DNA from: Haliscomenobacter hydrossis DSM 1100
GTDB taxonomy: Bacteria; Bacteroidota; Bacteroidia; Chitinophagales; Saprospiraceae
Direction: 5' to 3'
Assembly (NCBI RefSeq): GCF_000212735.1
Contig: NC_015510.1
Span: forward strand, 6,573,001-6,637,000
DNA length: 64,000 nt
Part shown: positions 1-64,000 of the stretch, one piece after another
Layout: each line of letters opens with the position of its first letter
How positions within the stretch are numbered: position 1 is the first letter of the stretch
The notes under the pieces: generated by a model
The model's database searches: none
Seen by the model: the letters and a program-made list of their open reading frames with translations, nothing else
Told to the model about the DNA's origin: nothing
Program-made: the position numbers and the translations under genes

Positions 1-439
1 TATGCGGTTGAGAACCCCCAACTGCACCAATCGTACCCGGCGCTATGTTAACAGTGCCAACTGAAGTATCAGTGGTGTAAAATGGCGCCGAAGCATTTCG
101 CCCAAAAACCGTACCTCCTGGGCTGGTTCCACTACCATTATTGGTACTGCCTAAAAAGGGATGAGCATGAGCAGGAATCTGATTGACAGTCAGCGTTATC
201 TCTTCCGCCCCACCAGTTTCTGCCAGGATAAAGCCGTTGCCCTGGTGAATCGGAATCCTTCCGCGCAAGTCGGGTAAGCCAAAAGTTTCTTGGCCATCCC
301 CCCCGTAGGTGGTACCTATTAATTGAAATAAGGTTTCGTTTTCAGAAATAGGGAGGAGCTGGCCTTCACAAAACATCCAGCCTGCTGGAGCAAAATTGCC
401 TGCAAACATGCGTATTTCGCCAACATATGGTTGTGCCAT
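1..439 (-). CDS. phage tail collar domain protein (microcystin-dependent protein type), 3' part cut by window edge
   Basis: The reading frame starts at the ATG at 439-437 and runs off the left edge, so about 146 residues are visible. The N-terminus MAQPYVGEIRMFAGNFAPAG and the later LPDLRGRIPIHQG are hallmarks of the phage tail collar fold found in tail-fibre tips and in the MdpB family of small free-standing bacterial proteins. There is no signal peptide. It lies 39 bp downstream of a paralogue on the same strand, so the two are probably co-transcribed. The family's cellular role is not well established; a phage-like or contractile-injection fibre tip is possible, but no other tail gene is visible here. 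Confidence 0.85.
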   Translation of the reverse strand, partial: MAQPYVGEIRMFAGNFAPAGWMFCEGQLLPISENETLFQLIGTTYGGDGQETFGLPDLRGRIPIHQGNGFILAETGGAEEITLTVNQIPAHAHPFLGSTNNGSGTSPGGTVFGRNASAPFYTTDTSVGTVNIAPGTIGAVGGSQPH

Positions 440-478
440 GATGATGATAATTTAAGGATTGGGTAATAAGATTTAAAA

Positions 479-985
479 CTAGGTGGGACTTGGGAAAATC
501 CCTTGCAGTGCAATGCAGAAACTCAGCGTTAAAAATGGCTGCATATTGAGGTGTGCTTGACTGCCACCTACATTGCCTACCATTTGTGCATTCATGGCTA
601 CGAGGCTAGCCGGGCCGGTATACAGTTCCGAAGGAGCAGTATCCGCAAAGTAGGTGGTACCACTCGGTGCGATGGTATTTTGAACCGTGCTGGTGGCATT
701 CACTACATGGGTATGCGTGGGTATTTCAGCAATAGATAAGGTATGAGCCTGTTCTCCTCCTCTTTCGCCCAAGGTGTGCCCACTACCAACATGGATGGGG
801 GTTCGCCCGCGTAGGTCAGGTAAGGCAAAATTGACTCGGCCATCACCACCAAAGGTAGTACCCAACAGCGAAAAAAGCGCTTGGTTTTGGTTGATCGGCA
901 ACAACTGTCCGTTGCTAAGTGCCCAGCCTTTGGGGGCAAAGACGAAACTCATGATCCGAATTTCAGATAGAAATGGTTCGGCCAT
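479..985 (-). CDS. phage tail collar domain protein (microcystin-dependent protein type)
   Basis: A 168-residue protein with the collar-domain signature: MAEPFLSEIRIMSFVFAPKG at the N-terminus, GGDGRVNFALPDLRGRTPIH in the middle, and a C-terminal MQPFLTLSFCIALQGIFPS that matches the usual ending of this family. I chose the ATG at 985 because MAEPFLSEIR aligns with the start of the neighbour at 439; a longer reading from 1024 adds an unconserved stretch. It is a paralogue of the truncated gene downstream, and tandem arrays of two or three such genes are common in Bacteroidota. Function in the host is unproven. Confidence 0.85.
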   Translation of the reverse strand: MAEPFLSEIRIMSFVFAPKGWALSNGQLLPINQNQALFSLLGTTFGGDGRVNFALPDLRGRTPIHVGSGHTLGERGGEQAHTLSIAEIPTHTHVVNATSTVQNTIAPSGTTYFADTAPSELYTGPASLVAMNAQMVGNVGGSQAHLNMQPFLTLSFCIALQGIFPSPT

Positions 986-1058
986 ATCAAGTATGTGTTT
1001 ATAGGTGAAAAATAAGGTTGCCAAATATAGGGCACTTCAAGGTAGTATGGTCGTCTAA

Positions 1059-1664
1059 TTAAAATGAATATTTTGAAAAACACTGGGTTGAAAGAAAATG
1101 CTCTTGCCAAACTGTTTGGCTTTTATGGGTAATCTGAATCTGGGTTTGAGCCTTATTGTCAATTTGGATTTGGGTTTGAATTTGAACCTCACCTAACGCA
1201 TTCACAAAACTTCCAGCCTGGCCCGCCTCAATGGGCAAAACCTGTGTAGCCGTGTAGTCTTGCTGGCAAGCTTTGGCCAGTGCTTCCAAACCAAAAGCCG
1301 ACAAACAAGCAATTTGTACCCAGCTGCCATTTTTTTGTTTTTTCCAAAAAGGAATCAATAGGTCGATGGTACCTGCCTGGGGGTGTTGTTTTCCAAAAAC
1401 CCGAAAGCAGTATTGTCGGTTTTGATAAAAAAAGACTTGCTCACTGGTTTTTCCAAACTCTCCGCTGTGCACCGCTGTCGGTTCAGGAGGCAATCCATTG
1501 ATCACCCACAGTTCATTGATGCTTTCTACCTGCGCATCTTGTTGCAAATGGGCAAGCCAAGGCTTCCAATTCGCTCCGGATTCAAAAATTCCAGCGCTGC
1601 CCATAACCAGAGGTAAGCCAATCAGATTTGAACCCAATAGCTTTATGAATGGTCGTCTTTTCAT
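1059..1664 (-). CDS. hypothetical exported protein
   Basis: A 201-residue protein that I do not recognise. It begins MKRRPFIKLLGSNLIGLPLV, a basic n-region followed by a hydrophobic stretch. This resembles a Sec signal or the start of a degenerate Tat-like substrate (MKRR..FIK..G), so it is probably exported. The C-terminal 50 residues are rich in Gln, Thr and Ile with repeated QTQIQI. It lies 73 bp upstream of the collar-domain pair on the same strand, so it may be part of the same transcript. No catalytic motif is visible. Confidence 0.6.
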   Translation of the reverse strand: MKRRPFIKLLGSNLIGLPLVMGSAGIFESGANWKPWLAHLQQDAQVESINELWVINGLPPEPTAVHSGEFGKTSEQVFFYQNRQYCFRVFGKQHPQAGTIDLLIPFWKKQKNGSWVQIACLSAFGLEALAKACQQDYTATQVLPIEAGQAGSFVNALGEVQIQTQIQIDNKAQTQIQITHKSQTVWQEHFLSTQCFSKYSF

Positions 1665-2036
1665 GGTATTTCTAAGTTGATAAAAGCAGAAAAAGATACT
1701 ACAACATCAAGGTGATTATGGCTAGATCAATCCCCGTAGCTCTTGAAAGGAAACAAATCGATTATGCAAAGCTATAAAAAGTCGGAGCTTTTCCCAAGCC
1801 TAAACAATATTTATTTTTTGTATAATCCAAGAGAGAACGCTTGATTTTCTTGATTTTACAAATGAGCATCTTTTGCGAAAAATTAACAGTTCTTTGTTGT
1901 GTGGCTGATGATTATTTTTTTACCTTTGGGATGACTATTAATCGACGACCTTTTTTTATTTTGAAAGAGGTAAGCCTGCCTTACTATTGTACCAGTTTGA
2001 AGTATTAAATACTGTACAACTAAAAGTTCATATCTC
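1665..2036. other. intergenic region between divergent genes
   Basis: An AT-rich spacer of 372 bp between the divergent exported-protein gene (minus) and the giant surface-protein gene (plus). The only signal I can support is a plus-strand Bacteroidota-type promoter near 1893-1928. No coding frame or stable hairpin was seen. Confidence 0.5.
1893..1928 (+). promoter_or_regulatory. putative Bacteroidota sigma-A promoter for the giant surface protein
   Basis: A -7 box TACCTTTG (1921-1928) matches TANNTTTG, with TTTGTTG (1893-1899) upstream as a -33 element. This predicts a start near 1935 and a leader of about 100 nt before the ATG at 2037. Confidence 0.4.
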
Positions 2037-5000
2037 ATGAAACTTGCTACTAAGTTCCTACGTTTGAGTGTTATGCTCTGTTTGCTGGTTTGGATCGCCA
2101 ATCCAGTGGTAAAAGAAGACGCTCAACTTCCCAAACCAGAATTCCCAAAAATCGCCCTTGAGCACAAGGCTGCAAAGCATGTTGATCACAAACTAAATCA
2201 GCATCCTGCCTCAAGCGTACTTGCTACAACTCAGCAGCAAGTTTCGGAAATGGCTCCTGCTTTAAAATGGCTCACTCCCTATCTGGCCCCTGCCAGTGAC
2301 CGCGCACGCGGACAAAAGTGGCTTTCTCCTTTTGTACCCAGCATCACTGCTACAAAAACCGTTACCCAATTTGGGACGGATTTAGGCACTCTTGGCCCTA
2401 CCCCTGGCGATGTGCTGCGTTATACCATAGTCATCCGGAATGCAGTCGGGGCCATGGATGCCACGGCAGTGCAATTTACAGATCAAATTGACGCCAATAC
2501 CACCCTGGTGCCTGGTTCACTAGTATCAGCCCCCATTGCCATCGACGACAGCTACTCCACAGTAGGAAATACCTCTATTTCAGTTCCAGCTGCTTCAGGC
2601 TTGATCGCCAACGACGTCAACCTGAATGGCACACCGATGACTGCGACTGCGATCGATCAAACAGGAACCATGGGTACAGTGATTGGCAACCCCGATGGTA
2701 GTTTTACCTTTAACCCCAGCCCTGGCTTTACCGGAACTACTACCTTTACTTATACCGTCAGCAATGGTGCTTTCGCTAGTGTTGGTACTGTTACCGTTAC
2801 CGTTGCGGGCCTGATCTGGTACATCGACGACTCTGCAGCCCCTGGCGGTGATGGCCGCCTCAACTCGCCATTTAATTCCATAAACGCCTTCAATGCAACT
2901 TCTCTGGATGAGCCGGGCGATAATATTTTTGTATACTCAGGAACTTACAACAATACGAGTAGTACACTTTTGTTAGGGCAACAAAAACTGATCGGCCAAG
3001 GAGCAGTAGGTGCTAGCCTCGCTGCTTTGGCTGGGGTTACTTTTTCTGTACATCCACCCATCTCTCCTGCCACCATTCCTACGGTAGGTGGTACTCGCCC
3101 AACCATCAATCAGGCTGTCAACAACATTAACATGCAGTCGCAGAACCAGGTGCGTGGGGTTAACATCAACAATCTCGGAGGTACTGCCCTGGTAGGCAAT
3201 AACTTCAGCTCCGCCCTAGTACGGGAAGTAAGCATCACCAATACCGGAGGTGTTGGGGTTAATTTCAACAATGGTGCCCTGGATGTGATCATCCAAAGTG
3301 TCACCGCTTCCAACTCTACCAACGCCATTAGTGTTACCAATACTACCGGAAGTTTTCAGATAACAGGTACAGGTTCTACTCTTCATTCAGGGGGTATTTT
3401 GACTAGTATTACTGGCCGAGGTATTGACCTAAGAAACGCGACCAACATCACAGTAAAAAACATGACCTTATCTTCGGTAAATACAACATCTGATGGTGGT
3501 TTCGTGGGGGACTGTGATGAAAATAATGTACTGGATTGTTTTGCTGGAATCTACATGGATGGAGTGAGTACCATTACGCTGGACAATGTCCACCTTGGTG
3601 GGAGTACCGAAGAACACGGGATCATGGGCAACAGTGTAAGCAACCTAACCATAAATAACTGTACTTCTGTTAATAATGGTAACTCAAATGAAGAAAATGC
3701 CTTGAAATTCCGCAACCTTACGGGTACTTGCTCCATCACTGGTTCCACCTTTCAAAATTCTGCTTTCCGGATTTGCCACATCATCAATACTGCGGGCAAT
3801 GTGAATTTAACGGTCAACAATTGTACGTTCAACAATACTTTTACCCCTGCTTTAGTTGGGGCTGACTGTTTTGAAATGCGTACCCAAGGTTCAGCTACGG
3901 CTACAGTTGCGCTGACCAACAGCATTTTCTCCAGAGCCAGAAGTAAGGGAATTCAGGTTTTTGCCGAAGGCAACTCTACCATGAACCTCAATATAACGGG
4001 CTGTAGCGTACAACGTTTTGGAGGCGCAATGGCCGGAATTGAAGTAGGGTCAAATGGTGCAGCGGCTACCATTAACTACAATGTCAACAACAATACGGTT
4101 ATTGAGTCATCTGGGGAGGTCGCTGTATTGGCTTCTACCTTTTTGACCTCGGATCTGAATGGCCGTACCAACAACAATACCAGTATTACCAACAACAACA
4201 CAGGTGCTTCTACTTTCTCCACTATTCGGGTGTTGCACGAAAACAATGGCCAGGCAATTCTCGAAATCAAGAACAACCCCGATGTAACTTCTTCCAATAT
4301 TGACATCCCCGTAGATTTTACTGCTGTCAATGCTACGGCAGCAACTGGCCGTTTAGATATCACTTTTGATAACAACAACGTTACCAACTCCACGACTACG
4401 GTTGCTGGGCTTGAAGGTGTTATGTTGACCTTGGGGGATAACGTGGGCGGTGACGCAAATACAATTTGTGGCCATATTGTCAGGAATGACCTGACTTTAC
4501 CCGCAGGCTACCCACGTGCTTTCCGTATCCGACATTTCAATGTGACCACTCCTACCCTGCAAGGTGCAGGCCCCGACATTACGACCAACTGGTCGACCAA
4601 CATGAACACCAATACCAATGGTTCTACTACTGCCTATGGCCCCAATACTGGCATTACCTTCGGAGCTACCTGTCTGGTTCCAACCCATTCGGCATTCGCA
4701 CCAGTTGAAGCAGAGATTGCCTCGATTGTAAATGATGGTAAACTGAATGATCAAGCCTTAGTAAAGGAAGCAGGCAAAGACATTTCTGGCCAACAAAAAA
4801 ATGCACCTGTAAAACCCAAAGCGCCCAAAGAAAAAGAGGCGGAACCAGCTGCGCTGCAAATGATGATGGCGGGTGAAACCGTAACGGTAGGCGCGCCAAG
4901 TGGCTTCCCATTGCCCGCAGGCAAGCAGATCACCATCCGCTTTGAGGTGACCATCAATAGCCCCTTGCCTGGTGGCGTATGTCAAATTTCCAACCAGGGC

Positions 5001-8000
5001 AGTGTCAGTGGTAGCAACTTTACCACCATTCTCACCGACGATCCTGTAGTAGCTGGAGCGACTGACCCTACCGTGACCCAGTTGAGTAAACACAGCCTGG
5101 GCAACCTGGTCTTCCGCGACAATAACAAAAACGGCACCTTTGACGGTGGCGACGCTGGCATCCTTGGAGTGGTGGTCAACCTCTATCGCGACAATGGTAC
5201 CACTCCAGGTATCCTGGACGGCTCCGACGCCTTTGTAACCACCACCAACACCGTGGCTGGAGGTCTATACCTTTTCTCCAACCTTTGCTCCGATGAGTAC
5301 ATCGTGCAAATTCCCTCCAGCGAGTTTGGCGTAGGTGAACCCTTAAATGGCCTCATCTCCAGCCCAACTAGTGCTGCACCTGATCCAGATAACAATATAA
5401 ACGATGATGACAATGGCCAGGACGCCTTCGGTGCTTCCATAGCCAGCCAGGCCATTACCTTGAACTATTCCACCAGTACGGTGGAGGACAATACCACCTT
5501 GGACTTTGGTTTTAAAACCCCGACCATCGTCAACATCAATGATGTGACCCTGGCTGAAGGCAGCGGCGGTGGAACCACCAACTTTACCTTCACGGTGACT
5601 CGTGATGATGTTACCGAGGCTTTTTCGCTGACCGTCAATACTGGTGTTATTTCACCCAACAACGGCGACTATACGGCCATTGCTGGTGGTACGGTCAGCT
5701 TCACCGCAGGAGTTAGCAATACGGCTTCAGTAACTGTTACCGTGAATGCGGACGATGTGGTGGAATTGGCAGAAACCTTCAATGTATTGCTTTCCGGTGC
5801 CCCCAGCGGGGTGGTCATCAATGATGGAACGGGCTTAGGTACCATCAACAACGACGATCAAGCTACGCTCAGCATCAACAGTGTATCCAATAACGAAGGG
5901 AATTCTGGCATCACACCCTATACTTTCACCGTTACTTCGGATAAAGCGGTAGATGTACCCTTTACGGTGAATGTAGGTACGATGGATGGTACGGCCACTA
6001 CGGCTGACGGTGACTATGTCGCGAATAGTGCTACCTTGAATTTTGTAGGTACTGCGGGCGAAACCCAAACCTTTATGCTTATCGTCAATCGTGACACGAA
6101 AGTAGAGCCAACGGAGACCTTTACGGTTCCGCTGAGCACAGTGAGTGCCGGTGGACGAAATGTAGTCATTTCGGGCCCCTCTGGCACTGGTACTGGCACC
6201 ATTACCAACGACGACTCCGCCACCATTTCCATCAACGATGTAAGCCTGGTTGAAGGCAACGCTGGTACGACCAACTTTGTCTTTAACGTCACCTTGAGCG
6301 AGGTGGTGAGCACTGCAGTTACGGTTAACTTTACTACTGCCAATGGAACTGCTGGCGCGGGTGATTACAATACCAACTCCGGTATGGTGACTTTCCCCGC
6401 CAATGGCACTGGCCAAACCCAAACGATTACGGTTCAAGTAATCGGAGACATGGTGGGTGAAGCCAATGAAACCTTCTTCGTCAATTTGACCAGCATCCAG
6501 GGTAACCCTCCCAATATTGCCTTTGACGATGCGCAGGGCTTGGGTACCATTCTGGATGACGACCTTTCTTTCTCCATCAATGACGTAACCCTGGCCGAAG
6601 GCAATGCAGGTACTACCAATTTTACCTTCACCGTTACCCGTACCAGCACCGCTACTGCCGAAACGATTGATTTTGCTATTGCAGATGGTACTGCGACAAG
6701 TGCCGACAATGATTATGACGGTTCAAGTCCCAGTGGGACCCTCAATTTCGCCATCGGCGACAATAGTGAAACCATCACCGTGGTCGTCAATGGCGACAAC
6801 AAAGTAGAACTCAACGAAACTTTCTTTGTCAACCTGTCGAATGTCAGCAATGGTAGCATTGGAGATGGACAAGGTTTAGGTACAATCACCAATGATGATC
6901 AGGCAACGATTACCCTTTCGGGCGGCATTGCCCAAAACGAAGGCAATGCAGGCACGACCAGTTATATTTTTACGGCCACTCTCGACAAGGCCGTTGCTGG
7001 GGGACTTTCAGTGCCCTACACCACCAATAATGGTAGCGCAACTACTGCCGACAACGATTACCAGGACAACGATGGCACTTTGACCTTTGCGGGTACAGCC
7101 AATGAAAGCAAAACCATCACGGTGCTGGTAAATGGCGACACCAAAGTAGAAATCGACGAAACGTTTACCCTGAGTTTGGGTACCATCACTGGTACTTTGG
7201 CCAGCGCGGTAAGTGCGGCAGGTTCACCCCAAACGGGCAGCATCACCAACGATGATGCTGCTACCATTACGCTGGCCCCCATCAGTGCTACCGCCAATGA
7301 AGGCAACGCAGGTACGACCAACCGTACCTTCTCGGTGACCTTGGATAACCCGGTAGCAGGCGGCTTCACCCTGGCCTATGTCACCAATGATGGCACAGCG
7401 ACTACCGCCGATAATGACTATGTGGACAATGACAATGCCATCAATTTTGCGGGAACAGCTGGCGAATCAAAAATCATTACCGTACAAGTAAACGGGGATA
7501 CGAAGATAGAGGCCAGTGAAACCTTCAGTGTGGATGTGACTACCTTGTTTGGTGGCCTCAACCTGGTTAGCGTCAGCGTAGCAGGCATACCCCAAACGGG
7601 CACCATCACCAACGATGATGCGGCTACGGTAACCTTGGCCCCCATAAGTGCTACGGCCAATGAAGGCAACGCTGGAACGACCAACCGTACCTTCTCGGTG
7701 ACCTTGGATAACCCAGTAGCAGGTGGCTTTAATCTGGCCTATACCACCAGTGATGGCACAGCTACTACCGCCGACAATGATTATGTAGACAATGACAATA
7801 CCCTCAGTTTTGCGGGAACAGCTGGCGAGTCAAAAACCATTACCGTACAAGTAAACGGGGATACTAAGGTAGAAGCCAATGAAACCTTTAGTGTGGCTTT
7901 GGGTGCCTTGTCCGGCACAACCTTGAGCAGCAGCATCACCCTTGCAGGTTCACCCCAAACGGGCACCATCACCAACGATGATGCGGCTACAGTAACACTG

Positions 8001-11000
8001 GCTCCCATCAGTGCTACGGCCAATGAAGGCAACGCCGGTACAACCAACCGTACCTTCTCGGTCACCCTGGATAACCCGGTAGCAGGTGGCTTTAATCTGG
8101 CCTATACCACCAGTGATGGCACAGCTACTACCGCCGATAATGATTATGTGGACAATGACAATACCCTCAGTTTTGCGGGTACAGTTGGCGAGTCAAAAAC
8201 CATCACCGTTCAAGTAAATGGAGATACCAAGGTAGAAGCCAATGAAACCTTCAGTGTGGCTTTGGGTGCCTTGTCAGGTACTACCCTGAGCGGCAACATC
8301 ACCCTGGCAGGTTCACCCCAAACGGGCACCATTACCAACGATGATGCGGCTACCGTAACCTTGGCCCCCATCAGTGCTACGGCCAATGAAGGCAACGCTG
8401 GAACGACCAACCGTACTTTCTCGGTGACCTTGGATAACCCGGTAGCAGGCGGCTTCAATCTAGCCTATACCACCAACAACGGCACGGCTACCACCGCTGA
8501 TAATGATTATGTAGACAATGACAATACCCTCAGTTTTGCGGGTACGGTTGGCGAGTCAAAAACCATCACCGTACAAGTAAACGGAGATACCAAGGTAGAA
8601 GCGAATGAAACCTTCAGTGTGGCCTTGGGTGCCTTGTCTGGCACTACCCTGGGCGGCAGCATCACCCTGGCAGGTTCACCCCAAACGGGAACCATCACCA
8701 ACGATGATGCAGCTACCATTTCCATCAATGATGTGAGTAAAATAGAAGGTAGTTCCGGGGCTTGTACCAATGTTTTTGATTTTACGGTTACCCTCAACAA
8801 CGTGGTGGGTACCGCAGTGACCGTGGATTGGGCAGTTGGCGGTGGAACTGCTTCGTCTGGATCTGATTATTCAGGCACTACTTCTGGAACGGTGACTTTC
8901 CCGGCCAATGGAACGGGCCAAACGCAACACATCCTGATCAGCGTTTGTGAAGATGTGCTTGGCGAAGCGAACGAAACCTTCAATGTCAACTTGAGCAATA
9001 TTTTGGGCAGTGGCAGTGTCACTTTTGCGGATGATCAAGGTCTGGGCACCATCGAAGACGATGACCTGGCTTTCTCCATCAATGATGTAACGCTGAGTGA
9101 AGGCAATGCAGGCACCACCAACTTTACCTTCACTGTAACCCGTACCAGTACGGCTACTGCCGAAACCATTCAATACGCTACGGCGGACAATACCGGTACG
9201 ACTGCTGATAACGACTATACCAGCACCAATGGCACCCTCAATTTTGCGATTGGCGATGATACCGAAACCTTTACGGTGGCCGTCAATGGTGATCTTAAGG
9301 TAGAGGCCAACGAAACTTTCTTCGTCAATTTGTCCAACCCCAGCAATGGGGCCATTAGTGATGGACAAGGTCTTGGTACCATCAACAACGACGATGCAGC
9401 AGTAGTACACTTGCAACTGCTCAGCGCTACCAAAGCAGAAGGGAACGTTGGAACCACCAACTTCACCTTTACGGCTACGCTGGACAATCCCGTGCAAGGT
9501 GGTTTCGACCTCGCCTATACGACTGATGACGCTACGGCTACTACAGCCAACAATGATTACCAGGACAATGATGGCACCATGTCCTTTACGGGTACAGCTG
9601 GCGAGCAAAAAATCATTACGGTATTGGTCAATGGCGATACCGACGTAGAGCTAGATGAAACCTTCACCGTTTCGATTGAAGACAACGGCTTCTCCAATAC
9701 TGCCCTTGCTGCTAGTCTTTCTACTGCCAGCACGGTAATTGCTACCATCCAAAACGATGACAGCGACATTGATGCAGGCCTTGATACAACCATTTGTGCC
9801 TCTACGATCATGATCCAGTTAAAGGGAACAGTGAGTGGGGCTTCTACGGGCGGCACCTGGACCACCAGCGGCACAGGTTCCTTCATACCCAACGCCAACG
9901 ACCTGAATGCCAAATACATGTTCAGTGTTGCTGACACTGCTGCAGGCGTGGTCACTTTAACGCTGACTGGCAATGGACCAAGTGGAGAATTTGACACAAG
10001 AGTGATCACCATCGATCCTGCCTCCATTGTGAATGCAGGCCCCGATCAAACGATCTGCGCAACCGACACGATTTATCTGAGTGCAACCTTATCAGGTGTA
10101 GCGGATGCCTTGGTCTGGCAAAAAAATGCAGCCTTTGGGACATTTATCGGATCGGATACCAGCCCAAATACAAAATATGTGTTGAACGCTACGGGGCAAC
10201 AATTGAGCAGCATCAAGTTTGGGGTAATGAGCAGCGATCCGGGCGGCAATGTATGCCAGGGTGGTTTGGATACGGTTCAAATTTTCATCAACCCAGCAGC
10301 CTATGTGGATGCGGGTGTTGATACGACCATTTGCGCCTCAACGGTTTCGATCAAACTAAATGGTTCGATCAGTGGTGAGGCGACCATGGCTACCTGGACT
10401 ACGAGCGGCACGGGTACTTTCAGCCCCAATGCCACTACCCTGAATGCCACGTATACGCCAAGTTTGGCGGATACCGCAGCAGGTACCGTAACTTTGACCT
10501 TGACCACCAATGACCCTGCAGGATTGTGTGGCCCAGCAGTTGATACCAGAATTATTACGATTGACCCTGCTTCGATTGTAAATGCAGGCCCCGATCAAAC
10601 GATCTGCGCAACCGACACGATTTATCTGAGTGCAACCTTATCAGGTGTAGCGGATGCCTTGGTCTGGCAAAAAAATGCAGCCTTTGGGACATTTATCGGG
10701 TCGGATACCAGCCCAAATACAAAATATGTGTTGAACGCTACGGGGCAGCAGCTGAGCAGCCTCAAGTTTGGGGTAATGAGCAGCGACCCTGGCGGCAATG
10801 TCTGCCAGGGTGGATTGGATACGGTAGAAATTTTCATCAGTGATCCAATTGATGCCAGTGTGAGCGTTGACCAGGATACCGTTTGTGTAGGCGGAGCATT
10901 CACACTGACTTTTAATGAGAGCACGCTGCCATCAGGGTCTGAGTTTACGCTGGTGGTTGAGTATACGGACGAAAATGGAGTAGGTAGCAGAACCATTACC

Positions 11001-14000
11001 GATGTGGCAGATGGCGATCAGACAACTTTTGAAGAAGGGGTTGATTTTGATGGTATTCTCACGGTGACCCGGATTATTGTTAGCCCTGAAACACCGGGCT
11101 TCTGCACGGATACCTTGGATGGATTTAAAGTGGAAGTAGTAGTTTGTGAAGCAACCATTGTCGACCCATGTGTTTGTCAGAACAATGCCGCGGTTGGTCA
11201 AAACGGAGCAAATTCAAATACGGGAACCTTCCAGGATGTGGTCAGAATTGAAGGCCCAATCAATCAAACCTGGACGGTAGCAAGTGTAACTGGCTTATAC
11301 GAAAATGTAGCGGGCACTGATCTGGTGGATGTAGGCGATGCCTTTATCCAAGTCAGCCCCGGAATATACGAACTGGTAGGTTACCACATTGACGCGATTG
11401 GGTACACGATTTCGGTAAGCAATGGCCGGGGAGTAACCCTGGAAGCAAGCAACAAGTGTTTTTATCCCGATCCGGTCTTCACTGGATTACCTGCAGTGGT
11501 ATCGCCGGCGGCGGCACCCTTCCAGGTAACGGGCACGGTAGCGAACAACGCAACAGGAACAGGTACCTTCATTTTGGATGGAGTACCACAGCCTGGAGCA
11601 AGCGCTGCCCCCACCGTGATCACCATCAATCCAGGAAGCTTGTCTCCAGGCCCCCACACGTTGGTATACAGCTTCGATGCAGACACTGCAAGTTCAAATA
11701 ATTTGAGTGATCCAGGTTGTGTACAACAAGTACAACAACGCTTCCAGATAGCCCATTGCGGTTGCCAGGATGTAACCGTGACCCTGGATGCGAACTGCCA
11801 ATTTTTATTGACCCCGAATTTGGTATCGGATGGCAATTGCAACGGTGGTACCGTGCGGGTGATGGACAACAGCCCAGGCAACGGCGGTCTCATCGACTGC
11901 GCCGGAGTCTGGACCTACGGCTTGTTTGACGCCTTTGGCAACATCATCTGCTGGGGCCAGGTAACCGCGGAAGACAAAACTGCACCTGCGCTGATCTGTG
12001 CACCTGCAGACATCACCCTGGATTGCTACGATGTCAACTATGTGTTGAACGAAAGACGCACCATTGGTAACGTAGGTGACGACCTCCGCTCTCCCCGTCC
12101 TGCTGCGAACGCAACGGACGGTCGCACCATCAACAACGCCGAAGGTGTTGCTGGAACGGGCGACAATTGCCAGTTGGGTTTGATCCCTCCCGGCCTGGTT
12201 GCTGACAACATCAAAAACCTGGGCTATGCGTATTACCGAGACAATTGCTTCAACTGTGGTTGCCGTACGACCTTAAAGTGGACGGACAAAGTAGTGTTCT
12301 ACTCTTGTACCGACATCGAGTTTACGCGTGATGGCTACTACGCCAAAATCGAGCGCGAATGGGTAGCTACGGATTGCAACGGCATGCGTGCTGATGCCTA
12401 CATCCAGGACATCTTCTTCAAGCGCCCCGACCTTGATGACTTTGTGTTTAGCATTGGTGGTCCTGCTGACCGTCCAGTAACGGGTAAAACCGGTGTTGCT
12501 GCGGGCACTCCCGGCTACGATTGGGTCGTTGAGTACCAGTCTTGTACACCCGACAAGAGCCTGATTCTGCATGATGACGTAACGCCATACGACACCAGTT
12601 ACTTCCACACTTCAAGCAACTATCGTTTGATCTATCTGGACAAACTGGAGTGCAACTATTCTGTATCGATCAAAGACACTGAGTTCCCCATTTGTGGCGG
12701 CAAAGGTGTGAAGATCGACCGCGAGTTGTATGTATTTGACTGGTGTGCGGGTAAAATTGTCGATACCTTCCACATTCTGATCAAAATTGGCGACTTCCAG
12801 GCACCCACAGCGACTTATGCGCACCATGCACCTTATGTGATCTCCACGGGTCCAATGGATTGCACGGCGGCATTCCCGATCGGGGTTGCAGGCATCAAGA
12901 GCGCCTTTGGCGTGGAGATCAAAGACAACTGTAGTCTAACGAACGTCAGTGTGAGTGTCTACACCAAAGATCGTTATGTGAAAGGTATTTTGGTTTATGA
13001 AGGACCAAGTACTCCTTGGTGTATTACGCCACAAGCAAATGGCGCTGAACAAAGAGATGCTCAATCAGATTGCTGCATCCGCTGGGAAAAAGTAGACTAC
13101 GCCATCATGAATGGCCAGATGATTGGAGTACCTGTTGGCCGCCACGTAATGAAAATCGAGGCTTTCGACGGTTGCTACAATTCCTCTACGTTGTGCTTCG
13201 AGTTCGAAGTGAAGGACAAAATTGCACCAGTGATGAAGTGTGATGATGACCTGCACATCAGCTTGAGCAACGCCAATGGCTATGTTGATGGCTACGCCCA
13301 GGTAACTGCTGCGGACATCGATGAAGGCTCTTGGGACAACTGTAAGTTGGCTTGGATTGCGGTTCGTCGCAATGTTCCAACTTCTTGCACGGCTAGCTTC
13401 ATCCAAAAAGGATACGATTCAAACGGCAACGGCAAAATTGATGCTGCCCCATTTGATGATCCTAAAGATGCACCTGCGAACTGGAAATGGATCGTAGACG
13501 GCAAAGAAATAGTGGATGGTATCGACAACAACGGCGACGGTGATATTTTTGACCGTGGAGAATTCTTTGCCACCAAAGGAGGCAAAATCATGACTCCGCT
13601 GCAAGATTTCGTTGATTTCTTCTGCTGCGATTTGGCTGAGCGCGTCACCATCGAATTGTGGGGCGCTGACAATGCGGATAATCCAGAGACTGAGAATATT
13701 GACGAAAGCAACTGGAACTACTGCTGGAATGATGTACTGATCGAAGATAAAGTGGCGCCAACTTGTGTGGCTCCATGGGACATCACGGTTGATTGTGACG
13801 CCAAATGCCTGGCTCAAATTGATGATGCGCGGGCTTCCACGCTGTGCTTTGGCGATGTAAGCATCACTTCGGGTAGCGATTGTGCCAACCTGGATACCGT
13901 TTACACCGTGACCAAAAACCTGAAGTGTGGTTATGGCAAAATCGTGCGTACCTGGACTTTGACCAAAGAAACGGCCAAAGGCCCCATCAGCATTACCTGT

Positions 14001-16496
14001 AGCCAAACCATCTGGGTTCGGCCAATTCACGAATACGACATTTGTTTCCCTAAAGACGTGTCATCGGATTGCAAAACGCCAATCATTGATACGGTCCTGA
14101 CCGACGAATTGGCTTGTGACATCCTGGCCGTGAATGTAGCGGACAAGCGTTACGATGCTTCTGACGATGAGTGCTACAAAATCTTCCGTACTTACACTGT
14201 GATCAACTGGTGTGCTTACGATGACCGTTGTGGTGACCCCATGGCGGAAGGATCGGTCTATGTCGTTGAGCGGAGCTTGTGGGAGAATTATGGCAAAGCA
14301 CCGATCTACCTGTTGGTTCGTGACCGCGATCGTGACCTGAATGAAGAATTCTGGTTGTCGAAAGACCTGACGCCCAACAACGGCGACGACATCTATGTCC
14401 GTGGCGATGCCAACCTGGGCGGGGTAACCAGAGGCAGCAACGTCAGTGTTTCTACTGGCTTGATGCCATTCTGTAAGCCAGAAACCTATGCTCACCCTAA
14501 CGATTACTTCCAGGATTGGGAGTACCACCACTCTTTCATGTATACTCAGATCATCAAGGTATACGACGAAGTGGCACCGGTGGTAACGGGTATTCGGGAT
14601 ACGTTCTGCACCAGCCCAACGGCCTGTACGGCCAACATCACCAAGGTCGTGACGATCAAGGACAATTGCACCGATGTGGTGGAATTGGAGCGCCAACAAT
14701 TGATGATTGCTCCGAACCGGACCACCAATGCGGGTTCAATGATCCTGTACAGCACGCCACGCTGGAGCGTCAAAGACCTCGGCAATGGCCAGTTTGAAAT
14801 CACGGTCGCCAACTTACCGGAAGGTACCCACGATCTGATCGTGGTAGGCCGCGATGAGTGTGGCAACTTGAGTGTAGCTACGCGCATCCCCTTCACGGTC
14901 AAAGATTGTAAGGCTCCGGCTCCGATTTGTATCAATGGCTTGAGCACTGAACTGATGCCCAACGGCGCGGGCGCGGGTATGATGACCGTGTGGGCCAACG
15001 ACTTTGTGGCTTCGGACATTTACGATTGTAATGGCCAGGGTCCCGAGACGAAGGATGGACTGAAACTGGTGAAAAAATACTCGATCAACCGCGTTGGTGA
15101 GCCCGTTGACCAAAACAAAACCGCTTTGGAGTTGGATTGTGAAGATGCTGGAGAAAACATCCTGGTTGAAATTCACGCCTGGGATCAGGCCGGCAACCAC
15201 GATTTCTGCATCACCTTCATTGAAGTTCAAGACAACCGCAAGGTGTGTTCTCCGGTTAATCCATTGGCTGCAGAAATCAGTGGCGTGATCACCACGGATG
15301 AGACCGAACCTGTACAAGGGGTAACAGTGGACATCAGTGGAGGTGCACAAATGACCATGAACAGCGGCAACAATGGCAGTTTTAGCTTCAAAAACCTCAC
15401 CAAGGGCAGCGACTTTACGGTAGCCGCTCAATTGGACAAAGATCACCTCAATGGGGTGTCAACCTTTGACCTGGTGTTGATGCAAAAGCACATTTTGGGT
15501 GTACAAGCCATCAGTAGCCCATACCGCTTGATTGCCGCAGATGTGAACAATTCCAAGACGATATCCACGCTGGACATCATTCAGGTCCGCAAGTTGATCC
15601 TCAACATTGACGAACGCTTCAAAAACGTACCGAGCTGGAAGTTTGTAGATGCAACCTACCAGTTCCCTGAAGCAACCAACCCCTGGTCTGGAGCATTCCC
15701 TGAAGTGGTGAATGTCAATGATTTGGCGGGCAAGGTTCAGGCCAACTTTGTAGCCATCAAGATGGGTGATCTCAATGGCAATGCCGCAACCAACGGGGCC
15801 GTGGCCAGCGAAATTCGCGGAGCAAAGGATCTGATCCTGAGCGCCGAGGAACAAATTTTGAAAGCTGGACAAAGCTATACGGTGGCGATCAAAGCCAAAG
15901 ATTTGGCCATGATCCAGGGATACCAGTTCACCCTGGAGGTAGACCCAACTTTGGCTCAAATCGAAGGCATTGATTACAATGGCCTGATGAAGGCAGAACA
16001 TCTCGGCGTTTTTGCTGATGCTGGTAAGATCACTGCTTCGTACGTACTGGCGCCCCAAGGGGAAGCTCAACTTGACGAAACGATCCTCTTCACCCTCAAC
16101 CTGAAAGCGGAATCCAATATTGCGCTGAGCAAAGTATTGGACATCAACAGTCGGTTGACCCATGCAGAAGCCTACAGCCTCAACGATGAGGTAATGGGGC
16201 TGAAGCTGGACGTAGGGAGCATCAAGGCAGCAGATCTGGCTGCGCTGTACCAAAACATACCTAACCCTTTTGCGGCAGAAACCACGATTGGTTTTTATCT
16301 GCCCCAAGCGAGCAAAGGCGTGTTGACGATTCGGGACGTCAAAGGAGCACTCATCTATCGGGTAGAAGGCAACTATGCGAAGGGTGACAATCAAGTGCTG
16401 CTGAAAGAAGAACAACTGAGAACCACTGGGGTATTGTACTATACGCTGGAAACTCAAGATTTTACCGCAACGAAAAAGATGGTGATTGTAAAATAA
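2037..16496 (+). CDS. giant T9SS-secreted multidomain adhesin (Calx-beta, beta-helix, Ig-like, dockerin/cohesin-like)
   Basis: A 4819-residue protein with a signal peptide at residues 1-22. Approximate domain order: DUF11-like 105-165; cadherin-like/VCBS 168-257 (LIANDVNLNG); right-handed beta-helix 260-880 rich in N and T; a Lys/Glu/Pro linker near 918-940; a second DUF11-like segment; SdrD-B-like 1020-1160 (GNLVFRDNNKNGTFDGGD); twelve Calx-beta repeats 1164-2574, most ending in NDD or DDD; Ig/PKD-like repeats with DTTICAS/DQTICAT 2579-2935; a long Cys-rich region with HYR-like segments (APADITLDC) to about 4390; a carboxypeptidase-regulatory-like domain near 4420; dockerin-like Ca2+ repeats 4465-4525; cohesin-like 4600-4735; and a T9SS type A sorting domain 4742-4819 (NIPNPFAAETTIGFYLP...). 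It is likely exported across the outer membrane by T9SS and surface-attached through Ca2+-stabilised repeats. A role in adhesion or sheath/matrix formation is inference. A terminator follows at 16518. Confidence 0.93.
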   Translation: MKLATKFLRLSVMLCLLVWIANPVVKEDAQLPKPEFPKIALEHKAAKHVDHKLNQHPASSVLATTQQQVSEMAPALKWLTPYLAPASDRARGQKWLSPFVPSITATKTVTQFGTDLGTLGPTPGDVLRYTIVIRNAVGAMDATAVQFTDQIDANTTLVPGSLVSAPIAIDDSYSTVGNTSISVPAASGLIANDVNLNGTPMTATAIDQTGTMGTVIGNPDGSFTFNPSPGFTGTTTFTYTVSNGAFASVGTVTVTVAGLIWYIDDSAAPGGDGRLNSPFNSINAFNATSLDEPGDNIFVYSGTYNNTSSTLLLGQQKLIGQGAVGASLAALAGVTFSVHPPISPATIPTVGGTRPTINQAVNNINMQSQNQVRGVNINNLGGTALVGNNFSSALVREVSITNTGGVGVNFNNGALDVIIQSVTASNSTNAISVTNTTGSFQITGTGSTLHSGGILTSITGRGIDLRNATNITVKNMTLSSVNTTSDGGFVGDCDENNVLDCFAGIYMDGVSTITLDNVHLGGSTEEHGIMGNSVSNLTINNCTSVNNGNSNEENALKFRNLTGTCSITGSTFQNSAFRICHIINTAGNVNLTVNNCTFNNTFTPALVGADCFEMRTQGSATATVALTNSIFSRARSKGIQVFAEGNSTMNLNITGCSVQRFGGAMAGIEVGSNGAAATINYNVNNNTVIESSGEVAVLASTFLTSDLNGRTNNNTSITNNNTGASTFSTIRVLHENNGQAILEIKNNPDVTSSNIDIPVDFTAVNATAATGRLDITFDNNNVTNSTTTVAGLEGVMLTLGDNVGGDANTICGHIVRNDLTLPAGYPRAFRIRHFNVTTPTLQGAGPDITTNWSTNMNTNTNGSTTAYGPNTGITFGATCLVPTHSAFAPVEAEIASIVNDGKLNDQALVKEAGKDISGQQKNAPVKPKAPKEKEAEPAALQMMMAGETVTVGAPSGFPLPAGKQITIRFEVTINSPLPGGVCQISNQGSVSGSNFTTILTDDPVVAGATDPTVTQLSKHSLGNLVFRDNNKNGTFDGGDAGILGVVVNLYRDNGTTPGILDGSDAFVTTTNTVAGGLYLFSNLCSDEYIVQIPSSEFGVGEPLNGLISSPTSAAPDPDNNINDDDNGQDAFGASIASQAITLNYSTSTVEDNTTLDFGFKTPTIVNINDVTLAEGSGGGTTNFTFTVTRDDVTEAFSLTVNTGVISPNNGDYTAIAGGTVSFTAGVSNTASVTVTVNADDVVELAETFNVLLSGAPSGVVINDGTGLGTINNDDQATLSINSVSNNEGNSGITPYTFTVTSDKAVDVPFTVNVGTMDGTATTADGDYVANSATLNFVGTAGETQTFMLIVNRDTKVEPTETFTVPLSTVSAGGRNVVISGPSGTGTGTITNDDSATISINDVSLVEGNAGTTNFVFNVTLSEVVSTAVTVNFTTANGTAGAGDYNTNSGMVTFPANGTGQTQTITVQVIGDMVGEANETFFVNLTSIQGNPPNIAFDDAQGLGTILDDDLSFSINDVTLAEGNAGTTNFTFTVTRTSTATAETIDFAIADGTATSADNDYDGSSPSGTLNFAIGDNSETITVVVNGDNKVELNETFFVNLSNVSNGSIGDGQGLGTITNDDQATITLSGGIAQNEGNAGTTSYIFTATLDKAVAGGLSVPYTTNNGSATTADNDYQDNDGTLTFAGTANESKTITVLVNGDTKVEIDETFTLSLGTITGTLASAVSAAGSPQTGSITNDDAATITLAPISATANEGNAGTTNRTFSVTLDNPVAGGFTLAYVTNDGTATTADNDYVDNDNAINFAGTAGESKIITVQVNGDTKIEASETFSVDVTTLFGGLNLVSVSVAGIPQTGTITNDDAATVTLAPISATANEGNAGTTNRTFSVTLDNPVAGGFNLAYTTSDGTATTADNDYVDNDNTLSFAGTAGESKTITVQVNGDTKVEANETFSVALGALSGTTLSSSITLAGSPQTGTITNDDAATVTLAPISATANEGNAGTTNRTFSVTLDNPVAGGFNLAYTTSDGTATTADNDYVDNDNTLSFAGTVGESKTITVQVNGDTKVEANETFSVALGALSGTTLSGNITLAGSPQTGTITNDDAATVTLAPISATANEGNAGTTNRTFSVTLDNPVAGGFNLAYTTNNGTATTADNDYVDNDNTLSFAGTVGESKTITVQVNGDTKVEANETFSVALGALSGTTLGGSITLAGSPQTGTITNDDAATISINDVSKIEGSSGACTNVFDFTVTLNNVVGTAVTVDWAVGGGTASSGSDYSGTTSGTVTFPANGTGQTQHILISVCEDVLGEANETFNVNLSNILGSGSVTFADDQGLGTIEDDDLAFSINDVTLSEGNAGTTNFTFTVTRTSTATAETIQYATADNTGTTADNDYTSTNGTLNFAIGDDTETFTVAVNGDLKVEANETFFVNLSNPSNGAISDGQGLGTINNDDAAVVHLQLLSATKAEGNVGTTNFTFTATLDNPVQGGFDLAYTTDDATATTANNDYQDNDGTMSFTGTAGEQKIITVLVNGDTDVELDETFTVSIEDNGFSNTALAASLSTASTVIATIQNDDSDIDAGLDTTICASTIMIQLKGTVSGASTGGTWTTSGTGSFIPNANDLNAKYMFSVADTAAGVVTLTLTGNGPSGEFDTRVITIDPASIVNAGPDQTICATDTIYLSATLSGVADALVWQKNAAFGTFIGSDTSPNTKYVLNATGQQLSSIKFGVMSSDPGGNVCQGGLDTVQIFINPAAYVDAGVDTTICASTVSIKLNGSISGEATMATWTTSGTGTFSPNATTLNATYTPSLADTAAGTVTLTLTTNDPAGLCGPAVDTRIITIDPASIVNAGPDQTICATDTIYLSATLSGVADALVWQKNAAFGTFIGSDTSPNTKYVLNATGQQLSSLKFGVMSSDPGGNVCQGGLDTVEIFISDPIDASVSVDQDTVCVGGAFTLTFNESTLPSGSEFTLVVEYTDENGVGSRTITDVADGDQTTFEEGVDFDGILTVTRIIVSPETPGFCTDTLDGFKVEVVVCEATIVDPCVCQNNAAVGQNGANSNTGTFQDVVRIEGPINQTWTVASVTGLYENVAGTDLVDVGDAFIQVSPGIYELVGYHIDAIGYTISVSNGRGVTLEASNKCFYPDPVFTGLPAVVSPAAAPFQVTGTVANNATGTGTFILDGVPQPGASAAPTVITINPGSLSPGPHTLVYSFDADTASSNNLSDPGCVQQVQQRFQIAHCGCQDVTVTLDANCQFLLTPNLVSDGNCNGGTVRVMDNSPGNGGLIDCAGVWTYGLFDAFGNIICWGQVTAEDKTAPALICAPADITLDCYDVNYVLNERRTIGNVGDDLRSPRPAANATDGRTINNAEGVAGTGDNCQLGLIPPGLVADNIKNLGYAYYRDNCFNCGCRTTLKWTDKVVFYSCTDIEFTRDGYYAKIEREWVATDCNGMRADAYIQDIFFKRPDLDDFVFSIGGPADRPVTGKTGVAAGTPGYDWVVEYQSCTPDKSLILHDDVTPYDTSYFHTSSNYRLIYLDKLECNYSVSIKDTEFPICGGKGVKIDRELYVFDWCAGKIVDTFHILIKIGDFQAPTATYAHHAPYVISTGPMDCTAAFPIGVAGIKSAFGVEIKDNCSLTNVSVSVYTKDRYVKGILVYEGPSTPWCITPQANGAEQRDAQSDCCIRWEKVDYAIMNGQMIGVPVGRHVMKIEAFDGCYNSSTLCFEFEVKDKIAPVMKCDDDLHISLSNANGYVDGYAQVTAADIDEGSWDNCKLAWIAVRRNVPTSCTASFIQKGYDSNGNGKIDAAPFDDPKDAPANWKWIVDGKEIVDGIDNNGDGDIFDRGEFFATKGGKIMTPLQDFVDFFCCDLAERVTIELWGADNADNPETENIDESNWNYCWNDVLIEDKVAPTCVAPWDITVDCDAKCLAQIDDARASTLCFGDVSITSGSDCANLDTVYTVTKNLKCGYGKIVRTWTLTKETAKGPISITCSQTIWVRPIHEYDICFPKDVSSDCKTPIIDTVLTDELACDILAVNVADKRYDASDDECYKIFRTYTVINWCAYDDRCGDPMAEGSVYVVERSLWENYGKAPIYLLVRDRDRDLNEEFWLSKDLTPNNGDDIYVRGDANLGGVTRGSNVSVSTGLMPFCKPETYAHPNDYFQDWEYHHSFMYTQIIKVYDEVAPVVTGIRDTFCTSPTACTANITKVVTIKDNCTDVVELERQQLMIAPNRTTNAGSMILYSTPRWSVKDLGNGQFEITVANLPEGTHDLIVVGRDECGNLSVATRIPFTVKDCKAPAPICINGLSTELMPNGAGAGMMTVWANDFVASDIYDCNGQGPETKDGLKLVKKYSINRVGEPVDQNKTALELDCEDAGENILVEIHAWDQAGNHDFCITFIEVQDNRKVCSPVNPLAAEISGVITTDETEPVQGVTVDISGGAQMTMNSGNNGSFSFKNLTKGSDFTVAAQLDKDHLNGVSTFDLVLMQKHILGVQAISSPYRLIAADVNNSKTISTLDIIQVRKLILNIDERFKNVPSWKFVDATYQFPEATNPWSGAFPEVVNVNDLAGKVQANFVAIKMGDLNGNAATNGAVASEIRGAKDLILSAEEQILKAGQSYTVAIKAKDLAMIQGYQFTLEVDPTLAQIEGIDYNGLMKAEHLGVFADAGKITASYVLAPQGEAQLDETILFTLNLKAESNIALSKVLDINSRLTHAEAYSLNDEVMGLKLDVGSIKAADLAALYQNIPNPFAAETTIGFYLPQASKGVLTIRDVKGALIYRVEGNYAKGDNQVLLKEEQLRTTGVLYYTLETQDFTATKKMVIVK
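7257..8708 (+). repeat. four tandem 363-bp Calx-beta units
   Basis: Units start at 7257, 7620, 7983 and 8346, exactly 363 bp (121 codons) apart. They encode Calx-beta repeats 6-9 of the giant protein (residues 1741-2224), each with TLAPISATANEGNAGTTNRT and ending GTITNDD. The last three units are nearly identical at DNA level; the first is more diverged in its second half. This implies recent in-frame duplication or gene conversion. Confidence 0.95.
9771..10844 (+). repeat. two-copy repeat of about 540 bp in the Ig/PKD-like region
   Basis: The block beginning at 9771 recurs from 10308. The second half (around NAGPDQTICATDTIYL) is almost identical at nucleotide level with an offset of 549 bp (10032 versus 10581). 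The first halves are more diverged and differ by a small in-frame indel. Confidence 0.9.
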
Positions 16497-16517
16497 CAAT
16501 GGCGTTATTCGCCAATA

Positions 16518-16556
16518 GAAAGGTCACAAGGCGCAGCTTTGTGGCCTTTCTTATTT
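16518..16556 (+). terminator. rho-independent terminator after the giant surface-protein gene
   Basis: AAAGGTCACAA pairs with TTTGTGGCCTTT across a short GC-rich loop, with a T-rich tail (TTCTTATTTT). It lies 22 bp past the stop codon and separates this gene from the paralogue downstream. Confidence 0.75.
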
Positions 16557-16654
16557 TATAGTTAATCGAATATACCTTTATTCGTGTATTGCATGTTTTA
16601 TTTGTTATTGTTTTCTTTGGTGTATTCATTGAGGATCATAAAACCCAGACCGTT

Positions 16655-18829
16655 ATGAAATTTTTAATCCCAAGAACAAATTTGTCTGATTTGCTTTTCA
16701 TGGTAAGTGCATTAAGTGTTTTTATTTTTGCTCCAGCCCAGACTTCAAACTGGAAGCAGATACAAGCGGTGCATTTTAACCAGGTTGAGCACCCTGAAGC
16801 ATCCGAACCGGTAATTGTTTTCCATTGCATCGACTGGATCAAAGATACCTTGCCGAGTTATGACCTGGATTTTGTGCTGAACAACCCATCGACCATCGGT
16901 AATCCAGGTTTTGTTGAATCGCCCAAAGTGACAACAAATGACCCTCAAATCATTCCCAATGCAAAATGGAGAGACAAAAAGGGGGCGGGCGCTTGTAACT
17001 ATGAACCAGTTAATCTCGAATACGACAGCGTATCCAATTTGGGCTATATTTATGCCAGAGCCATCAACGGAGACAGTACCTGCCAGACGTCTCTATTCTG
17101 GCGGGATCGCGTCGAATACTACTCCTGTGAAGACATCCTGAAAAATGGGGGAATTTACGCGCGAATCTTCCGTAGATGGGCTGCCATTTGCGGAGGTGCG
17201 CGTAAAGATACGGTTCAGGTAATTTCGTTTGCACGGCCGAGAATAAAGGACTTTGTTTTCAATGTGAATGGAGAAGAAATCGGGCACGAAGGTTTTGATC
17301 GGGTGGTGACCTACCAGGCTTGCTCAGGAGATAAAAGTTTGATTAAAAAGGAAGATGTGACTCCTTATGTGGATAGTTATTTTAGTTCCAATTTGAAGCC
17401 AAAACCAGCCTTTATTGATGGAAAAAACGGGAAGTACAGGGTAGATATTCAAGATCAGGATTTTCCTATTTGTGGAGGAATAGATCTCAATAGAGGTTGG
17501 AAAATTGTGCGCTCTTTGCTCGTATTTGACTCTTGCCAAGCTGCTTACATCGATACTTTTCGCGTAATCATCAAAATAGGGGATTATAAAGGGCCAGCGT
17601 GGATAAAACCGCAGCAAATTCCAGAGATTTATACCGAGCCTCAAACCTGCACCGCTTCATTTTATGCTACAGCAACTGATCTAAAGCAGAAATTTGGCTT
17701 GGAAGTAAAAGATTGCCACTTGGGAGGAATAAGTGCCTATGTCGAAGTCAAAGATCGGTACGTAAATGGTGTTTTAGTCGCCGAAAATGTGTGGGATAAG
17801 CTTCCCAACTCAATTTATAACAATAACACCATCAGCCTAAGCGAAGGCCATTACCGCTTGATTCTTTTTGCAGGAGATGCTTGTTTTAATACTTCGCAAG
17901 ATACATGTGAGTTTATCGTGAAAGATAAAAGCGCCCCTGCCCCCATTTGTGTTGATGGTTTAACGGTGGAATTGCTGCCGGATGGCAATGGTGGTGGAAA
18001 GTTTACCCTCCACGCCGCTGATTTTATCGCTGAGGGCATTTATGATTGTTATGGCCAAGGACCCGATACGAACTTCACTGGGCAACGATTGGTTACTCAT
18101 TATTCCATCAACAGAGTGGGGGAGAGGGTTGATTCCAGCCAAAAAAAGTTGGAGCTAGATTGTGCACAAGTAGGACGAGTTGTGCTAATCGAATTACACG
18201 CTTGGGACACACGAGGTAAGCATGACTACTGCGTTACCTATGTAGAGGTAATGGACGAAAATCCTAAAAGTTGTCATGTGATCGTTGAGCCTGGGTATAT
18301 TTCCGGAACGGTAAGTACCGAAGGAAATACCAATGTACAAGGTGTAACAGTCACCATTAGCGGCAGTTTGTCTGGAGTATTTACGACCAATTCAAATGGT
18401 GGCTATTCGTTTCTCATTTATAGGCCTGGAGGCGAATACACCGTTACGCCAAAACTTGATAAGAACCCACTTAATGGAGTTTCCACCTTTGACCTACTAT
18501 TGATTCAAAAGCACATCCTAGGTATCCAGGTGTTGAACAGCCCCTATAAAATGATTGCCGCCGATGTCAACAATTCAAAATCCATCTCAACCCTGGATTT
18601 GATTCAACTCCGGAAATTAATTTTGGGCCTTGACCTCCATTTTTTGAACAATACCTCCTGGCGTTTTATAGATGCGGCTTATGTTTTTCCCGATCCAACT
18701 AAGCCATGGCTGGAAAAATTTCCAGAGGAAGTCTATATCAACAACCTGACGACAAATAGTAACGGCAACTTTGTCGCCATCAAAATCGGCGACATGAACG
18801 CCAGCGCCAAAGTCAATACTTCGGAGTAA
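16655..18829 (+). CDS. secreted dockerin-like paralogue of the giant adhesin C-terminal region
   Basis: A 724-residue protein. I start it at the ATG at 16655 because MKFLIPRTNLSDLLFMVSAL gives a good signal peptide; a longer upstream reading is AT-rich and unconserved. Residues 60-400 align with the giant protein's Cys-rich region (shared YYSC, DKSLI, DVTPY, FPICGG, IKIGD). Residues 420-560 match its APAPIC...INRVGE block, and about 602-658 form the same two dockerin-like Ca2+ repeats (DKNPLNGVSTFD, DVNNSKSISTLD). Relative to the giant protein it skips roughly 600 residues in the middle. It stops just after the dockerin, without cohesin-like or T9SS sorting domains. It is therefore probably Sec-exported; how it would be retained is unknown (see findings). 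Confidence 0.85.
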   Translation: MKFLIPRTNLSDLLFMVSALSVFIFAPAQTSNWKQIQAVHFNQVEHPEASEPVIVFHCIDWIKDTLPSYDLDFVLNNPSTIGNPGFVESPKVTTNDPQIIPNAKWRDKKGAGACNYEPVNLEYDSVSNLGYIYARAINGDSTCQTSLFWRDRVEYYSCEDILKNGGIYARIFRRWAAICGGARKDTVQVISFARPRIKDFVFNVNGEEIGHEGFDRVVTYQACSGDKSLIKKEDVTPYVDSYFSSNLKPKPAFIDGKNGKYRVDIQDQDFPICGGIDLNRGWKIVRSLLVFDSCQAAYIDTFRVIIKIGDYKGPAWIKPQQIPEIYTEPQTCTASFYATATDLKQKFGLEVKDCHLGGISAYVEVKDRYVNGVLVAENVWDKLPNSIYNNNTISLSEGHYRLILFAGDACFNTSQDTCEFIVKDKSAPAPICVDGLTVELLPDGNGGGKFTLHAADFIAEGIYDCYGQGPDTNFTGQRLVTHYSINRVGERVDSSQKKLELDCAQVGRVVLIELHAWDTRGKHDYCVTYVEVMDENPKSCHVIVEPGYISGTVSTEGNTNVQGVTVTISGSLSGVFTTNSNGGYSFLIYRPGGEYTVTPKLDKNPLNGVSTFDLLLIQKHILGIQVLNSPYKMIAADVNNSKSISTLDLIQLRKLILGLDLHFLNNTSWRFIDAAYVFPDPTKPWLEKFPEEVYINNLTTNSNGNFVAIKIGDMNASAKVNTSE

Positions 18830-18877
18830 GCGCATGTTTAAATATTTTTATATGCTGGAAGCGGAGGACATGAATTG

Positions 18878-18933
18878 CCACGTGCTTTAGCTCGTGGATC
18901 GGAATTGCCCCACTTGATTGGGCTTTAGCCCAA
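18878..18933. repeat. two REP-like mini-hairpins with CTTTAG cores
   Basis: CCACG..CTTTAG..CGTGG at 18878-18897 and the perfect TTGGGCTTTAGCCCAA at 18918-18933. The layout (7-9 bp stem around a TT loop) recurs at 32491-32549 and 42395-42412 with other stem sequences. Confidence 0.7.
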
Positions 18934-19023
18934 CATCGTGCTTGATTTTCCCAACTCCCTGTGGAGGGAAATCGGAAAATTATACCGAATAATGGTGGAT
19001 AAACGTTCATTTTCCACCAAAAC

Positions 19024-19220
19024 AGTCGCGTAGCGACGACCCATTTTGTAGCGGCGGGTTTCAACCCGTCGATGAAATGGCCGATCTTGTTTTTAATTGA
19101 GTGCCGTAGGTACGGCGGTTTTGATTGATTTGGGTCGTACCTACGGCACTCAAAATATACTTACACCATTGACGGCGGGTTGAAACCCGCCGCTACAAAA
19201 TGGATCGTCGCTACGCGACT
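19024..19220. repeat. nested inverted repeat, about 200 bp
   Basis: The outer arms begin AGTCGCGTAGCGACGA at 19024 and end with its complement at 19220. They enclose GCGGCGGGTTTCAACCCG / CGGGTTGAAACCCGCCGC. The inner arms GAGTGCCGTAGGTAC (19099-19113) and GTACCTACGGCACTC (19137-19151) are perfect. It could fold into one long cruciform or hairpin. Confidence 0.85.
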
Positions 19221-19330
19221 TGTCGGTTTAACCTGTCTCATGATGAGCTGCCAATGACCCCAAGCTGAAGCCCAATGCTATTCATTTCCTTCAAGCAAAA
19301 TGTCCAATAGTGAGGAAAAGCACCCAACGA

Positions 19331-19368
19331 AAAAGGGAGACTCTGGCTTACCAGCATCTCCCTTTTTT
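19331..19368 (-). terminator. terminator of infC (possibly bidirectional)
   Basis: GGGAGA and TCTCCC arms around a short loop, flanked by A-run and T-run on the two sides. Read on the minus strand it lies about 20 bp past the infC stop and ends in a T-run; the plus strand also ends in CCCTTTTTT. Confidence 0.7.
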
Positions 19369-19386
19369 ATCTTCCAAAAAAAAAAA

Positions 19387-20031
19387 TTACTTCTTCTTCT
19401 TCGGTGCGATCATTACAATCATTCTCCGGCCTTCCAACTTGGGCAGGGATTCCGGCGATCCAAACTCTTCCAGTTCTTTCAAAAACTTCAGCAGCAACAA
19501 TTCCCCTCGATCCTTAAACACGATGGTACGACCCCGGAAATTGACGTAAGCTTTCACTTTGGCGTTTTCTTCGAGGAAAGTTTTGGCGTGACGCACCTTG
19601 AATTCAAAATCGTGGTCATCCGTATTGGGTCCAAAACGAATCTCTTTAATGACTGTTTTGGCCGCTTTGGCTTTGATTTCTTTTTCTTTCTTCTTCTTCT
19701 CGTACAGAAACTTGTTGTAATCAATGATCCGTACAACGGGAGGAACCGCGTTTGGAGAGATTTCCACCAGGTCTAGTTCCGATTTTTCAGCCCATTGTAG
19801 GGCATCACGGGTATTGTACACCTCTCCGGATTTGATTTCAACCCCAATGAACTCGCTGAGCTGTTCCATGTTATCGCCCACCAAGCGAATTTGAGGTACC
19901 CGAATTTGATCATTCAGGCGGAATTGGCCTTTGTCTTCCTCACTAGGAAATCTGGAGTCTCTACGGTTACGGTTGAACGGTGGTCTACTGCCGCCACCAC
20001 TGCGATTACCGCCAAATTGATTCTTTGCCAA
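19387..20031 (-). CDS. infC: translation initiation factor IF-3
   Basis: A 214-residue IF-3, which binds the 30S subunit, prevents 50S joining and checks initiator tRNA/start-codon pairing. The N-domain core has RVPQIRLVGDN and the AL..A...LDLVEISP pattern. The linker KFLYEKKKKEKEIKAKA and the C-domain (IKEIRFGPNTDDHDFEFKV) follow, ending in a Lys tail. The first 30 residues are a Gly/Arg/Asn-rich extension (NRSGGGSRPPFNRNRR), commonly seen in Bacteroidota homologues. It starts with an ordinary ATG. The usual partners rpmI and rplT are not next to it; a palindromic junction precedes it and clpC lies upstream on the same strand. Confidence 0.97.
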   Translation of the reverse strand: MAKNQFGGNRSGGGSRPPFNRNRRDSRFPSEEDKGQFRLNDQIRVPQIRLVGDNMEQLSEFIGVEIKSGEVYNTRDALQWAEKSELDLVEISPNAVPPVVRIIDYNKFLYEKKKKEKEIKAKAAKTVIKEIRFGPNTDDHDFEFKVRHAKTFLEENAKVKAYVNFRGRTIVFKDRGELLLLKFLKELEEFGSPESLPKLEGRRMIVMIAPKKKK

Positions 20032-20089
20032 ATGAAATTTATTTTGTTAACAAATAATGGAATGAAGAATGTTTAAGTTCCACAAACTT

Positions 20090-20125
20090 AAAAAAAATAG
20101 AGACGCATTGCAATGCGTCTCTATT
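20090..20125 (-). terminator. terminator of clpC; perfect palindrome with AGAGACGCA arm
   Basis: AATAGAGACGCATTG and CAATGCGTCTCTATT form a perfect 15-bp inverted repeat at 20096-20125. On the minus strand it is followed by a run of T, as expected for clpC termination. A near-identical stem occurs at 60642-60675. Confidence 0.75.
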
Positions 20126-20152
20126 AAAGTAGAACAAAAATACAATATTTTT

Positions 20153-22702
20153 TTATTCCTTGACGTCCGTATTCACTTCTTTTGCGAGCACGATACGTAA
20201 ATTGTCCTTTTCATCGGTCAAGATGGCTTCTAAAAGGGCACCTTCCTGCGGCTGGTCATTCAAAATGAACTCAGCAAGCGGGTCTTCCAGGTACTTCTGA
20301 ATGGCCCGATTGAGCGGACGAGCACCGAATTGAGGATCAAATCCTTTTTCGGCCACAAACTTTTTGGCTTCATCACTGATGACCAGCTTGAAGTTCATGG
20401 TAGCAAGTCTACGGTGCAGGTCTTTCAGCGTAATGTCGATGATTTTGAAAATCTCCTCTTGGCCCAGGCTATTGAATACCACCACGTCATCTATGCGGTT
20501 GAGGAATTCCGGAGAGAAGGTGCGCTTCAAGGCGTTTTGGATAACGGCTTTGGTATTGTCTTCCGCCGCCTCTTGCCGAGACTTGGTGGCAAAACCAACC
20601 CCTTGACCAAAATCCTTCAACTGGCGTACCCCAATGTTGGAGGTCATGATGATCAGGGTGTTTTTGAAGTCTACCCTGCGGCCCAGACCGTCGGTCAACT
20701 GACCATCGTCCAATACCTGCAGCAGAATGTTGTATACATCCGGGTGTGCTTTTTCGATTTCGTCAAGCAACACGACCGAATAGGGCTTGCGCCGTACTTT
20801 TTCCGTCAACTGGCCCCCTTCTTCGTAACCAACGTATCCCGGAGGTGCACCGATCAGGCGGCTCACCGAGAATTTCTCCATGTATTCACTCATGTCGATG
20901 CGGATCAAGGCATCTTCAGAGTCGAAGAGGTAGCGCGCCAGAGCCTTGGCCAATTCCGTTTTACCTACACCCGTTGGGCCGAGGAAAATGAAAGAGCCGA
21001 TGGGTTTGGTGGGGTCTTTAAGGCCAACCCGGTTGCGTTGGATGGCTTTGGTAATTTTTTTCAGCGCTTCATCCTGGCCAATGATCGCACCGCCCATGTC
21101 TTTTTCCATGCTCACCAGCTTTTTGCTTTCGCTTTGAGCTACCCGCATTACGGGGATATTGGTCATCATGGATACAACTTCGGCAATGTCATCTTCACCA
21201 ACAGGATAACGTTTGGTCTTGGAATCTTCTTCCCATTGCACTTTGGCGAACTCCAATTGGCGCACTAACTTGGATTCGCGATCGCGCAAATCGGCAGCCC
21301 TTTCGTACTGCTGGTTTTTCACGGCCTGGTTTTTCAGTTCTTTCAGCTCCTCGATTTGTTTTTCCAAATCTTCGATGTGCTTCGGAACGTGAATGTTCTT
21401 CAAGTGAACCCGGGCGCCTACTTCATCCAGTACGTCGATGGCTTTATCGGGAAGGAACCGATCGGTGATGTAGCGGTCACTGAGGCGTACACAAGCTTTG
21501 ATGGCATCATCATCGTAGATGACGTTGTGGAACTCTTCGTACTTCGACTTGATGTTGTGCAAAATGTGGATGGCTTCTTCGGCGGAGGGGGGATCAACCA
21601 TTACTTTTTGGAAGCGACGATCGAGCGCGCCATCCTTTTCAATGTGTTGGCGGTATTCATCCAGCGTAGATGCCCCGATGCACTGGAGTTCTCCCCGAGC
21701 CAGGGCAGGCTTGAAGATGTTGGAGGCATCCAGAGAGCCTGTAGCACCTCCGGCGCCAACAATGGTGTGGATTTCATCAATGAAGAGGATAACATCGCGC
21801 GATTTTTCCAATTCATTCATGATCGCTTTCATACGTTCTTCAAACTGGCCACGGTATTTGGTTCCGGCAACCAAGGCTGCCAGGTCCAGCATGACGATGC
21901 GTTTGTTGAACAGCGTACGCGACACTTTGCGCTGCATGATGCGCAAGGCCAGCCCTTCCACTATCGCCGTTTTGCCCACCCCGGGTTCTCCGATGAGGAT
22001 AGGGTTGTTCTTTTTGCGGCGACTCAGGATTTGAGATACCCGCTCGATTTCGTTTTCCCGGCCGATAATGGGGTCTAACTTGCCCTCTTCAGCTAGTTTG
22101 GTAATGTCTCTGCCAAAGTTGTCCAACACTGGAGTGCGGGATTTGGCGTTGCCTTTACGCTGCTGAAAACCACCTTGACGATCGTCGTCGTCGTAGGGGT
22201 CATCATTATCTTGTGGTGCTTGGTTATAAGGCGGCTCGATGCTAGAGAAATCTTGCTCCTGCTTTACGTATTCGAGCTCGGCTTTGTAAATTTCGTAATC
22301 CACGTCGAATTGATTGAGAATTTTAGAAGCTGGGTTTTCCTTGTGCTTTAAAATGGAGAGCACCAGGTGTTCTGGGCTGATCTCTTCACTTTTGAGCATT
22401 TTTGCTTCCAAAAAAGTGACTTTAAGTACTTTTTCGGCCTGTTTGTTGAGTGGGAGGGTACCCACACTCAAACTGGTGTTGCTTGCGGGTATTTTTTGCA
22501 CGGACTCTTCCAGGGTTTGTTTCAACTCAGCGGAATCTACATCCAAGGATTCAAGGACGCGAACTGCCAAGCTTTCTTTTTCGGATACAATCCCCAAAAG
22601 AAGATGCTCTGTACCGATAAAGTCATGCCCTAAGCGGAAAGCTTCTTCCCGGCTTTTTTTAATGACTTCCTTTACCTTGAGTGAAAATCTTCGGTTATTC
22701 AT
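20153..22702 (-). CDS. clpC: Clp protease ATP-binding subunit ClpC
   Basis: An 849-residue AAA+ unfoldase that feeds substrates to the ClpP peptidase. The N-terminal double Clp-N domain spans 1-145. An acidic linker ([10 protein letters not shown]) lies near 166-175. The D1 module has Walker A GEPGVGKT (238-245) and Walker B VILFIDE. A UVR/coiled-coil middle region at 440-490 identifies ClpC rather than ClpB. The D2 module has GPTGVGKT (575-582). I chose the ATG at 22702 ([20 protein letters not shown]), the family's conserved start; upstream readings add unconserved residues. clpP and mcsAB are not adjacent. Its terminator is the palindrome at 20096-20125. Confidence 0.97.
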
Positions 22703-23094
22703 GTTGTGCTGAAATTCTAAAGTAAGTTTAGAACGACCTTTTTGTTGCAAGAATCAAGCCATCTTTTGACGCTGTCAGGCTTTGAAAGTCATCTTTGTTG
22801 AACTTGAACGCTGCTCCAGCAATAATAATGTTTCTGGTCAACGTGTCCAAATCAAAATTTTTGCAAAAATTAATCCATTTTGCGCTAAAAAACAAACCCT
22901 GTTTTGGACAAAATGTAAAACTCGTGCAAATTAATTTACGAAACACCAAATGAGGGATTCTGGTTTAAACTCAAATTAACTACATTTGGAACTTGGAATC
23001 GCTCAAAGCTTTTGGATAAATTCCAAATAACAGCTTTCGCTTTCCACTGTAATGCTTATATTTGCCCGGAAAATAGATCAACTACCCTTAGCAC
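22703..23094. other. divergent intergenic region between clpC and the STAS gene
   Basis: A 392-bp AT-rich spacer that must hold both promoters. The plus-strand promoter at 23034-23064 is recognisable. I see no clear TANNTTTG box for clpC, no CtsR-like operator and no coding frame. Confidence 0.5.
23034..23064 (+). promoter_or_regulatory. putative Bacteroidota promoter for the STAS gene
   Basis: The -7 box TATATTTG (23057-23064) matches TANNTTTG exactly. TTTC at 23034-23037 lies 19 bp upstream as an imperfect -33 box. The ATG is about 30 bp downstream. Confidence 0.5.
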
Positions 23095-23481
23095 ATGAAA
23101 TATTCAGTTGATAAACAAGACCGTTATACGGTCTTCCAAGTAGAAGAGGAGAATTTGAACTCCATTGTGGCTCCTGACCTGAAGTCAGAAATTGTCATTC
23201 TTTTTAACGAAGGAGTAAACAACTTGATTTTTGATCTCTCCAGAGTAAAATATGTCGATTCTTCCGGTTTGAGTGCCATTCTGACAGCCGACCGCTTGTG
23301 GAAAGAGCAAGGCAGTTTCGTTCTGACAGGTATTGAACACCCGGCAGTGCAAAAACTGATTGAAATTTCTCGCCTCGATACGGTCTTGTCCTTGGTGCCT
23401 ACCAAAGCAGAAGCCGTAGAGTACGTCTTTATGGAGGAGTTGCAGCGGGAATTGGAGAAGGAGGAAGAAGAGGAAGAATAA
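23095..23481 (+). CDS. STAS-domain protein (anti-sigma factor antagonist type)
   Basis: A 128-residue single STAS domain. The region LIFDLSRVKYVDSSGLSAIL (about 43-62) holds the conserved D-S-S-G-L loop whose first Ser is phosphorylated by a cognate kinase/anti-sigma factor in SpoIIAA/RsbV relatives. The C-terminal tail is Glu-rich (EEEEEE). No anti-sigma kinase is adjacent, so its partner is elsewhere. In Bacteroidota such stand-alone STAS proteins may act in partner switching, but the target here is unknown. It converges with a Crp/Fnr gene across a large palindrome. Confidence 0.88.
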   Translation: MKYSVDKQDRYTVFQVEEENLNSIVAPDLKSEIVILFNEGVNNLIFDLSRVKYVDSSGLSAILTADRLWKEQGSFVLTGIEHPAVQKLIEISRLDTVLSLVPTKAEAVEYVFMEELQRELEKEEEEEE

Positions 23482-23588
23482 AGGGTTCGAAGGTTCGAAG
23501 GTTCGACGTTCGGGGGTTCGACATCGGGCACCTCGACTTCGCTCGGTGACCGATGTCGAACCCCCGAACCCCCGAACCTCCGAACCCT
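23482..23588. repeat. palindrome built from GTTCGAAG words with a 38-bp core
   Basis: AGGGTTCGAAGGTTCGAAGG on the left is mirrored by CCCCCGAACCTCCGAACCC on the right. The centre (23520-23557) is GACATCGG...CCGATGTC, itself palindromic at its ends. The same 38-bp core recurs inverted at 35313-35350. It lies exactly at the convergent junction of two genes. Confidence 0.85.
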
Positions 23589-24276
23589 AAACCAATCTTT
23601 CCAAATCCCGGATCAGGATGCTGCGCCGATTAAAATAGATCAAATTTGACTTGCGGAGCTCATTTAAGACCGAGGTAACCGTTTGTCGGGAAGTTCCCGT
23701 ATAATTGGCGATGTCCTGTTGGGTCATACTGTGTTTAATCAAGAGTTCAAAACCAATTTTTTTGCCCTGGTTTTCTGCCGAGTCTTTCAAAAAATCGATA
23801 ATTCTTTCGCGGGCATCTTTAAACATCAGCGCTTCGAGGCGTGCTTCTGCCCTCCGTAGCCTGCTCCCCAACCAATCGACAATCTCCATGGATAAACTGG
23901 GATGTCTCCGGATTAGCTTGCGAAATGCCTCAATCGGGATGCGCAAGAGCTGAGCTTCATCCTGCATGGAGAACGCATTTTCCTGGCGTTCTTTTTCGCC
24001 CACCAGTCCCAGATCGCCAAAAAGTGCGATGGGAGACAGCATTTCTTTGATGATCTCCCGACCATCTTCTGAAAAGGAACAGACCTTCACCGATCCACGC
24101 AACAGCACAAACAGGTGATTCGAAATATCGCCCTTGCTGTAAATCACGCTATTTCGCTGGACTTGTTCCGACTGGCATAGCAACGCAAGCTCATGTAAAT
24201 CTGCATAAGGAAGCTGTTCCAAAAAAGGAATTTGCCTTAAAAAAGCCACCACTGATGTGTCCCGCGTCGTTGTCAT
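23587..24276 (-). CDS. Crp/Fnr-family transcriptional regulator
   Basis: A 229-residue regulator. The cyclic-nucleotide-binding fold spans about 15-130, with VIYSKGDISNHLFVLLRGSV and EMLSPIALFGDLGLVG resembling the phosphate-binding cassette region. A dimerisation helix follows, then a C-terminal winged helix (MTQQDIANYTGTSRQTVTSV, about 183-202). There is no FNR-like N-terminal Cys cluster, so an oxygen-sensing 4Fe-4S role is unlikely; the ligand is unknown. The TonB receptor downstream of its promoter region is on the same strand but separated by a palindromic element, so they are probably separate units. Confidence 0.92.
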   Translation of the reverse strand: MTTTRDTSVVAFLRQIPFLEQLPYADLHELALLCQSEQVQRNSVIYSKGDISNHLFVLLRGSVKVCSFSEDGREIIKEMLSPIALFGDLGLVGEKERQENAFSMQDEAQLLRIPIEAFRKLIRRHPSLSMEIVDWLGSRLRRAEARLEALMFKDARERIIDFLKDSAENQGKKIGFELLIKHSMTQQDIANYTGTSRQTVTSVLNELRKSNLIYFNRRSILIRDLERLV

Positions 24277-24303
24277 TGGCTAATATTTGGTTTTATTGCT
24301 GGC

Positions 24304-24464
24304 TTAGGAACGGAAACAAAATAAAGTAAACATTTGACTGGCTCTTTTTTGATTTTGCTGCGTTACTCGTCAGTTGCGTAGTGTACTATGCGCCTTCCTC
24401 GTGCCTTGCTAAATCAAAAAACAGCTAAGTCAACTCGTTTACTTTATTTCATTTCCGTTCCTTA
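24304..24464. repeat. MITE-like element of 161 bp with imperfect terminal inverted repeats of about 53 bp
   Basis: The left arm starts TTAGGAACGGAAACAAAATA at 24304 and runs to GATTTT near 24356. The right arm (24411-24464) is its imperfect reverse complement, ending TTTCCGTTCCTTA. The unique centre of about 54 bp includes GTTGCGTAGTGTACTATGCG. There is no coding capacity. A target-site duplication is not evident to me. Confidence 0.7.
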
Positions 24465-24660
24465 ATGGAATCGTAATACAGTAAATGGGCTAATACATAA
24501 ATAGTTTAGACGGGTGAAATGTTCAAAAATGTTGGACAAGGAACGGCGGACGTCAGCTTATTGATGTCGGATACCTGATCTGGAACGACAGATTTAACTT
24601 GGTTGGGTTCCAGATTTCAAAGCAGTACCGCTTCGAAATCTGGAACTTGGAACTTTAGCC

Positions 24661-27009
24661 TTAAAATTCAACGCGATAGCTCAAAATGGGAATGATACCC
24701 AATTGTTTTTTCTCCAGAACTTTTTCTTGGAGGTGGTCATAATAGAAAAAGCCAGCGTTTTGCTGATTGCTGGCGTTCTGAATGTCCAGCGCAAAGGTGT
24801 TGTTCCGGCCAGCCCGGTTCCATTTGAAATACAAACGGGTATCCAAACGGAAATAAGTAGCACTTTTTAAGGTAAAAGCAGGGTCAATGCGCTCATTGTT
24901 GGTGATGATCGTAAAAGAAGGCACGGTAATTTCCTCAAGTTTAGAGAGGGTGACGTCAACCGGCGTTTGCCGCAAATTACCCATCACTACTGCCCGACCA
25001 TTGATTCCCCAGAGCTTTACTTTACCGGCTTTGCGTTCTTTGCGCCATTCTTTACCGGCAGTTGCATTGAATACAAAGCGCCCGTCAAAGTGGCTGCTTC
25101 GCCAATCGTTGTTGCCAAAGGTTTGGGCATAGGCACTGCTGTTGTTGCGGTACTCCGAACGATAGATGGAACTGTTGGCCAGTAAATAAAATCCTTTCTC
25201 CAGATAGCGACGCAAGTTGAGTTCTACCCCGTAATTGCGGGCTTCACCATCGGCGTTTAATACTTCGGGGATGCTGAAATCACTGAGCAAAACAGGCACC
25301 CGTTCATTGCTGAAATTACTGGACAACATTTGGAAGGAGTAGGGGAGTATCGCTACTTTAGTTTGCTTTTGGTAGTAAGCTTGTATTTCTACACTGGTGG
25401 ATGGGCCGGTTTGAACCTGGAACCCGATGCTGCTCTGTTGGCTTTTGACCAAAGACAAAGGCTGCGCCACATCGCTTACCGGCAAGATGGGTCTTTGACT
25501 GAATTCACCAAAAGAAAGCGTCAGTTTTTTGGTGGCATCCAGGCGATAAGCAAGATTGAGACGGGGTTCCAAACTGCTGATGGATCCTTTTTCAAGTGCT
25601 ACGGTATTCAGCAGTTTTAAATAGTGGATGCCCAATTCCCACTCTAAATTACCAAAATCCAGTTTGGTAGAAGTGTAGGGCTGAATGATCTCTCCTCCAT
25701 TGTACAACACCCCTACTTTTATGGTTTGCCGAGGATTCGGTTTGAGGTGCCAATAGGAATGTACACTGCGGCGGAATTGCCGAATTTGATCCCGCAAGTT
25801 GGGCCCAGCCTCTACGAAGTAAACGGAAAGGCGCTCACTGTTGTAACTTGAGTATGCAAAAGATGTATGCCACATGCCCTTTTGCCCAACTGGGAGTTTG
25901 AATGTGCCGCCAATCACCTGGGTAGAAGATTCAAAATCAATATCTTGGCGGTCTTTATCGAATTCCCAGGTCGTTGAGTCCCGATCACCTGTAAAAACAT
26001 TTGAGCTGTTGCCGGCCATGCCAAAGAGGGTAAACTTGCCACCCTTGGCAAATGGGAAAACCAGATTCACCGCTACATCCTTAAAACTGATGGCTTCTCC
26101 GCCAAAATCCAATCCCAGATCACTCAAAAGCCCTAAAGTGGAATAACGTCCATTGATCAAATAGGAGGCGCCTCCGGCCTTGCCAATCGGGCCTTCAGCG
26201 GCGGCATCAAATCCGAGTACACTGGCTTGCAGGGTATATTCTTGTTGTTCGTTGTTGCCCGTACGCAGGCGCATGTCAAAAACGCCACCTAGTGCATTGC
26301 CATATCCCGCCGCATAATCGCCAGTCAAAAAAGCAGAATTGCCCAACATTTGGGTACTGAGCATGTTTACACCGCCACCCGTAAAGGTCGGCAAGTCGCT
26401 TTGTGAACCAGCATTGGGCGTATGATTTGGATTGAGAATATCCACTCCTTCCAACCTCCACAGGTTGGCGTTGGGGGTATTGCCCCGCACCGAAAGGAAA
26501 TTGGCTTGGTCGTTGGTATTCACAACTCCAGGAAAAGCGCTAGCCGTGCGGGCGGGATCAAAAAAGACCCCCGGAAACCGCAGGGTGGTTTCATTGCTGA
26601 TGCTGCGCACCGAAAGGTTGAGACTGCTGAGCTCCAGCGGAGCGGCTGTGATGCTGAGTTCACTCAGGGTGGTATAAGCAATATTCAGAGGTAGGTTCAA
26701 TACGGTTTCCCGACCCGATTCAAGTAGCAATTCCGGTACCACCAGGGTATCGTACCCCACAAAGGAGACCCTCAGTCGATAACGGCCTACGGGCAAATTT
26801 TCAAACCGAAACTTTCCATTGTCATCGGTTGTGGTACCCAGGGTACTCCCTTCCAAAAGCACAGTTGCTCCCGGCAAGGCTTTTTGAGCAATAGCGTCAA
26901 TGACCTGCCCTCGTAAGGTTTGCTCGGGCTTTTGTGCAAAGGAATAGGTAATGCTGCCCAAGACAAGAATAAACACAAAAAGCGATCTGAATAGTAAATT
27001 GGTTGACAT
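24661..27009 (-). CDS. TonB-dependent receptor with carboxypeptidase-regulatory-like N-terminal domain
   Basis: A 782-residue outer-membrane receptor. The signal peptide (1-25, ending SFAQ) is followed by a CarboxypepD_reg-like domain at 30-110 (LRGQVIDAIAQKALPGATVL, then TTDDNGKFRFENLPVGRYRL), a plug domain at roughly 115-240 (FLSVRGNTPNANLWRLEGVD), and a TonB-dependent beta-barrel to the C-terminus ending in an aromatic residue (LSYRVEF). It imports an unidentified ligand using TonB/ExbBD energy. No SusD-like partner follows, so it is not a classic SusCD polysaccharide locus. A promoter-like box lies at 27057-27064. Confidence 0.93.
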   Translation of the reverse strand: MSTNLLFRSLFVFILVLGSITYSFAQKPEQTLRGQVIDAIAQKALPGATVLLEGSTLGTTTDDNGKFRFENLPVGRYRLRVSFVGYDTLVVPELLLESGRETVLNLPLNIAYTTLSELSITAAPLELSSLNLSVRSISNETTLRFPGVFFDPARTASAFPGVVNTNDQANFLSVRGNTPNANLWRLEGVDILNPNHTPNAGSQSDLPTFTGGGVNMLSTQMLGNSAFLTGDYAAGYGNALGGVFDMRLRTGNNEQQEYTLQASVLGFDAAAEGPIGKAGGASYLINGRYSTLGLLSDLGLDFGGEAISFKDVAVNLVFPFAKGGKFTLFGMAGNSSNVFTGDRDSTTWEFDKDRQDIDFESSTQVIGGTFKLPVGQKGMWHTSFAYSSYNSERLSVYFVEAGPNLRDQIRQFRRSVHSYWHLKPNPRQTIKVGVLYNGGEIIQPYTSTKLDFGNLEWELGIHYLKLLNTVALEKGSISSLEPRLNLAYRLDATKKLTLSFGEFSQRPILPVSDVAQPLSLVKSQQSSIGFQVQTGPSTSVEIQAYYQKQTKVAILPYSFQMLSSNFSNERVPVLLSDFSIPEVLNADGEARNYGVELNLRRYLEKGFYLLANSSIYRSEYRNNSSAYAQTFGNNDWRSSHFDGRFVFNATAGKEWRKERKAGKVKLWGINGRAVVMGNLRQTPVDVTLSKLEEITVPSFTIITNNERIDPAFTLKSATYFRLDTRLYFKWNRAGRNNTFALDIQNASNQQNAGFFYYDHLQEKVLEKKQLGIIPILSYRVEF

Positions 27010-27440
27010 GAAGGTATGATTAAGTCGGTAAATAGACTGCTAATGATTCTGCGCGCCAAATATACCTTTCAGCTCGCTAAAAAAGGAGAGAAAGTTCACT
27101 TTCTTAATCGCCCAATTTAGGGCAAGAGAAAGATTGTTACAATGATATTGCTTAAATATGAGAAAAAAAAGGTAAGATAACTAACCTAAATTAGGAAATA
27201 AATACTAATTTTGAACATCTCGTCATAATGAATCATCAAATTACTTTCCACAGGCTGCTTTAAGAGGCAGAAGCACTAGAATTTATTATATTTCTATTCA
27301 GCAATTTGATTTACAAGAAAATGTGAACTGCTGTTGTGTCTCGGCCTGAGATTCAGCCAGGATCAGTATGCAGTAAATTTACACAACAGGAAAAAATTTG
27401 TTTGGGTATTTCTTACAACTTATCCATAGAATAGATTCCT
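27010..27440. other. divergent intergenic region before the sigma-54 activator
   Basis: A 431-bp AT-rich spacer. It contains the minus-strand promoter for the TonB receptor. Near the activator start there are 9-bp arms CTGTTGTGT (27331-27339) and ACACAACAG (27381-27389) enclosing a smaller GGCCTGAGATTCAGCC hairpin, which may be leader RNA structure. No ORF is convincing. Confidence 0.45.
27057..27084 (-). promoter_or_regulatory. putative Bacteroidota promoter for the TonB-dependent receptor
   Basis: Read on the minus strand, TATATTTG (27064-27057) matches the -7 consensus. A T-run at 27084-27079 stands where the -33 box is expected. The ATG lies about 48 bp downstream at 27009. Confidence 0.45.
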
Positions 27441-29573
27441 ATGAATGAAACTAAAATGTTAGACATTTATTTGGGCGCTTCAGAGCTCTTGCAAAGCGCG
27501 GCGGTTTGGTTGGCCTCTGATGGCCGGATTTTGGGGGTCAACGCCTTGTTCGCTTCAGAATTGGGATACCCCCAAGAAGATTTGAAAGGAAAGTCCATCT
27601 TTCAAATCAATCCGCACCTCAATTTGATGGAATGGAAGAAAATTTGGAAAGCGTTAGAAAACTCCGGGCAAACTGACATTGAGTCGGACCACATCACCGC
27701 AAATGGGAAATTGTACCCCATCCGGATGAAAGCGGTGATGGTAGACATTGGTCTAGAAAAGGTTTGTATTGGCATCGTCAAAAACCTGATGGAGCTGACC
27801 CGCTATAAAGATATGCTGGAGTTGGTGACTGGCATGGCTAAAATTGGATCTTATGAACTGGATCTGGTAAGTGATGAACTGGTCACAACCGAAGAATTTT
27901 ACCGCGTTTTGGGGTTAGAGAAAGTTACGCACCCTATGACCAGAGACGATTTTCGCCTGCTGATCAAACAGCACCTTGTGCCCGAAGAGCTGATTAATTT
28001 GGACAACAAAACCGACCTGGCCATCAGGGACGGAATTTCTACCGAAACGACGTTCACCATTACGACCAAAAATAAAGAAGTTAAACACCTTAAGTTATAC
28101 GTTTATCCGCTTAGCAAGGAAGGGATAACCTACAAAATTTATGGCGCGGTTCAGGACATTACCCAACAAAGAGCAACGGTTCAACCCTTGGAACTGGTCA
28201 AATTCCTGATCGACAATGCCACCGAAATGATTTATTGGGTAAAAAGGGATGGAAAAGTTCGGTATTCCAATTATGCCTTTGTGGAAAGAATGGGGTACAC
28301 CATGGAGGAGATAACCGAATTACACATCCACGATTTGGTGCCTGATGTAGTGGAAATCGGTTGGGAAAACCTTTTTGATCTTTTACGAGAAAAAAAGCAT
28401 TTGGTCATTGAGCGAAACAAACGCTGCAAAGATGGGTCATTTTTCCCCGCTCAGGTCGTGGCCAATCATGTGGAGTACAACGGTGAATCTTTCATTTGCA
28501 AATATGTACGTGACCTGAGTGATATCCGCAAAACTGAAGCTGAATTGCGTCAGGCTGTTCAGGAAATTTCAGAACTAAAAAGACAGTTGGAATTGGAAAA
28601 CAGCTATTTGCAAAGTGAGATTGAAATTGAGTACAACTTCAACAACATCATCACCGCAAGTGAAAGTTACAAAACAGTACTGCAGCAGGTTCAACAGGTT
28701 GCGCATACGGATGCAACGGTATTGATCACTGGAGAAACAGGCACGGGTAAAGAACTCCTGGCTCGGGCCATCCACAGCAATAGTGCACGCAGTAAAAAAC
28801 AAATGATCAAAGTGAACTGTGCTGCACTGCCGGAAAGTTTGATCGAAAGTGAATTGTTCGGCCACGAAAAGGGCGCGTTTACCGGAGCCATACAAAAGAA
28901 ACCTGGCCGCTTTGAATTGGCTCACCAGAGTACCATTTTCCTGGACGAAATCGGCGAGATGTCACTTGACGTTCAGGCAAAATTGCTGCGGGTGCTACAG
29001 GAAGGAGAATTTGAACGGGTAGGTGGATCGGAAACATTGCAATGCGATGTACGGGTAATCGCTGCGACCAACCGCAATCTTGAACAAATGATTGCGGAAG
29101 GAAAGTTTCGGCGGGATTTGTATTACCGCATTAGCGTTTTCCCCATTCACAATATTCCACTCCGCGAACGCAAAGAAGACATTGCCTTATTGATTCGACA
29201 CTTTGTGAAAAAATTTTCCATCAAAACGGGTAAAAACATTGACAAAATCCCCCGTAGGGTATTTGATATTTTAGAGGAATATTGCTTCCCGGGTAACATC
29301 CGCGAGTTGGAAAACATCATCGAACGTTCGGTCATCCTTAGTCATCAACAGACCTTGAGTTTTGATATCATACCCTTCAAAAAAGGAGAAAAATCAATTG
29401 TTGAAGAAAATGGCTCGTTTAAATCTCTGGAAGAAATTCAACGTGAACACATCCTTAATGCCTTAAAAAAGACCCAGGGAAGGGTAAGTGGCCCCTCTGG
29501 TGCAGCGCGTTTGTTGGGATTAAACGATAAAACCTTATTCTCGAAAATGGCAAAACTGGGGATAAACGAGTAA
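27441..29573 (+). CDS. sigma-54-dependent enhancer-binding protein with three PAS domains
   Basis: A 710-residue activator. PAS-like sensor domains lie at about 12-115, 125-245 and 250-365, then a coiled coil (365-400). The AAA+ sigma-54-activation domain has Walker A GETGTGKE (431-438), the sigma-54-contacting GAFTGA loop (478-483), Walker B IFLDEIGE (499-506) and the FRRDLYYRI segment (556-564). A Fis-type HTH ends the protein (GAARLLGLNDKTLFSKMAKL, 687-706). There is no receiver domain, so it is not a classical response regulator; signals probably enter through the PAS domains. A consensus sigma-54 promoter lies just 110 bp past its stop codon, suggesting a local target. Confidence 0.95.
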   Translation: MNETKMLDIYLGASELLQSAAVWLASDGRILGVNALFASELGYPQEDLKGKSIFQINPHLNLMEWKKIWKALENSGQTDIESDHITANGKLYPIRMKAVMVDIGLEKVCIGIVKNLMELTRYKDMLELVTGMAKIGSYELDLVSDELVTTEEFYRVLGLEKVTHPMTRDDFRLLIKQHLVPEELINLDNKTDLAIRDGISTETTFTITTKNKEVKHLKLYVYPLSKEGITYKIYGAVQDITQQRATVQPLELVKFLIDNATEMIYWVKRDGKVRYSNYAFVERMGYTMEEITELHIHDLVPDVVEIGWENLFDLLREKKHLVIERNKRCKDGSFFPAQVVANHVEYNGESFICKYVRDLSDIRKTEAELRQAVQEISELKRQLELENSYLQSEIEIEYNFNNIITASESYKTVLQQVQQVAHTDATVLITGETGTGKELLARAIHSNSARSKKQMIKVNCAALPESLIESELFGHEKGAFTGAIQKKPGRFELAHQSTIFLDEIGEMSLDVQAKLLRVLQEGEFERVGGSETLQCDVRVIAATNRNLEQMIAEGKFRRDLYYRISVFPIHNIPLRERKEDIALLIRHFVKKFSIKTGKNIDKIPRRVFDILEEYCFPGNIRELENIIERSVILSHQQTLSFDIIPFKKGEKSIVEENGSFKSLEEIQREHILNALKKTQGRVSGPSGAARLLGLNDKTLFSKMAKLGINE

Positions 29574-29614
29574 ATTAAATATTTCTCTTATGTCGTAAAT
29601 TTCTTTTATTTAAG

Positions 29615-29646
29615 AAAAAAGCACAAGCAAAAACTTGTGCTTTTTT
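29615..29646 (+). terminator. rho-independent terminator of the sigma-54 activator gene
   Basis: AAAAAAGCACAAG pairs perfectly with CTTGTGCTTTTTT across a 6-nt loop, 42 bp past the stop. It isolates the activator transcript from the sigma-54 promoter downstream. Confidence 0.85.
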
Positions 29647-29681
29647 GATTTAATGAATTGATATTCAAAGTGTAAAAAAAT

Positions 29682-29697
29682 TGGCACACAGATTGCA
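29682..29697 (+). promoter_or_regulatory. consensus sigma-54 (-24/-12) promoter
   Basis: TGGCAC-ACAGA-TTGCA matches the established TGGCAC-N5-TTGCW consensus at every defined base, with GG and GC 12 bp apart. It predicts a start near 29709. It lies directly downstream of a sigma-54 activator gene and upstream of an ORF-less interval ending in a terminator. Confidence 0.82.
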
Positions 29698-29708
29698 ATA
29701 CTAAGTTG

Positions 29709-29966
29709 TAGTAAAAGGATTTGTCATTGTGAATCAGCAATAATCGCTTTACAATTAACAATCTCAACCCTCAATAGTACGGCTTTACCATAGCCCATAA
29801 TAAGTATTGGTAAATAGCCAGAACTACTGTAATACTGTATTTTTGACACTGTATCGCCTTAGCTAAGCTATAGGTGCAGGTACTGCCAAGTGAGGTAGCC
29901 TTAATGGGAACATTGTAGTTAAGAGCATATCCACCAAGTACTCAGGTGCTTGGTGGATACTTTTTG
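29709..29966 (+). ncRNA. candidate sigma-54-dependent small RNA, about 258 nt
   Basis: The interval runs from the predicted sigma-54 start to a strong intrinsic terminator and contains no open frame longer than a few codons in any frame. It can form a stem-loop at 29781-29819 (GGCTTTACCATA with TATTGGTAAATAGCC), a small TAGCTAAGCTA hairpin further on, and the terminator hairpin. It does not resemble an RNA family I know. Both ends are inferred from sequence signals only; a short leader of an undetected peptide cannot be excluded. Confidence 0.6.
29928..29966 (+). terminator. rho-independent terminator of the candidate small RNA
   Basis: TATCCACCAAG (29928-29938) and CTTGGTGGATA (29949-29959) form a perfect 11-bp stem with a 10-nt loop, followed by CTTTTTG. 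It is too far from the activator gene, which has its own terminator, to serve that gene. Confidence 0.85.
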
Positions 29967-30066
29967 TGGAAGCTATTCAACAACGCAAAATACGATCTGC
30001 CTGGTAATCAGGATTGTCGAGATAAAGAAGCATTTTAGTTTATTTATAAGGTTCACATTTTCTTGT

Positions 30067-30105
30067 GAGGTTGTCTGCTAGGTCTTTGACAGCCTCTTTT
30101 TTTTT
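30067..30105 (+). terminator. second intrinsic terminator upstream of the GntR operon
   Basis: GAGGTTGTC (30067-30075) pairs with GACAGCCTC (30088-30096), one G-U pair, followed by nine T. No gene lies between this and the terminator at 29966, so it either backs up that one or ends a second short transcript. Confidence 0.65.
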
Positions 30106-30126
30106 GCCCAAAATTTTCGTGGATTC

Positions 30127-30144
30127 AACTTGTACGTACAAGTT
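30127..30144 (+). promoter_or_regulatory. 18-bp perfect palindrome, putative GntR operator
   Basis: AACTTGTACGTACAAGTT is a perfect palindrome of the kind bound by HutC/UTRA-type GntR regulators. It overlaps the expected -33 position of the promoter for the GntR gene itself, consistent with autorepression of the catabolic operon. Confidence 0.7.
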
Positions 30145-30159
30145 TATTTCGTAGCTTTG
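30130..30159 (+). promoter_or_regulatory. Bacteroidota promoter of the GntR catabolic operon
   Basis: The -7 box TAGCTTTG (30152-30159) fits TANNTTTG. The TTG inside the palindrome at 30130-30132 lies about 19 bp upstream as a -33 element. The ATG at 30181 follows after 21 bp. Confidence 0.6.
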
Positions 30160-30180
30160 TCTCGACAACCGTTTCTATCC

Positions 30181-30903
30181 ATGGAAAATACCTTGCAATA
30201 CAAAAATCTCTACAACCGGCTCAAAAAGGAAATCCTTGCTGACGTGTACCCCTTAGGTAGCGTTTTGCCGTCGGAAAACGAACTCTGTGCCGCATCAAGC
30301 CTGGCAAGATCAACGGTAAGGCAAGCTTTAAGCCAATTAGAAACCGAGGGATACATTGTCAAACAGAAAGGTAAAGGCAGCATTGTCAAGTCCAAGAGCA
30401 GGGCTTTAAACCTCTTGTCTTTTCATGGATTTTCAGCAACGGTGGAGCAGGACGAAATTTTCACCTTGTCCGTACAGGAGCCCCTGATCCAGCCCTGGCC
30501 AGCTGATTTCTTTTTTGACCTCAATGAAATTGAAAGCGGAGCAGGGTGTATCCATTTTTCGCGAGTGCGTTCCATTGACCAGCAGCCGGTGATGTTTGAA
30601 AGTACTTATGTGCCGAATCTCAACCTGCCCAAATTTACCCGACAATTCCAATTGCATACCTCGTTTTTTGAGTTTCTCGGCAAAGAATACCATCTGGAAA
30701 TAATGGGCATGGATCAACAAATTTGGGCAGTAGCGGCGGAGGCGGCAATTGCCACACACCTTCAGCTACCCATCGGCACACCCGTGTTGAAAATCAGTAG
30801 AAAATACCATACCAATCGCCCACACCTTCATCTCTATAGCCTGCTTTTTTGCAATACTGAAAAGTATGCGATGAGCAATTCAAGTGGTTTGGTTAACGCT
30901 TAA
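30181..30903 (+). CDS. GntR-family transcriptional regulator (UTRA/HutC type)
   Basis: A 240-residue regulator. The N-terminal winged helix has the family pattern P.GS.LPSENEL...RSTVRQALSQLE..G (residues about 25-60) and a KQKGKGSIV wing. A UTRA ligand-binding domain fills about 90-235. I start at the ATG at 30181 (MENTLQYKN) because a longer reading from 30130 would cover the operator and promoter. It heads an operon of dehydrogenases and an aldolase with only 13 bp to the next gene. It is probably a repressor relieved by a sugar or sugar-phosphate; the ligand is unknown. Confidence 0.92.
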   Translation: MENTLQYKNLYNRLKKEILADVYPLGSVLPSENELCAASSLARSTVRQALSQLETEGYIVKQKGKGSIVKSKSRALNLLSFHGFSATVEQDEIFTLSVQEPLIQPWPADFFFDLNEIESGAGCIHFSRVRSIDQQPVMFESTYVPNLNLPKFTRQFQLHTSFFEFLGKEYHLEIMGMDQQIWAVAAEAAIATHLQLPIGTPVLKISRKYHTNRPHLHLYSLLFCNTEKYAMSNSSGLVNA

Positions 30904-30916
30904 ATGCCGGAAAATT

Positions 30917-32383
30917 ATGACGAGCGAAGCTATAAAAATCAGTGGACATTACACCGCTGGTCAACAATGGACACCAGCCCAGGAAAACACGATCGCAGTG
31001 TATTCTCCCTTGGATGGTGCCTTGATCGGGGCCGTACCCATCGCTACTCCAGACACTATTGATCAAGTGGTGCACAATGCGTCCAGGGCATTCGTCGCCT
31101 GGTCAGCTACTCCGCTGAAAGAAAGGGTACAAGTACTTTTTCGTTTTAAAACCTTGCTGGAAAAACATGGTTCTGAGCTGGCCAATTTAATCCAATTGGA
31201 AAATGGCAAGACCTGGGCAGAAGCCAAAGCGGAAATCGACAAAGGGATCGAAGTTTTGGAATTTGCGACGTCCTTGCCACAAATTTGGGATCAGGGCGTT
31301 CTGGAAGTCAGCACGGGGGTGAGTTGCCAGTACGAACGTTTCCCCTTGGGAGTCGTACTCTCCATCGCACCATTTAACTTCCCGGCCATGGTACCCATGT
31401 GGACCATTCCCATCGCCATTGGTTGCGGCAATACCTTTATCCTCAAACCTTCCGAGTTGGTTCCGCTGACCGCTGTCCGCCTGGCCGAATTGTTTACAGA
31501 AGCAGGTCTGCCGAGAGGAGTATTCAACGTCGTGCACGGAGCTCGCGAAACCACAGAATACCTGATCGATCATCCGGGCATTCAGGCGCTGAGCTTTGTC
31601 GGTTCCACCAAAGTGGCCCGTTTGGTGTACCAGCGGGCTGCAACTTTGGGCAAAAAAGCACTGGCCCTGGGTGGTGCCAAAAACCACCTGGTTGTTGTTC
31701 CCGATGCCGACCCTGAAATTACCGCCAAAAACGTGGTGGCCTCGGCCATGGGTTGTGCTGGGCAACGCTGTATGGCGGCCAGTGTACTGATTTTGGTAGG
31801 TGATACGGGAAATATCCTGGATAAAATTGTGGCCGAAGCCCAAAAAATTAGGGTAGGAGAGGACTTGGGCGCTGTGATCAGCTCAGCCGCCAAAGCCAGA
31901 ATTGAAGGCTATATCGATCGCGCTGAGGCAGCGGCTTACAACATCTTGGTAGATGGTCGTGGAGCTTCCGTAGCCGGAAAAGAAAAGGGTACTTATGTTG
32001 GTCCCACCTTGATTGAAGGCGTTCCTGCTGGAGCCGAATGTGCCTGTGATGAAATTTTTGGCCCCGTACTGTCTGTCCTTCGTACCAATACCCTGGATGA
32101 GGCACTGGCCATTGAAAACAGCAATCCTTATGGCAACGCAGCCTCTATTTACACGACTTCAGGAGCTGTAGCGCGCTACTTCGCCGAACGCGCCAGTGCA
32201 GGCATGGTGGGGATCAATATCGGCGTGCCCGTTCCCCGCGAACCCTTTTCTTTCGGGGGCTGGAACGAATCCAAATTCGGCCACGGCGACATCACCGGTA
32301 TGGACGGCGTCCGCTTTTGGACCAAACTCAAAAAAGTAACCACCAAATGGACGGCCTCCGCTGCTCAGAACTGGATGAGCTAG
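30917..32383 (+). CDS. mmsA: CoA-acylating methylmalonate-semialdehyde dehydrogenase (MmsA/IolA family)
   Basis: A 488-residue ALDH-superfamily enzyme. The family converts malonate or methylmalonate semialdehyde plus CoA and NAD+ to acetyl- or propionyl-CoA, CO2 and NADH. Visible hallmarks: APFNFPAMVPMW (151-162), and GGAKNHLVVVPDAD (252-265) in place of the ELGG that holds the general-base Glu of hydrolytic ALDHs. The catalytic Cys285 is in GQRCMAAS. Absence of that Glu agrees with CoA-dependent thioester release. I chose the ATG at 30917, 13 bp after the GntR stop. No other inositol or valine catabolic gene is in view, so its substrate in this operon is uncertain. Confidence 0.92.
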   Translation: MTSEAIKISGHYTAGQQWTPAQENTIAVYSPLDGALIGAVPIATPDTIDQVVHNASRAFVAWSATPLKERVQVLFRFKTLLEKHGSELANLIQLENGKTWAEAKAEIDKGIEVLEFATSLPQIWDQGVLEVSTGVSCQYERFPLGVVLSIAPFNFPAMVPMWTIPIAIGCGNTFILKPSELVPLTAVRLAELFTEAGLPRGVFNVVHGARETTEYLIDHPGIQALSFVGSTKVARLVYQRAATLGKKALALGGAKNHLVVVPDADPEITAKNVVASAMGCAGQRCMAASVLILVGDTGNILDKIVAEAQKIRVGEDLGAVISSAAKARIEGYIDRAEAAAYNILVDGRGASVAGKEKGTYVGPTLIEGVPAGAECACDEIFGPVLSVLRTNTLDEALAIENSNPYGNAASIYTTSGAVARYFAERASAGMVGINIGVPVPREPFSFGGWNESKFGHGDITGMDGVRFWTKLKKVTTKWTASAAQNWMS

Positions 32384-32490
32384 ATAGGGTGTGGGTTAGG
32401 GTGTGATGGTGTGGGTGTGTTGTCGGCAGCCTGCAAGATTATTCGTCAGCCCGCATTTTAAACCTTTGCAAAATATTGACATCATGCCAA

Positions 32491-32549
32491 CCCACGACTT
32501 TAGTCGTGGGAAGCCACCAACTGCCCCAACCCACGAATTTATTCGTGGG
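32491..32549. repeat. pair of REP-like mini-hairpins
   Basis: CCCACGACTTTAGTCGTGGG at 32491-32510 and CCCACGAATTTATTCGTGGG at 32530-32549 are each perfect palindromes with a TT loop and nearly the same stem. They sit between two genes of the catabolic operon. Confidence 0.85.
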
Positions 32550-32592
32550 CGAGTTCGTGGCCAGTAGGAGTCGACATCGTAACCAAAAATCT

Positions 32593-33639
32593 ATGAAAGC
32601 AGCCATCTACCACGGAAAAGAGGACATCCGTGTCGAAAACATCGCCGATCCCGTCCTCACTGACGGCGAAATCCTCCTGGAGATCGAAGCCTGTAGTGTC
32701 TGCGGCACCGACCTGCGTACCTACCGCAATGGCGACAAAAAAATCGCTCCGCCCCGCGTGTTGGGCCATGAGTTCTGTGGGCGCGTAATCGAATCCCGGA
32801 ATCCCGATGCCAATGTGCAAAAAGGCGATCGGGTAGTGATGTACATCGTACTGTCCTGCGGCGAATGCAAGTATTGTCGAGCCGGGCGCGAAAACCTCTG
32901 CATCAGCCGCACCACCATGTCTTACCACTATGACGGCGCTTTTGCCCCCTACGTTAAAGTTCCAGCGCGAGCAGTACAGCGCAATAGCTTATTTAAAGTC
33001 ACTACCGATCAGTCCTCCCAACAAATGAGTCTGGCCGAACCCCTGGGCTGTGTCACCAATGCCCATACCCATCTGGGGATTGGCTTGCAAGACCGGGTTG
33101 CGGTCATCGGCGCCGGACCCATCGGCGCCATGCACGCCGTATTGGCCCGCCTGCAAGGCGCCCAATCGGTACACCTGATCGACATCAATCAAAAGCGCCT
33201 GGACATGATGACCCGCTTTGACATCGACGGAACCATTTTGAGTGAAAAAGATGGCGCTCACCTGGAAAAATCCCTGGAACTGACCAATGGTGAAGGGTTT
33301 GATGTGGTCATTGTCGCGGTGAGTAGCGCTTTTGCGCAAGCTGATGCCCTGGAAATCGCTGGTAAAGGTGCCAGGGTAGAGTTTTTTGGTGGTTTACCCA
33401 AGTCCAATCCTACGGCCGTGCTAAACACGAATCATTTGCACTACAAGGAACTGATGCTGAGTGGTTCTTATTCCGAAAAAATCAGCGATTTCCGTACAGC
33501 TTACCAACTAATTCAAAGCGGTCGTTTTCCCGCCGATAAATTTATTACCCACGAACTGCCCCTGGAGCGCATTCACGATTCATTTCTAATGATGGAATCG
33601 GGCGAAGCGCTCAAGGTCTGCATCAACCCTCAATTGTAA
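32593..33639 (+). CDS. zinc-dependent medium-chain alcohol/polyol dehydrogenase
   Basis: A 348-residue MDR-superfamily enzyme of the sorbitol/threonine dehydrogenase type, predicted to oxidise a secondary alcohol to a ketone with NAD(P)+. The catalytic zinc site is visible as Cys37 (SVCGTD) and His59-Glu60 (GHEF). The structural zinc site is Cys89, Cys92, Cys95 and Cys103 (CGECKYC...NLC). A Rossmann motif VIGAGPIGAMHA follows near 175. I chose the ATG at 32593, after the hairpin pair; an upstream reading runs through the repeats and is not family-like. It is the third gene of the operon. A polyol-to-ketose step is inferred from context; the substrate is unknown. Confidence 0.92.
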   Translation: MKAAIYHGKEDIRVENIADPVLTDGEILLEIEACSVCGTDLRTYRNGDKKIAPPRVLGHEFCGRVIESRNPDANVQKGDRVVMYIVLSCGECKYCRAGRENLCISRTTMSYHYDGAFAPYVKVPARAVQRNSLFKVTTDQSSQQMSLAEPLGCVTNAHTHLGIGLQDRVAVIGAGPIGAMHAVLARLQGAQSVHLIDINQKRLDMMTRFDIDGTILSEKDGAHLEKSLELTNGEGFDVVIVAVSSAFAQADALEIAGKGARVEFFGGLPKSNPTAVLNTNHLHYKELMLSGSYSEKISDFRTAYQLIQSGRFPADKFITHELPLERIHDSFLMMESGEALKVCINPQL

Positions 33640-33687
33640 ACCAACCTATCTAACAGCCGCCTGCGGCGGACTATAATGTTGAATTTC

Positions 33688-33767
33688 CGCCCGCAGATCG
33701 CGCGGATTTCCACAGATTAATTCTCTTTTTGAAAAAAATCTGCGAAAATCTGCGCGATCTGCGGGCG
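33688..33767. repeat. imperfect inverted repeat (CGCAGATC type)
   Basis: The 31-nt arms start CGCCCGCAGATCGCGC (33688) and end GCGCGATCTGCGGGCG (33767), with three or four mismatches further in. The arms are built from degenerate repeats of (A)ATCTGCG. It lies between two operon genes and could attenuate or protect the transcript. Confidence 0.8.
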
Positions 33768-33811
33768 AAAGAAATAAACCCGGCACAGGCGGGCAAAACC
33801 TTGAACCAGCT

Positions 33812-35284
33812 ATGATGAACAGCGCATTAATCGAATCCTTGACGGGCAAAGACTGGGGGCTTTTGATCAAAGGACAAAGCAAGGCATCCTCCGACCAGAG
33901 CTGGCATACCGTCTTTTCCCCCGCAACCGGTAAACCCATTGCCCGCGTCGCCGCAGCTACCCCCAAAGATGTGGACGAAGCCGTACAACATGCCAAAACT
34001 GCCTTTACATCATGGTCGGCCCTCCCCGGAGCAGAGCGTGAAAAAATCATCCGCAAAGCTACTGCTCACGTCCGTACTCAAGCTGACCACATCGGTGGCT
34101 TGATGGCGCTGGAACAAGGCAAACCCTTTGCCCAATCCCGAGGCGAGGTCACTTCCTCCTGTGATTTGATCGACTATTACGCTGCTGAAGCCGTGCGGGT
34201 AGAAGGCTACGTCAACAGTACTGAAAAGAATAACCTCTATTCCTGGGTCATCTATCAGCCAGTAGGTGTATGTGGCCTGATCACCCCCTGGAACTATCCG
34301 GTGAGTTTGCTCAGCTGGAAACTGGGTCCTGCTCTCGCTACGGGCTGTACCGTAGTGGTCAAACCCACTGAAGTTACGCCACTTTCACCGCTGGCGTTTT
34401 GTCAGGCGCTGATTGAGGGAGGAATTCCGGCTGGAGTCATCAATGTGGTGATGGGATCTGGAGCGGTAGGTGCCGCCCTGGTTGAGCACCCTGCCGTAGC
34501 CAAAGTGGCCATGACGGGATCAACCCATACGGGCAAAAAAATCATGGCTGCTGTAGCTGGTCAATTGAAAAAAGTGTCCCTGGAATTGGGCGGACATTGC
34601 CCCGCCATCGTATGCGCCGACGCTGATATCGACAACGCCGCCGAAATCATTGCTTACAAAGGTTTTCGCAACATGGGGCAGTCGTGCAGCAGCGTCAATC
34701 GGGTGTATGCTCATGCTTCCATTCACGATGAATTGATTGAAAAAATCTGTGCCAAAGCCGAAAAAATGAGCATCGGCGACGGGGTGATTGAGGGCAATTG
34801 CGACCTGGGCCCCATGACTACTGCCGAAACCTTACAAAAGGTAGAACGCCACGTGGCCGACGCCCTAGCCAAAGGTGCTCAGTTGCACACCGGAGGAGCA
34901 AAGCCAGCAGGAGATCAATACCAAACTGGCCACTATTACACCCCCACCGTACTCAGTAAGGTCAACCGGGATATGCTGGTGATGTACGAAGAAACCTTTG
35001 GCCCGGTAGTCCCCGTTGATTCTTTTGATCACATCAATGAAGCCATCCACAAAGCCAACGACAGTACTTTCGGCCTTTGTGCCTACTTGTTTACCCGTGA
35101 TTTTGCCACCACCATGCAAGTCAGTCAGGCGCTTGAATCGGGCACGGTTTGTGTCAACAATGGCGCGGTGAATACGGCTTACGCACCCTACGAAGGTTGG
35201 AAAGACAGCGGCTTCGGCTTTGAATTGTCCCGCAAAGCAATCTTTGAATATTTGAAAACCAAACATGTTAAAGTAGGGTTTTAG
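33812..35284 (+). CDS. NAD(P)-dependent aldehyde dehydrogenase
   Basis: A 490-residue hydrolytic ALDH. Asn161 (PWNYP), Glu258 (LELGGH) and the nucleophile Cys292 (GQSCSS) are all present, so it should oxidise an aldehyde to a carboxylate, unlike the CoA-acylating enzyme earlier in the operon. It resembles succinate-semialdehyde, glycolaldehyde and lactaldehyde dehydrogenases; sequence alone does not separate these. Either of the first two Met codons could be the start (33812 or 33815). With the class II aldolase next to it, oxidation of the aldehyde released by aldol cleavage is a reasonable guess. Confidence 0.92.
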   Translation: MMNSALIESLTGKDWGLLIKGQSKASSDQSWHTVFSPATGKPIARVAAATPKDVDEAVQHAKTAFTSWSALPGAEREKIIRKATAHVRTQADHIGGLMALEQGKPFAQSRGEVTSSCDLIDYYAAEAVRVEGYVNSTEKNNLYSWVIYQPVGVCGLITPWNYPVSLLSWKLGPALATGCTVVVKPTEVTPLSPLAFCQALIEGGIPAGVINVVMGSGAVGAALVEHPAVAKVAMTGSTHTGKKIMAAVAGQLKKVSLELGGHCPAIVCADADIDNAAEIIAYKGFRNMGQSCSSVNRVYAHASIHDELIEKICAKAEKMSIGDGVIEGNCDLGPMTTAETLQKVERHVADALAKGAQLHTGGAKPAGDQYQTGHYYTPTVLSKVNRDMLVMYEETFGPVVPVDSFDHINEAIHKANDSTFGLCAYLFTRDFATTMQVSQALESGTVCVNNGAVNTAYAPYEGWKDSGFGFELSRKAIFEYLKTKHVKVGF

Positions 35285-35350
35285 GGTTCGGGAGTTCGAA
35301 GTTCGAGGGTTTGACATCGGTCGCCGAGCGAAGCCGAGGTGCCCGATGTC
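35285..35350. repeat. palindromic repeat with GACATCGG core
   Basis: AGGGTTCGGGAGTTCGAAG precedes GACATCGG...CCGATGTC (35313-35350). This 38-bp core is the reverse complement of the one at 23520-23557 with two differences. The GTTCGAGGG words on the left are complementary to the AACCCTCG array on the right. Confidence 0.85.
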
Positions 35351-35351
35351 A

Positions 35352-35479
35352 AACCCCCGAACCCTCAAACCCTCAAACCCTCGAACCCTCGAACCCTCGA
35401 ACCCTCGAACCCTCGAACCCTCGAACCCTCGAACCCTCGAACCCTCGAACCCTCGAACCCTCGAACCCTCGAACCCTAA
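35352..35479. repeat. 8-bp tandem repeat array (AACCCTCG), about 16 units
   Basis: Twelve perfect AACCCTCG units fill 35376-35471, flanked by variant units (AACCCCCG, AACCCTCA, AACCCTAA). The array lies within the operon, 13 bp before the aldolase start. Such arrays change copy number by slippage. Confidence 0.95.
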
Positions 35480-35491
35480 AACTCATTACCT

Positions 35492-36496
35492 ATGTTGCTC
35501 TCCCCAACCCAATCCCGCCAACTGCTCAACCATGCTTTCGAACACGGTTACGCCATCCTCGCCGTCAACGCCGATAGCCACGCTGCCGTAAGCGACTGCC
35601 TGGAAGCTGCATTGATGGCCGATGCCCCCATCATCATCGAAACCAGCCTTTGGCAAATCAAAAGCCACAGCTATGGCTTGGGTGACCCCATTTTGGGCGT
35701 GGCCCGCTACCTCGCCGACCTCATGATATTGGCCAACAGCAAACGTTACCGCCACATCCCGGTCATTTACCATACCGATCACATCAAAGGCCCCGAGACG
35801 ATGGGTATCCTCAAAGCAGCGATTCAGGGCATTGAAAGCGGGATTCATGGGCAAAACCTCCGGCTTACTGCCTCCACCATCTCCCTGGATGCCTCGGATA
35901 TGTCGGAGGAGGAAAACATCGCGCACATGTTGCAATTGTGCCAGTTTGCCACGGAAGCAGGCGTGGATGTTACCCTGGAAATGGAGTCGGCTGTAGATGA
36001 CCGCATCACCCCCGCTGAAGAGACTGAAAAGTTGATTGGTGCCGTGGAAGCGCAGTTCCCCGGCAAAATTGCCTTGTGGGCACCGGGCGTGGGCACGCAG
36101 CACGGCTTTACATCTGATGACGGTTACGCAGGGTTTCAAACCAAAACCATCGAGGATAACGTACGGCTCTTGCAACAAATCGCCGGAAGGAACATCGGCA
36201 TCGCTTTGCATGGTTCCACTGGCCTGCCCAATGAAAAATTGAGCGCTGCTGCCAAATGTGGAGTGACCAAGGTCAATTGGTCCTCGGAATCACTGTACCT
36301 GCGCTCCATGGCGGCCAAACAGTATTACCAGCTGTTCGCCGACAAATTGGAACGCAAACATCCGGAGTGGAAAAATACGGCAATGGACAATGGGGTGGCT
36401 ACGTTTGTATCTGCGGTGTACGTACCGAGGGTGGTGGAGCGGATGATGGTTTTAGGGGGCGAGGGAATGGCAGGGCGGTTCCCATTATTTGTTTAA
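35492..36496 (+). CDS. class II (zinc) ketose-bisphosphate aldolase family protein
   Basis: A 334-residue class II aldolase of the FbaA/GatY/KbaY superfamily, cleaving a ketose phosphate to dihydroxyacetone phosphate and an aldehyde. Asp96 and His97 in YHTDH match the catalytic Asp and first zinc ligand. His204 (GTQHG) and His240 (LHGSTG) match the other two zinc ligands. The loops depart slightly from the usual GTAHG and LHGGSG, suggesting a substrate other than fructose 1,6-bisphosphate. It follows the aldehyde dehydrogenase gene across the AACCCTCG array. Ribokinase at 42437 could supply a phosphorylated ketose. Confidence 0.9.
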   Translation: MLLSPTQSRQLLNHAFEHGYAILAVNADSHAAVSDCLEAALMADAPIIIETSLWQIKSHSYGLGDPILGVARYLADLMILANSKRYRHIPVIYHTDHIKGPETMGILKAAIQGIESGIHGQNLRLTASTISLDASDMSEEENIAHMLQLCQFATEAGVDVTLEMESAVDDRITPAEETEKLIGAVEAQFPGKIALWAPGVGTQHGFTSDDGYAGFQTKTIEDNVRLLQQIAGRNIGIALHGSTGLPNEKLSAAAKCGVTKVNWSSESLYLRSMAAKQYYQLFADKLERKHPEWKNTAMDNGVATFVSAVYVPRVVERMMVLGGEGMAGRFPLFV

Positions 36497-36510
36497 TAAA
36501 AAAGCGAAGC

Positions 36511-36957
36511 ATGAAAATTTTAACACCATTGATGATTGGCACACTTGTATTCCTGTTGGGTTTACCCGCGGATGTATTATTGGGTCAGGTCCTGGCAAAA
36601 TACCAGTGGAAAAATCGTTTATTGCTATTGTTTGCGCCCAATTCAGGTGATACTGCCCTAAATCGCCAACTGACCTTAATGCAGGAGTACGAAGCTTCTT
36701 TAAATGAGCGTGACGTTAAGATTTTAGTGATCTTTCCCACCGGTTCAAAAGATTGTGCTGCTGAGGATTGTCAAGGCTTATACAATGACTATCAAATCGA
36801 TCCCCATACATTTAGTGCTTTATTGATTGGTAAAGACGGAACGGAAAAGCTACGCAGTAAAACAGCAATTTCCCCAACTGCTCTTTTCAGTGTGATTGAT
36901 GCCATGCCGATGCGCAGGGAAGAATTAACACGAAAAAGCAAGCCAAAAGGAGGGTAA
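36511..36957 (+). CDS. DUF4174 domain-containing exported protein
   Basis: A 148-residue protein with an N-terminal hydrophobic segment (MKILTPLMIGTLVFLLGLPA) that looks like a signal peptide or anchor. The DUF4174 signature follows: KYQWKNRLLLLFAPNS, then a thioredoxin-fold-like body (VKILVIFPTGS...ALLIGKDGTEKL). There is no CxxC, so a redox role is not evident. It lies 14 bp after the aldolase stop and is probably the last gene of the GntR operon. Its function in this family is unknown. Confidence 0.85.
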   Translation: MKILTPLMIGTLVFLLGLPADVLLGQVLAKYQWKNRLLLLFAPNSGDTALNRQLTLMQEYEASLNERDVKILVIFPTGSKDCAAEDCQGLYNDYQIDPHTFSALLIGKDGTEKLRSKTAISPTALFSVIDAMPMRREELTRKSKPKGG

Positions 36958-37006
36958 GGTTCATCAAAAGGTTAATCCCACAATTGATCGTTAAATTTTG
37001 TCCAAT

Positions 37007-38116
37007 TTACCCAACGAATAACTTTACACCCTTGCTGCAAATTTGTACCAATACTTCGGTTGATTCTTCTAATGCTTGCACTATTTCTCTGTGTTCATTT
37101 GGAGCGAGGACAACGCTAATTTGTGGGATTAGAGTCATATTTTGGGTGACAGTGGAAAAAAATATAGGGATATCGCTTCCATTGATTAAACGGGTGGATA
37201 TACTGAGATTTTTTAAACTGATAACCAGGATTTTATTCGAGACAGAAGCCTTGAATTCTATTTCTTGCCAGATGAACGCTTGATCAAATGCTCCCCAAAC
37301 TATTTCTTGCTCTTCGCCAAGTAGTCGTTGAACCAATAAATCAACATTGCTAAATGGATTAACCAGATATGGTTTCAACGGATCGTGTGGGACAACATGG
37401 CGCAACCAAGCTGCATTTGCATAAGCAATCCAGCGATTATTTGATTCAGTTAGGCTTTCAAACAATGCCGAAATCTCGCCAGGTTTTTTGGTTGAACTAT
37501 TGGGTACGAGATAATGGTTGTGCCTTAAATATCCAATTAAACAATGTGTACCGCCGCAATCGTCAGTGCTAGTGCTGGAACCACATTCATGGATTTGATG
37601 CCCAGTTCTGCATAATGATCTTTTGAAGGCGCTAGCATTGCGCTCAAAATGGAGCAGAATCCAATGCTCAAAAGCGATACTTGAAAAAGCTATATTGACA
37701 ACCTTACCACTGACTTTTTCACGGGCAAGCTGGAAAGCATTTGCTGTTTTATTGCGTCCATCATCATCAAATACCGCCCATACTTCTTCAAACGTGTCAT
37801 CTTTTAGCCCATCGCGCGCTTCTTTGACCCAACAGCTAGGTTGTGATTTAATGTCATATTTTTTTTCAATGGGGTCAGCTTCATCTGGTATTGCTACTGG
37901 AATTAATTTACGCTTTGGCCTAGTAGATTTGTGCGGGGAACGAGTGGAAGATGTTTGGTTTTCATCTACTTTAGGTTTTGGTCTTATCTCTATCGCAGCC
38001 CAAATAGCTCCATCAATGGCCATCCTACGCAATAGCGAAAAATATTCAGGTTCGGTTACTTCACCTTCACATACAATGAGCATATTTCTGCGTAGCGATT
38101 GGGCTTTTCTACTCAT
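37007..38116 (-). CDS. RloB-family protein (TOPRIM-like) with C-terminal extension
   Basis: A 369-residue protein. The RloB/AbiLii family start is clear: MLIVCEGEVTEPEYF (12-26) and VWAVFDDDGRNK (112-123) give the Glu and DxD positions expected of a TOPRIM-like nuclease fold. The ATG at 38116 overlaps the upstream ATPase stop (38109-38111) by 8 nt, implying translational coupling. RloB proteins are usually about 200-230 residues. Here a divergent core, including a basic insert (TRSPHKSTRPKRK) and a Cys/His-rich patch (residues near 185-205), is followed by about 100 extra beta-rich residues. AAA15 plus RloB pairs are known accessory genes of type I restriction loci and the AbiL phage-abortive system. 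Confidence 0.8.
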   Translation of the reverse strand: MSRKAQSLRRNMLIVCEGEVTEPEYFSLLRRMAIDGAIWAAIEIRPKPKVDENQTSSTRSPHKSTRPKRKLIPVAIPDEADPIEKKYDIKSQPSCWVKEARDGLKDDTFEEVWAVFDDDGRNKTANAFQLAREKVSGKVVNIAFSSIAFEHWILLHFERNASAFKRSLCRTGHQIHECGSSTSTDDCGGTHCLIGYLRHNHYLVPNSSTKKPGEISALFESLTESNNRWIAYANAAWLRHVVPHDPLKPYLVNPFSNVDLLVQRLLGEEQEIVWGAFDQAFIWQEIEFKASVSNKILVISLKNLSISTRLINGSDIPIFFSTVTQNMTLIPQISVVLAPNEHREIVQALEESTEVLVQICSKGVKLFVG

Positions 38117-39509
38117 TGGAAAAAATGGATTCGATCTCATCAATATTGGGCTGTCCACCGAACTTTCCTGCCATGTACCATTTGTCAAAGGGTATGTCTT
38201 CACGGACACCTTCGAAATCTTGCACCGAGTAAAGTTCGGTTTCTCCAAATTCATTTTTTTCGGTGATCCAGATTTGGTCGGTTCTGAATAAATCGCGATC
38301 CAATAGAGTCACTTCGTGGGTAGCAAAAATGAGTTGGGCATTGTGAGGGTTGGATTTAGGGTGAGTGAAAAGTTTAACCAAGAATTTGACAAGTTTTGGG
38401 TGCAAGCTATTGTCTAATTCGTCGAAGATTAGAATCCCTCCTCTTTCAAGTTTTTCAAGAATTAGCCCACCTCGCCAGAAAAGAGCCTTAGTGCCTTCAG
38501 ATTCTTCATCAAAATCAAGTTCTTTAAGGCCTACCTCCTTCCCTTCTTTGTAGTGTTTGTGCAAACCAAATATTGAGGCTGTTTTTGTGCGGGTTAATTC
38601 CCCTAAATACTCTCCATTTTCATTGAATGCCGAAGATGTATATGGAGACTTATAAGCAGATGAATTACTGGCAGAAGAAGAATATAAAGAATCGTTTACA
38701 GATGAATCATAAACTGACGAATTATATAATCTGCCAACTCCAGCTGATTCCTCGGTATGAGATTGTTGAGAAAGGCTAGAAATTTTTGTATCAGCAGCTC
38801 TGATTAAATATTCTAATTTTTTGAACAACGAATTCTGGTAAATTCCTGATAAATGCTGAGCCGTTCGTTGAACTTGAGTCGTATTTGATGACGAGAAGGC
38901 CACATCATTAATTTCTATGTCACTTATGAATACATAAATTGAGGAAAGCGGTTCATGTACTAATTCTAATCCAAACTTTTTGAGCGCCAATTGGTTGCTG
39001 AATACGTCTATCGTTTTATTTCCCCAGTTTTTGCCAAACTTTACCTTATGGGACAATTCCAGCTCATTGGCAAATCTGGAAAAAACTTTTTGTGGCTGCC
39101 CCTTAGGAAAACAAATCATCTCTTCATCTACAATATGTGAATGAAGAAAAGACACCTTATACAGGTACTTAATCTGGTTGTGCAAAAAAGTGAGTTCAAA
39201 AATAGTAGGTTGTTTCAGTGTTTCATCCGCGAAAGCAAAAGGATCGTATTCTTTGATTGCCCGTCCTGCTCCAGGAAAATTACTGCGAACCATTTTTACA
39301 AGGCAGCTTAAAGCTCTAATGATATTACTTTTCCCCGAAGCATTTGCCCCATAAATCACCGCAGTTTTTAACAATCTAATGCTACCTCCATTGGCCAAAG
39401 GTTCTTCAAAAACATTTTCACCCTTAGCCTTGGATGGCTCTGCGATCATGGAAAAGACTTGACGGTCTTTAATCGATCGAAAATTCTCGACTGTGAATTC
39501 AAGTATCAT
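38109..39509 (-). CDS. AAA15-family ATPase (RloA/AbiLi type)
   Basis: A 466-residue SMC/OLD-like ATPase. FTVENFRSIKD is the typical N-terminus. Walker A is GANASGKS (54-61) and Walker B ILIFDELDNSLHP (359-371), with a THE switch at 397-399. These enzymes pair with a nuclease-like partner and sense phage infection or DNA ends; here the partner is the overlapping RloB gene. A Ser/Tyr-rich low-complexity insert (about 262-294) interrupts the arm region. A 12-bp inverted repeat sits just upstream of the start codon. The pair lies on the opposite strand inside a sugar-catabolism locus, which suggests insertion as a defence cassette. Confidence 0.88.
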   Translation of the reverse strand: MILEFTVENFRSIKDRQVFSMIAEPSKAKGENVFEEPLANGGSIRLLKTAVIYGANASGKSNIIRALSCLVKMVRSNFPGAGRAIKEYDPFAFADETLKQPTIFELTFLHNQIKYLYKVSFLHSHIVDEEMICFPKGQPQKVFSRFANELELSHKVKFGKNWGNKTIDVFSNQLALKKFGLELVHEPLSSIYVFISDIEINDVAFSSSNTTQVQRTAQHLSGIYQNSLFKKLEYLIRAADTKISSLSQQSHTEESAGVGRLYNSSVYDSSVNDSLYSSSASNSSAYKSPYTSSAFNENGEYLGELTRTKTASIFGLHKHYKEGKEVGLKELDFDEESEGTKALFWRGGLILEKLERGGILIFDELDNSLHPKLVKFLVKLFTHPKSNPHNAQLIFATHEVTLLDRDLFRTDQIWITEKNEFGETELYSVQDFEGVREDIPFDKWYMAGKFGGQPNIDEIESIFSNE

Positions 39510-39515
39510 TTTCCT

Positions 39516-39552
39516 AATTTTGTTAAAAATTGTAAATAATTAACAAAATTAA
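39516..39552 (-). promoter_or_regulatory. 12-bp inverted repeat over a -7 box upstream of the AAA15/RloB operon
   Basis: TAATTTTGTTAA (39516-39527) and TTAACAAAATTA (39541-39552) are perfect inverted copies with a 13-nt spacer, ending 7 bp before the ATG at 39509. Read on the minus strand the distal arm is TAATTTTG..., which fits the TANNTTTG -7 box. A repressor bound here would block the promoter. Confidence 0.55.
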
Positions 39553-39604
39553 GCTTTATTTGGATTAAATACTACCAATTAAATCTATTTTTTGTAAGAA
39601 ATAC

Positions 39605-41092
39605 TTAATTTTTTCTCCTTATAGCCAACCCATACCCCAACAACCCCACACCCAGCGCCCCTAAAATTCCAAAAGTCGACGCCACCGCCGGGTTCCGTAC
39701 CGTTCCCTGCAAATACGGACTGATTCCCCCAAAATAAGCCCCAAAATGCAGCACAAAAGCCGTCAGAGCCGCCATCACCACGACCCAACGGGGGACATCC
39801 TTCAAAAATATCCCAAACAAAACCGGCACAAAAGCCGTCGAGAAAAACCCATAAACCCCCAATTGTGCAAAGATGCCCACACTCAATTTAGGGTGTTGCA
39901 ATTGCTGCCAGGAAAGCGCGATGGCAATCACGGCCAAACCGATGATGACCACTTTATTGAGCATAAAGTACGTGCGCTCGGTTTTGATCAATTGACCAAA
40001 AAGCGGTTTGATGATGTCCGAAGTAATCGTGGTAGAAAGCGCCTGGATCAAGGCCTCCAGGGTGGAAAGTCCCGCGCTGAGTAACCCCAAAATCACGATC
40101 AAACCTGCCCATACCGAGAACTCGCGCAGCACGTAAGCTGACATGATGCCGTCCATTTTTAGCGGCGTGCCATCTACAGTCAAATCAGGAAACATAAAGC
40201 GGGCATAAAACCCGGCGAAGACGACCAGAAAAAACGTCATTTGGGCCAATGAACCCACCCAGAGGTAGCGGTTCACATCTTTATCGTCGCGCAACAGCAA
40301 AGATTTGGTGATCAGGTGAGGCTGACAAACTATGGCAATTCCGATCACAAAATTACAAATCACGATTTCAAAAAAGTCGCGGTACAAGGGACTGGCCGGA
40401 TTGGGGAAGGCACTCAAACTGGGGGATATGACGGCCAATTGATTCCAAAAAGAATCGACGCCCTTTGCCAAATATTCGTGCCCCGACAACAAAAGCATCA
40501 CCGCCACGAGTAGCTTGATCAGGGCCTGTAAGGTATTGGTGTACACCATCGAGTTGGCCCCGCCAAACATCATGTAACTGAACACAAAGACCACCATGCC
40601 CGTCAATACCGGAAATTCACTCATGCCCAATGCTTGCGACAATACCTTGGTGATGCCCACACAAATCAACACGATAAACGTGATCAGCAGCAGGGACAAA
40701 AAAGCAAAAAACAAGGCGAAACGTTTGCTTTCGTAACGCTGGCCAATCCATTGCGCCATGGTCAGGGCTTTGACCGTTTTGCCGTAGCGGCGAAAACTTT
40801 TGGTCAACACAATTTGTGACAAAAACAAACCTGCGGGCATACAAATCCCAAAACCCACAAAGGCGCTCCAGCCATACAGCGCAATAAAGCCTGGATTGAT
40901 GATAAAGGTAGCTGCACTGGTGGTGGCCGTGGCTAAAGAGAGGCCTACGGCATATGGCGAAAACCCTTGCCCCACCGCGTAATCGGCCATCGATTTGGTG
41001 CGCAGCGCTCCCCGGACCACAAAAAATAAGATGACGGCAGTATAGGCGAGCAAAAGTCCTACCGTGGCGACGAACCAAGAGCTATCTTGCAT
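39605..41092 (-). CDS. sodium:solute symporter (SSS family)
   Basis: A 495-residue inner-membrane protein with about 13 predicted membrane helices. The start (SMADYAVGQGFSPYAVGLSL) and the following ATATTSAATFI...GFIALYGW region resemble the LeuT-fold Na+/solute symporters (SSS/SSF). Later GGANSMVYTNTLQALIKL matches the helix that follows in this family. It ends in a short basic cytosolic tail. The substrate is not evident; neighbours at 41391 and 42437 are sugar-related, making a sugar or organic-acid substrate plausible. It converges on nothing: the RloB-type cassette on the same strand lies downstream. Confidence 0.9.
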   Translation of the reverse strand: MQDSSWFVATVGLLLAYTAVILFFVVRGALRTKSMADYAVGQGFSPYAVGLSLATATTSAATFIINPGFIALYGWSAFVGFGICMPAGLFLSQIVLTKSFRRYGKTVKALTMAQWIGQRYESKRFALFFAFLSLLLITFIVLICVGITKVLSQALGMSEFPVLTGMVVFVFSYMMFGGANSMVYTNTLQALIKLLVAVMLLLSGHEYLAKGVDSFWNQLAVISPSLSAFPNPASPLYRDFFEIVICNFVIGIAIVCQPHLITKSLLLRDDKDVNRYLWVGSLAQMTFFLVVFAGFYARFMFPDLTVDGTPLKMDGIMSAYVLREFSVWAGLIVILGLLSAGLSTLEALIQALSTTITSDIIKPLFGQLIKTERTYFMLNKVVIIGLAVIAIALSWQQLQHPKLSVGIFAQLGVYGFFSTAFVPVLFGIFLKDVPRWVVVMAALTAFVLHFGAYFGGISPYLQGTVRNPAVASTFGILGALGVGLLGYGLAIRRKN

Positions 41093-41390
41093 GTTGTTTG
41101 TTTTTTAAGTCAACCCCTTGCTGGGCTAAATTTTATTAGGCCAATCGACAAATTTTCCAAATCAAAGAAAGGTAAGTAATGAGGCATTCAGCACAGTTGA
41201 AAGAAAATCGTAGCCCTTGACTTAAAGTTTTTCAGGCGCGATTTGGTTTTTAATTTTTTGACTGTTAGGTATTTGACTAACAAAAAGCACGCTGTGACTT
41301 TATTGATGAAAAATGCCGAACCGGATTTGTTACGAAGCAATTGCTGGAAAAATTTTACTTTTAGTCAAGCACTTAAAAAACACCTAGATC

Positions 41391-42386
41391 ATGTTCATCA
41401 TTGAAACCTATCCGGTCGCAGTACTCTTTTGCATCATTACCATGTTTTGTTGGGGTTCCTGGGCCAATACCCAAAAACTCGCCGCAGCCAACTGGCGCTT
41501 TGAACTTTTTTACTGGGACTACGTCATCGGTATTGTAGTGCTGTCCTTACTTTTTGCCTTCACTCTAGGGAGTTTTGGTGCGGGAGGACGTTCATTTTTG
41601 GCCGATGTACAACAAGCCGATCAGGCCAATCTGGTCTCCGCACTTTGGGGAGGTATCCTGTTCAACGCCGCCAATATCCTCCTGGTAGCAGCTATTGCTA
41701 TCGCGGGGATGTCGGTGGCTTTTCCGGTAGGGATTGGCCTGGCACTGGTCATTGGGGTGATCGTCAATTACCTGGATGCACCGGTGGGCAATGCGCTGAT
41801 GCTTTTTGGGGGAGTGGCGCTCATTGCGGTGGCCATTTTGCTCAATGCCAGCGCGTACCGCAAATTGTCCAGTAATACGGGCGGAGTTTCTACCAAAGGG
41901 TTGTTGCTCTCCGTCATCGCGGGTGCTCTGATGGGGCTTTTTTACAAGTACGTCGCCAATTCGATGTTCCCGGATTTTACCAATCCGGTTGCGGGAAAAT
42001 TGAGCCCTTATACGGCAGTCGTTATTTTTTCCTTAGGGATTCTCTTGAGCAACGTCGTATTCAATACCCTGCTGATGAAACGGCCTTTTGTGGGTACGCC
42101 AGTGGGTTATGCCGATTATTTTCGGGGGGATGTAAAAAGCCATTTGATGGGCGTGTTGGGTGGGGCAATCTGGTGTATCGGGATGTCTTTCAGCATCATT
42201 GCTTCGGATCTGGCCGGACCGGCCATTTCTTACGGTTTGGGGCAGGGGGCAACCATTGTGGCGGCACTGTGGGGCATTTACATTTGGAAAGAATTTAAGG
42301 GTGCTCCGACTGGAACGTCCACTTTGCTCAACATCATGTTGTTGTGCTATGTCATTGGGCTGGGATTGATTATTGCTGCGCGGTAA
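41391..42386 (+). CDS. GRP-family sugar transporter (ribose/glucose porter type)
   Basis: A 331-residue membrane protein with about 10 helices. The N-terminal MFCWGSWANTQKLA and the mid-protein AGMSVAFPVGIGLALVIG are characteristic of the glucose/ribose porter (GRP/RbsU, DMT superfamily) group widespread in Bacteroidota. The C-terminal part has GLGQGATIVAALWGIYIWKE. It lies 50 bp upstream of ribokinase, with one small hairpin between, so uptake of ribose or a related sugar followed by phosphorylation is the simplest reading. Confidence 0.9.
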   Translation: MFIIETYPVAVLFCIITMFCWGSWANTQKLAAANWRFELFYWDYVIGIVVLSLLFAFTLGSFGAGGRSFLADVQQADQANLVSALWGGILFNAANILLVAAIAIAGMSVAFPVGIGLALVIGVIVNYLDAPVGNALMLFGGVALIAVAILLNASAYRKLSSNTGGVSTKGLLLSVIAGALMGLFYKYVANSMFPDFTNPVAGKLSPYTAVVIFSLGILLSNVVFNTLLMKRPFVGTPVGYADYFRGDVKSHLMGVLGGAIWCIGMSFSIIASDLAGPAISYGLGQGATIVAALWGIYIWKEFKGAPTGTSTLLNIMLLCYVIGLGLIIAAR

Positions 42387-42394
42387 ATTTGTAT

Positions 42395-42412
42395 TGGCGA
42401 ATTTATTCGCCA
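42395..42412. repeat. REP-like mini-hairpin
   Basis: TGGCGAATTTATTCGCCA is a perfect palindrome with a TT loop, the same layout as the hairpins at 32491-32549. Confidence 0.7.
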
Positions 42413-42436
42413 GATCATCATTAAACAGAAAGAACC

Positions 42437-43348
42437 ATGCCACGTATACTCGTGATTGGAAGCTCAAATACCGATATGGTTGTTAAAACCGCCCGTTTTC
42501 CACAACCTGGAGAAACCATCATCGGCGGTGATTTTTTTATGTTCCCCGGTGGGAAAGGAGCCAACCAGGCTGTAGCTGCTGCTCGTGTCGGTGGGGTGGT
42601 GGATTTGATCGCCAAAGTGGGCAACGACGTCTTCGGTACTCAGGCTGTTGAAGGTTTTGCTCATGAGGGCATCAATGTAGCCTATGTGTTGACCGACCCT
42701 AAGCTGGCCTCTGGCGTTGCTCTCATTACCGTAAATGGCGAAGGAGAAAACGAAATTGTGGTAGCTCCAGGGGCCAATGCTGCCCTGACTCCTGCCGACC
42801 TGGATCTGGCCGAAGCGGCGTTTGAAAGTACTGATTTGATCTTGATGCAATTGGAGACGCCACTGGAGACGGTGTTGCACGCTGCCAAAAAAGCCAAAGC
42901 TTTGGGCAAACCTTTTGTGCTTAATCCCGCTCCAGCCCAGGTTCTACCCGCCGAGTTGTTTCCCTTGCTTTCCCTGATTACCCCCAACGAAACCGAGGCT
43001 GCGCTGCTCACTGGCTTGTCTTGGGAAGGCGAAGGGGCATTGTCACGTATTGCCGAAGCTTTACTACAAAAAGGCGTTGAAAATGTCATCATCACTTTGG
43101 GGGCAAAAGGCGCCTATTTTCAAAATGCCGATTCTTATTTCCAAGTTGCGGCGCCAGTGGTAACAGCCGTGGATACTACTGCGGCAGGAGATGTATTCAA
43201 CGGAGCTTTGGCAGTTGCTTTGGCAGAAGGAAAGGATTGGCAGCCCGCGATTGATTTTGCCTGTCAGGCAGGCGCTATTGCGGTTACGCGGATGGGGGCT
43301 CAGACGTCGGCACCGTATCGGGAGGAGTTGATGCTGCGGGTGGAGTAG
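42437..43348 (+). CDS. rbsK: ribokinase (PfkB family)
   Basis: A 303-residue sugar kinase, phosphorylating ribose or a related sugar with ATP. The N-terminal GSSNTDMVVK (8-17) and the di-Gly substrate loop PGGKGANQAVAAARVGG (37-53) are the first PfkB signature. DTTAAGDVFNGALAVAL near 250 is the second signature with the anion hole and catalytic Asp. It is preceded by a GRP sugar porter on the same strand. The small-molecule pool could also feed the class II aldolase upstream. The substrate is ribose by family, but related ketoses cannot be excluded. Confidence 0.93.
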   Translation: MPRILVIGSSNTDMVVKTARFPQPGETIIGGDFFMFPGGKGANQAVAAARVGGVVDLIAKVGNDVFGTQAVEGFAHEGINVAYVLTDPKLASGVALITVNGEGENEIVVAPGANAALTPADLDLAEAAFESTDLILMQLETPLETVLHAAKKAKALGKPFVLNPAPAQVLPAELFPLLSLITPNETEAALLTGLSWEGEGALSRIAEALLQKGVENVIITLGAKGAYFQNADSYFQVAAPVVTAVDTTAAGDVFNGALAVALAEGKDWQPAIDFACQAGAIAVTRMGAQTSAPYREELMLRVE

Positions 43349-43434
43349 CCTTAGTACAATTCCATTAGACTTGAGGAAAGTTGATGATCAGGCAATTGGT
43401 GAATTGCCCAATGATTCTGTCATAAGGCTCTTTT

Positions 43435-43525
43435 GAGTTACGAGTTTAGAAGTGAGCTACCGCAGCAACTTAGAAACAGCTTTGGTCTAAGTTGCTGCGG
43501 TAGCTCACTTCTAAACTCGTAACTC
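43435..43525. repeat. perfect 38-bp inverted repeat between convergent genes
   Basis: GAGTTACGAGTTTAGAAGTG...AACTTA (43435-43472) is exactly mirrored at 43488-43525 across a 15-nt loop. It lies between rbsK (plus) and the GreA-like gene (minus). No T-run follows, so it is not a canonical terminator. Confidence 0.95.
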
Positions 43526-43594
43526 ATGTACTCTTCACTCAAAAAATCACAAACTTGCACGAACCTAAATTTTATCAATTGCTTGATAATCAAA

Positions 43595-44047
43595 TCACCT
43601 TAAGTCTATAATTTGAATATGGCGCTGCTGAAACTGGATCTTATCTCCAACACGCCTGCGCAACAATGCTTGCCCCAGTGGCGAAGCAGTAGAGAGGACA
43701 TAAACCGTCTTATCCTCCACGATCACCTTACCCAAACTAGCGGCCAGGAAATAGTAGCCTTCGTCCGTCAAAACCAAGCTACCTGGTTGAATATCTTCGA
43801 ACGATAAGGCGGGATCAATGTGTTCAAATTGCTGTCGAAGTTCCAGGGCTTGTGCCAGTTGAATGGCCTGTTTATCTTTTTCCTGCTGCATCATCGCTCT
43901 TCCCGTCTCATACTTATCACCAGCACTACTTTTGGTTTCCTGATTGGCGGAATTTTGGATGTCTTCCATGGCCTGATTGGCCAGGGCAATGCGCTGGTCG
44001 ATGCGTTCCAAACAGGCTTGATGTAAGGCGGTTTTAAATGGTTTCAT
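43595..44047 (-). CDS. GreA/GreB C-terminal-domain-like protein
   Basis: A 150-residue protein. The first 80 residues are helical and charged (ALHQACLERIDQRIALANQA...SAGDKYETGRAMMQQEKDK), and the C-terminus (SPLGQALLRRRVGDKIQFQQ) matches the conserved end of GreA-type elongation factors. The layout recalls the Gre coiled coil plus FKBP-like domain, but the coiled coil is shorter. In Bacteroidota such proteins are often labelled 3-oxoacyl-ACP synthase without support. An RNA polymerase-binding role is inference. I chose the ATG at 44047; an upstream TTG/ATG reading adds six residues. Confidence 0.75.
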   Translation of the reverse strand: MKPFKTALHQACLERIDQRIALANQAMEDIQNSANQETKSSAGDKYETGRAMMQQEKDKQAIQLAQALELRQQFEHIDPALSFEDIQPGSLVLTDEGYYFLAASLGKVIVEDKTVYVLSTASPLGQALLRRRVGDKIQFQQRHIQIIDLR

Positions 44048-44076
44048 TGATAAAATAAAATTCAAGAAGTTGAGAA

Positions 44077-44182
44077 AGTTGAGGAGTTGAGAAAGTTGAG
44101 GCTACCGCAAGAATGGGTTTGAGTGTAAGGTGTGAGTGTGAATGTGTGTATGTCGCTCGCGGCAGCCTCAACCTCCTCAACT
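44077..44182. repeat. imperfect palindrome made of GTTGAG words
   Basis: AGTTGAGAAAGTTGAGGAG repeats on the left are mirrored by CAGCCTCAACCTCCTCAACT on the right, with a GT-rich loop. It separates two minus-strand genes. Confidence 0.7.
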
Positions 44183-44186
44183 ATTA

Positions 44187-45527
44187 TTAAAACTTCGCAA
44201 AATCATCCACAGCCATCGCCGCTTTGTAATCCGCTTCGCCCACTTTGCCGCCTTCACTGGAATCGTAATCCGTCAAAATTTTCCAAACCCCATTTTCTTT
44301 GCGCAACAGCACATGGAATTTTCCGTAACCAATGTTTGGAGTACCCTCTTTGGGAAAATACGAGTACTTGTAAATGCCCCGCTCCGACGCGGTACTCGCC
44401 GAAGCTATACGTTCAAAAAAGCGGAATTCAATGGTGGTGCGGCCACCTTTTTCCCCGGCCCAAGCAAAACTGCTTTCAACGTGCTTGCGGTAGCCTGCCA
44501 GGTCGTCGCTGGTTTTGTCGTTGCCATTGGCCCGGATGAAATCTTTGGTATGTAGGGCAAGGTATTTGTCCGCATCATTACTGGCATAGGCTTCTGAAAA
44601 AGGTATCCAGATGTCGCGGTTGATGTCGCGTTGGGCATTGCTGGCGGCTTGGATTTCATCCTGGGCACTACGCCAGCGTTTTTCGGTTTCCAGCAGGTCC
44701 AATTCCATGTTGCCAAATACCCCTTTTTCTTCTTTGTTTCCGGTTTTGGCGAGGTTACGTATTTTTTCAGTCGTAGCAAAAGCCCCTTTGTAATCGCCAC
44801 TTTTGGCTTGCCACTGGGCTTTTTTCCAGAGGTTCCAGACGTGTTCTCCGTTTTTGAGGCTTTCATCGAGGTATTTTTGGGCTTCCTTTAATTTTCCGGC
44901 CTCAATGAGCAGGTCGGCTGCTTCGGCCTGGTAGTACCACTTTTGCTCGGCATCTGCCTTTACAATGAGGCTATCGTAATTTGCCAAAGCACTGGGAATT
45001 ACCTCCACTCGAAAGGGAACCGCAATTTTTTTATTGCCCCAAACCAGGATGATTTGCCCTTCTTCCAGGCTACGGTCTTCAATGCTGTAACTCAATCGCT
45101 CTACTGGATTGGGCAATTCCGTTACCCGGGCGTTAAGTCTTGCTGCGTCTTTGGCTTCGCTGTAGATGTAGGCACCCCATTGTTTGGCATCGGTGTTAAA
45201 AACTGCCGTCCAACGTTGGGTTTCGTTGGGAATAAGAAAGAAGGCATAAGTCCCCGCTGCGAGGGTTTTGCCCTCCAAAATAACCGATGTACTAAAACTA
45301 ACGGTAGTGGCATTGTTGGCACCGGCGCGCCAAACTTTACCGTAGGGAACGATCCCTCCCCAAATGCTGCGGCCACGCGCTGCGGGGGCATGGTATTGTA
45401 CACTTACATCGGTAAGCCCCACGCGGTAGCCAACACTGGCTTTGGGGCTTTTTTGTGGGAGGTTGGCTTGTGCCTGTAGCAGTTGCATGCTGCACAGCAG
45501 CAACAGCGGTAGAATACATTTTTTCAT
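44187..45527 (-). CDS. DUF2911 domain-containing secreted protein with SnoaL-like C-terminus
   Basis: A 446-residue protein with a signal peptide (MKKCILPLLLLCSMQLLQAQ). The DUF2911 domain is clear at about 20-175: VSVQYHAPAARGRSIWGGIV, PYGKVWRAGANNATT and AGTYAFFLIP. A TPR-like helical stretch (about 185-280) follows. The last 130 residues look like an NTF2/SnoaL-like fold (AYASNDADKYLALHTKDF, then FHVLLRKENGVWKILTD). I chose the ATG at 45527 because it gives the signal peptide. DUF2911 has no assigned function; periplasmic or outer-membrane location is likely. Confidence 0.9.
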   Translation of the reverse strand: MKKCILPLLLLCSMQLLQAQANLPQKSPKASVGYRVGLTDVSVQYHAPAARGRSIWGGIVPYGKVWRAGANNATTVSFSTSVILEGKTLAAGTYAFFLIPNETQRWTAVFNTDAKQWGAYIYSEAKDAARLNARVTELPNPVERLSYSIEDRSLEEGQIILVWGNKKIAVPFRVEVIPSALANYDSLIVKADAEQKWYYQAEAADLLIEAGKLKEAQKYLDESLKNGEHVWNLWKKAQWQAKSGDYKGAFATTEKIRNLAKTGNKEEKGVFGNMELDLLETEKRWRSAQDEIQAASNAQRDINRDIWIPFSEAYASNDADKYLALHTKDFIRANGNDKTSDDLAGYRKHVESSFAWAGEKGGRTTIEFRFFERIASASTASERGIYKYSYFPKEGTPNIGYGKFHVLLRKENGVWKILTDYDSSEGGKVGEADYKAAMAVDDFAKF

Positions 45528-45617
45528 AGTCAGTCGGGTTGGTGAAAAAAACCAAGCCAACTTACAAAATAGTTGGTAAAATGAAAAATGGAATTGAATG
45601 TCTTGTCAGTGAAGTAT

Positions 45618-46748
45618 TTACCGGGCCTCCCCATGAAAGGTTTTCCAACTGTGCCAGAATTCCTGGTAAGCTGTTACATTTTTGAGATTAGGTGTGGAAG
45701 GGTTAAGCGATTTTCCCAGCCAGTTGTAGCGCTCGCTTGCGGTGCTTAGGGTATCGTTTTTCAAACTGAACTTCTCTCCATTGGGTCGTTCAAAAGCGAT
45801 AAAACTTTTTCCGTCTTTGGCCAGTGCGAGCAGAATCGGGGTGTCGCCTACCTGATCATTGATGATGCCTTTTTCTTTTAGCAGATTCCAGTCAAAAGCT
45901 TTGCTGACTTTGCCGATGTTGATGCCCACTACCCAGGATTTATCTTTCCAGGATAGGGTGTCGGTGCGGGTAAGTTTGCCTTTTTTGTTGCCGTTTTCAA
46001 AGTTTCTTTGGTGTTTGTACTCCTCGGCATAAGTGGTATCGGCTTGCATGATTTTGCTATTCGGATGGTATTTTAACCACTGTTTGAGGGTCATTTGGGC
46101 GCAAGCCATTTCGGGTAAAACCTGACCCTTTAGCGGTCCTGCAATGGCTTCGCCATTTTCTTGCCGCCACCAGGATTTGGTGCTTGCATCTTCAAACATG
46201 GCATTGAAATGATCCATGCCCACCAGCCGAAAGTTTTCATTTTGTCCGGCTATTTTGGGTTCAAACACCCGGCCCGTGCGGCAAACATTGCAATAGGTAA
46301 CCATAATCGGTTGGCCACCCACCACATCGCGCACCTGGTGGTGATAGGCCATGAACTGAATGGGATAAGCACTGGCTTCCCCATTGTGACTGACGCCAAT
46401 GACCAGACGTTTGAGTGCTACCTCGTTTTCCTGAGCGGCTTTCATCACCAATTCGGGTTGAATGAACATGCGTTCAGCAGTCATTTGAAAATTGAATTGA
46501 TACGTGATGTATCCCCAAATGAGCAGGGCTATGGCGGGACCCCAAGGTCGTTTGAACCGACTTTGCCATAGGCTAAACAATGCCACAATCCCCAATCCAA
46601 TTCGGAATCCCCAACGCCAAGAGTAGAAGAAATAAGCCAGACCAATGGAGTTCATCCCTTGACTACCCGGCATGGGCATGATGAAGTACACGTTCGCGAT
46701 CTCGAACAAGACCAGGAGAAAGACCGATAGGAAGAAGATTTTTTTCAC
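45618..46748 (-). CDS. DUF3179 domain-containing membrane protein
   Basis: A 376-residue protein with three predicted membrane helices in the first 85 residues and a periplasmic DUF3179 domain. The core has FMAYHHQVRDVVGGQPIMVT followed by YCNVCRTGRVF with Cys153 and Cys156. In related sequences one of these Cys positions can be selenocysteine, and the family is often named (seleno)protein; both are ordinary Cys codons here. A redox or metal-binding role is suspected but unproven. It lies between the DUF2911 gene and a thioredoxin-like lipoprotein, all on the minus strand. Confidence 0.88.
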   Translation of the reverse strand: MKKIFFLSVFLLVLFEIANVYFIMPMPGSQGMNSIGLAYFFYSWRWGFRIGLGIVALFSLWQSRFKRPWGPAIALLIWGYITYQFNFQMTAERMFIQPELVMKAAQENEVALKRLVIGVSHNGEASAYPIQFMAYHHQVRDVVGGQPIMVTYCNVCRTGRVFEPKIAGQNENFRLVGMDHFNAMFEDASTKSWWRQENGEAIAGPLKGQVLPEMACAQMTLKQWLKYHPNSKIMQADTTYAEEYKHQRNFENGNKKGKLTRTDTLSWKDKSWVVGINIGKVSKAFDWNLLKEKGIINDQVGDTPILLALAKDGKSFIAFERPNGEKFSLKNDTLSTASERYNWLGKSLNPSTPNLKNVTAYQEFWHSWKTFHGEAR

Positions 46749-46770
46749 AGGAACAGGATTTTGAGGAGTA

Positions 46771-46852
46771 GTTGATGAAGGTTGATAAAAGTTGATAAGG
46801 GTTGATAATTGGTTGATGTAGGTTTATCAACCAATTATCAACCCTTATCAAC
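46771..46852. repeat. palindrome made of GTTGATAA words
   Basis: GTTGATAAGGGTTGATAATT plus GGTTGAT (46791-46817) is exactly mirrored at 46826-46852 across an 8-nt loop. Further GTTGAT units extend both sides. It lies between two minus-strand genes. Confidence 0.9.
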
Positions 46853-46883
46853 CCTCATCAACTTTTTATCAACCCTAATTAAC

Positions 46884-47993
46884 TTACAAATGCTTCAACA
46901 ACTCCGCTTCGATGTTAGCGGCACCACGTACCTCTGTCGCAACGACCAAACCTTCCTTATTGATCATGAACGCTCTGGGTATGCCTTGTACGCCATAGAT
47001 TGCGGCAGGTGCTGCCCCCCAATGCTTCAGGTCACTAACATGGTAAGGCCAGGTGAGGTTGTCGGCTTGAATGGCCTGAACCCAGGCCTGTTTGCCGCGT
47101 TCACGGGCTTCGCTGATTTGGGCAGGCGTAGCGCCTTGGGTTCTACGGTCGTCAAAACCGTCGAGTGATACACTGAAGATGGTAAAACCTTTGTCTTTGT
47201 ATTTGTTGTACACCGCAACGACGTTCGGGTTTTCACCCCGGCATGGTCCACACCAGCTGGCCCAAAAGTCGAGCAATACCACTTTACCTTTCAGGTCGGA
47301 TAACTTCATTCTTTTGCCACTTGGACTAGGCAAGTCAATTTCTGGTGCAGGTTTGCCCACTTGTACCACCTGACTGCTTTGTTCCGCAATGTATTGTTGC
47401 TCAATCACGGAAAGATATTCAGCGTAAGCAGCAGCGATTTCAGAATTTGGATCAGCCTTTTGTAATTTTTCCAAAGCCCGTTGTTGCGTAGCAATATAAG
47501 GCCCGGCATTGCCCAAAGCCATGTAGGCCAAAAACGCGCCTACCAAAGGACTTTTGGTGGTATCCACAAAGGTACCTACATCATTGGCCGACATTTGGCG
47601 CTCCATGATGCGACGGGCACAATCGGCCAGTAACTTCGAATCGCTGGACCCTTCAATTTCGATGGCATAATCCTGGAAGGTGCTCAAGTCACCATTTACG
47701 GTGATCACTTTTTCACTGCCATTCAACACGAGGTTCACCTTTTTGGCACCTACGCGGAGGTTATAGATTCCCGGCTTTAAACCTTCCGGAAAATTGATGC
47801 TGTACTTGCCCGTTGCGTTGATGTCGGCTTTGGACAGCACCGTACTGGCGCGGCCAATGGCTACTTCGTCAACGAATACTTGCAAATTTTCAGCGCCTTT
47901 GATGGTTCCTTCAATGGTTGTTCCCTTGGGGGTGCAACTCCATAGCCCCAGCAACAACACGGCAATTGATACAACTTGGATGAAGCGGTTCAT
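46884..47993 (-). CDS. TlpA-like thiol:disulfide lipoprotein with DUF4369-like N-terminus
   Basis: A 369-residue envelope protein. The signal peptide ends at LGLWSC, so Cys20 is the probable lipidation site. A DUF4369-like beta domain (about 25-110) and a helical middle precede a thioredoxin fold with GKPAPEIDLPSPSGKRMKLS and the active site WCGPC (Cys248, Cys251), followed by a cis-Pro region (GIPRAFMI). It probably reduces or isomerises disulfides in exported proteins, or delivers electrons for cytochrome maturation. This architecture is very common in Bacteroidota. It is the last of a run of three minus-strand envelope genes read from 47993. Confidence 0.93.
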   Translation of the reverse strand: MNRFIQVVSIAVLLLGLWSCTPKGTTIEGTIKGAENLQVFVDEVAIGRASTVLSKADINATGKYSINFPEGLKPGIYNLRVGAKKVNLVLNGSEKVITVNGDLSTFQDYAIEIEGSSDSKLLADCARRIMERQMSANDVGTFVDTTKSPLVGAFLAYMALGNAGPYIATQQRALEKLQKADPNSEIAAAYAEYLSVIEQQYIAEQSSQVVQVGKPAPEIDLPSPSGKRMKLSDLKGKVVLLDFWASWCGPCRGENPNVVAVYNKYKDKGFTIFSVSLDGFDDRRTQGATPAQISEARERGKQAWVQAIQADNLTWPYHVSDLKHWGAAPAAIYGVQGIPRAFMINKEGLVVATEVRGAANIEAELLKHL

Positions 47994-48055
47994 GCGATTG
48001 ATTATTTTAAGATGAAGAGTGTGTTTCGCTTACAAAGTAGAAATCCAAACACACT

Positions 48056-50299
48056 CTAGATAGCATTTTCCATTTTTTGACCTAAGGTATTGTCATAAAT
48101 GGCTTTCCATTCATTCAGCGGGCCATAGTCTTCGCCATCCACCAGAATGCGTTTTCCGGTAACTTCGCCGATTCTGGTAAAAGGAATATTATGGGTGTTC
48201 AGGTAGTTGACCAAATCATCTTCTTTTTCAGGAGTTGTGGTAATGACTACTCTGCTTTGGCTTTCACTAAAAAGGTACACGTCTTTGCGGAAATTGTCAT
48301 CCGTTTCAAATTCAAACCCGATGTTGCCCGCCAAGGCCGATTCTACCAGGGTAGCAAAAAGTCCACCCTCAGAAACATCGTGCGCCGATTCGATCAAGCG
48401 ACGGCGGATCAATTTGGACAAATTCAACTGAATGTGGAATTCTTCATCCAAATCAATAGTGGGTGCGGGTGAAAGTTGCACCTTATGATACGTACGCAGG
48501 TATTCTGAACAGTTGATGTCGTTTTGTGGCGTGCCAATCATGTAGATCAAATGCCCGTCTTTTTTGAAATTCAAGGTCATTTGGTACTTCACATCCTCCA
48601 GGATTCCCAACATACCGATGGTAGGGGTAGGGAAGATGGGTTCGGTGCGGTCTTTAAAAACCGATTGGTTGTAAAAACTCACATTGCCACCAGTAACCGG
48701 GGTATCAAACTTCCGGCATGCATCGCCCATCCCTTTAATGGCATTCACGAATTGCCAGTACACTTCCGGATTTTTGGGACTGCCAAAATTCAGGCAGTTG
48801 GTGATGGCAACGGGTGTACCTCCTGAACAGACAATGTTTCGGGCAGCTTCGGCCACTGCAATGACCGTACCCATGTATGGATCCGCGTGAACGTAGCTGG
48901 AATTGCAATCTACGGTAAGTGCCAAAGCTTTATTGGTTCCTTTTACCCGAACCAGTGAAGCATCCGATGGCGCATTGGTTCCCATGTTGTTGGTGCGCAC
49001 CATGGAATCGTATTGCTCAAAAATCCAACGTTTGGACACGATGTTCGGCGAGGAAAAAACCGTGCGGGCTACCTTTTTGAGGTCCTTGGGTTGGTTGATG
49101 CTTTTGGGGTTGAACTTGTTGACCTGATCCAGGTATTTGGGTTTGGTATACTCAGGTTGATAAACCGGAGCTCCACCACCCAAAACAAGTGGCTCAGCGG
49201 GTACGTCCGCGACCAATACACCCTCATAATAAAACTCCAAACGTCCGGTGTTGGTTACTTCGCCGATTTGGGCGCATTCCAGGTCCCATTTTTCGAACAC
49301 ATCCAGTACTGCTTGTTCCTGGCCTTTGTGGACGCAGATCAACATGCGCTCCTGGCTTTCGGAAAGCAAAATTTCCCAGGCTTTCATGTTGGCCTGGCGG
49401 GTGGGTACTTTGCTAAGGTCGATGTGCATGCCACATTTGCCTTTGGCGCTCATTTCGGATGTAGAACAGGTAATGCCAGCGGCACCCATGTCTTGCATGC
49501 CAACCACTGCACCCGTTTTGATCACTTCCAAGGTGGCTTCCAGCAGGAGTTTTTCCTGGAAGGGGTCGCCAACTTGTACGGCCGGAAGATCCTCTGCCGA
49601 ATCTTCGGTGAGGTCTGCCGAGGCAAAAGTCGCACCGTGAATGCCGTCCTTACCAGTGGCTGATCCCACAATAAAAATGGGATTGCCTTCCCCTTCGGCG
49701 ATTGCCGATATGGTTTGGCCTACCCGTACAATGCCCACCGACATGGCATTGACCAGGATATTCTGGTTGTAACAATCGTTGAAGTACACTTCACCACCCA
49801 CGGTAGGAACCCCAAAGGAGTTGCCATAATCTCCAATACCTTTCACCACACCCTTGATCAAGTGCTGGGTATGTGCGGAGTCGAGGTTGCCAAAACGCAA
49901 GGAATTGAGCGCTGCAATAGGGCGGGCACCCATGGTGAAAATATCGCGGTGAATGCCCCCAACCCCGGTAGCTGCACCCTGATAGGGTTCGATGGCTGAA
50001 GGGTGATTGTGGGATTCAATTTTAAAGGCGCACGCGAGACCGTCCCCAATGTCGACCAGTCCAGCGTTTTCTTCTCCCGCACCCACCAGGAGGCGTCTAC
50101 CATCACGGGGAAGCGTTTTGAGCCAATGGATCGAATTTTTATAGGAACAGTGTTCGGACCACATCACTGAGAAGATGCTCAACTCCGTAAAATTGGGGGT
50201 ACGCCCCATGGTCTTGACAATTAGGTCAAACTCGTCCTCAGTAAGTCCCAAGTTTTGGGCTACCTGAGCATTAATTTCCGGTTCGGATACGTGCTGCAT
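48056..50299 (-). CDS. purL: phosphoribosylformylglycinamidine synthase, small PurL type
   Basis: A 747-residue FGAM synthase subunit, the fourth step of purine synthesis (FGAR + Gln + ATP to FGAM), which in this form works with PurS and PurQ. The N-terminal [20 protein letters not shown] and the Mg-ATP segment ([20 protein letters not shown]) are diagnostic. Two AIR-synthase-like halves follow (TAGVGMQD-like [20 protein letters not shown]; later [16 protein letters not shown]). I start at the ATG at 50299; the TTG two codons upstream is less likely. PurS and PurQ are not in view. A -7 box at 50321-50328 is close enough to drive it. Confidence 0.97.
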
Positions 50300-50320
50300 C
50301 AGCAATTGGGTTTAAATGCG

Positions 50321-50328
50321 CAAAGATA
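50321..50328 (-). promoter_or_regulatory. putative -7 box of the purL promoter
   Basis: Read on the minus strand, TATCTTTG matches TANNTTTG and lies 22 bp before the purL ATG. No convincing -33 box at the usual distance and no purine riboswitch-like structure is visible. Confidence 0.35.
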
Positions 50329-50522
50329 TAAACCCGACAGTGCAAATCGCTATGGCGCTGTTTAAATTTTTCTGACCAGGCCAATATCGGACACTGATGC
50401 CTGCTTTTGGCGCAAATGCCCCGTCATTTTGTCGCAACAAGCTATTTTTTGTTTTAAAAAACATGTTTAAATTTGTAAATGTTTTTAAAACAATCCAAAC
50501 GATCATCAAAATCCTATTTGAC

Positions 50523-51056
50523 ATGAAGTTATTCAAAACAATCCTGCTTGGACTCGGTGGCTTGCTTGCCCTGATCCTAATTATTGCGCTCTTTATGAAA
50601 AAAGACTACGCCATTGAGCGCCAAATCAGCATCAACAAACCCAATGATGAAGTATTCGAATACCTGAAATCCCTCAAAAATCAACAAAACTGGAGCACCT
50701 GGAACCAGGCTGATCCCGAGATGAAACTCACGTTTCGCGGTACCGATGGCACGGTAGGCTCTGTTTCTGCCTGGGAGAGTAACATGATGGGCGATGGAGA
50801 ACAAGAAGTTGTAAAAATCATCGAAGGAGAACGAATCGACACTGAATTGCGCTTTAAAGGTATGTTTGCCTCGGTATCACCTGCCTACCTGAAGACGGAA
50901 GTACTGACCGATTCAACGACCCGGGTAACCTGGGGTATGAGTGGCAAAATGGCCTATCCAATGAATTTCATGCAAGTTTTTATAAGCATGGAGGACATGA
51001 TCGGGACGGAGTATGAGAAGTCCCTGGTGCAGTTGAAGGGGGTGTTGGAAAAGTAG
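50523..51056 (+). CDS. SRPBCC-family protein with N-terminal membrane anchor
   Basis: A 177-residue protein. One hydrophobic helix at 1-24 (LLGLGGLLALILIIALF) is followed by an SRPBCC/polyketide-cyclase-like domain: ERQISINKPNDEVFEYLKSL, WSTWNQADPEMK and GTVGSVSAWESN fit the START-like family pattern. The domain binds hydrophobic ligands in its family, but no ligand can be named. I chose the ATG at 50523 because it opens the anchor helix; the upstream reading is AT-rich leader. It diverges from purL and carries a TAAATTTG box at 50468-50475. Confidence 0.85.
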   Translation: MKLFKTILLGLGGLLALILIIALFMKKDYAIERQISINKPNDEVFEYLKSLKNQQNWSTWNQADPEMKLTFRGTDGTVGSVSAWESNMMGDGEQEVVKIIEGERIDTELRFKGMFASVSPAYLKTEVLTDSTTRVTWGMSGKMAYPMNFMQVFISMEDMIGTEYEKSLVQLKGVLEK

Positions 51057-51080
51057 GGGATTTTTTGAGCGACAATAATA

Positions 51081-51178
51081 GGAGCACGGATGACGCGGAT
51101 TAAGCGGATTTACGCGGATTAATTTGTTCGTAAACTGAGATCCGCGTAAATCCGCTTAATCCGCGTCATCCGTGCTCC
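51081..51178. repeat. perfect 39-bp inverted repeat between convergent genes
   Basis: GGAGCACGGATGACGCGGAT... (51081-51119) is exactly mirrored at 51140-51178 across a 20-nt loop. The arm is built from GCGGATTAA/GCGGATTTA words. It separates the SRPBCC gene from the Gfo/Idh/MocA gene. Confidence 0.95.
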
Positions 51179-51221
51179 CATTGATGTCGCTTGGGTATGT
51201 ATAATCAGGACTATGCTTACC

Positions 51222-52352
51222 TCATTTCCCGATCTGGATCTGCTTCGCCATTTTCTGCGCCTTCAGCGCCATTTCCGTAGCCAGTAGGCAATGTGCTTGC
51301 GGCATCGCCGTTTCTGTGCGGTTCAACACATCGTCAACAAAAAGAGTCCCAAAAGGCAAGGGCTCCTTGCTGCAATCGATGTATTTGGTTTCTTTTTGAT
51401 TCACCAAATAGAGGTGATTGCCCCCATCATGACTGGCAATATCAATGTTTTTCCGAATTTCGATGTAGCCTTCTGTACCCAAAATGGTCAAGCGGCCATC
51501 ACCCCAGGTTTTTAGGCCATCCGGAGTAAACCAATCCACGCGGATGTAACCCGTGCCATTGTTGCCTTTGATCATTACATCACCAAAATCTTCAAATTCA
51601 GGATATTGTGGGTGATTGACATTGCCCACTTGGGCGGCCACAATCTCGGATTGAGTAGAACCCGTAAAAAACAAAAACTGGTCAAATTGATGCGAGGCGA
51701 TGTCGGTAATGATGCCCCCGTAATATTTGCGATCGAAAAACCAGGCGGGCCGGGTATTGGTATTCATGCGGTGTGGTCCCATACCAATGGTTTGGATCAC
51801 TTTGCCGATGGCACCCGCTTTGACCAACTCACCCGCCTTGACCGTAGCCCGGTTTTCATGTCGCTCACTGTACATGATGGAGTAGATGCGTTTGGTCGAT
51901 TGTTGGGCAGCACGCACCGCTTTCAATTGGGCCAGGCTAGTTATGCCGGGTTTATCAACCAGGTAATCCTTCCCGTGTTTCATCACTTCGACGCCCAAGG
52001 GTGCCCGTTCAACGGGTATCCCTGCACTCAAAATGAGCTGGATGGAATTGTCTTCCAGGATTTCTTGCTGGTTCGCCGCCAGTTTAGCCGTGGGGTATCT
52101 TTTGGCAAAGGCTGCCGCGAGGTCAGGTTCTTTGGCATAAAAGGCGACCAATTGGCCGCCCCCCCGGGTGACTGAATCAACCATGCCGTAGATATGGCCG
52201 TGGTTGATGCCGATCACCGAGAATTTGATCCGTGGTTCAAGGGAGGGATTGGCCATGATTTGTTGTGGCAAACTGGACAGGATGGCCATTCCGGTTGCGG
52301 CGGTAGCGGTTTCTTTGAGGAAACGGCGGCGGTTGAAAAGGGAGTTTTTCAT
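51222..52352 (-). CDS. Gfo/Idh/MocA-family oxidoreductase with Tat signal
   Basis: A 376-residue protein. The start MKNSLFNRRRFLKETATAAT is a twin-arginine signal, so a folded, probably NAD(P)-loaded enzyme is exported to the periplasm. The Rossmann part has IKFSVIGINHGHIYG and the conserved DKPGITSLAQLK, where the usual EKP is DKP. The C-terminal domain has GGIITDIASHQFDQFLFF with the His of the family. I chose the ATG at 52352 because it opens the Tat motif; the longer reading contains no signal. Sugar or cyclitol oxidation is typical of the family; the substrate here is unknown. Confidence 0.92.
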   Translation of the reverse strand: MKNSLFNRRRFLKETATAATGMAILSSLPQQIMANPSLEPRIKFSVIGINHGHIYGMVDSVTRGGGQLVAFYAKEPDLAAAFAKRYPTAKLAANQQEILEDNSIQLILSAGIPVERAPLGVEVMKHGKDYLVDKPGITSLAQLKAVRAAQQSTKRIYSIMYSERHENRATVKAGELVKAGAIGKVIQTIGMGPHRMNTNTRPAWFFDRKYYGGIITDIASHQFDQFLFFTGSTQSEIVAAQVGNVNHPQYPEFEDFGDVMIKGNNGTGYIRVDWFTPDGLKTWGDGRLTILGTEGYIEIRKNIDIASHDGGNHLYLVNQKETKYIDCSKEPLPFGTLFVDDVLNRTETAMPQAHCLLATEMALKAQKMAKQIQIGK

Positions 52353-52648
52353 TTGTTGTATAGTATTTTCAAGTCTCAGGAAATCTAACAGACTTGTTGC
52401 GACGGGAGCGCTTGAGGTCAAAAATAAGGGATTTTTTTCCTGATTGAGGCTTTTTTTGAGCCATGCAGTCTCCTGGTGCAACAAGTCTATGAAATGCTAG
52501 TGGGTTGATTTGATTTTCAGTGGCTTCAATTATTCCTCCGCGAAGAAAATCTTGGTTTTTACCAATTTTTAATAAAGCAAGGACTTGCAACTTTGTCCCA
52601 TCAAACGATTGAAATCATCCATTTTTTACCATCTACAATTCTATTCTA

Positions 52649-53071
52649 ATGATCAAGCGAGAAACTGTTTTGCGTTTTGTTACCATTTTCATCATTGCTT
52701 TGAATGCTTTGGGCGTGTTGATGATAAGCCTGCAAGCCATGGTTAATCCTCAATCCGTCATGGATTTGGTGGGTGTCAAATTGACCAATACGGATGCTTA
52801 TAGCTCTATCCGGGGCGTATATGGCGGTATTGGCCTGCTTATTTTTATCCAATTGGTCTATCTGGCCATCAAAAATCCCAAACAAGGCTTGGCTTTGGTT
52901 GCATTGTTTGGTGGGCTTTATGCCTTTTCCAGAATAATGACCATTTTTATGGAAGGCGAACTTGGTGCTTTTGGCCAACAATGGCTGATTATTGAAGCAA
53001 CGTTATGTCTTTTGGCATTAACCGTGCTGGCATTGCGATTGAGATCTGATAAAAAATCGGTACTTGGGTAA
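52649..53071 (+). CDS. DUF4345 domain-containing membrane protein
   Basis: A 140-residue protein with four predicted membrane helices at about 8-30, 55-75, 80-97 and 112-130. The pattern NPQSVMDLVGVKLTNTDAYS...IRGVYGGIGLLIFIQL matches DUF4345. The C-terminal tail is basic (LRLRSDKK). No function is established for the family. A strong intrinsic terminator follows at 53114, so it is probably a monocistronic unit. Confidence 0.88.
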   Translation: MIKRETVLRFVTIFIIALNALGVLMISLQAMVNPQSVMDLVGVKLTNTDAYSSIRGVYGGIGLLIFIQLVYLAIKNPKQGLALVALFGGLYAFSRIMTIFMEGELGAFGQQWLIIEATLCLLALTVLALRLRSDKKSVLG

Positions 53072-53113
53072 CGTGGTTGAGTGCCATTACAGACACCAAG
53101 ACCACTATATTGA

Positions 53114-53156
53114 AAAAACACCGGTTCGTTGAGTACAGCGACTGACCGGTGTTTTT
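53114..53156 (+). terminator. rho-independent terminator after the DUF4345 gene
   Basis: AAAAACACCGGT (53114-53125) and ACCGGTGTTTTT (53145-53156) form a perfect 12-bp stem with a 19-nt loop and a T-rich tail. Confidence 0.85.
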
Positions 53157-53225
53157 ATTTATACGGAATGGACTCATGCCTAAATAAAGGTTGCGCCCGA
53201 AAAAATAATCAACATTGAGAAGGAT

Positions 53226-53292
53226 CAATAGTCCGTGGAATTTTAGGCGCTGAGGCCGCAGTCCTCAGCGCCTAAAATTCCACGGACTATTG
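53226..53292. repeat. perfect 30-bp inverted repeat
   Basis: CAATAGTCCGTGGAATTTTA...TGAGG (53226-53255) is exactly mirrored at 53263-53292 across a 7-nt loop. There is no T-run. It lies between the DUF4345 terminator and the SH3-like gene. Confidence 0.95.
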
Positions 53293-53352
53293 AAAAAGGA
53301 ATTAATTTTAGCGCACAGTGTATTCAAACCACCAATTAACCTGATCTCAAGC

Positions 53353-54087
53353 ATGAGAATTTTTTCTTTTTTTCTGCTATTCATCCTACTTGGATTGCCT
53401 TCACTAGCCTTTTCGATCGGAACTTATGCTGTGGGCGACAAACTTACGGTGCATGCCTCCAGTGGGCTGATTCTGCGCGAAACGGCTGCACCAACAGGCA
53501 CAAAAATCATGACGGTCGACTATGGCTCCTTACTGACAGTGCAAGCTGAAGGATTCAAAAAAACACCACACGCGGTGACGGTATTCCCCGGATACACTAT
53601 CAAAGGATTTTGGGTGAAAGTGAAAACTACTACGGGTAAAGTCGGCTTTGTGTTCGATGGCTACCTTTCCAAGTACAAAACGCCCGGCAGCCTACCCAAT
53701 GGTGACGATCCTAATGCGGACGATGCAGATGCTCACACCATCCAGGAACGGTATCTGCAAATGCACTCCCCGCGCAAAGGTGCTCGGGTAGACCTGCCCA
53801 AAGGGGAAACCCGCTATGACCGCTACAAAGTAGCCTACACCAACGGCGCGGAGGTAGAAGTAGATATGGGCGAAGGTGGCTCTGCTTACACCATTCGCTT
53901 CAACAAGGGAATGACCATTGAGGAAGCTTACCTGATTGGAAAGGCGATGTGGATGGAAGATGCTGAAAACATCAAATCGACAATCAATAAAGGCGTTATT
54001 TCTCTGCTGAGTGGGGATGAATTGTGGGCGATGGAAGTATCCGTCAAAGCGGGCATTGTGCATTTGGTGATGCAGCACGCTGACTGA
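53353..54087 (+). CDS. secreted SH3-like domain protein, function unknown
   Basis: A 244-residue protein with a signal peptide (MRIFSFFLLFILLGLPSLAF). Residues 25-115 resemble a bacterial SH3 domain (GDKLTVHASSGLILRETAAP...GTKIMTVDYGSLLTV and GFWVKVKTTTGKVGFVFDGY). An acidic DDPNADDADA linker follows, then a domain of about 120 residues that I do not recognise. I chose the ATG at 53353, because the longer reading starts in the palindrome and has no signal. A cell-wall or periplasmic binding role is suggested by SH3 domains in general. It is not evidently in an operon. Confidence 0.75.
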   Translation: MRIFSFFLLFILLGLPSLAFSIGTYAVGDKLTVHASSGLILRETAAPTGTKIMTVDYGSLLTVQAEGFKKTPHAVTVFPGYTIKGFWVKVKTTTGKVGFVFDGYLSKYKTPGSLPNGDDPNADDADAHTIQERYLQMHSPRKGARVDLPKGETRYDRYKVAYTNGAEVEVDMGEGGSAYTIRFNKGMTIEEAYLIGKAMWMEDAENIKSTINKGVISLLSGDELWAMEVSVKAGIVHLVMQHAD

Positions 54088-54300
54088 GGGCCTGAAAAAA
54101 ATTATGACAATGGCAAATGTAAGCTAGTTTTGGCGGCATGCTTCAGCTATTTTTCGGACCGTACCCGCCGGGTATGCCCTCAAAAACGAGCTTTGTCTGC
54201 CCAAAACTCATCTCATATTCACCCATCTCATAAATTTTCACAGGCGCTGAGCTGTCTATTCAATACCATTACCATGAAGTAGTCTGATGGGTATAATACA

Positions 54301-55284
54301 TTATTTCACAACCTGTTTTGCCCATCGCTGCCCTGGTGCTTGAACATACAAAAAATAAATTCCAGCTGGTAACCTGGAGAAATCAACCTGAGTTGTAGTT
54401 TGAATCTGGGGTGTATAAAAAACCTGCATCCCCAATGCGTTGTAAATCCGTAGTGAAGCAGATGGAATGAACTCGGGCAATTGAATATTGAGTTGTTCCT
54501 GCACGGGATTGGGAGAACAGATGATGGGCTTATTCGATTCCAGGTCTCGAGAAGAGGTGATACAAAACGCAGGTTCCAGGTTTTTATAATAGCAATCCCG
54601 ATTAGAAGAAGCCATTGTATTGGGGGTTAAAGAAACAGTGGCATTCATTAATGAATTGGGCGTGTTGTCATGCTGCATGCCCAAAATATGTCCAAGTTCA
54701 TGTGCCAAAAAAGAATTGGTTACCTGAGCATACAAGACTAAATGGCCACGGTCGATTGGCGCTTGACAATCGTTATCGATACTGGCATATCCAACAAAAT
54801 CATTGAAATTATCTTCGGTTAAACCCAGAATGACATCAGCCTGAGCATACCAATTTTGACTGATGGCCGTTGCACGCAAGTCGCGCCAACTGTTGACTGC
54901 GCTCTTCGTATCATTTGACCACACAAACTCTAGCGCCTTGGCATTGACCTGTCGGAAATTCACCTCGCATTGCATAGAACCTGCCGCACAATTGCGCAAA
55001 ATAAGTTGCCCGCCAAAAAGATTGACGTTTGGATTCTTGGTAAGTCGTTGATGTACTACCAACACAGTGATTTCTCTTTTTTGTCGCAGGTCCGTTCCCT
55101 TTTTCTCGGCCATTCGGCGGCGAGCTTCATCTGGAGAAATAATACCCTGCTGAATGACTTTTTGTAAGACGATACTGTCGTCTATCGCTGGAGCATAATT
55201 TTGTTTGCATATGTCTTGTGCGATAGCAGCAATGGTCATTTGCATACAAAAAGTTAAAGCAGACAGGAAAGGGATGGTTTGCAT
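54301..55284 (-). CDS. T9SS-exported metzincin-type zinc protease
   Basis: A 327-residue precursor. After the N-terminal signal (MQTIPFLSALTFCMQMTIAA) and a basic region (near 54-70), the catalytic domain has the extended zinc motif HELGHILGMQHD (195-206), with His195, Glu196, His199 and His205, and a Met-turn at Met213 (NSLMNA). The last 70 residues (CSPNPVQEQLNIQLP...GIYFLYV...KQVVK) are a T9SS type A sorting domain. It is therefore predicted to be released or anchored at the cell surface as a protease of the metzincin clan. Its substrate is unknown. It is monocistronic by spacing. Confidence 0.88.
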   Translation of the reverse strand: MQTIPFLSALTFCMQMTIAAIAQDICKQNYAPAIDDSIVLQKVIQQGIISPDEARRRMAEKKGTDLRQKREITVLVVHQRLTKNPNVNLFGGQLILRNCAAGSMQCEVNFRQVNAKALEFVWSNDTKSAVNSWRDLRATAISQNWYAQADVILGLTEDNFNDFVGYASIDNDCQAPIDRGHLVLYAQVTNSFLAHELGHILGMQHDNTPNSLMNATVSLTPNTMASSNRDCYYKNLEPAFCITSSRDLESNKPIICSPNPVQEQLNIQLPEFIPSASLRIYNALGMQVFYTPQIQTTTQVDFSRLPAGIYFLYVQAPGQRWAKQVVK

Positions 55285-55388
55285 ATCTCAATGAAAAATT
55301 ATAGGGCAGTAAATTTATTTCAGGTCTGGATTATCATTGTTAAAGATAAATATTTCAATCAGGTTATGAAGGTGTTTAGCGTCCAAAT

Positions 55389-56582
55389 TCACATTAACTT
55401 TTTAGCCAAACGTTTAAAAAATGGATTGGCCATCAAATAAGCTCCCGCATCCAATAATCTCGGTGCCAAAAGAAAACTGCGCAGCAAAATGGTGCTGACA
55501 CTCAACTCCTTCCCGATGATTTTGAACAATTTCCTTTCGTAGCTTTTTACAAAATCAGCACTGAAGTCCTGCGCTTCAAAGGCAGCCAGAATCGTTTCCG
55601 CCGCCACTTTGCCGCTCACAATGGCGTTGCTGATGCCCTCCCCAGAAGCAGGATCGATCAGCGAAGCGGCATCTCCCGTCAGCAGGAAGTGCTCGCCCGA
55701 CATGAGGACACGCCGTGAACCCAAAGCCAAACCAAAACCCTTCAGCTTTCCCACCTGAATACTTTCACCAAAACGAGCCTTGAGTTCAGGAGAAGCCTGG
55801 ATGAAAGCGTAAAACGAGTCTTTTAAATTGACTTTTTGCCGGGCAATGCTGTGCGTCAACATCCCGAAGCCTACGTTAGCAGTATCTTCCGATAAGGGGA
55901 AAACCCAAAAGTAACCGGGCATAAACTCTGGCAAAACGAACACTTCCGTGCGGTTCAGGTGCAAGCCATTGACCCCACTAAAATAAGCACGTACGGCCCC
56001 GGCGTGGTGATTTTGCTCCAAGCGGGTACTCGTCAGTTTTTTGCTCACAATGGATTGAGTGCCATCGCTGCCGACCAGAAATTGGGTGGAAAAATAGCGT
56101 TGCTGACCGGAATTGCCGACGATGTATCGACCTGGAACAGTATCGCCTTGGACAATTTCATCTACCTGAAAACCCTCTAAGATATGCACATTCGGGGCGT
56201 ACTGGCGCACGCCTTGCAACATGGCATGGTCAAAATCAGCCCTCCGACAACAATACGCTTCATTGACCCAATGGATGTCGATGGGCTTGCGGTGGTTGAT
56301 GTTCAAACGTGTATGTTGGATCTCGATTTTCTGAGGGAACGTACGAAACTGTTCCACTAACTCCGGGCAACAGCGATACAGGGTTTTGATCGAACGCCCG
56401 GTGATGGCGTCGCCGCAGGTTTTTGAACGGGGGAAAGTGGCTTTGTCGATTAGGAGTACTTTTAAGTTGGAATGGCGCAACTGCAAGGCACAAGTGGCAC
56501 CCGCCGGGCCTGCGCCGAGGATGATGATGTCGTAGTGGGACGAGTTGGGGTGAAGGGGTTCTTTAGTCTGTTCATTGATCAT
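55389..56582 (-). CDS. FAD-dependent oxidoreductase (geranylgeranyl reductase-like)
   Basis: A 397-residue flavoprotein. The FAD dinucleotide motif GAGPAG is at 23-28 (DIIILGAGPAGATCALQL). The flavin ring/phosphate region ...LTGDAASLIDPASGEGISNA (about 283-302) is the GD motif of the geranylgeranyl-reductase and related PHBH-like enzymes. A conserved GDAITGRSIK segment is near 57. It likely reduces or hydroxylates an isoprenoid or polyketide-like substrate. It is divergent from the TetR gene, with a shared 130-bp promoter region, and could belong to that regulon, but only one operator is visible on the TetR side. Confidence 0.88.
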   Translation of the reverse strand: MINEQTKEPLHPNSSHYDIIILGAGPAGATCALQLRHSNLKVLLIDKATFPRSKTCGDAITGRSIKTLYRCCPELVEQFRTFPQKIEIQHTRLNINHRKPIDIHWVNEAYCCRRADFDHAMLQGVRQYAPNVHILEGFQVDEIVQGDTVPGRYIVGNSGQQRYFSTQFLVGSDGTQSIVSKKLTSTRLEQNHHAGAVRAYFSGVNGLHLNRTEVFVLPEFMPGYFWVFPLSEDTANVGFGMLTHSIARQKVNLKDSFYAFIQASPELKARFGESIQVGKLKGFGLALGSRRVLMSGEHFLLTGDAASLIDPASGEGISNAIVSGKVAAETILAAFEAQDFSADFVKSYERKLFKIIGKELSVSTILLRSFLLAPRLLDAGAYLMANPFFKRLAKKLM

Positions 56583-56659
56583 TTGCTGCTGTCCTTTTCA
56601 CGAAATGTATGGTTTTTTGCTTTGTAACACCTTCCAAATAAAAAAAATCGCATAATTAT

Positions 56660-56689
56660 TTTCAGGCTGATGGGATTATTTTATCTTTG
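56660..56689 (+). promoter_or_regulatory. putative Bacteroidota promoter of the TetR gene
   Basis: TATCTTTG (56682-56689) fits the -7 consensus and TTTC (56660-56663) is about 18 bp upstream. The operator palindrome overlaps the predicted start site. Confidence 0.5.
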
Positions 56690-56691
56690 TA

Positions 56692-56707
56692 GAGTGATTA
56701 GTCAATC
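56692..56707 (+). promoter_or_regulatory. TetR-type operator, copy 1 (before tetR)
   Basis: GAGTGATTAGTCAATC is an imperfect dyad related to the perfect-arm site at 57294. It lies between the -7 box and the ATG (56713), consistent with autorepression. Confidence 0.7.
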
Positions 56708-56712
56708 TACAA

Positions 56713-57273
56713 ATGGATAAGGTAAAGGAAATATTTGCAGCCGCGCTCAAGCTTTTTGTTGAATACGGATTTCATGGCACACCGACCAGTAAAATTGCTC
56801 AAGAGGCTGGGGTAGCGAATGGCACCTTGTTCCATTATTTCAAGACCAAAGAAGACCTAATCATTGCCCTATACATCGATACCAAAACCCGTTTGGCACA
56901 GCATTTAATCGAAAATGTGTTGCCTGAAACGACGCTCAAAGCCAGGCTTAAAAATCGCTATTTGCAAGTGATGTATTGGGCGGTGGAGCATAGTACGGAA
57001 TTCAGGTTTATCCAACAGTTTCATACTTCGCCCTTTCTTTCGCGCTTGTCCGCAGAAGAAATGTACCGACAGATGAAACCAGACCTCGATCTGATTGAAG
57101 AAGGGATTGCTGCTAAAATCATCAAGCCAAGGCCCATTGATTTTATCTTTAGTCTATTTTCTAACCACATTTATGGTTTGAATCAATATTTAATCAGTGC
57201 CAATATCCCCGCTGCGGAGCAAAATAAACTCATTGAAGATACCTTTGAACTATTGTGGGGAATGATCACCTGA
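56713..57273 (+). CDS. TetR/AcrR-family transcriptional regulator
   Basis: A 186-residue repressor. The N-terminal HTH is clear: FHGTPTSKIAQEAGVANGTL followed by FHYFKTKEDLIIALY (20-55). The C-terminal ligand domain is variable; its ligand is unknown. An operator-like dyad lies directly before its start and a matching one lies before the cytochrome/molybdenum-hydroxylase operon, so it probably represses both itself and that operon. It is divergent from the FAD oxidoreductase gene. Confidence 0.93.
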   Translation: MDKVKEIFAAALKLFVEYGFHGTPTSKIAQEAGVANGTLFHYFKTKEDLIIALYIDTKTRLAQHLIENVLPETTLKARLKNRYLQVMYWAVEHSTEFRFIQQFHTSPFLSRLSAEEMYRQMKPDLDLIEEGIAAKIIKPRPIDFIFSLFSNHIYGLNQYLISANIPAAEQNKLIEDTFELLWGMIT

Positions 57274-57293
57274 GTTTTTTTGCCTTTTAAATA

Positions 57294-57309
57294 GAGTGAT
57301 CAGTCACTC
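57294..57309 (+). promoter_or_regulatory. TetR-type operator, copy 2 (before the oxidoreductase operon)
   Basis: GAGTGATCAGTCACTC has perfect 6-bp arms (GAGTGA/TCACTC) around a TCAG centre and differs from copy 1 at two positions. It lies 45 bp before the cytochrome gene start. Confidence 0.75.
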
Positions 57310-57353
57310 CATATCATTAACTAAATCTTCCTTAACCCATTAAATGATCAACC

Positions 57354-57944
57354 ATGTCTACAAAACTCTTGGCCAGTGCCCTTTTGATCACCAGCCTTTG
57401 GGTATTGGGCTCCAACTCTCTCATTGCTGAACAGCAAGCAGCATCAAAGGTAGTTCCAGATGGAGACAAGGAAAAGTCGTTGGCTGCCTTCCAAAGCATC
57501 CTCAAAGTGCTAAAAAGTCCAAGGTGTATGAATTGCCATCCTTCTGGAGATGTCCCACGTCAGGGCGACGATCAACACCTCCACCGTATGGGCGTCAGCC
57601 GGGGAAAAACCGACCAAGGAGGTCTAGTCCAAAAATGTGAAACCTGCCATCACCACGAAAACAACCTTTATGCCAATGTTCCCGGGGCGCCGCATTGGGG
57701 TCTGGCGCCTCGCTCGATGGGTTGGCAGGGTTTAAGCGATCTTGAACTGGGCAAAGCCCTGGTGGATAAAAATAAAAACGGAGGCCGCAGTCCCCAAGAC
57801 CTGGTCAAACACATGGGGCAGGATTCCCTAGTGCTTTGGGCCTGGAATCCCGGTCCCGGTCGGACCCCTCCACCCGTTCCACTCCCTGAATTTCGGGCAG
57901 CCCTGAACGAGTGGCTGACCAATGGCGCGCACATTCCTCAATAA
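57354..57944 (+). CDS. di-heme c-type cytochrome-like subunit
   Basis: A 196-residue exported protein with a signal peptide (about 1-25) and two CxxCH heme motifs: CMNCH (58-62) and CETCH (95-99). Between them, and to the C-terminus, are Pro/Gly/Asn-rich loops; the usual distal Met ligands are not obvious, though Met80 and Met120 region candidates exist. The operon continues with a 2Fe-2S subunit and a molybdenum hydroxylase. It would carry electrons from that hydroxylase to the respiratory chain, replacing the FAD subunit of xanthine dehydrogenases. It is sometimes annotated as an isoquinoline 1-oxidoreductase subunit. An operator-like palindrome is just upstream. Confidence 0.83.
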   Translation: MSTKLLASALLITSLWVLGSNSLIAEQQAASKVVPDGDKEKSLAAFQSILKVLKSPRCMNCHPSGDVPRQGDDQHLHRMGVSRGKTDQGGLVQKCETCHHHENNLYANVPGAPHWGLAPRSMGWQGLSDLELGKALVDKNKNGGRSPQDLVKHMGQDSLVLWAWNPGPGRTPPPVPLPEFRAALNEWLTNGAHIPQ

Positions 57945-57959
57945 TTCAAAATTATAGTC

Positions 57960-58430
57960 ATGAAAATAGAGTTCAGCATCAATAAAAAACCGGTCAGCAT
58001 AGATGTTGACCCCGAAATGCCCTTGCTCTGGGTAGTTCGTGATGAGTTACAACTCAAAGCCACCAAATTCGGCTGTGGCAGGGCCATGTGTGGTGCCTGC
58101 ACCCTGCATGTTGATGGCGAGGTGTACCGTTCTTGTTCCCTGCCCGTGCAGTATGCCGCAGGTAAGGAGGTGACCACTTTGGAGGGCTTGTCCACCGAGA
58201 CTCAAATTCACCCCATCCAGCAAGCTTGGATAGAAGAAGAAGTACCACAGTGTGGGTATTGCCAACCCGGCTTTATGATGGCGGCGGCCAAACTCATCCA
58301 GGAGATTCCCAATCCCAGCGATGAAGACATCAAAAGCAACATCAGCAACATTTGCCGCTGTGGTACCCACCCCCGCATCATCAAAGCCATCAAAAGAGCG
58401 GCGGCTATTCAACAAGCATCCAAAATCTGA
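57960..58430 (+). CDS. 2Fe-2S subunit of molybdenum hydroxylase (IorA/CoxS type)
   Basis: A 156-residue small subunit with both clusters complete. Plant-type 2Fe-2S: Cys39, Cys44, Cys47 (GCGRAMCGACTL) and Cys59. Second cluster: Cys98 and Cys101 (CGYCQPG), Cys132 and Cys134 (CRCGTH). It transfers electrons from the molybdenum centre to the partner. It follows the cytochrome gene by 15 bp and precedes the large subunit by 4 bp, so the three are one transcript. No FAD-binding CoxM-type subunit is present, as in isoquinoline 1-oxidoreductase and membrane-bound aldehyde dehydrogenase. Confidence 0.95.
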   Translation: MKIEFSINKKPVSIDVDPEMPLLWVVRDELQLKATKFGCGRAMCGACTLHVDGEVYRSCSLPVQYAAGKEVTTLEGLSTETQIHPIQQAWIEEEVPQCGYCQPGFMMAAAKLIQEIPNPSDEDIKSNISNICRCGTHPRIIKAIKRAAAIQQASKI

Positions 58431-58434
58431 CACC

Positions 58435-60615
58435 ATGAGCGCTAAAGCCAATTCAAATAAAAGACCCTTTTCCCGGCGCAAATTCCTGCGCCGTACTGCC
58501 GTTGTACTCGGAGGTTCGATTGTAGCGGGTTACCTCGGTTGCTCGCCTACCCGCCGTTATTTGGCCCAAACGGTAGAAGGTATGGATTTTCCCGCCGTCA
58601 TCTCCTCCATGAAGCCCGATTTTTGGTTTCAGGTATTGAGTGACAATTCCATTTTGTTCAAATCGCCTAAAATAGAAATGGGGCAAAATGTGATTACGGG
58701 CTTGGCAATGTTGGCCGCCGAGGAATTGGAAATCCCCCTGGAACGCATCAAAGTGGAACATGCCAGTACCAGCAGTGGCATCATCGATAGCCTGGGCACA
58801 GGTGGGAGCAATTCCACCCTGGCCTTGTACATACCCGTGCGGGAGGTAGCCGCTACCATGCGCGAAATGCTCAAAACTGCCGCTGCTGAGCAATGGGGGG
58901 TAGCTTTGAGCAGCGTTGCCGCAAAAGATGGAGTGTTGAGTAGTGGAGACAAAACCATGACCTACGCCGAAATTGCGGAAAGCACCACGGAATGGAAAAC
59001 GCCCAAAACCCCGAAACTGAAACCCTCATCTGCCTTCAAATACGTCGGCAAAACCGTTAAAAGAATTGACTTGCAGGAAAAAGTCATGGGCACTGCCTTG
59101 TACACCATCGACCATGAACGCAATGGCCTGCTGCACGCCGTGACCCTCGAGTGCCCTTATTTGGATGGCAAAATCAAAAGCATCGACACCACCGAAGCGG
59201 CCAAAATGACGGATGTAGTGAAAGTGATCCAGGAGGACGATTTAGTTGCCGTGGTTGCCACCAATCGTTATGCCGCCGAAATGGCCGTGCGCAAGATCAA
59301 AGTGGAATGGGGCATCCCCAAAGCCTGGCAACAAAAAGAAATCATCGACTTGGTCACGGTTGGCCAAGGCAAGCGGGTCAACATCCAGGATGAAGGCAGT
59401 GCCCGATCCATCCTGTCCAGCAGTGCGAGCAAGGTTTTTGAACAGGCCTACCGCACCCCCATGGCGGCGCATGCCCAAATGGAAACCTACGGAACACTTG
59501 CCCATGTTGAAAATGACGAGGCCAGTATCGTTATCGGCACCCAAGCCCCGGGTATGATTCAAGGGCAACTCGCTAGCGCATTGGGGATAAAGAAGGACAA
59601 GGTGGATGTACAAACGCCTTACCTTGGCGGCGGTTTTGGCCGAAAAATGGGCCACAACAACGCCACTCAAGCCGCCAGGATCAGCAAAATCGTGGGTGCC
59701 CCTGTCAAACTGATTCCTACCCGTGAGCAAGAATTCCAAAATTCGGTGTATCGCCCCAATACCCACCACGTGCTGAAAGCAGTGTTTGATGAGCAGGGAG
59801 GACTTGAGGCCATCTCTCACGATCAGGCCACACCCGACATGGTGCTGAAAGACCTGGGCGGCAATTTTGCCCTCTCTCTCCTGGGCGCAGATTGGCTTTC
59901 GGCAGGCCACGGTGCGAGCATTTTGTACCCTGTCAAAAACCGCTCCACTTCCGTTTGGAATGTCGAAGTCCCATACCCTTCTGGTATTTGGCGCTCGGTG
60001 GGCATTTTTGCCAACACCTTTGCCATCGAGTCGTTTATGAACGAGTTGGCCCACCACACCAAGCAAGACCCCATCGAAATGCGACTAAAGCTGCTCAAAG
60101 GGGGCGATGAAATCAACCAGCGCATGAGCAAGGTATTGGAAGTGCTGAAAGTTAAAGCCGATTGGGCCGCTGAACGCAAACCCGAAGTTGGCCGCAGCGT
60201 CGCCATCTGTAACGACCGCAAAACCATCGCCGCCGCCGCCATTGAGGTGTCAATAGTAGATGGTGCCATCAAAGTATTAAAAGTAACCGAAGTGGTCGAT
60301 TGTGGCATTGCCATCAATCCTGGCGGGATACACCAACAAGTGGAAGGCGCCATCATGATGGGCATCAGCGCAGCCTTATACGAAGAAATCACCATCGCTG
60401 ATGGCAAAATAGCGGCGAGCAACTACCACGAGTACCCCTTGGCAACCTTGAATGACGTGCCTGAAATTCAGGTGCTGATTCTGGAAAATGCCCCCGAGCC
60501 TTTTGGGATTGGGGAACCACCCCTGGGCCCAATTGCGCCAGCCATTGCCGGGGCCTTGCTGGATTTAACGGGGAAGGCGTTGCGGTCTTTGCCGTTTAGA
60601 TTGGAGGAGGGGTAA
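58435..60615 (+). CDS. molybdopterin-dependent oxidoreductase large subunit (IorB type), Tat-exported
   Basis: A 726-residue large subunit of the xanthine dehydrogenase family. The N-terminus has SRRKFLRRTAVVLGG, a Tat signal, and GCSP just after it might be a lipobox. The molybdopterin-cytosine-dinucleotide parts are visible as PYLGGGFGRKMG (about residues 397-408) and EPPLGPIAPAIAGALLD near the C-terminus, where the catalytic Glu of the family is expected. I chose the ATG at 58435, 4 bp past the 2Fe-2S gene stop, because it opens the Tat signal. It probably oxidises an aldehyde or N-heterocycle in the periplasm. No XdhC-like maturation gene is in view. Confidence 0.93.
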   Translation: MSAKANSNKRPFSRRKFLRRTAVVLGGSIVAGYLGCSPTRRYLAQTVEGMDFPAVISSMKPDFWFQVLSDNSILFKSPKIEMGQNVITGLAMLAAEELEIPLERIKVEHASTSSGIIDSLGTGGSNSTLALYIPVREVAATMREMLKTAAAEQWGVALSSVAAKDGVLSSGDKTMTYAEIAESTTEWKTPKTPKLKPSSAFKYVGKTVKRIDLQEKVMGTALYTIDHERNGLLHAVTLECPYLDGKIKSIDTTEAAKMTDVVKVIQEDDLVAVVATNRYAAEMAVRKIKVEWGIPKAWQQKEIIDLVTVGQGKRVNIQDEGSARSILSSSASKVFEQAYRTPMAAHAQMETYGTLAHVENDEASIVIGTQAPGMIQGQLASALGIKKDKVDVQTPYLGGGFGRKMGHNNATQAARISKIVGAPVKLIPTREQEFQNSVYRPNTHHVLKAVFDEQGGLEAISHDQATPDMVLKDLGGNFALSLLGADWLSAGHGASILYPVKNRSTSVWNVEVPYPSGIWRSVGIFANTFAIESFMNELAHHTKQDPIEMRLKLLKGGDEINQRMSKVLEVLKVKADWAAERKPEVGRSVAICNDRKTIAAAAIEVSIVDGAIKVLKVTEVVDCGIAINPGGIHQQVEGAIMMGISAALYEEITIADGKIAASNYHEYPLATLNDVPEIQVLILENAPEPFGIGEPPLGPIAPAIAGALLDLTGKALRSLPFRLEEG

Positions 60616-60641
60616 GGGAAATCGAAGATGTAGGTTCCAGT

Positions 60642-60675
60642 ACCGTAGAGACGCACGCCCGTGCGTCTCTACGGT
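60642..60675. repeat. palindrome with TAGAGACGCA arms
   Basis: ACCGTAGAGACGCACG and CGTGCGTCTCTACGGT form a near-perfect palindrome around a CC centre. It lies between the convergent molybdenum-hydroxylase and msrA genes. The core TAGAGACGCA...TGCGTCTCTA recurs at 20096-20125. Confidence 0.85.
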
Positions 60676-60697
60676 GCCTGAATTGGGGAAAACAGAA

Positions 60698-61384
60698 TCA
60701 ATGCTGCCCTAGCCCCGGTTTGAGCACATCGCTCAATTGAGCCTGCGCTCGCTTCAGCCTTGGAATGGACTCATACTGCACATAGGAGCTTCCAGGATTG
60801 TGCTGCACATAGTCCTGGTGGTAGTCTTCAGCCACCCAAAACATGGTGAGTGGAACTACCTCTACCGAAATGGGCCGCTTGTACTTTTTGGAGGCGTTGA
60901 GCGTAGCGATGTAACTTTCCGCCATCTCTTTTTCCACCGGATTTTTGTAAAAAATAATGGAGCGGTATTGTGAACCGATGTCCGGCCCCTGGCCATTCAC
61001 CTGGGTCAGGTCTCCCGAGGCAAAATACACCCTGAGTAAGGTTTTGTAATCGATCACCGTGGTATCGTAATACACTTCAACAGATTCTGCATGGCCGGTT
61101 GTGCCTGTATTGGTTTGCTCGTAGGTCGGATTTTTAGTGGTACCGCCTGCATAGCCGGAAATGACTTCGGCTACACCCTGGATGCTTTCGAACACTGCTT
61201 CTTCACACCAAAAACAACCCGCTGCAAAAACGGCTGTGTGGTACTTGGACAATTCGGCGGAGGAGACTTTGGCAGTAGCTCGTACCTTCGAAGAAGAAGA
61301 GGATGTTGGGTATCCTTGTTGCTGTCCGCATGAATTTAGGCTCAGGAGGATGGTGAAGGGTAGCAAAATATGGATCGTTTTCAT
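60698..61384 (-). CDS. msrA: peptide methionine sulfoxide reductase MsrA, lipoprotein
   Basis: A 228-residue MsrA reducing Met-S-sulfoxide. The catalytic Cys is in FAAGCFWCEEAVFE. The family region GYAGG..NPTYEQ and TGHAESVEVYYD follow, with the C-terminal HQDY region. It carries a signal with LSLNSCGQ, so Cys (about 20) is a probable lipid-attachment site. It would repair oxidised surface proteins. The ATG at 61384 (MKTIHILLPF) was chosen because it gives the lipoprotein signal; an upstream extension is not family-like. No resolving MsrB is adjacent. Confidence 0.95.
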   Translation of the reverse strand: MKTIHILLPFTILLSLNSCGQQQGYPTSSSSSKVRATAKVSSAELSKYHTAVFAAGCFWCEEAVFESIQGVAEVISGYAGGTTKNPTYEQTNTGTTGHAESVEVYYDTTVIDYKTLLRVYFASGDLTQVNGQGPDIGSQYRSIIFYKNPVEKEMAESYIATLNASKKYKRPISVEVVPLTMFWVAEDYHQDYVQHNPGSSYVQYESIPRLKRAQAQLSDVLKPGLGQH

Positions 61385-61625
61385 TGATTTTTGGTTTGGA
61401 TAAAGGTTAGTGGCTGAGTCAATTTGCAGTTTAAGGGTAACAGGGAATGGTGGGTAATGGTTGAAGAGCGGATGATTTATGGGAATGAAAGTATGGGTCT
61501 CAACCATGCCAAGTCTTATAGAGCATGTCTAAAATTTTTTGTTTTGCTGCAAATTGGCATAAATTTGAAAGATCGAAGGTGAAAATCTTAGAACATAATA
61601 GGAGAGTGTTCAAAAAATTCTGTTA

Positions 61626-62216
61626 ATGACTAATCTAGAAAAACTTGCTGCAACCTTGGAGGCATTTGCCGGTCTAAAAGCCGCTGATTTCCAATTATCT
61701 GCCTCCTTTTGGCAAAACAAACACTACAAAAAAGGAGAATTTTACAACGAGCACCGCAACATTTGTAAACACCTGGGGTTCATCACCACTGGCGTTTTTC
61801 GTTCCTATACCATTGATGAAAAAACGGGAGAAGAAAAAAACGTTTTTTTGTATTCCACCAATGGATTTGTCGTTACTTTCAAAAGTTTCATCAACCAAAT
61901 TCCCTGCGATTATTTCACCCAAGCCATGACCGATGCTTCGGTTATTTACATCAATATCCTTGATTTACAATCCCTGTACCAGCGCTCGCATCAATGGGAA
62001 AAATTTGGCAGGCTCCTGGCGCAAGAAGCTTTTAACGTGACCATGACCCGGATTGAAGGGTTTATGTTCAAAACGCCAGAGGAGCGCTACCTGGATTTGG
62101 TTAAGCAGCACCCGGATATTTTTAACCATGTACCCCTTTACCATATTTCCTCTTATTTGGGCATTCAGGGCCCCTCTTTGAGTCGAATTCGCAAAAGAAT
62201 TTCTGAAAAAAATTAA
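61626..62216 (+). CDS. Crp/Fnr-like (cyclic-nucleotide-binding-fold) regulator
   Basis: A 196-residue protein with a cyclic-nucleotide-binding-like fold (HLGFITTGVFRSYTIDEKTG...TFKSFINQIP) and a C-terminal helical DNA-binding part (YHISSYLGIQGPSLSRIRKR) typical of the short Crp-like regulators common in Bacteroidota. It lacks the cAMP-contacting Arg/Ser pair I would expect in Crp, so it may sense another ligand or a redox state. It lies 79 bp upstream of an alpha/beta hydrolase on the same strand and may control it. Confidence 0.88.
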   Translation: MTNLEKLAATLEAFAGLKAADFQLSASFWQNKHYKKGEFYNEHRNICKHLGFITTGVFRSYTIDEKTGEEKNVFLYSTNGFVVTFKSFINQIPCDYFTQAMTDASVIYINILDLQSLYQRSHQWEKFGRLLAQEAFNVTMTRIEGFMFKTPEERYLDLVKQHPDIFNHVPLYHISSYLGIQGPSLSRIRKRISEKN

Positions 62217-62295
62217 AACCGGATGGTCGATTTTAACTTGGGTTAAAATTATCCTCAGCAATGGCCTGCATCTTTGTATCATAAAATTCAAACTT

Positions 62296-63066
62296 ATGAA
62301 AACAAAGACAATTGTATTGATTCATGGTTTGTTCGTGAACAATACCAGCTGGGCAGCATGGAAAAGCTATTTTGAAGCCAAAGGATACACCGTTCATACG
62401 CCTGCCAACCCCGGGCACGATGGTGACCCCGCCCAACTTCGGGCCAACATACACCCCGAACTGACCAAAACTGGCTTTAATGACGTGGTCATGAACATCG
62501 TCAAGCTAATCGATACTTTGCCCGAAAAACCCATTGTCATTGGGCACTCTCTGGCGGGTTTGGTGGTCCAAAAACTCGTGGAAATGGACAAAGCCGTGGC
62601 AGGTGTAAGCCTCGACGGAGCGCCACCTAAAAACGTGTTTGCGCCATTTGATACCATCAAAGTTGTGCTGCCGGTGGTGAATTTCTTTAAAGGCAACAGC
62701 CCCTTCCTAGGCAGCAAAAACTGGTACCACCACGCCTTCTTCAACAATTACACCAAAGCGGAAAGTGACAAACTGTTTGACAGCATCGCCGTACCGGAAA
62801 GCCGGAAAATTGCCCGGGATACTTTGTTGACTTCATTTGCCAACATAGATTTCAAAAAGCCGCACCAACCGCTGCTCTTCATCGGTGGCGAAAAGGACAA
62901 TATTTTTTCGGCGCAGTTTACCCAAAAAATTGCCAGCCGTTATCAGGATAATAACAGCGTTACCGATTTTAAAGCTTTTGCCGGGAGAAGCCACTTTTTG
63001 TGTGGAGAAGACGGTTGGGAGGAAATTGCAGATTATATTTTGGGATGGTTGGAAAAGCAAAAATAA
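62296..63066 (+). CDS. alpha/beta hydrolase
   Basis: A 256-residue serine hydrolase. The N-terminal IVLIHGLFVNNTSWAAW is the oxyanion-hole region (HG), VIGHSLAGLVVQ holds the nucleophile Ser (GHSLAG), GGEKDNIFSA has the Asp, and GRSHFLCGEDGW has the catalytic His. It has no signal peptide and is predicted cytosolic. It resembles the family acting on esters, epoxides or haloalkanes; the substrate is not evident. It follows a Crp/Fnr-like regulator gene. Confidence 0.9.
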   Translation: MKTKTIVLIHGLFVNNTSWAAWKSYFEAKGYTVHTPANPGHDGDPAQLRANIHPELTKTGFNDVVMNIVKLIDTLPEKPIVIGHSLAGLVVQKLVEMDKAVAGVSLDGAPPKNVFAPFDTIKVVLPVVNFFKGNSPFLGSKNWYHHAFFNNYTKAESDKLFDSIAVPESRKIARDTLLTSFANIDFKKPHQPLLFIGGEKDNIFSAQFTQKIASRYQDNNSVTDFKAFAGRSHFLCGEDGWEEIADYILGWLEKQK

Positions 63067-63260
63067 AGATGAATGTAGTGATAAATGGGAGCTTGTTGCA
63101 ATTTCAAAATTGCAGTAGGCTCTTGTTTTTTTACTTGGGTTTTATCAGTTTTTTGAGTTCTTGAATTTCGAGTTTTTGGTACAGTTTGGTTTTACCCCCT
63201 GGCAATAAAAGCCTTGATTAAGCGCTTTTTTTTCTTTATTTTGCATAAAAATTATATCCA

Positions 63261-63614
63261 ATGATCTCTATTAATGGCAATGTTGAAACGTTCTCTTACC
63301 CAAAGGTTGATTTTGTTTGGATCAATGATTTATTAAAAGATTTGACAGATAGTAAATTGTACATCACCCTAGTAGGACGAAAAGAGGACACTAAGACCAG
63401 AGTGAGGAAGTATAAGGATGAGATTTTTTTTTGGCTGGTGTTGCCTTATGAGGATCTACTTGCGGTAGAGGATTCGAAACCCCTTATCATCAATACTTTA
63501 CTGGAGGAATTGCATCGATTGGAGCGGTATAAAGGGATAGTGGATGTGGAGGAATTGAGAGAGGGAATTAAGGCGAGGTTTGGGAAAGAGTTGATGGAGT
63601 TGGTGGTTGGGTAG
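63261..63614 (+). CDS. hypothetical protein
   Basis: A 117-residue protein I do not recognise. It has no signal or membrane segment and looks soluble and acidic/helical toward the C-terminus (LLEELHRLERYKGIVDVEEL). A small unknown gene follows 33 bp later, then a xisH/xisI-like fragment. Reading frame and codon use look real, but no homologue can be named without a search. Confidence 0.65.
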   Translation: MISINGNVETFSYPKVDFVWINDLLKDLTDSKLYITLVGRKEDTKTRVRKYKDEIFFWLVLPYEDLLAVEDSKPLIINTLLEELHRLERYKGIVDVEELREGIKARFGKELMELVVG

Positions 63615-63647
63615 TTGCTTTTTGGAAATTTTCTTTTACCAAGCAAA

Positions 63648-63866
63648 ATGACCATGGAAGAGATAGAAATCCAAAATGACAGTATTTTACGGGTAGCCGA
63701 CCTTCTGGAACAAATTCAGGATGTCAATCGAATGATCGACCTGCACCAAGGTGACGATGATTTGCTGATGCTTCGCCAATATCAGTACCGCAGAGGGCTG
63801 TTTTTGCCAGAACTCAATCAGATTTTGGAAGGGTTTAAAATTCATGTTGGGGATATGGCTACTTGA
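63648..63866 (+). CDS. small hypothetical protein
   Basis: A 72-residue protein, mostly helical (VADLLEQIQDVNRMIDLHQG), with no motif I recognise. It follows the previous gene by 33 bp on the same strand and may be co-transcribed. Start is either the ATG at 63648 or the one two codons later. Confidence 0.55.
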   Translation: MTMEEIEIQNDSILRVADLLEQIQDVNRMIDLHQGDDDLLMLRQYQYRRGLFLPELNQILEGFKIHVGDMAT

Positions 63867-63903
63867 AGGTGATGGCTGTAGGTGAACTCTTTGGTACTGA
63901 TAA

Positions 63904-63978
63904 GAAGTCTTGGACGCAGAGCTGAACATCCCTATTTTTGATCCCATTGGAAAACTGATTTTGGAATGGATAAATTAA
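63904..63978 (+). pseudogene. probable xisH C-terminal remnant
   Basis: The frame 63904-63978 reads EVLDAELNIPIFDPIGKLIL then EWIN and stop, preceded directly by an in-frame stop. This resembles the end of XisH proteins (a hydrophobic strand, D/N-P, then xWI at the C-terminus). It overlaps the start of the xisI-like gene by 13 bp, as intact xisH-xisI pairs commonly do. No body of a xisH gene lies upstream, so it is a deletion remnant if the match holds. The alignment is from memory and short. Confidence 0.4.
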
Positions 63979-64000
63979 CCCACTACACCGATATCATCAA
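63966..64000 (+). CDS. start of a xisI-like gene (cut by window edge)
   Basis: The ATG at 63966 opens MDKLTHYTDII, which fits the usual start of XisI family proteins (MDKL..Y..II). Only 11 residues are visible before the edge. XisI proteins were named for fdxN-element excision in cyanobacteria and are widespread as xisHI pairs in Bacteroidota, where their role is unclear. Confidence 0.55.
   Translation, partial: MDKLTHYTDII

Follow-up and report, generated by a model that had tools for sequence, protein, structure and literature searches.

A candidate sigma-54-dependent noncoding RNA beside its presumed activator gene in Haliscomenobacter hydrossis

Small RNAs that depend on sigma-54 and are encoded beside the gene of their own activator are already known from Proteobacteria. 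The Pseudomonas RNA CrcZ, in the passages devoted to it in PMC8395346 and PMC6296734, is encoded between cbrB and pcnB, is RpoN-dependent and has upstream sites bound by CbrB. NrsZ, also from Pseudomonas, is described in part of PMC8395346 as an RNA of about 226 nt from the ntrC-PA5126 intergenic region that requires NtrB/C and RpoN. In Enterobacteriaceae glmY lies directly 5' of qseEGF, with QseF/GlrR sites upstream, and QseF also drives the ECF gene rpoE (passages of PMC6075780). The original prediction likened the present locus to Vibrio Qrr; the likeness stands, with the correction that Qrr is neither the sole nor the nearest parallel, as CrcZ, NrsZ and GlmY also adjoin activator genes in the same passages (PMC8395346, PMC6075780). 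Sigma-54 promoters and 85 new RNAs have been mapped in Flavobacterium psychrophilum, and the passages of that work covered here name no sigma-54-controlled RNA. Within the portion of the open-licence literature covered, we found no described case of a sigma-54-controlled small RNA in Bacteroidota or Saprospiraceae.

Haliscomenobacter hydrossis DSM 1100 is a sheathed sludge bacterium (Saprospiraceae, Bacteroidota) with a genome of 8,771,651 bp in four contigs. The window, by which we mean the whole 64,000-nucleotide stretch that was analysed, covers positions 6,573,001-6,637,000 of the contig of 8,371,686 bp (both sizes also appear in passages of PMC3156403). The reading that we favor, with a probability of roughly 0.6, is that it encodes a sigma-54-dependent, noncoding and independently terminated RNA under the adjacent PAS-type activator. 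The features are as follows.

27066..30080 (edges ±20 bp or so): DNA block of ~3.0 kb that contains the activator, the two operators and the ORF-less transcript; from congener alignments and GC
27146..27167: second 22-bp operator copy, TATTGCTTAAATATGAGAAAAA, 273 bp 5' of the activator start; weight-matrix score 16.4-16.5 bits
27441..29573, plus strand: sigma-54 activator, 710 aa; PAS, Sigma54_activat and Fis-type HTH
29580..29601: weak distal operator copy, 18 bp upstream of the main operator; 5.5 bits only
29598..29619: predicted operator (upstream activating sequence), AATTTCTTTTATTTAAGAAAAA, centre at about -99 from the predicted start; 18.4-18.6 bits
29615..29646, plus strand: activator-gene terminator, a hairpin with perfect 13-bp arms and a gap of 6
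29682..29697, plus strand: sigma-54 promoter TGGCAC-N5-TTGCA, TGGCACACAGATTGCA; begins 84 bp after the operator start
29708..29966, plus strand: predicted noncoding transcript of ~258 nt; start placed by promoter geometry
29781..29819, plus strand: internal stem-loop; from folding, modest support
29928..29966, plus strand: intrinsic terminator; 14 pairs, loop 4, then CTTTTTG
30130..30159, plus strand: gntR promoter, presumed sigma-A-type, TTG-N19-TAGCTTTG, overlapping the palindrome ACTTGTACGTACAAGT; right bound of the unit

The activator carries PAS domains and matches PF00158 with 251 bits and PF02954 with 27.7 bits, and GAFTGA is intact in its translation. It has the two domains expected of a bacterial enhancer-binding protein, an HTH and a GAFTGA-bearing AAA+ sigma-54 interaction domain, and its Pfam matches include no receiver domain. 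With these domains intact and a hairpin behind the gene, the earlier description of a sigma-54 activator gene with its own terminator is borne out. The genome encodes two rpoN genes (C1:3310140-3311648 and C1:2037593-2039011) and nine near full-length sigma-54 interaction domains, six more matches being weak. A sigma-54 activator domain (L071, C1:2036613-2037116) is encoded near one of the two rpoN genes. Of 398 family genomes, 37 encode homologues of the N-terminal half of the activator, the H. hydrossis genome among them (E ≤1e-40; best identity 35%); none of the four congeners does. The homologues used as relatives are 28-54% identical to it, over aligned stretches only. A peptide scan found no close orthologues, and a second scan returned six distant records (Saprospiraceae, Lewinella and Bacteroidota MAGs) with 28-35% identity.

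We searched for an operator in the surroundings of 43 homologous activator loci from 39 genomes of the same family, several of which are close kin, so that the operator and promoter counts below are not independent. Based on a weight matrix iterated on the activator flanks, with the window left out of training, the operator is a 22-bp palindrome, about WTTTKMTKAWATWTMAKMAAAW. With the window counted in, 25 of the 44 loci carry a total of 47 sites of at least 11 bits, whereas 40 shuffle sets averaged 0.45; the matrix had been trained on those same flanks, window excepted. An earlier guess, TGATTN6AATCA, is found in the flanks of the 44 loci six times exactly (0.09 in shuffles) and 12 times with one mismatch (2.3 in shuffles); it has no match in the window and was abandoned for the iterated matrix, which found the window sites. 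Among the relatives, 24 of the 43 loci carry the operator in the activator flanks, with 16 tandem pairs spaced by 19 bp (13 pairs), 18 bp (two) or 20 bp (one). Beside the activators, 17,669 bp contain 45 sites, whereas the rest of the intergenic DNA at these loci, 62,575 bp, contains 11, the majority of which belong to operator-promoter pairs.

Promoters of the relatives were scored with the -12 variants TTGAA and TTGGA accepted. Candidates with scores of at least 3.5 are present in 20 of the 28 operator-bearing flanks and absent from eight (L082 twice, L120, L122, L137, L140, L146 and L148), with weaker candidates at 72-73 bp in L120, L137, L140 and L146. In 15 of the 20 flanks, from 13 loci, the distance from the start of the proximal operator to the promoter that follows is exactly 73 bp.

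Loci in the 73-bp module: L084, L086, L121, L124, L126, L128, L132, L133, L134, L138, L141, L144, L147

The other five distances are 70 (L121, downstream), 79 (L087), 94 (L091), 114 (L092) and 157 bp (L142). Seven of the 19 loci without a flank operator have one a few genes off (L085, L088, L123, L127, L139, L143 and L145), and operators away from the activator keep the spacing, with 73 bp in L085, L088, L123 and L127 and 72 bp in L145. The -12 element reads TTGAA in L121, L124, L126, L128, L132, L133, L138 and L147 and TTGGA in L134 and L141, beside a perfect -24 element TGGCAC; these forms are possibly specific to a clade.

The original prediction had presumed that the activator acts on the promoter next to it, and this link is strengthened by the finding that a matrix trained on relatives alone identifies the window operator at 29598-29619. 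Its 84-bp distance from the promoter is about one helical turn beyond 73 bp, as the 114 bp of L092 is about four turns more, which gives a predicted upstream activator site in a workable position. The score of this site was matched by one of 2000 shuffles of its 120-bp stretch, and that of the site at 27146-27167 was reached by one of 1000 shuffles of that flank; within 200 bp of the latter no sigma-54-like promoter was found. These are the only two sites of at least 9 bits in the 64 kb, and both flank the activator. No site of at least 14 bits occurs in 122 kb of other loci of the same genome. Operator-like sites elsewhere in this genome (L171, 18.4 bits; L170, 14.2; L189, 15.9) have no sigma-54 promoter nearby, and because such comparable sites exist the matrix alone is not decisive. 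The spacing of 84 rather than 73 bp, the weakness of the distal operator copy and the modest identity of the activator to its relatives likewise count against the reading. A strict operator pattern, devised after the window sites had been seen and with one position widened to cover 27146, occurs at four places genome-wide, two of them at the activator locus, and a sigma-54 promoter is close to this locus only. The backward control gives no fewer places (4 forward and 3 reverse in both cases), and it is therefore the position of the sites, not their number, that counts as evidence. Judged by sequence, the operator-promoter evidence supports a tie between the 29682 promoter and the adjacent activator.

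In the relatives, promoters of this type precede proteins. In 17 of 18 cases the predicted start is followed, 29-188 nt further on, by the start of an ATG ORF of 40 aa or more; in the 18th (L121, minus strand) an ORF already opens just before it. Based on Pfam, ECF sigma factors are encoded at L084 and L144 and by the second gene at L086 and L092, the first gene at L092 being thioredoxin-like; the remaining downstream neighbours are similar by eye. The recurring module of 22-bp palindromes, mostly tandem at 19 bp, with 73-bp spacing and outputs that include ECF sigma factors is predicted to be a sigma-54-to-ECF cascade. We checked 11 leaders of relatives for terminators. Nine have none, the L086 leader has a weak 8-bp match inside 62 nt, and the L139 match lies behind an ECF-like frame. 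The leader of L139 had appeared ORF-less through an artefact of the ORF overlap filter; an ATG frame there resembles, by eye, the ECF gene of L145. Among the cases examined, an ORF-less terminated product is found in the window only. At L085 (5508-5849) an operator and a sigma-54-like promoter are followed by a 315-nt ORF-less leader without a terminator and then a small ORF, an arrangement that is possibly intermediate between protein and RNA output.

The predicted transcript, from about 29708 to 29966, contains one ATG, which opens a 4-codon frame, and two GTG/TTG frames of at least eight codons (19 and 14). The claim of an ORF-less stretch of about 258 nt is upheld, as is that of an 11-bp perfect terminator. 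The latter, at 29928-29959, comprises 14 pairs including G-U, 11 of them perfect, a loop of 4 and then CTTTTTG; on the opposite strand of 29928-29966 there is no U-run. By sequence, the transcript thus has the own promoter, own terminator and lack of an ORF of an independent noncoding sRNA gene, and we consider it probably a real sigma-54-dependent noncoding transcript.

Its description as structured holds in part. The stem-loop at 29781-29819 exists (region 29775-29825, chosen post hoc: -11.5 kcal/mol, z about -2.2), and structure beyond the terminator is weak. The folding of the whole transcript (z -2.8) rests on the terminator, because the RNA without it is no more stably folded than shuffled sequences (z -0.35). 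A threefold repeat of ACTGTA was rejected as a signal, as 435 of 2000 shuffles contained a 6-mer at least three times. No tRNA or tmRNA was found in 26000-31000.

The original prediction had made the conservation of both promoter and terminator among relatives a point on which it could fail, and such conservation was not observed: the block is missing in congeners, and the transcript is missing in 397 other family genomes (no nucleotide relatives at E ≤0.001, with two candidates per genome scored in a larger group that includes these genomes). Its sequence is thus present in one of 398 family genomes, its own, which provides neither conservation nor covariation of the RNA. A search of 59 other genomes gave no credible relatives (46 of the genomes had short matches at E ≤1, best 0.018), and the four congeners gave no real match (best E 0.6). 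The view that the sequence is unlike known RNA families agrees with an Rfam scan of 29560-30180 at E ≤10, in which none of 12 matches is near the gathering score or inside the transcript body; Qrr, CrcZ, NrsZ and GlmY are absent from these matches, so far as Rfam models them. Duplex searches for targets among 39 start regions of the window did no better than chance, with a best value of -51.8 when 20 shuffled RNAs averaged -53.2. With three ECF-gene start regions, one duplex (L182) was better than shuffles by about 2 sd and two were worse.

This lack of conservation and of structure beyond the terminator would also suit a relic, in which operator and promoter formerly drove a protein gene that is now lost, for example an ECF sigma factor, and the transcript is made but inert. 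The protein outputs of the relatives point the same way, as does the persistence of ECF homologues elsewhere in the H. hydrossis genome: 13 ECF-type matches were found, the best with 52, 46 and 43% identity, and ten such loci lack a close sigma-54 promoter and, apart from the distant L189 site, any operator near the start of the ECF gene. However, 29574-30180 contains no convincing coding remnant; the end of the gntR frame excepted, the best match among many queries covers 33 aa of the minus strand with E 0.003. All neighbourhood ORFs gave 94 matches against 48 for the reversed sequence (best E 0.003 versus 0.033), none convincing. In addition, promoter, operator and terminator are intact, which is unexpected after long disuse, although selection is not demonstrable from one genome. 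We therefore regard a relic as unlikely, and as the strongest competitor of a functional sigma-54-dependent RNA.

A different explanation is that the promoter match is accidental and no sigma-54 transcription occurs here. The claim of a full-consensus sigma-54 promoter past the activator gene is correct as to sequence: the -24/-12 elements are present as an exact match at 29682-29697 on the plus strand, with GG-N10-GC spacing, 108 bp beyond the end of the activator ORF (29573). No other exact match exists in the 64 kb, where matches with up to two mismatches number 20 (28 expected). The 8.77-Mb genome contains ten exact copies, eight within ORFs and two intergenic, against one of the same pattern read backwards. 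Because of these ten copies, mostly in ORFs, the match is weak evidence on its own. In the intergenic DNA flanking the 44 activator loci, window included (18,777 bases), perfect TGGCACN5TTGCA occurs three times (window, L086 and L144), compared with a mean of 0.013 in 300 shuffle sets. An accident would also have to account for the helically matched operator distance, the adjacent activator and the terminators on both sides, and we consider it improbable. A further intergenic sequence, TTGGTACGGCTTTTGCT at C1:5014012-5014028 (L162), is possibly another sigma-54 promoter, without an operator.

The right bound of the unit bears on a slightly less probable explanation. The gntR gene starts 214 bp beyond 29966 on the same strand, so the transcript could be the 5' end of a long sigma-54-driven gntR-dehydrogenase mRNA in which the terminator acts as a conditional switch. 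However, gntR has its own promoter of the form TTG-N19-TANNTTTG, which we take to be the Bacteroidota sigma-A type. Over it lies the palindrome ACTTGTACGTACAAGT (30128-30143), probably a GntR autoregulation site, the core of which, CTTGTACGTACAAG, is kept in all four congeners. The element TANNTTTG also appears in PMC9723704. Since gntR has this promoter and the palindrome is conserved in congeners that lack the block, gntR needs no sigma-54 unit, and a second hairpin with a T run at 30067-30105 would lie in the way of such an mRNA; an attenuated leader is thus very unlikely. Of that hairpin, GAGGTTGTC/GACAGCCTC, the left arm belongs to the extra block and the right arm to DNA that aligns with congener G004. 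Least probable of all is a small peptide, for which only the 19- and 14-codon GTG/TTG frames speak, against a sole ATG that opens four codons and with no relative for a conservation test.

The congeners also define the unit. In two of them, G002 and G004, gntR (30181) directly adjoins the gene at 24661-27009, which represents an empty site; a partial short contig of G001 shows the same compact junction, and G003, with unrelated DNA upstream of gntR, is uninformative. In these alignments the left and right flanks were aligned separately. The block is missing as a unit in 3/3 informative congeners, and its GC content is 40.8% (27063-30082) versus 47.4% for the window. Because its flanking genes adjoin in congeners, the ~3.0-kb block is either extra here or lost there, which supports a distinct unit.

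If the candidate is a sigma-54-dependent RNA, the PAS domains of the activator would sense a signal, and the activator would bind the palindrome at 29598-29619, perhaps also the weak copy at 29580, and reach RNA polymerase-sigma-54 at 29682 via looping. The product would be an RNA of ~258 nt ending near 29966. We infer a regulatory function for it, most likely in trans, by pairing with mRNAs or binding a protein. A broader proposal, on which we see the odds as evenly balanced, is that a Saprospiraceae family of sensor-activators runs sigma-54-to-ECF-sigma cascades through a fixed operator-promoter module, that the H. hydrossis lineage swapped the protein output for a noncoding RNA, that activator and RNA form one 3-kb unit gained or lost whole, and that this is, within the literature covered, the first such sRNA described in Bacteroidota. 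If true, an example from Bacteroidota that has an operator of its own would show more than one origin of this design. The locus offers a defined promoter, operator and terminator for testing, and the 73-bp rule together with the ECF-sigma outputs is a route to mapping sigma-54 regulons in Saprospiraceae.

Close to the candidate are the sigma-54 activator/ECF-sigma modules of its own family, which share a homologous activator, the 22-bp operator, the promoter type and a near-identical geometry, but have a protein output instead of an ORF-less terminated RNA. By analogy, the candidate may work like CrcZ, NrsZ and GlmY, which are compared here as far as the passages cited above describe them. CrcZ is similar in that its gene adjoins the activator gene and has upstream activator sites, in H. 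hydrossis predicted ones. It differs in its 407 nt, A-rich Hfq-binding motifs and genus-wide conservation, and in that CbrB is a response regulator; the Rfam scan indicated no relation between the two. NrsZ is conserved across Pseudomonas, is processed and receives a two-component input, whereas the candidate is not conserved and its activator lacks a receiver domain. GlmY differs by its response regulator, sites of the form TGTN12ACA, conserved synteny and known partner RapZ, but QseF, with an RNA and an ECF gene as outputs of one activator, resembles the RNA and ECF outputs across the family to which the H. hydrossis activator belongs.
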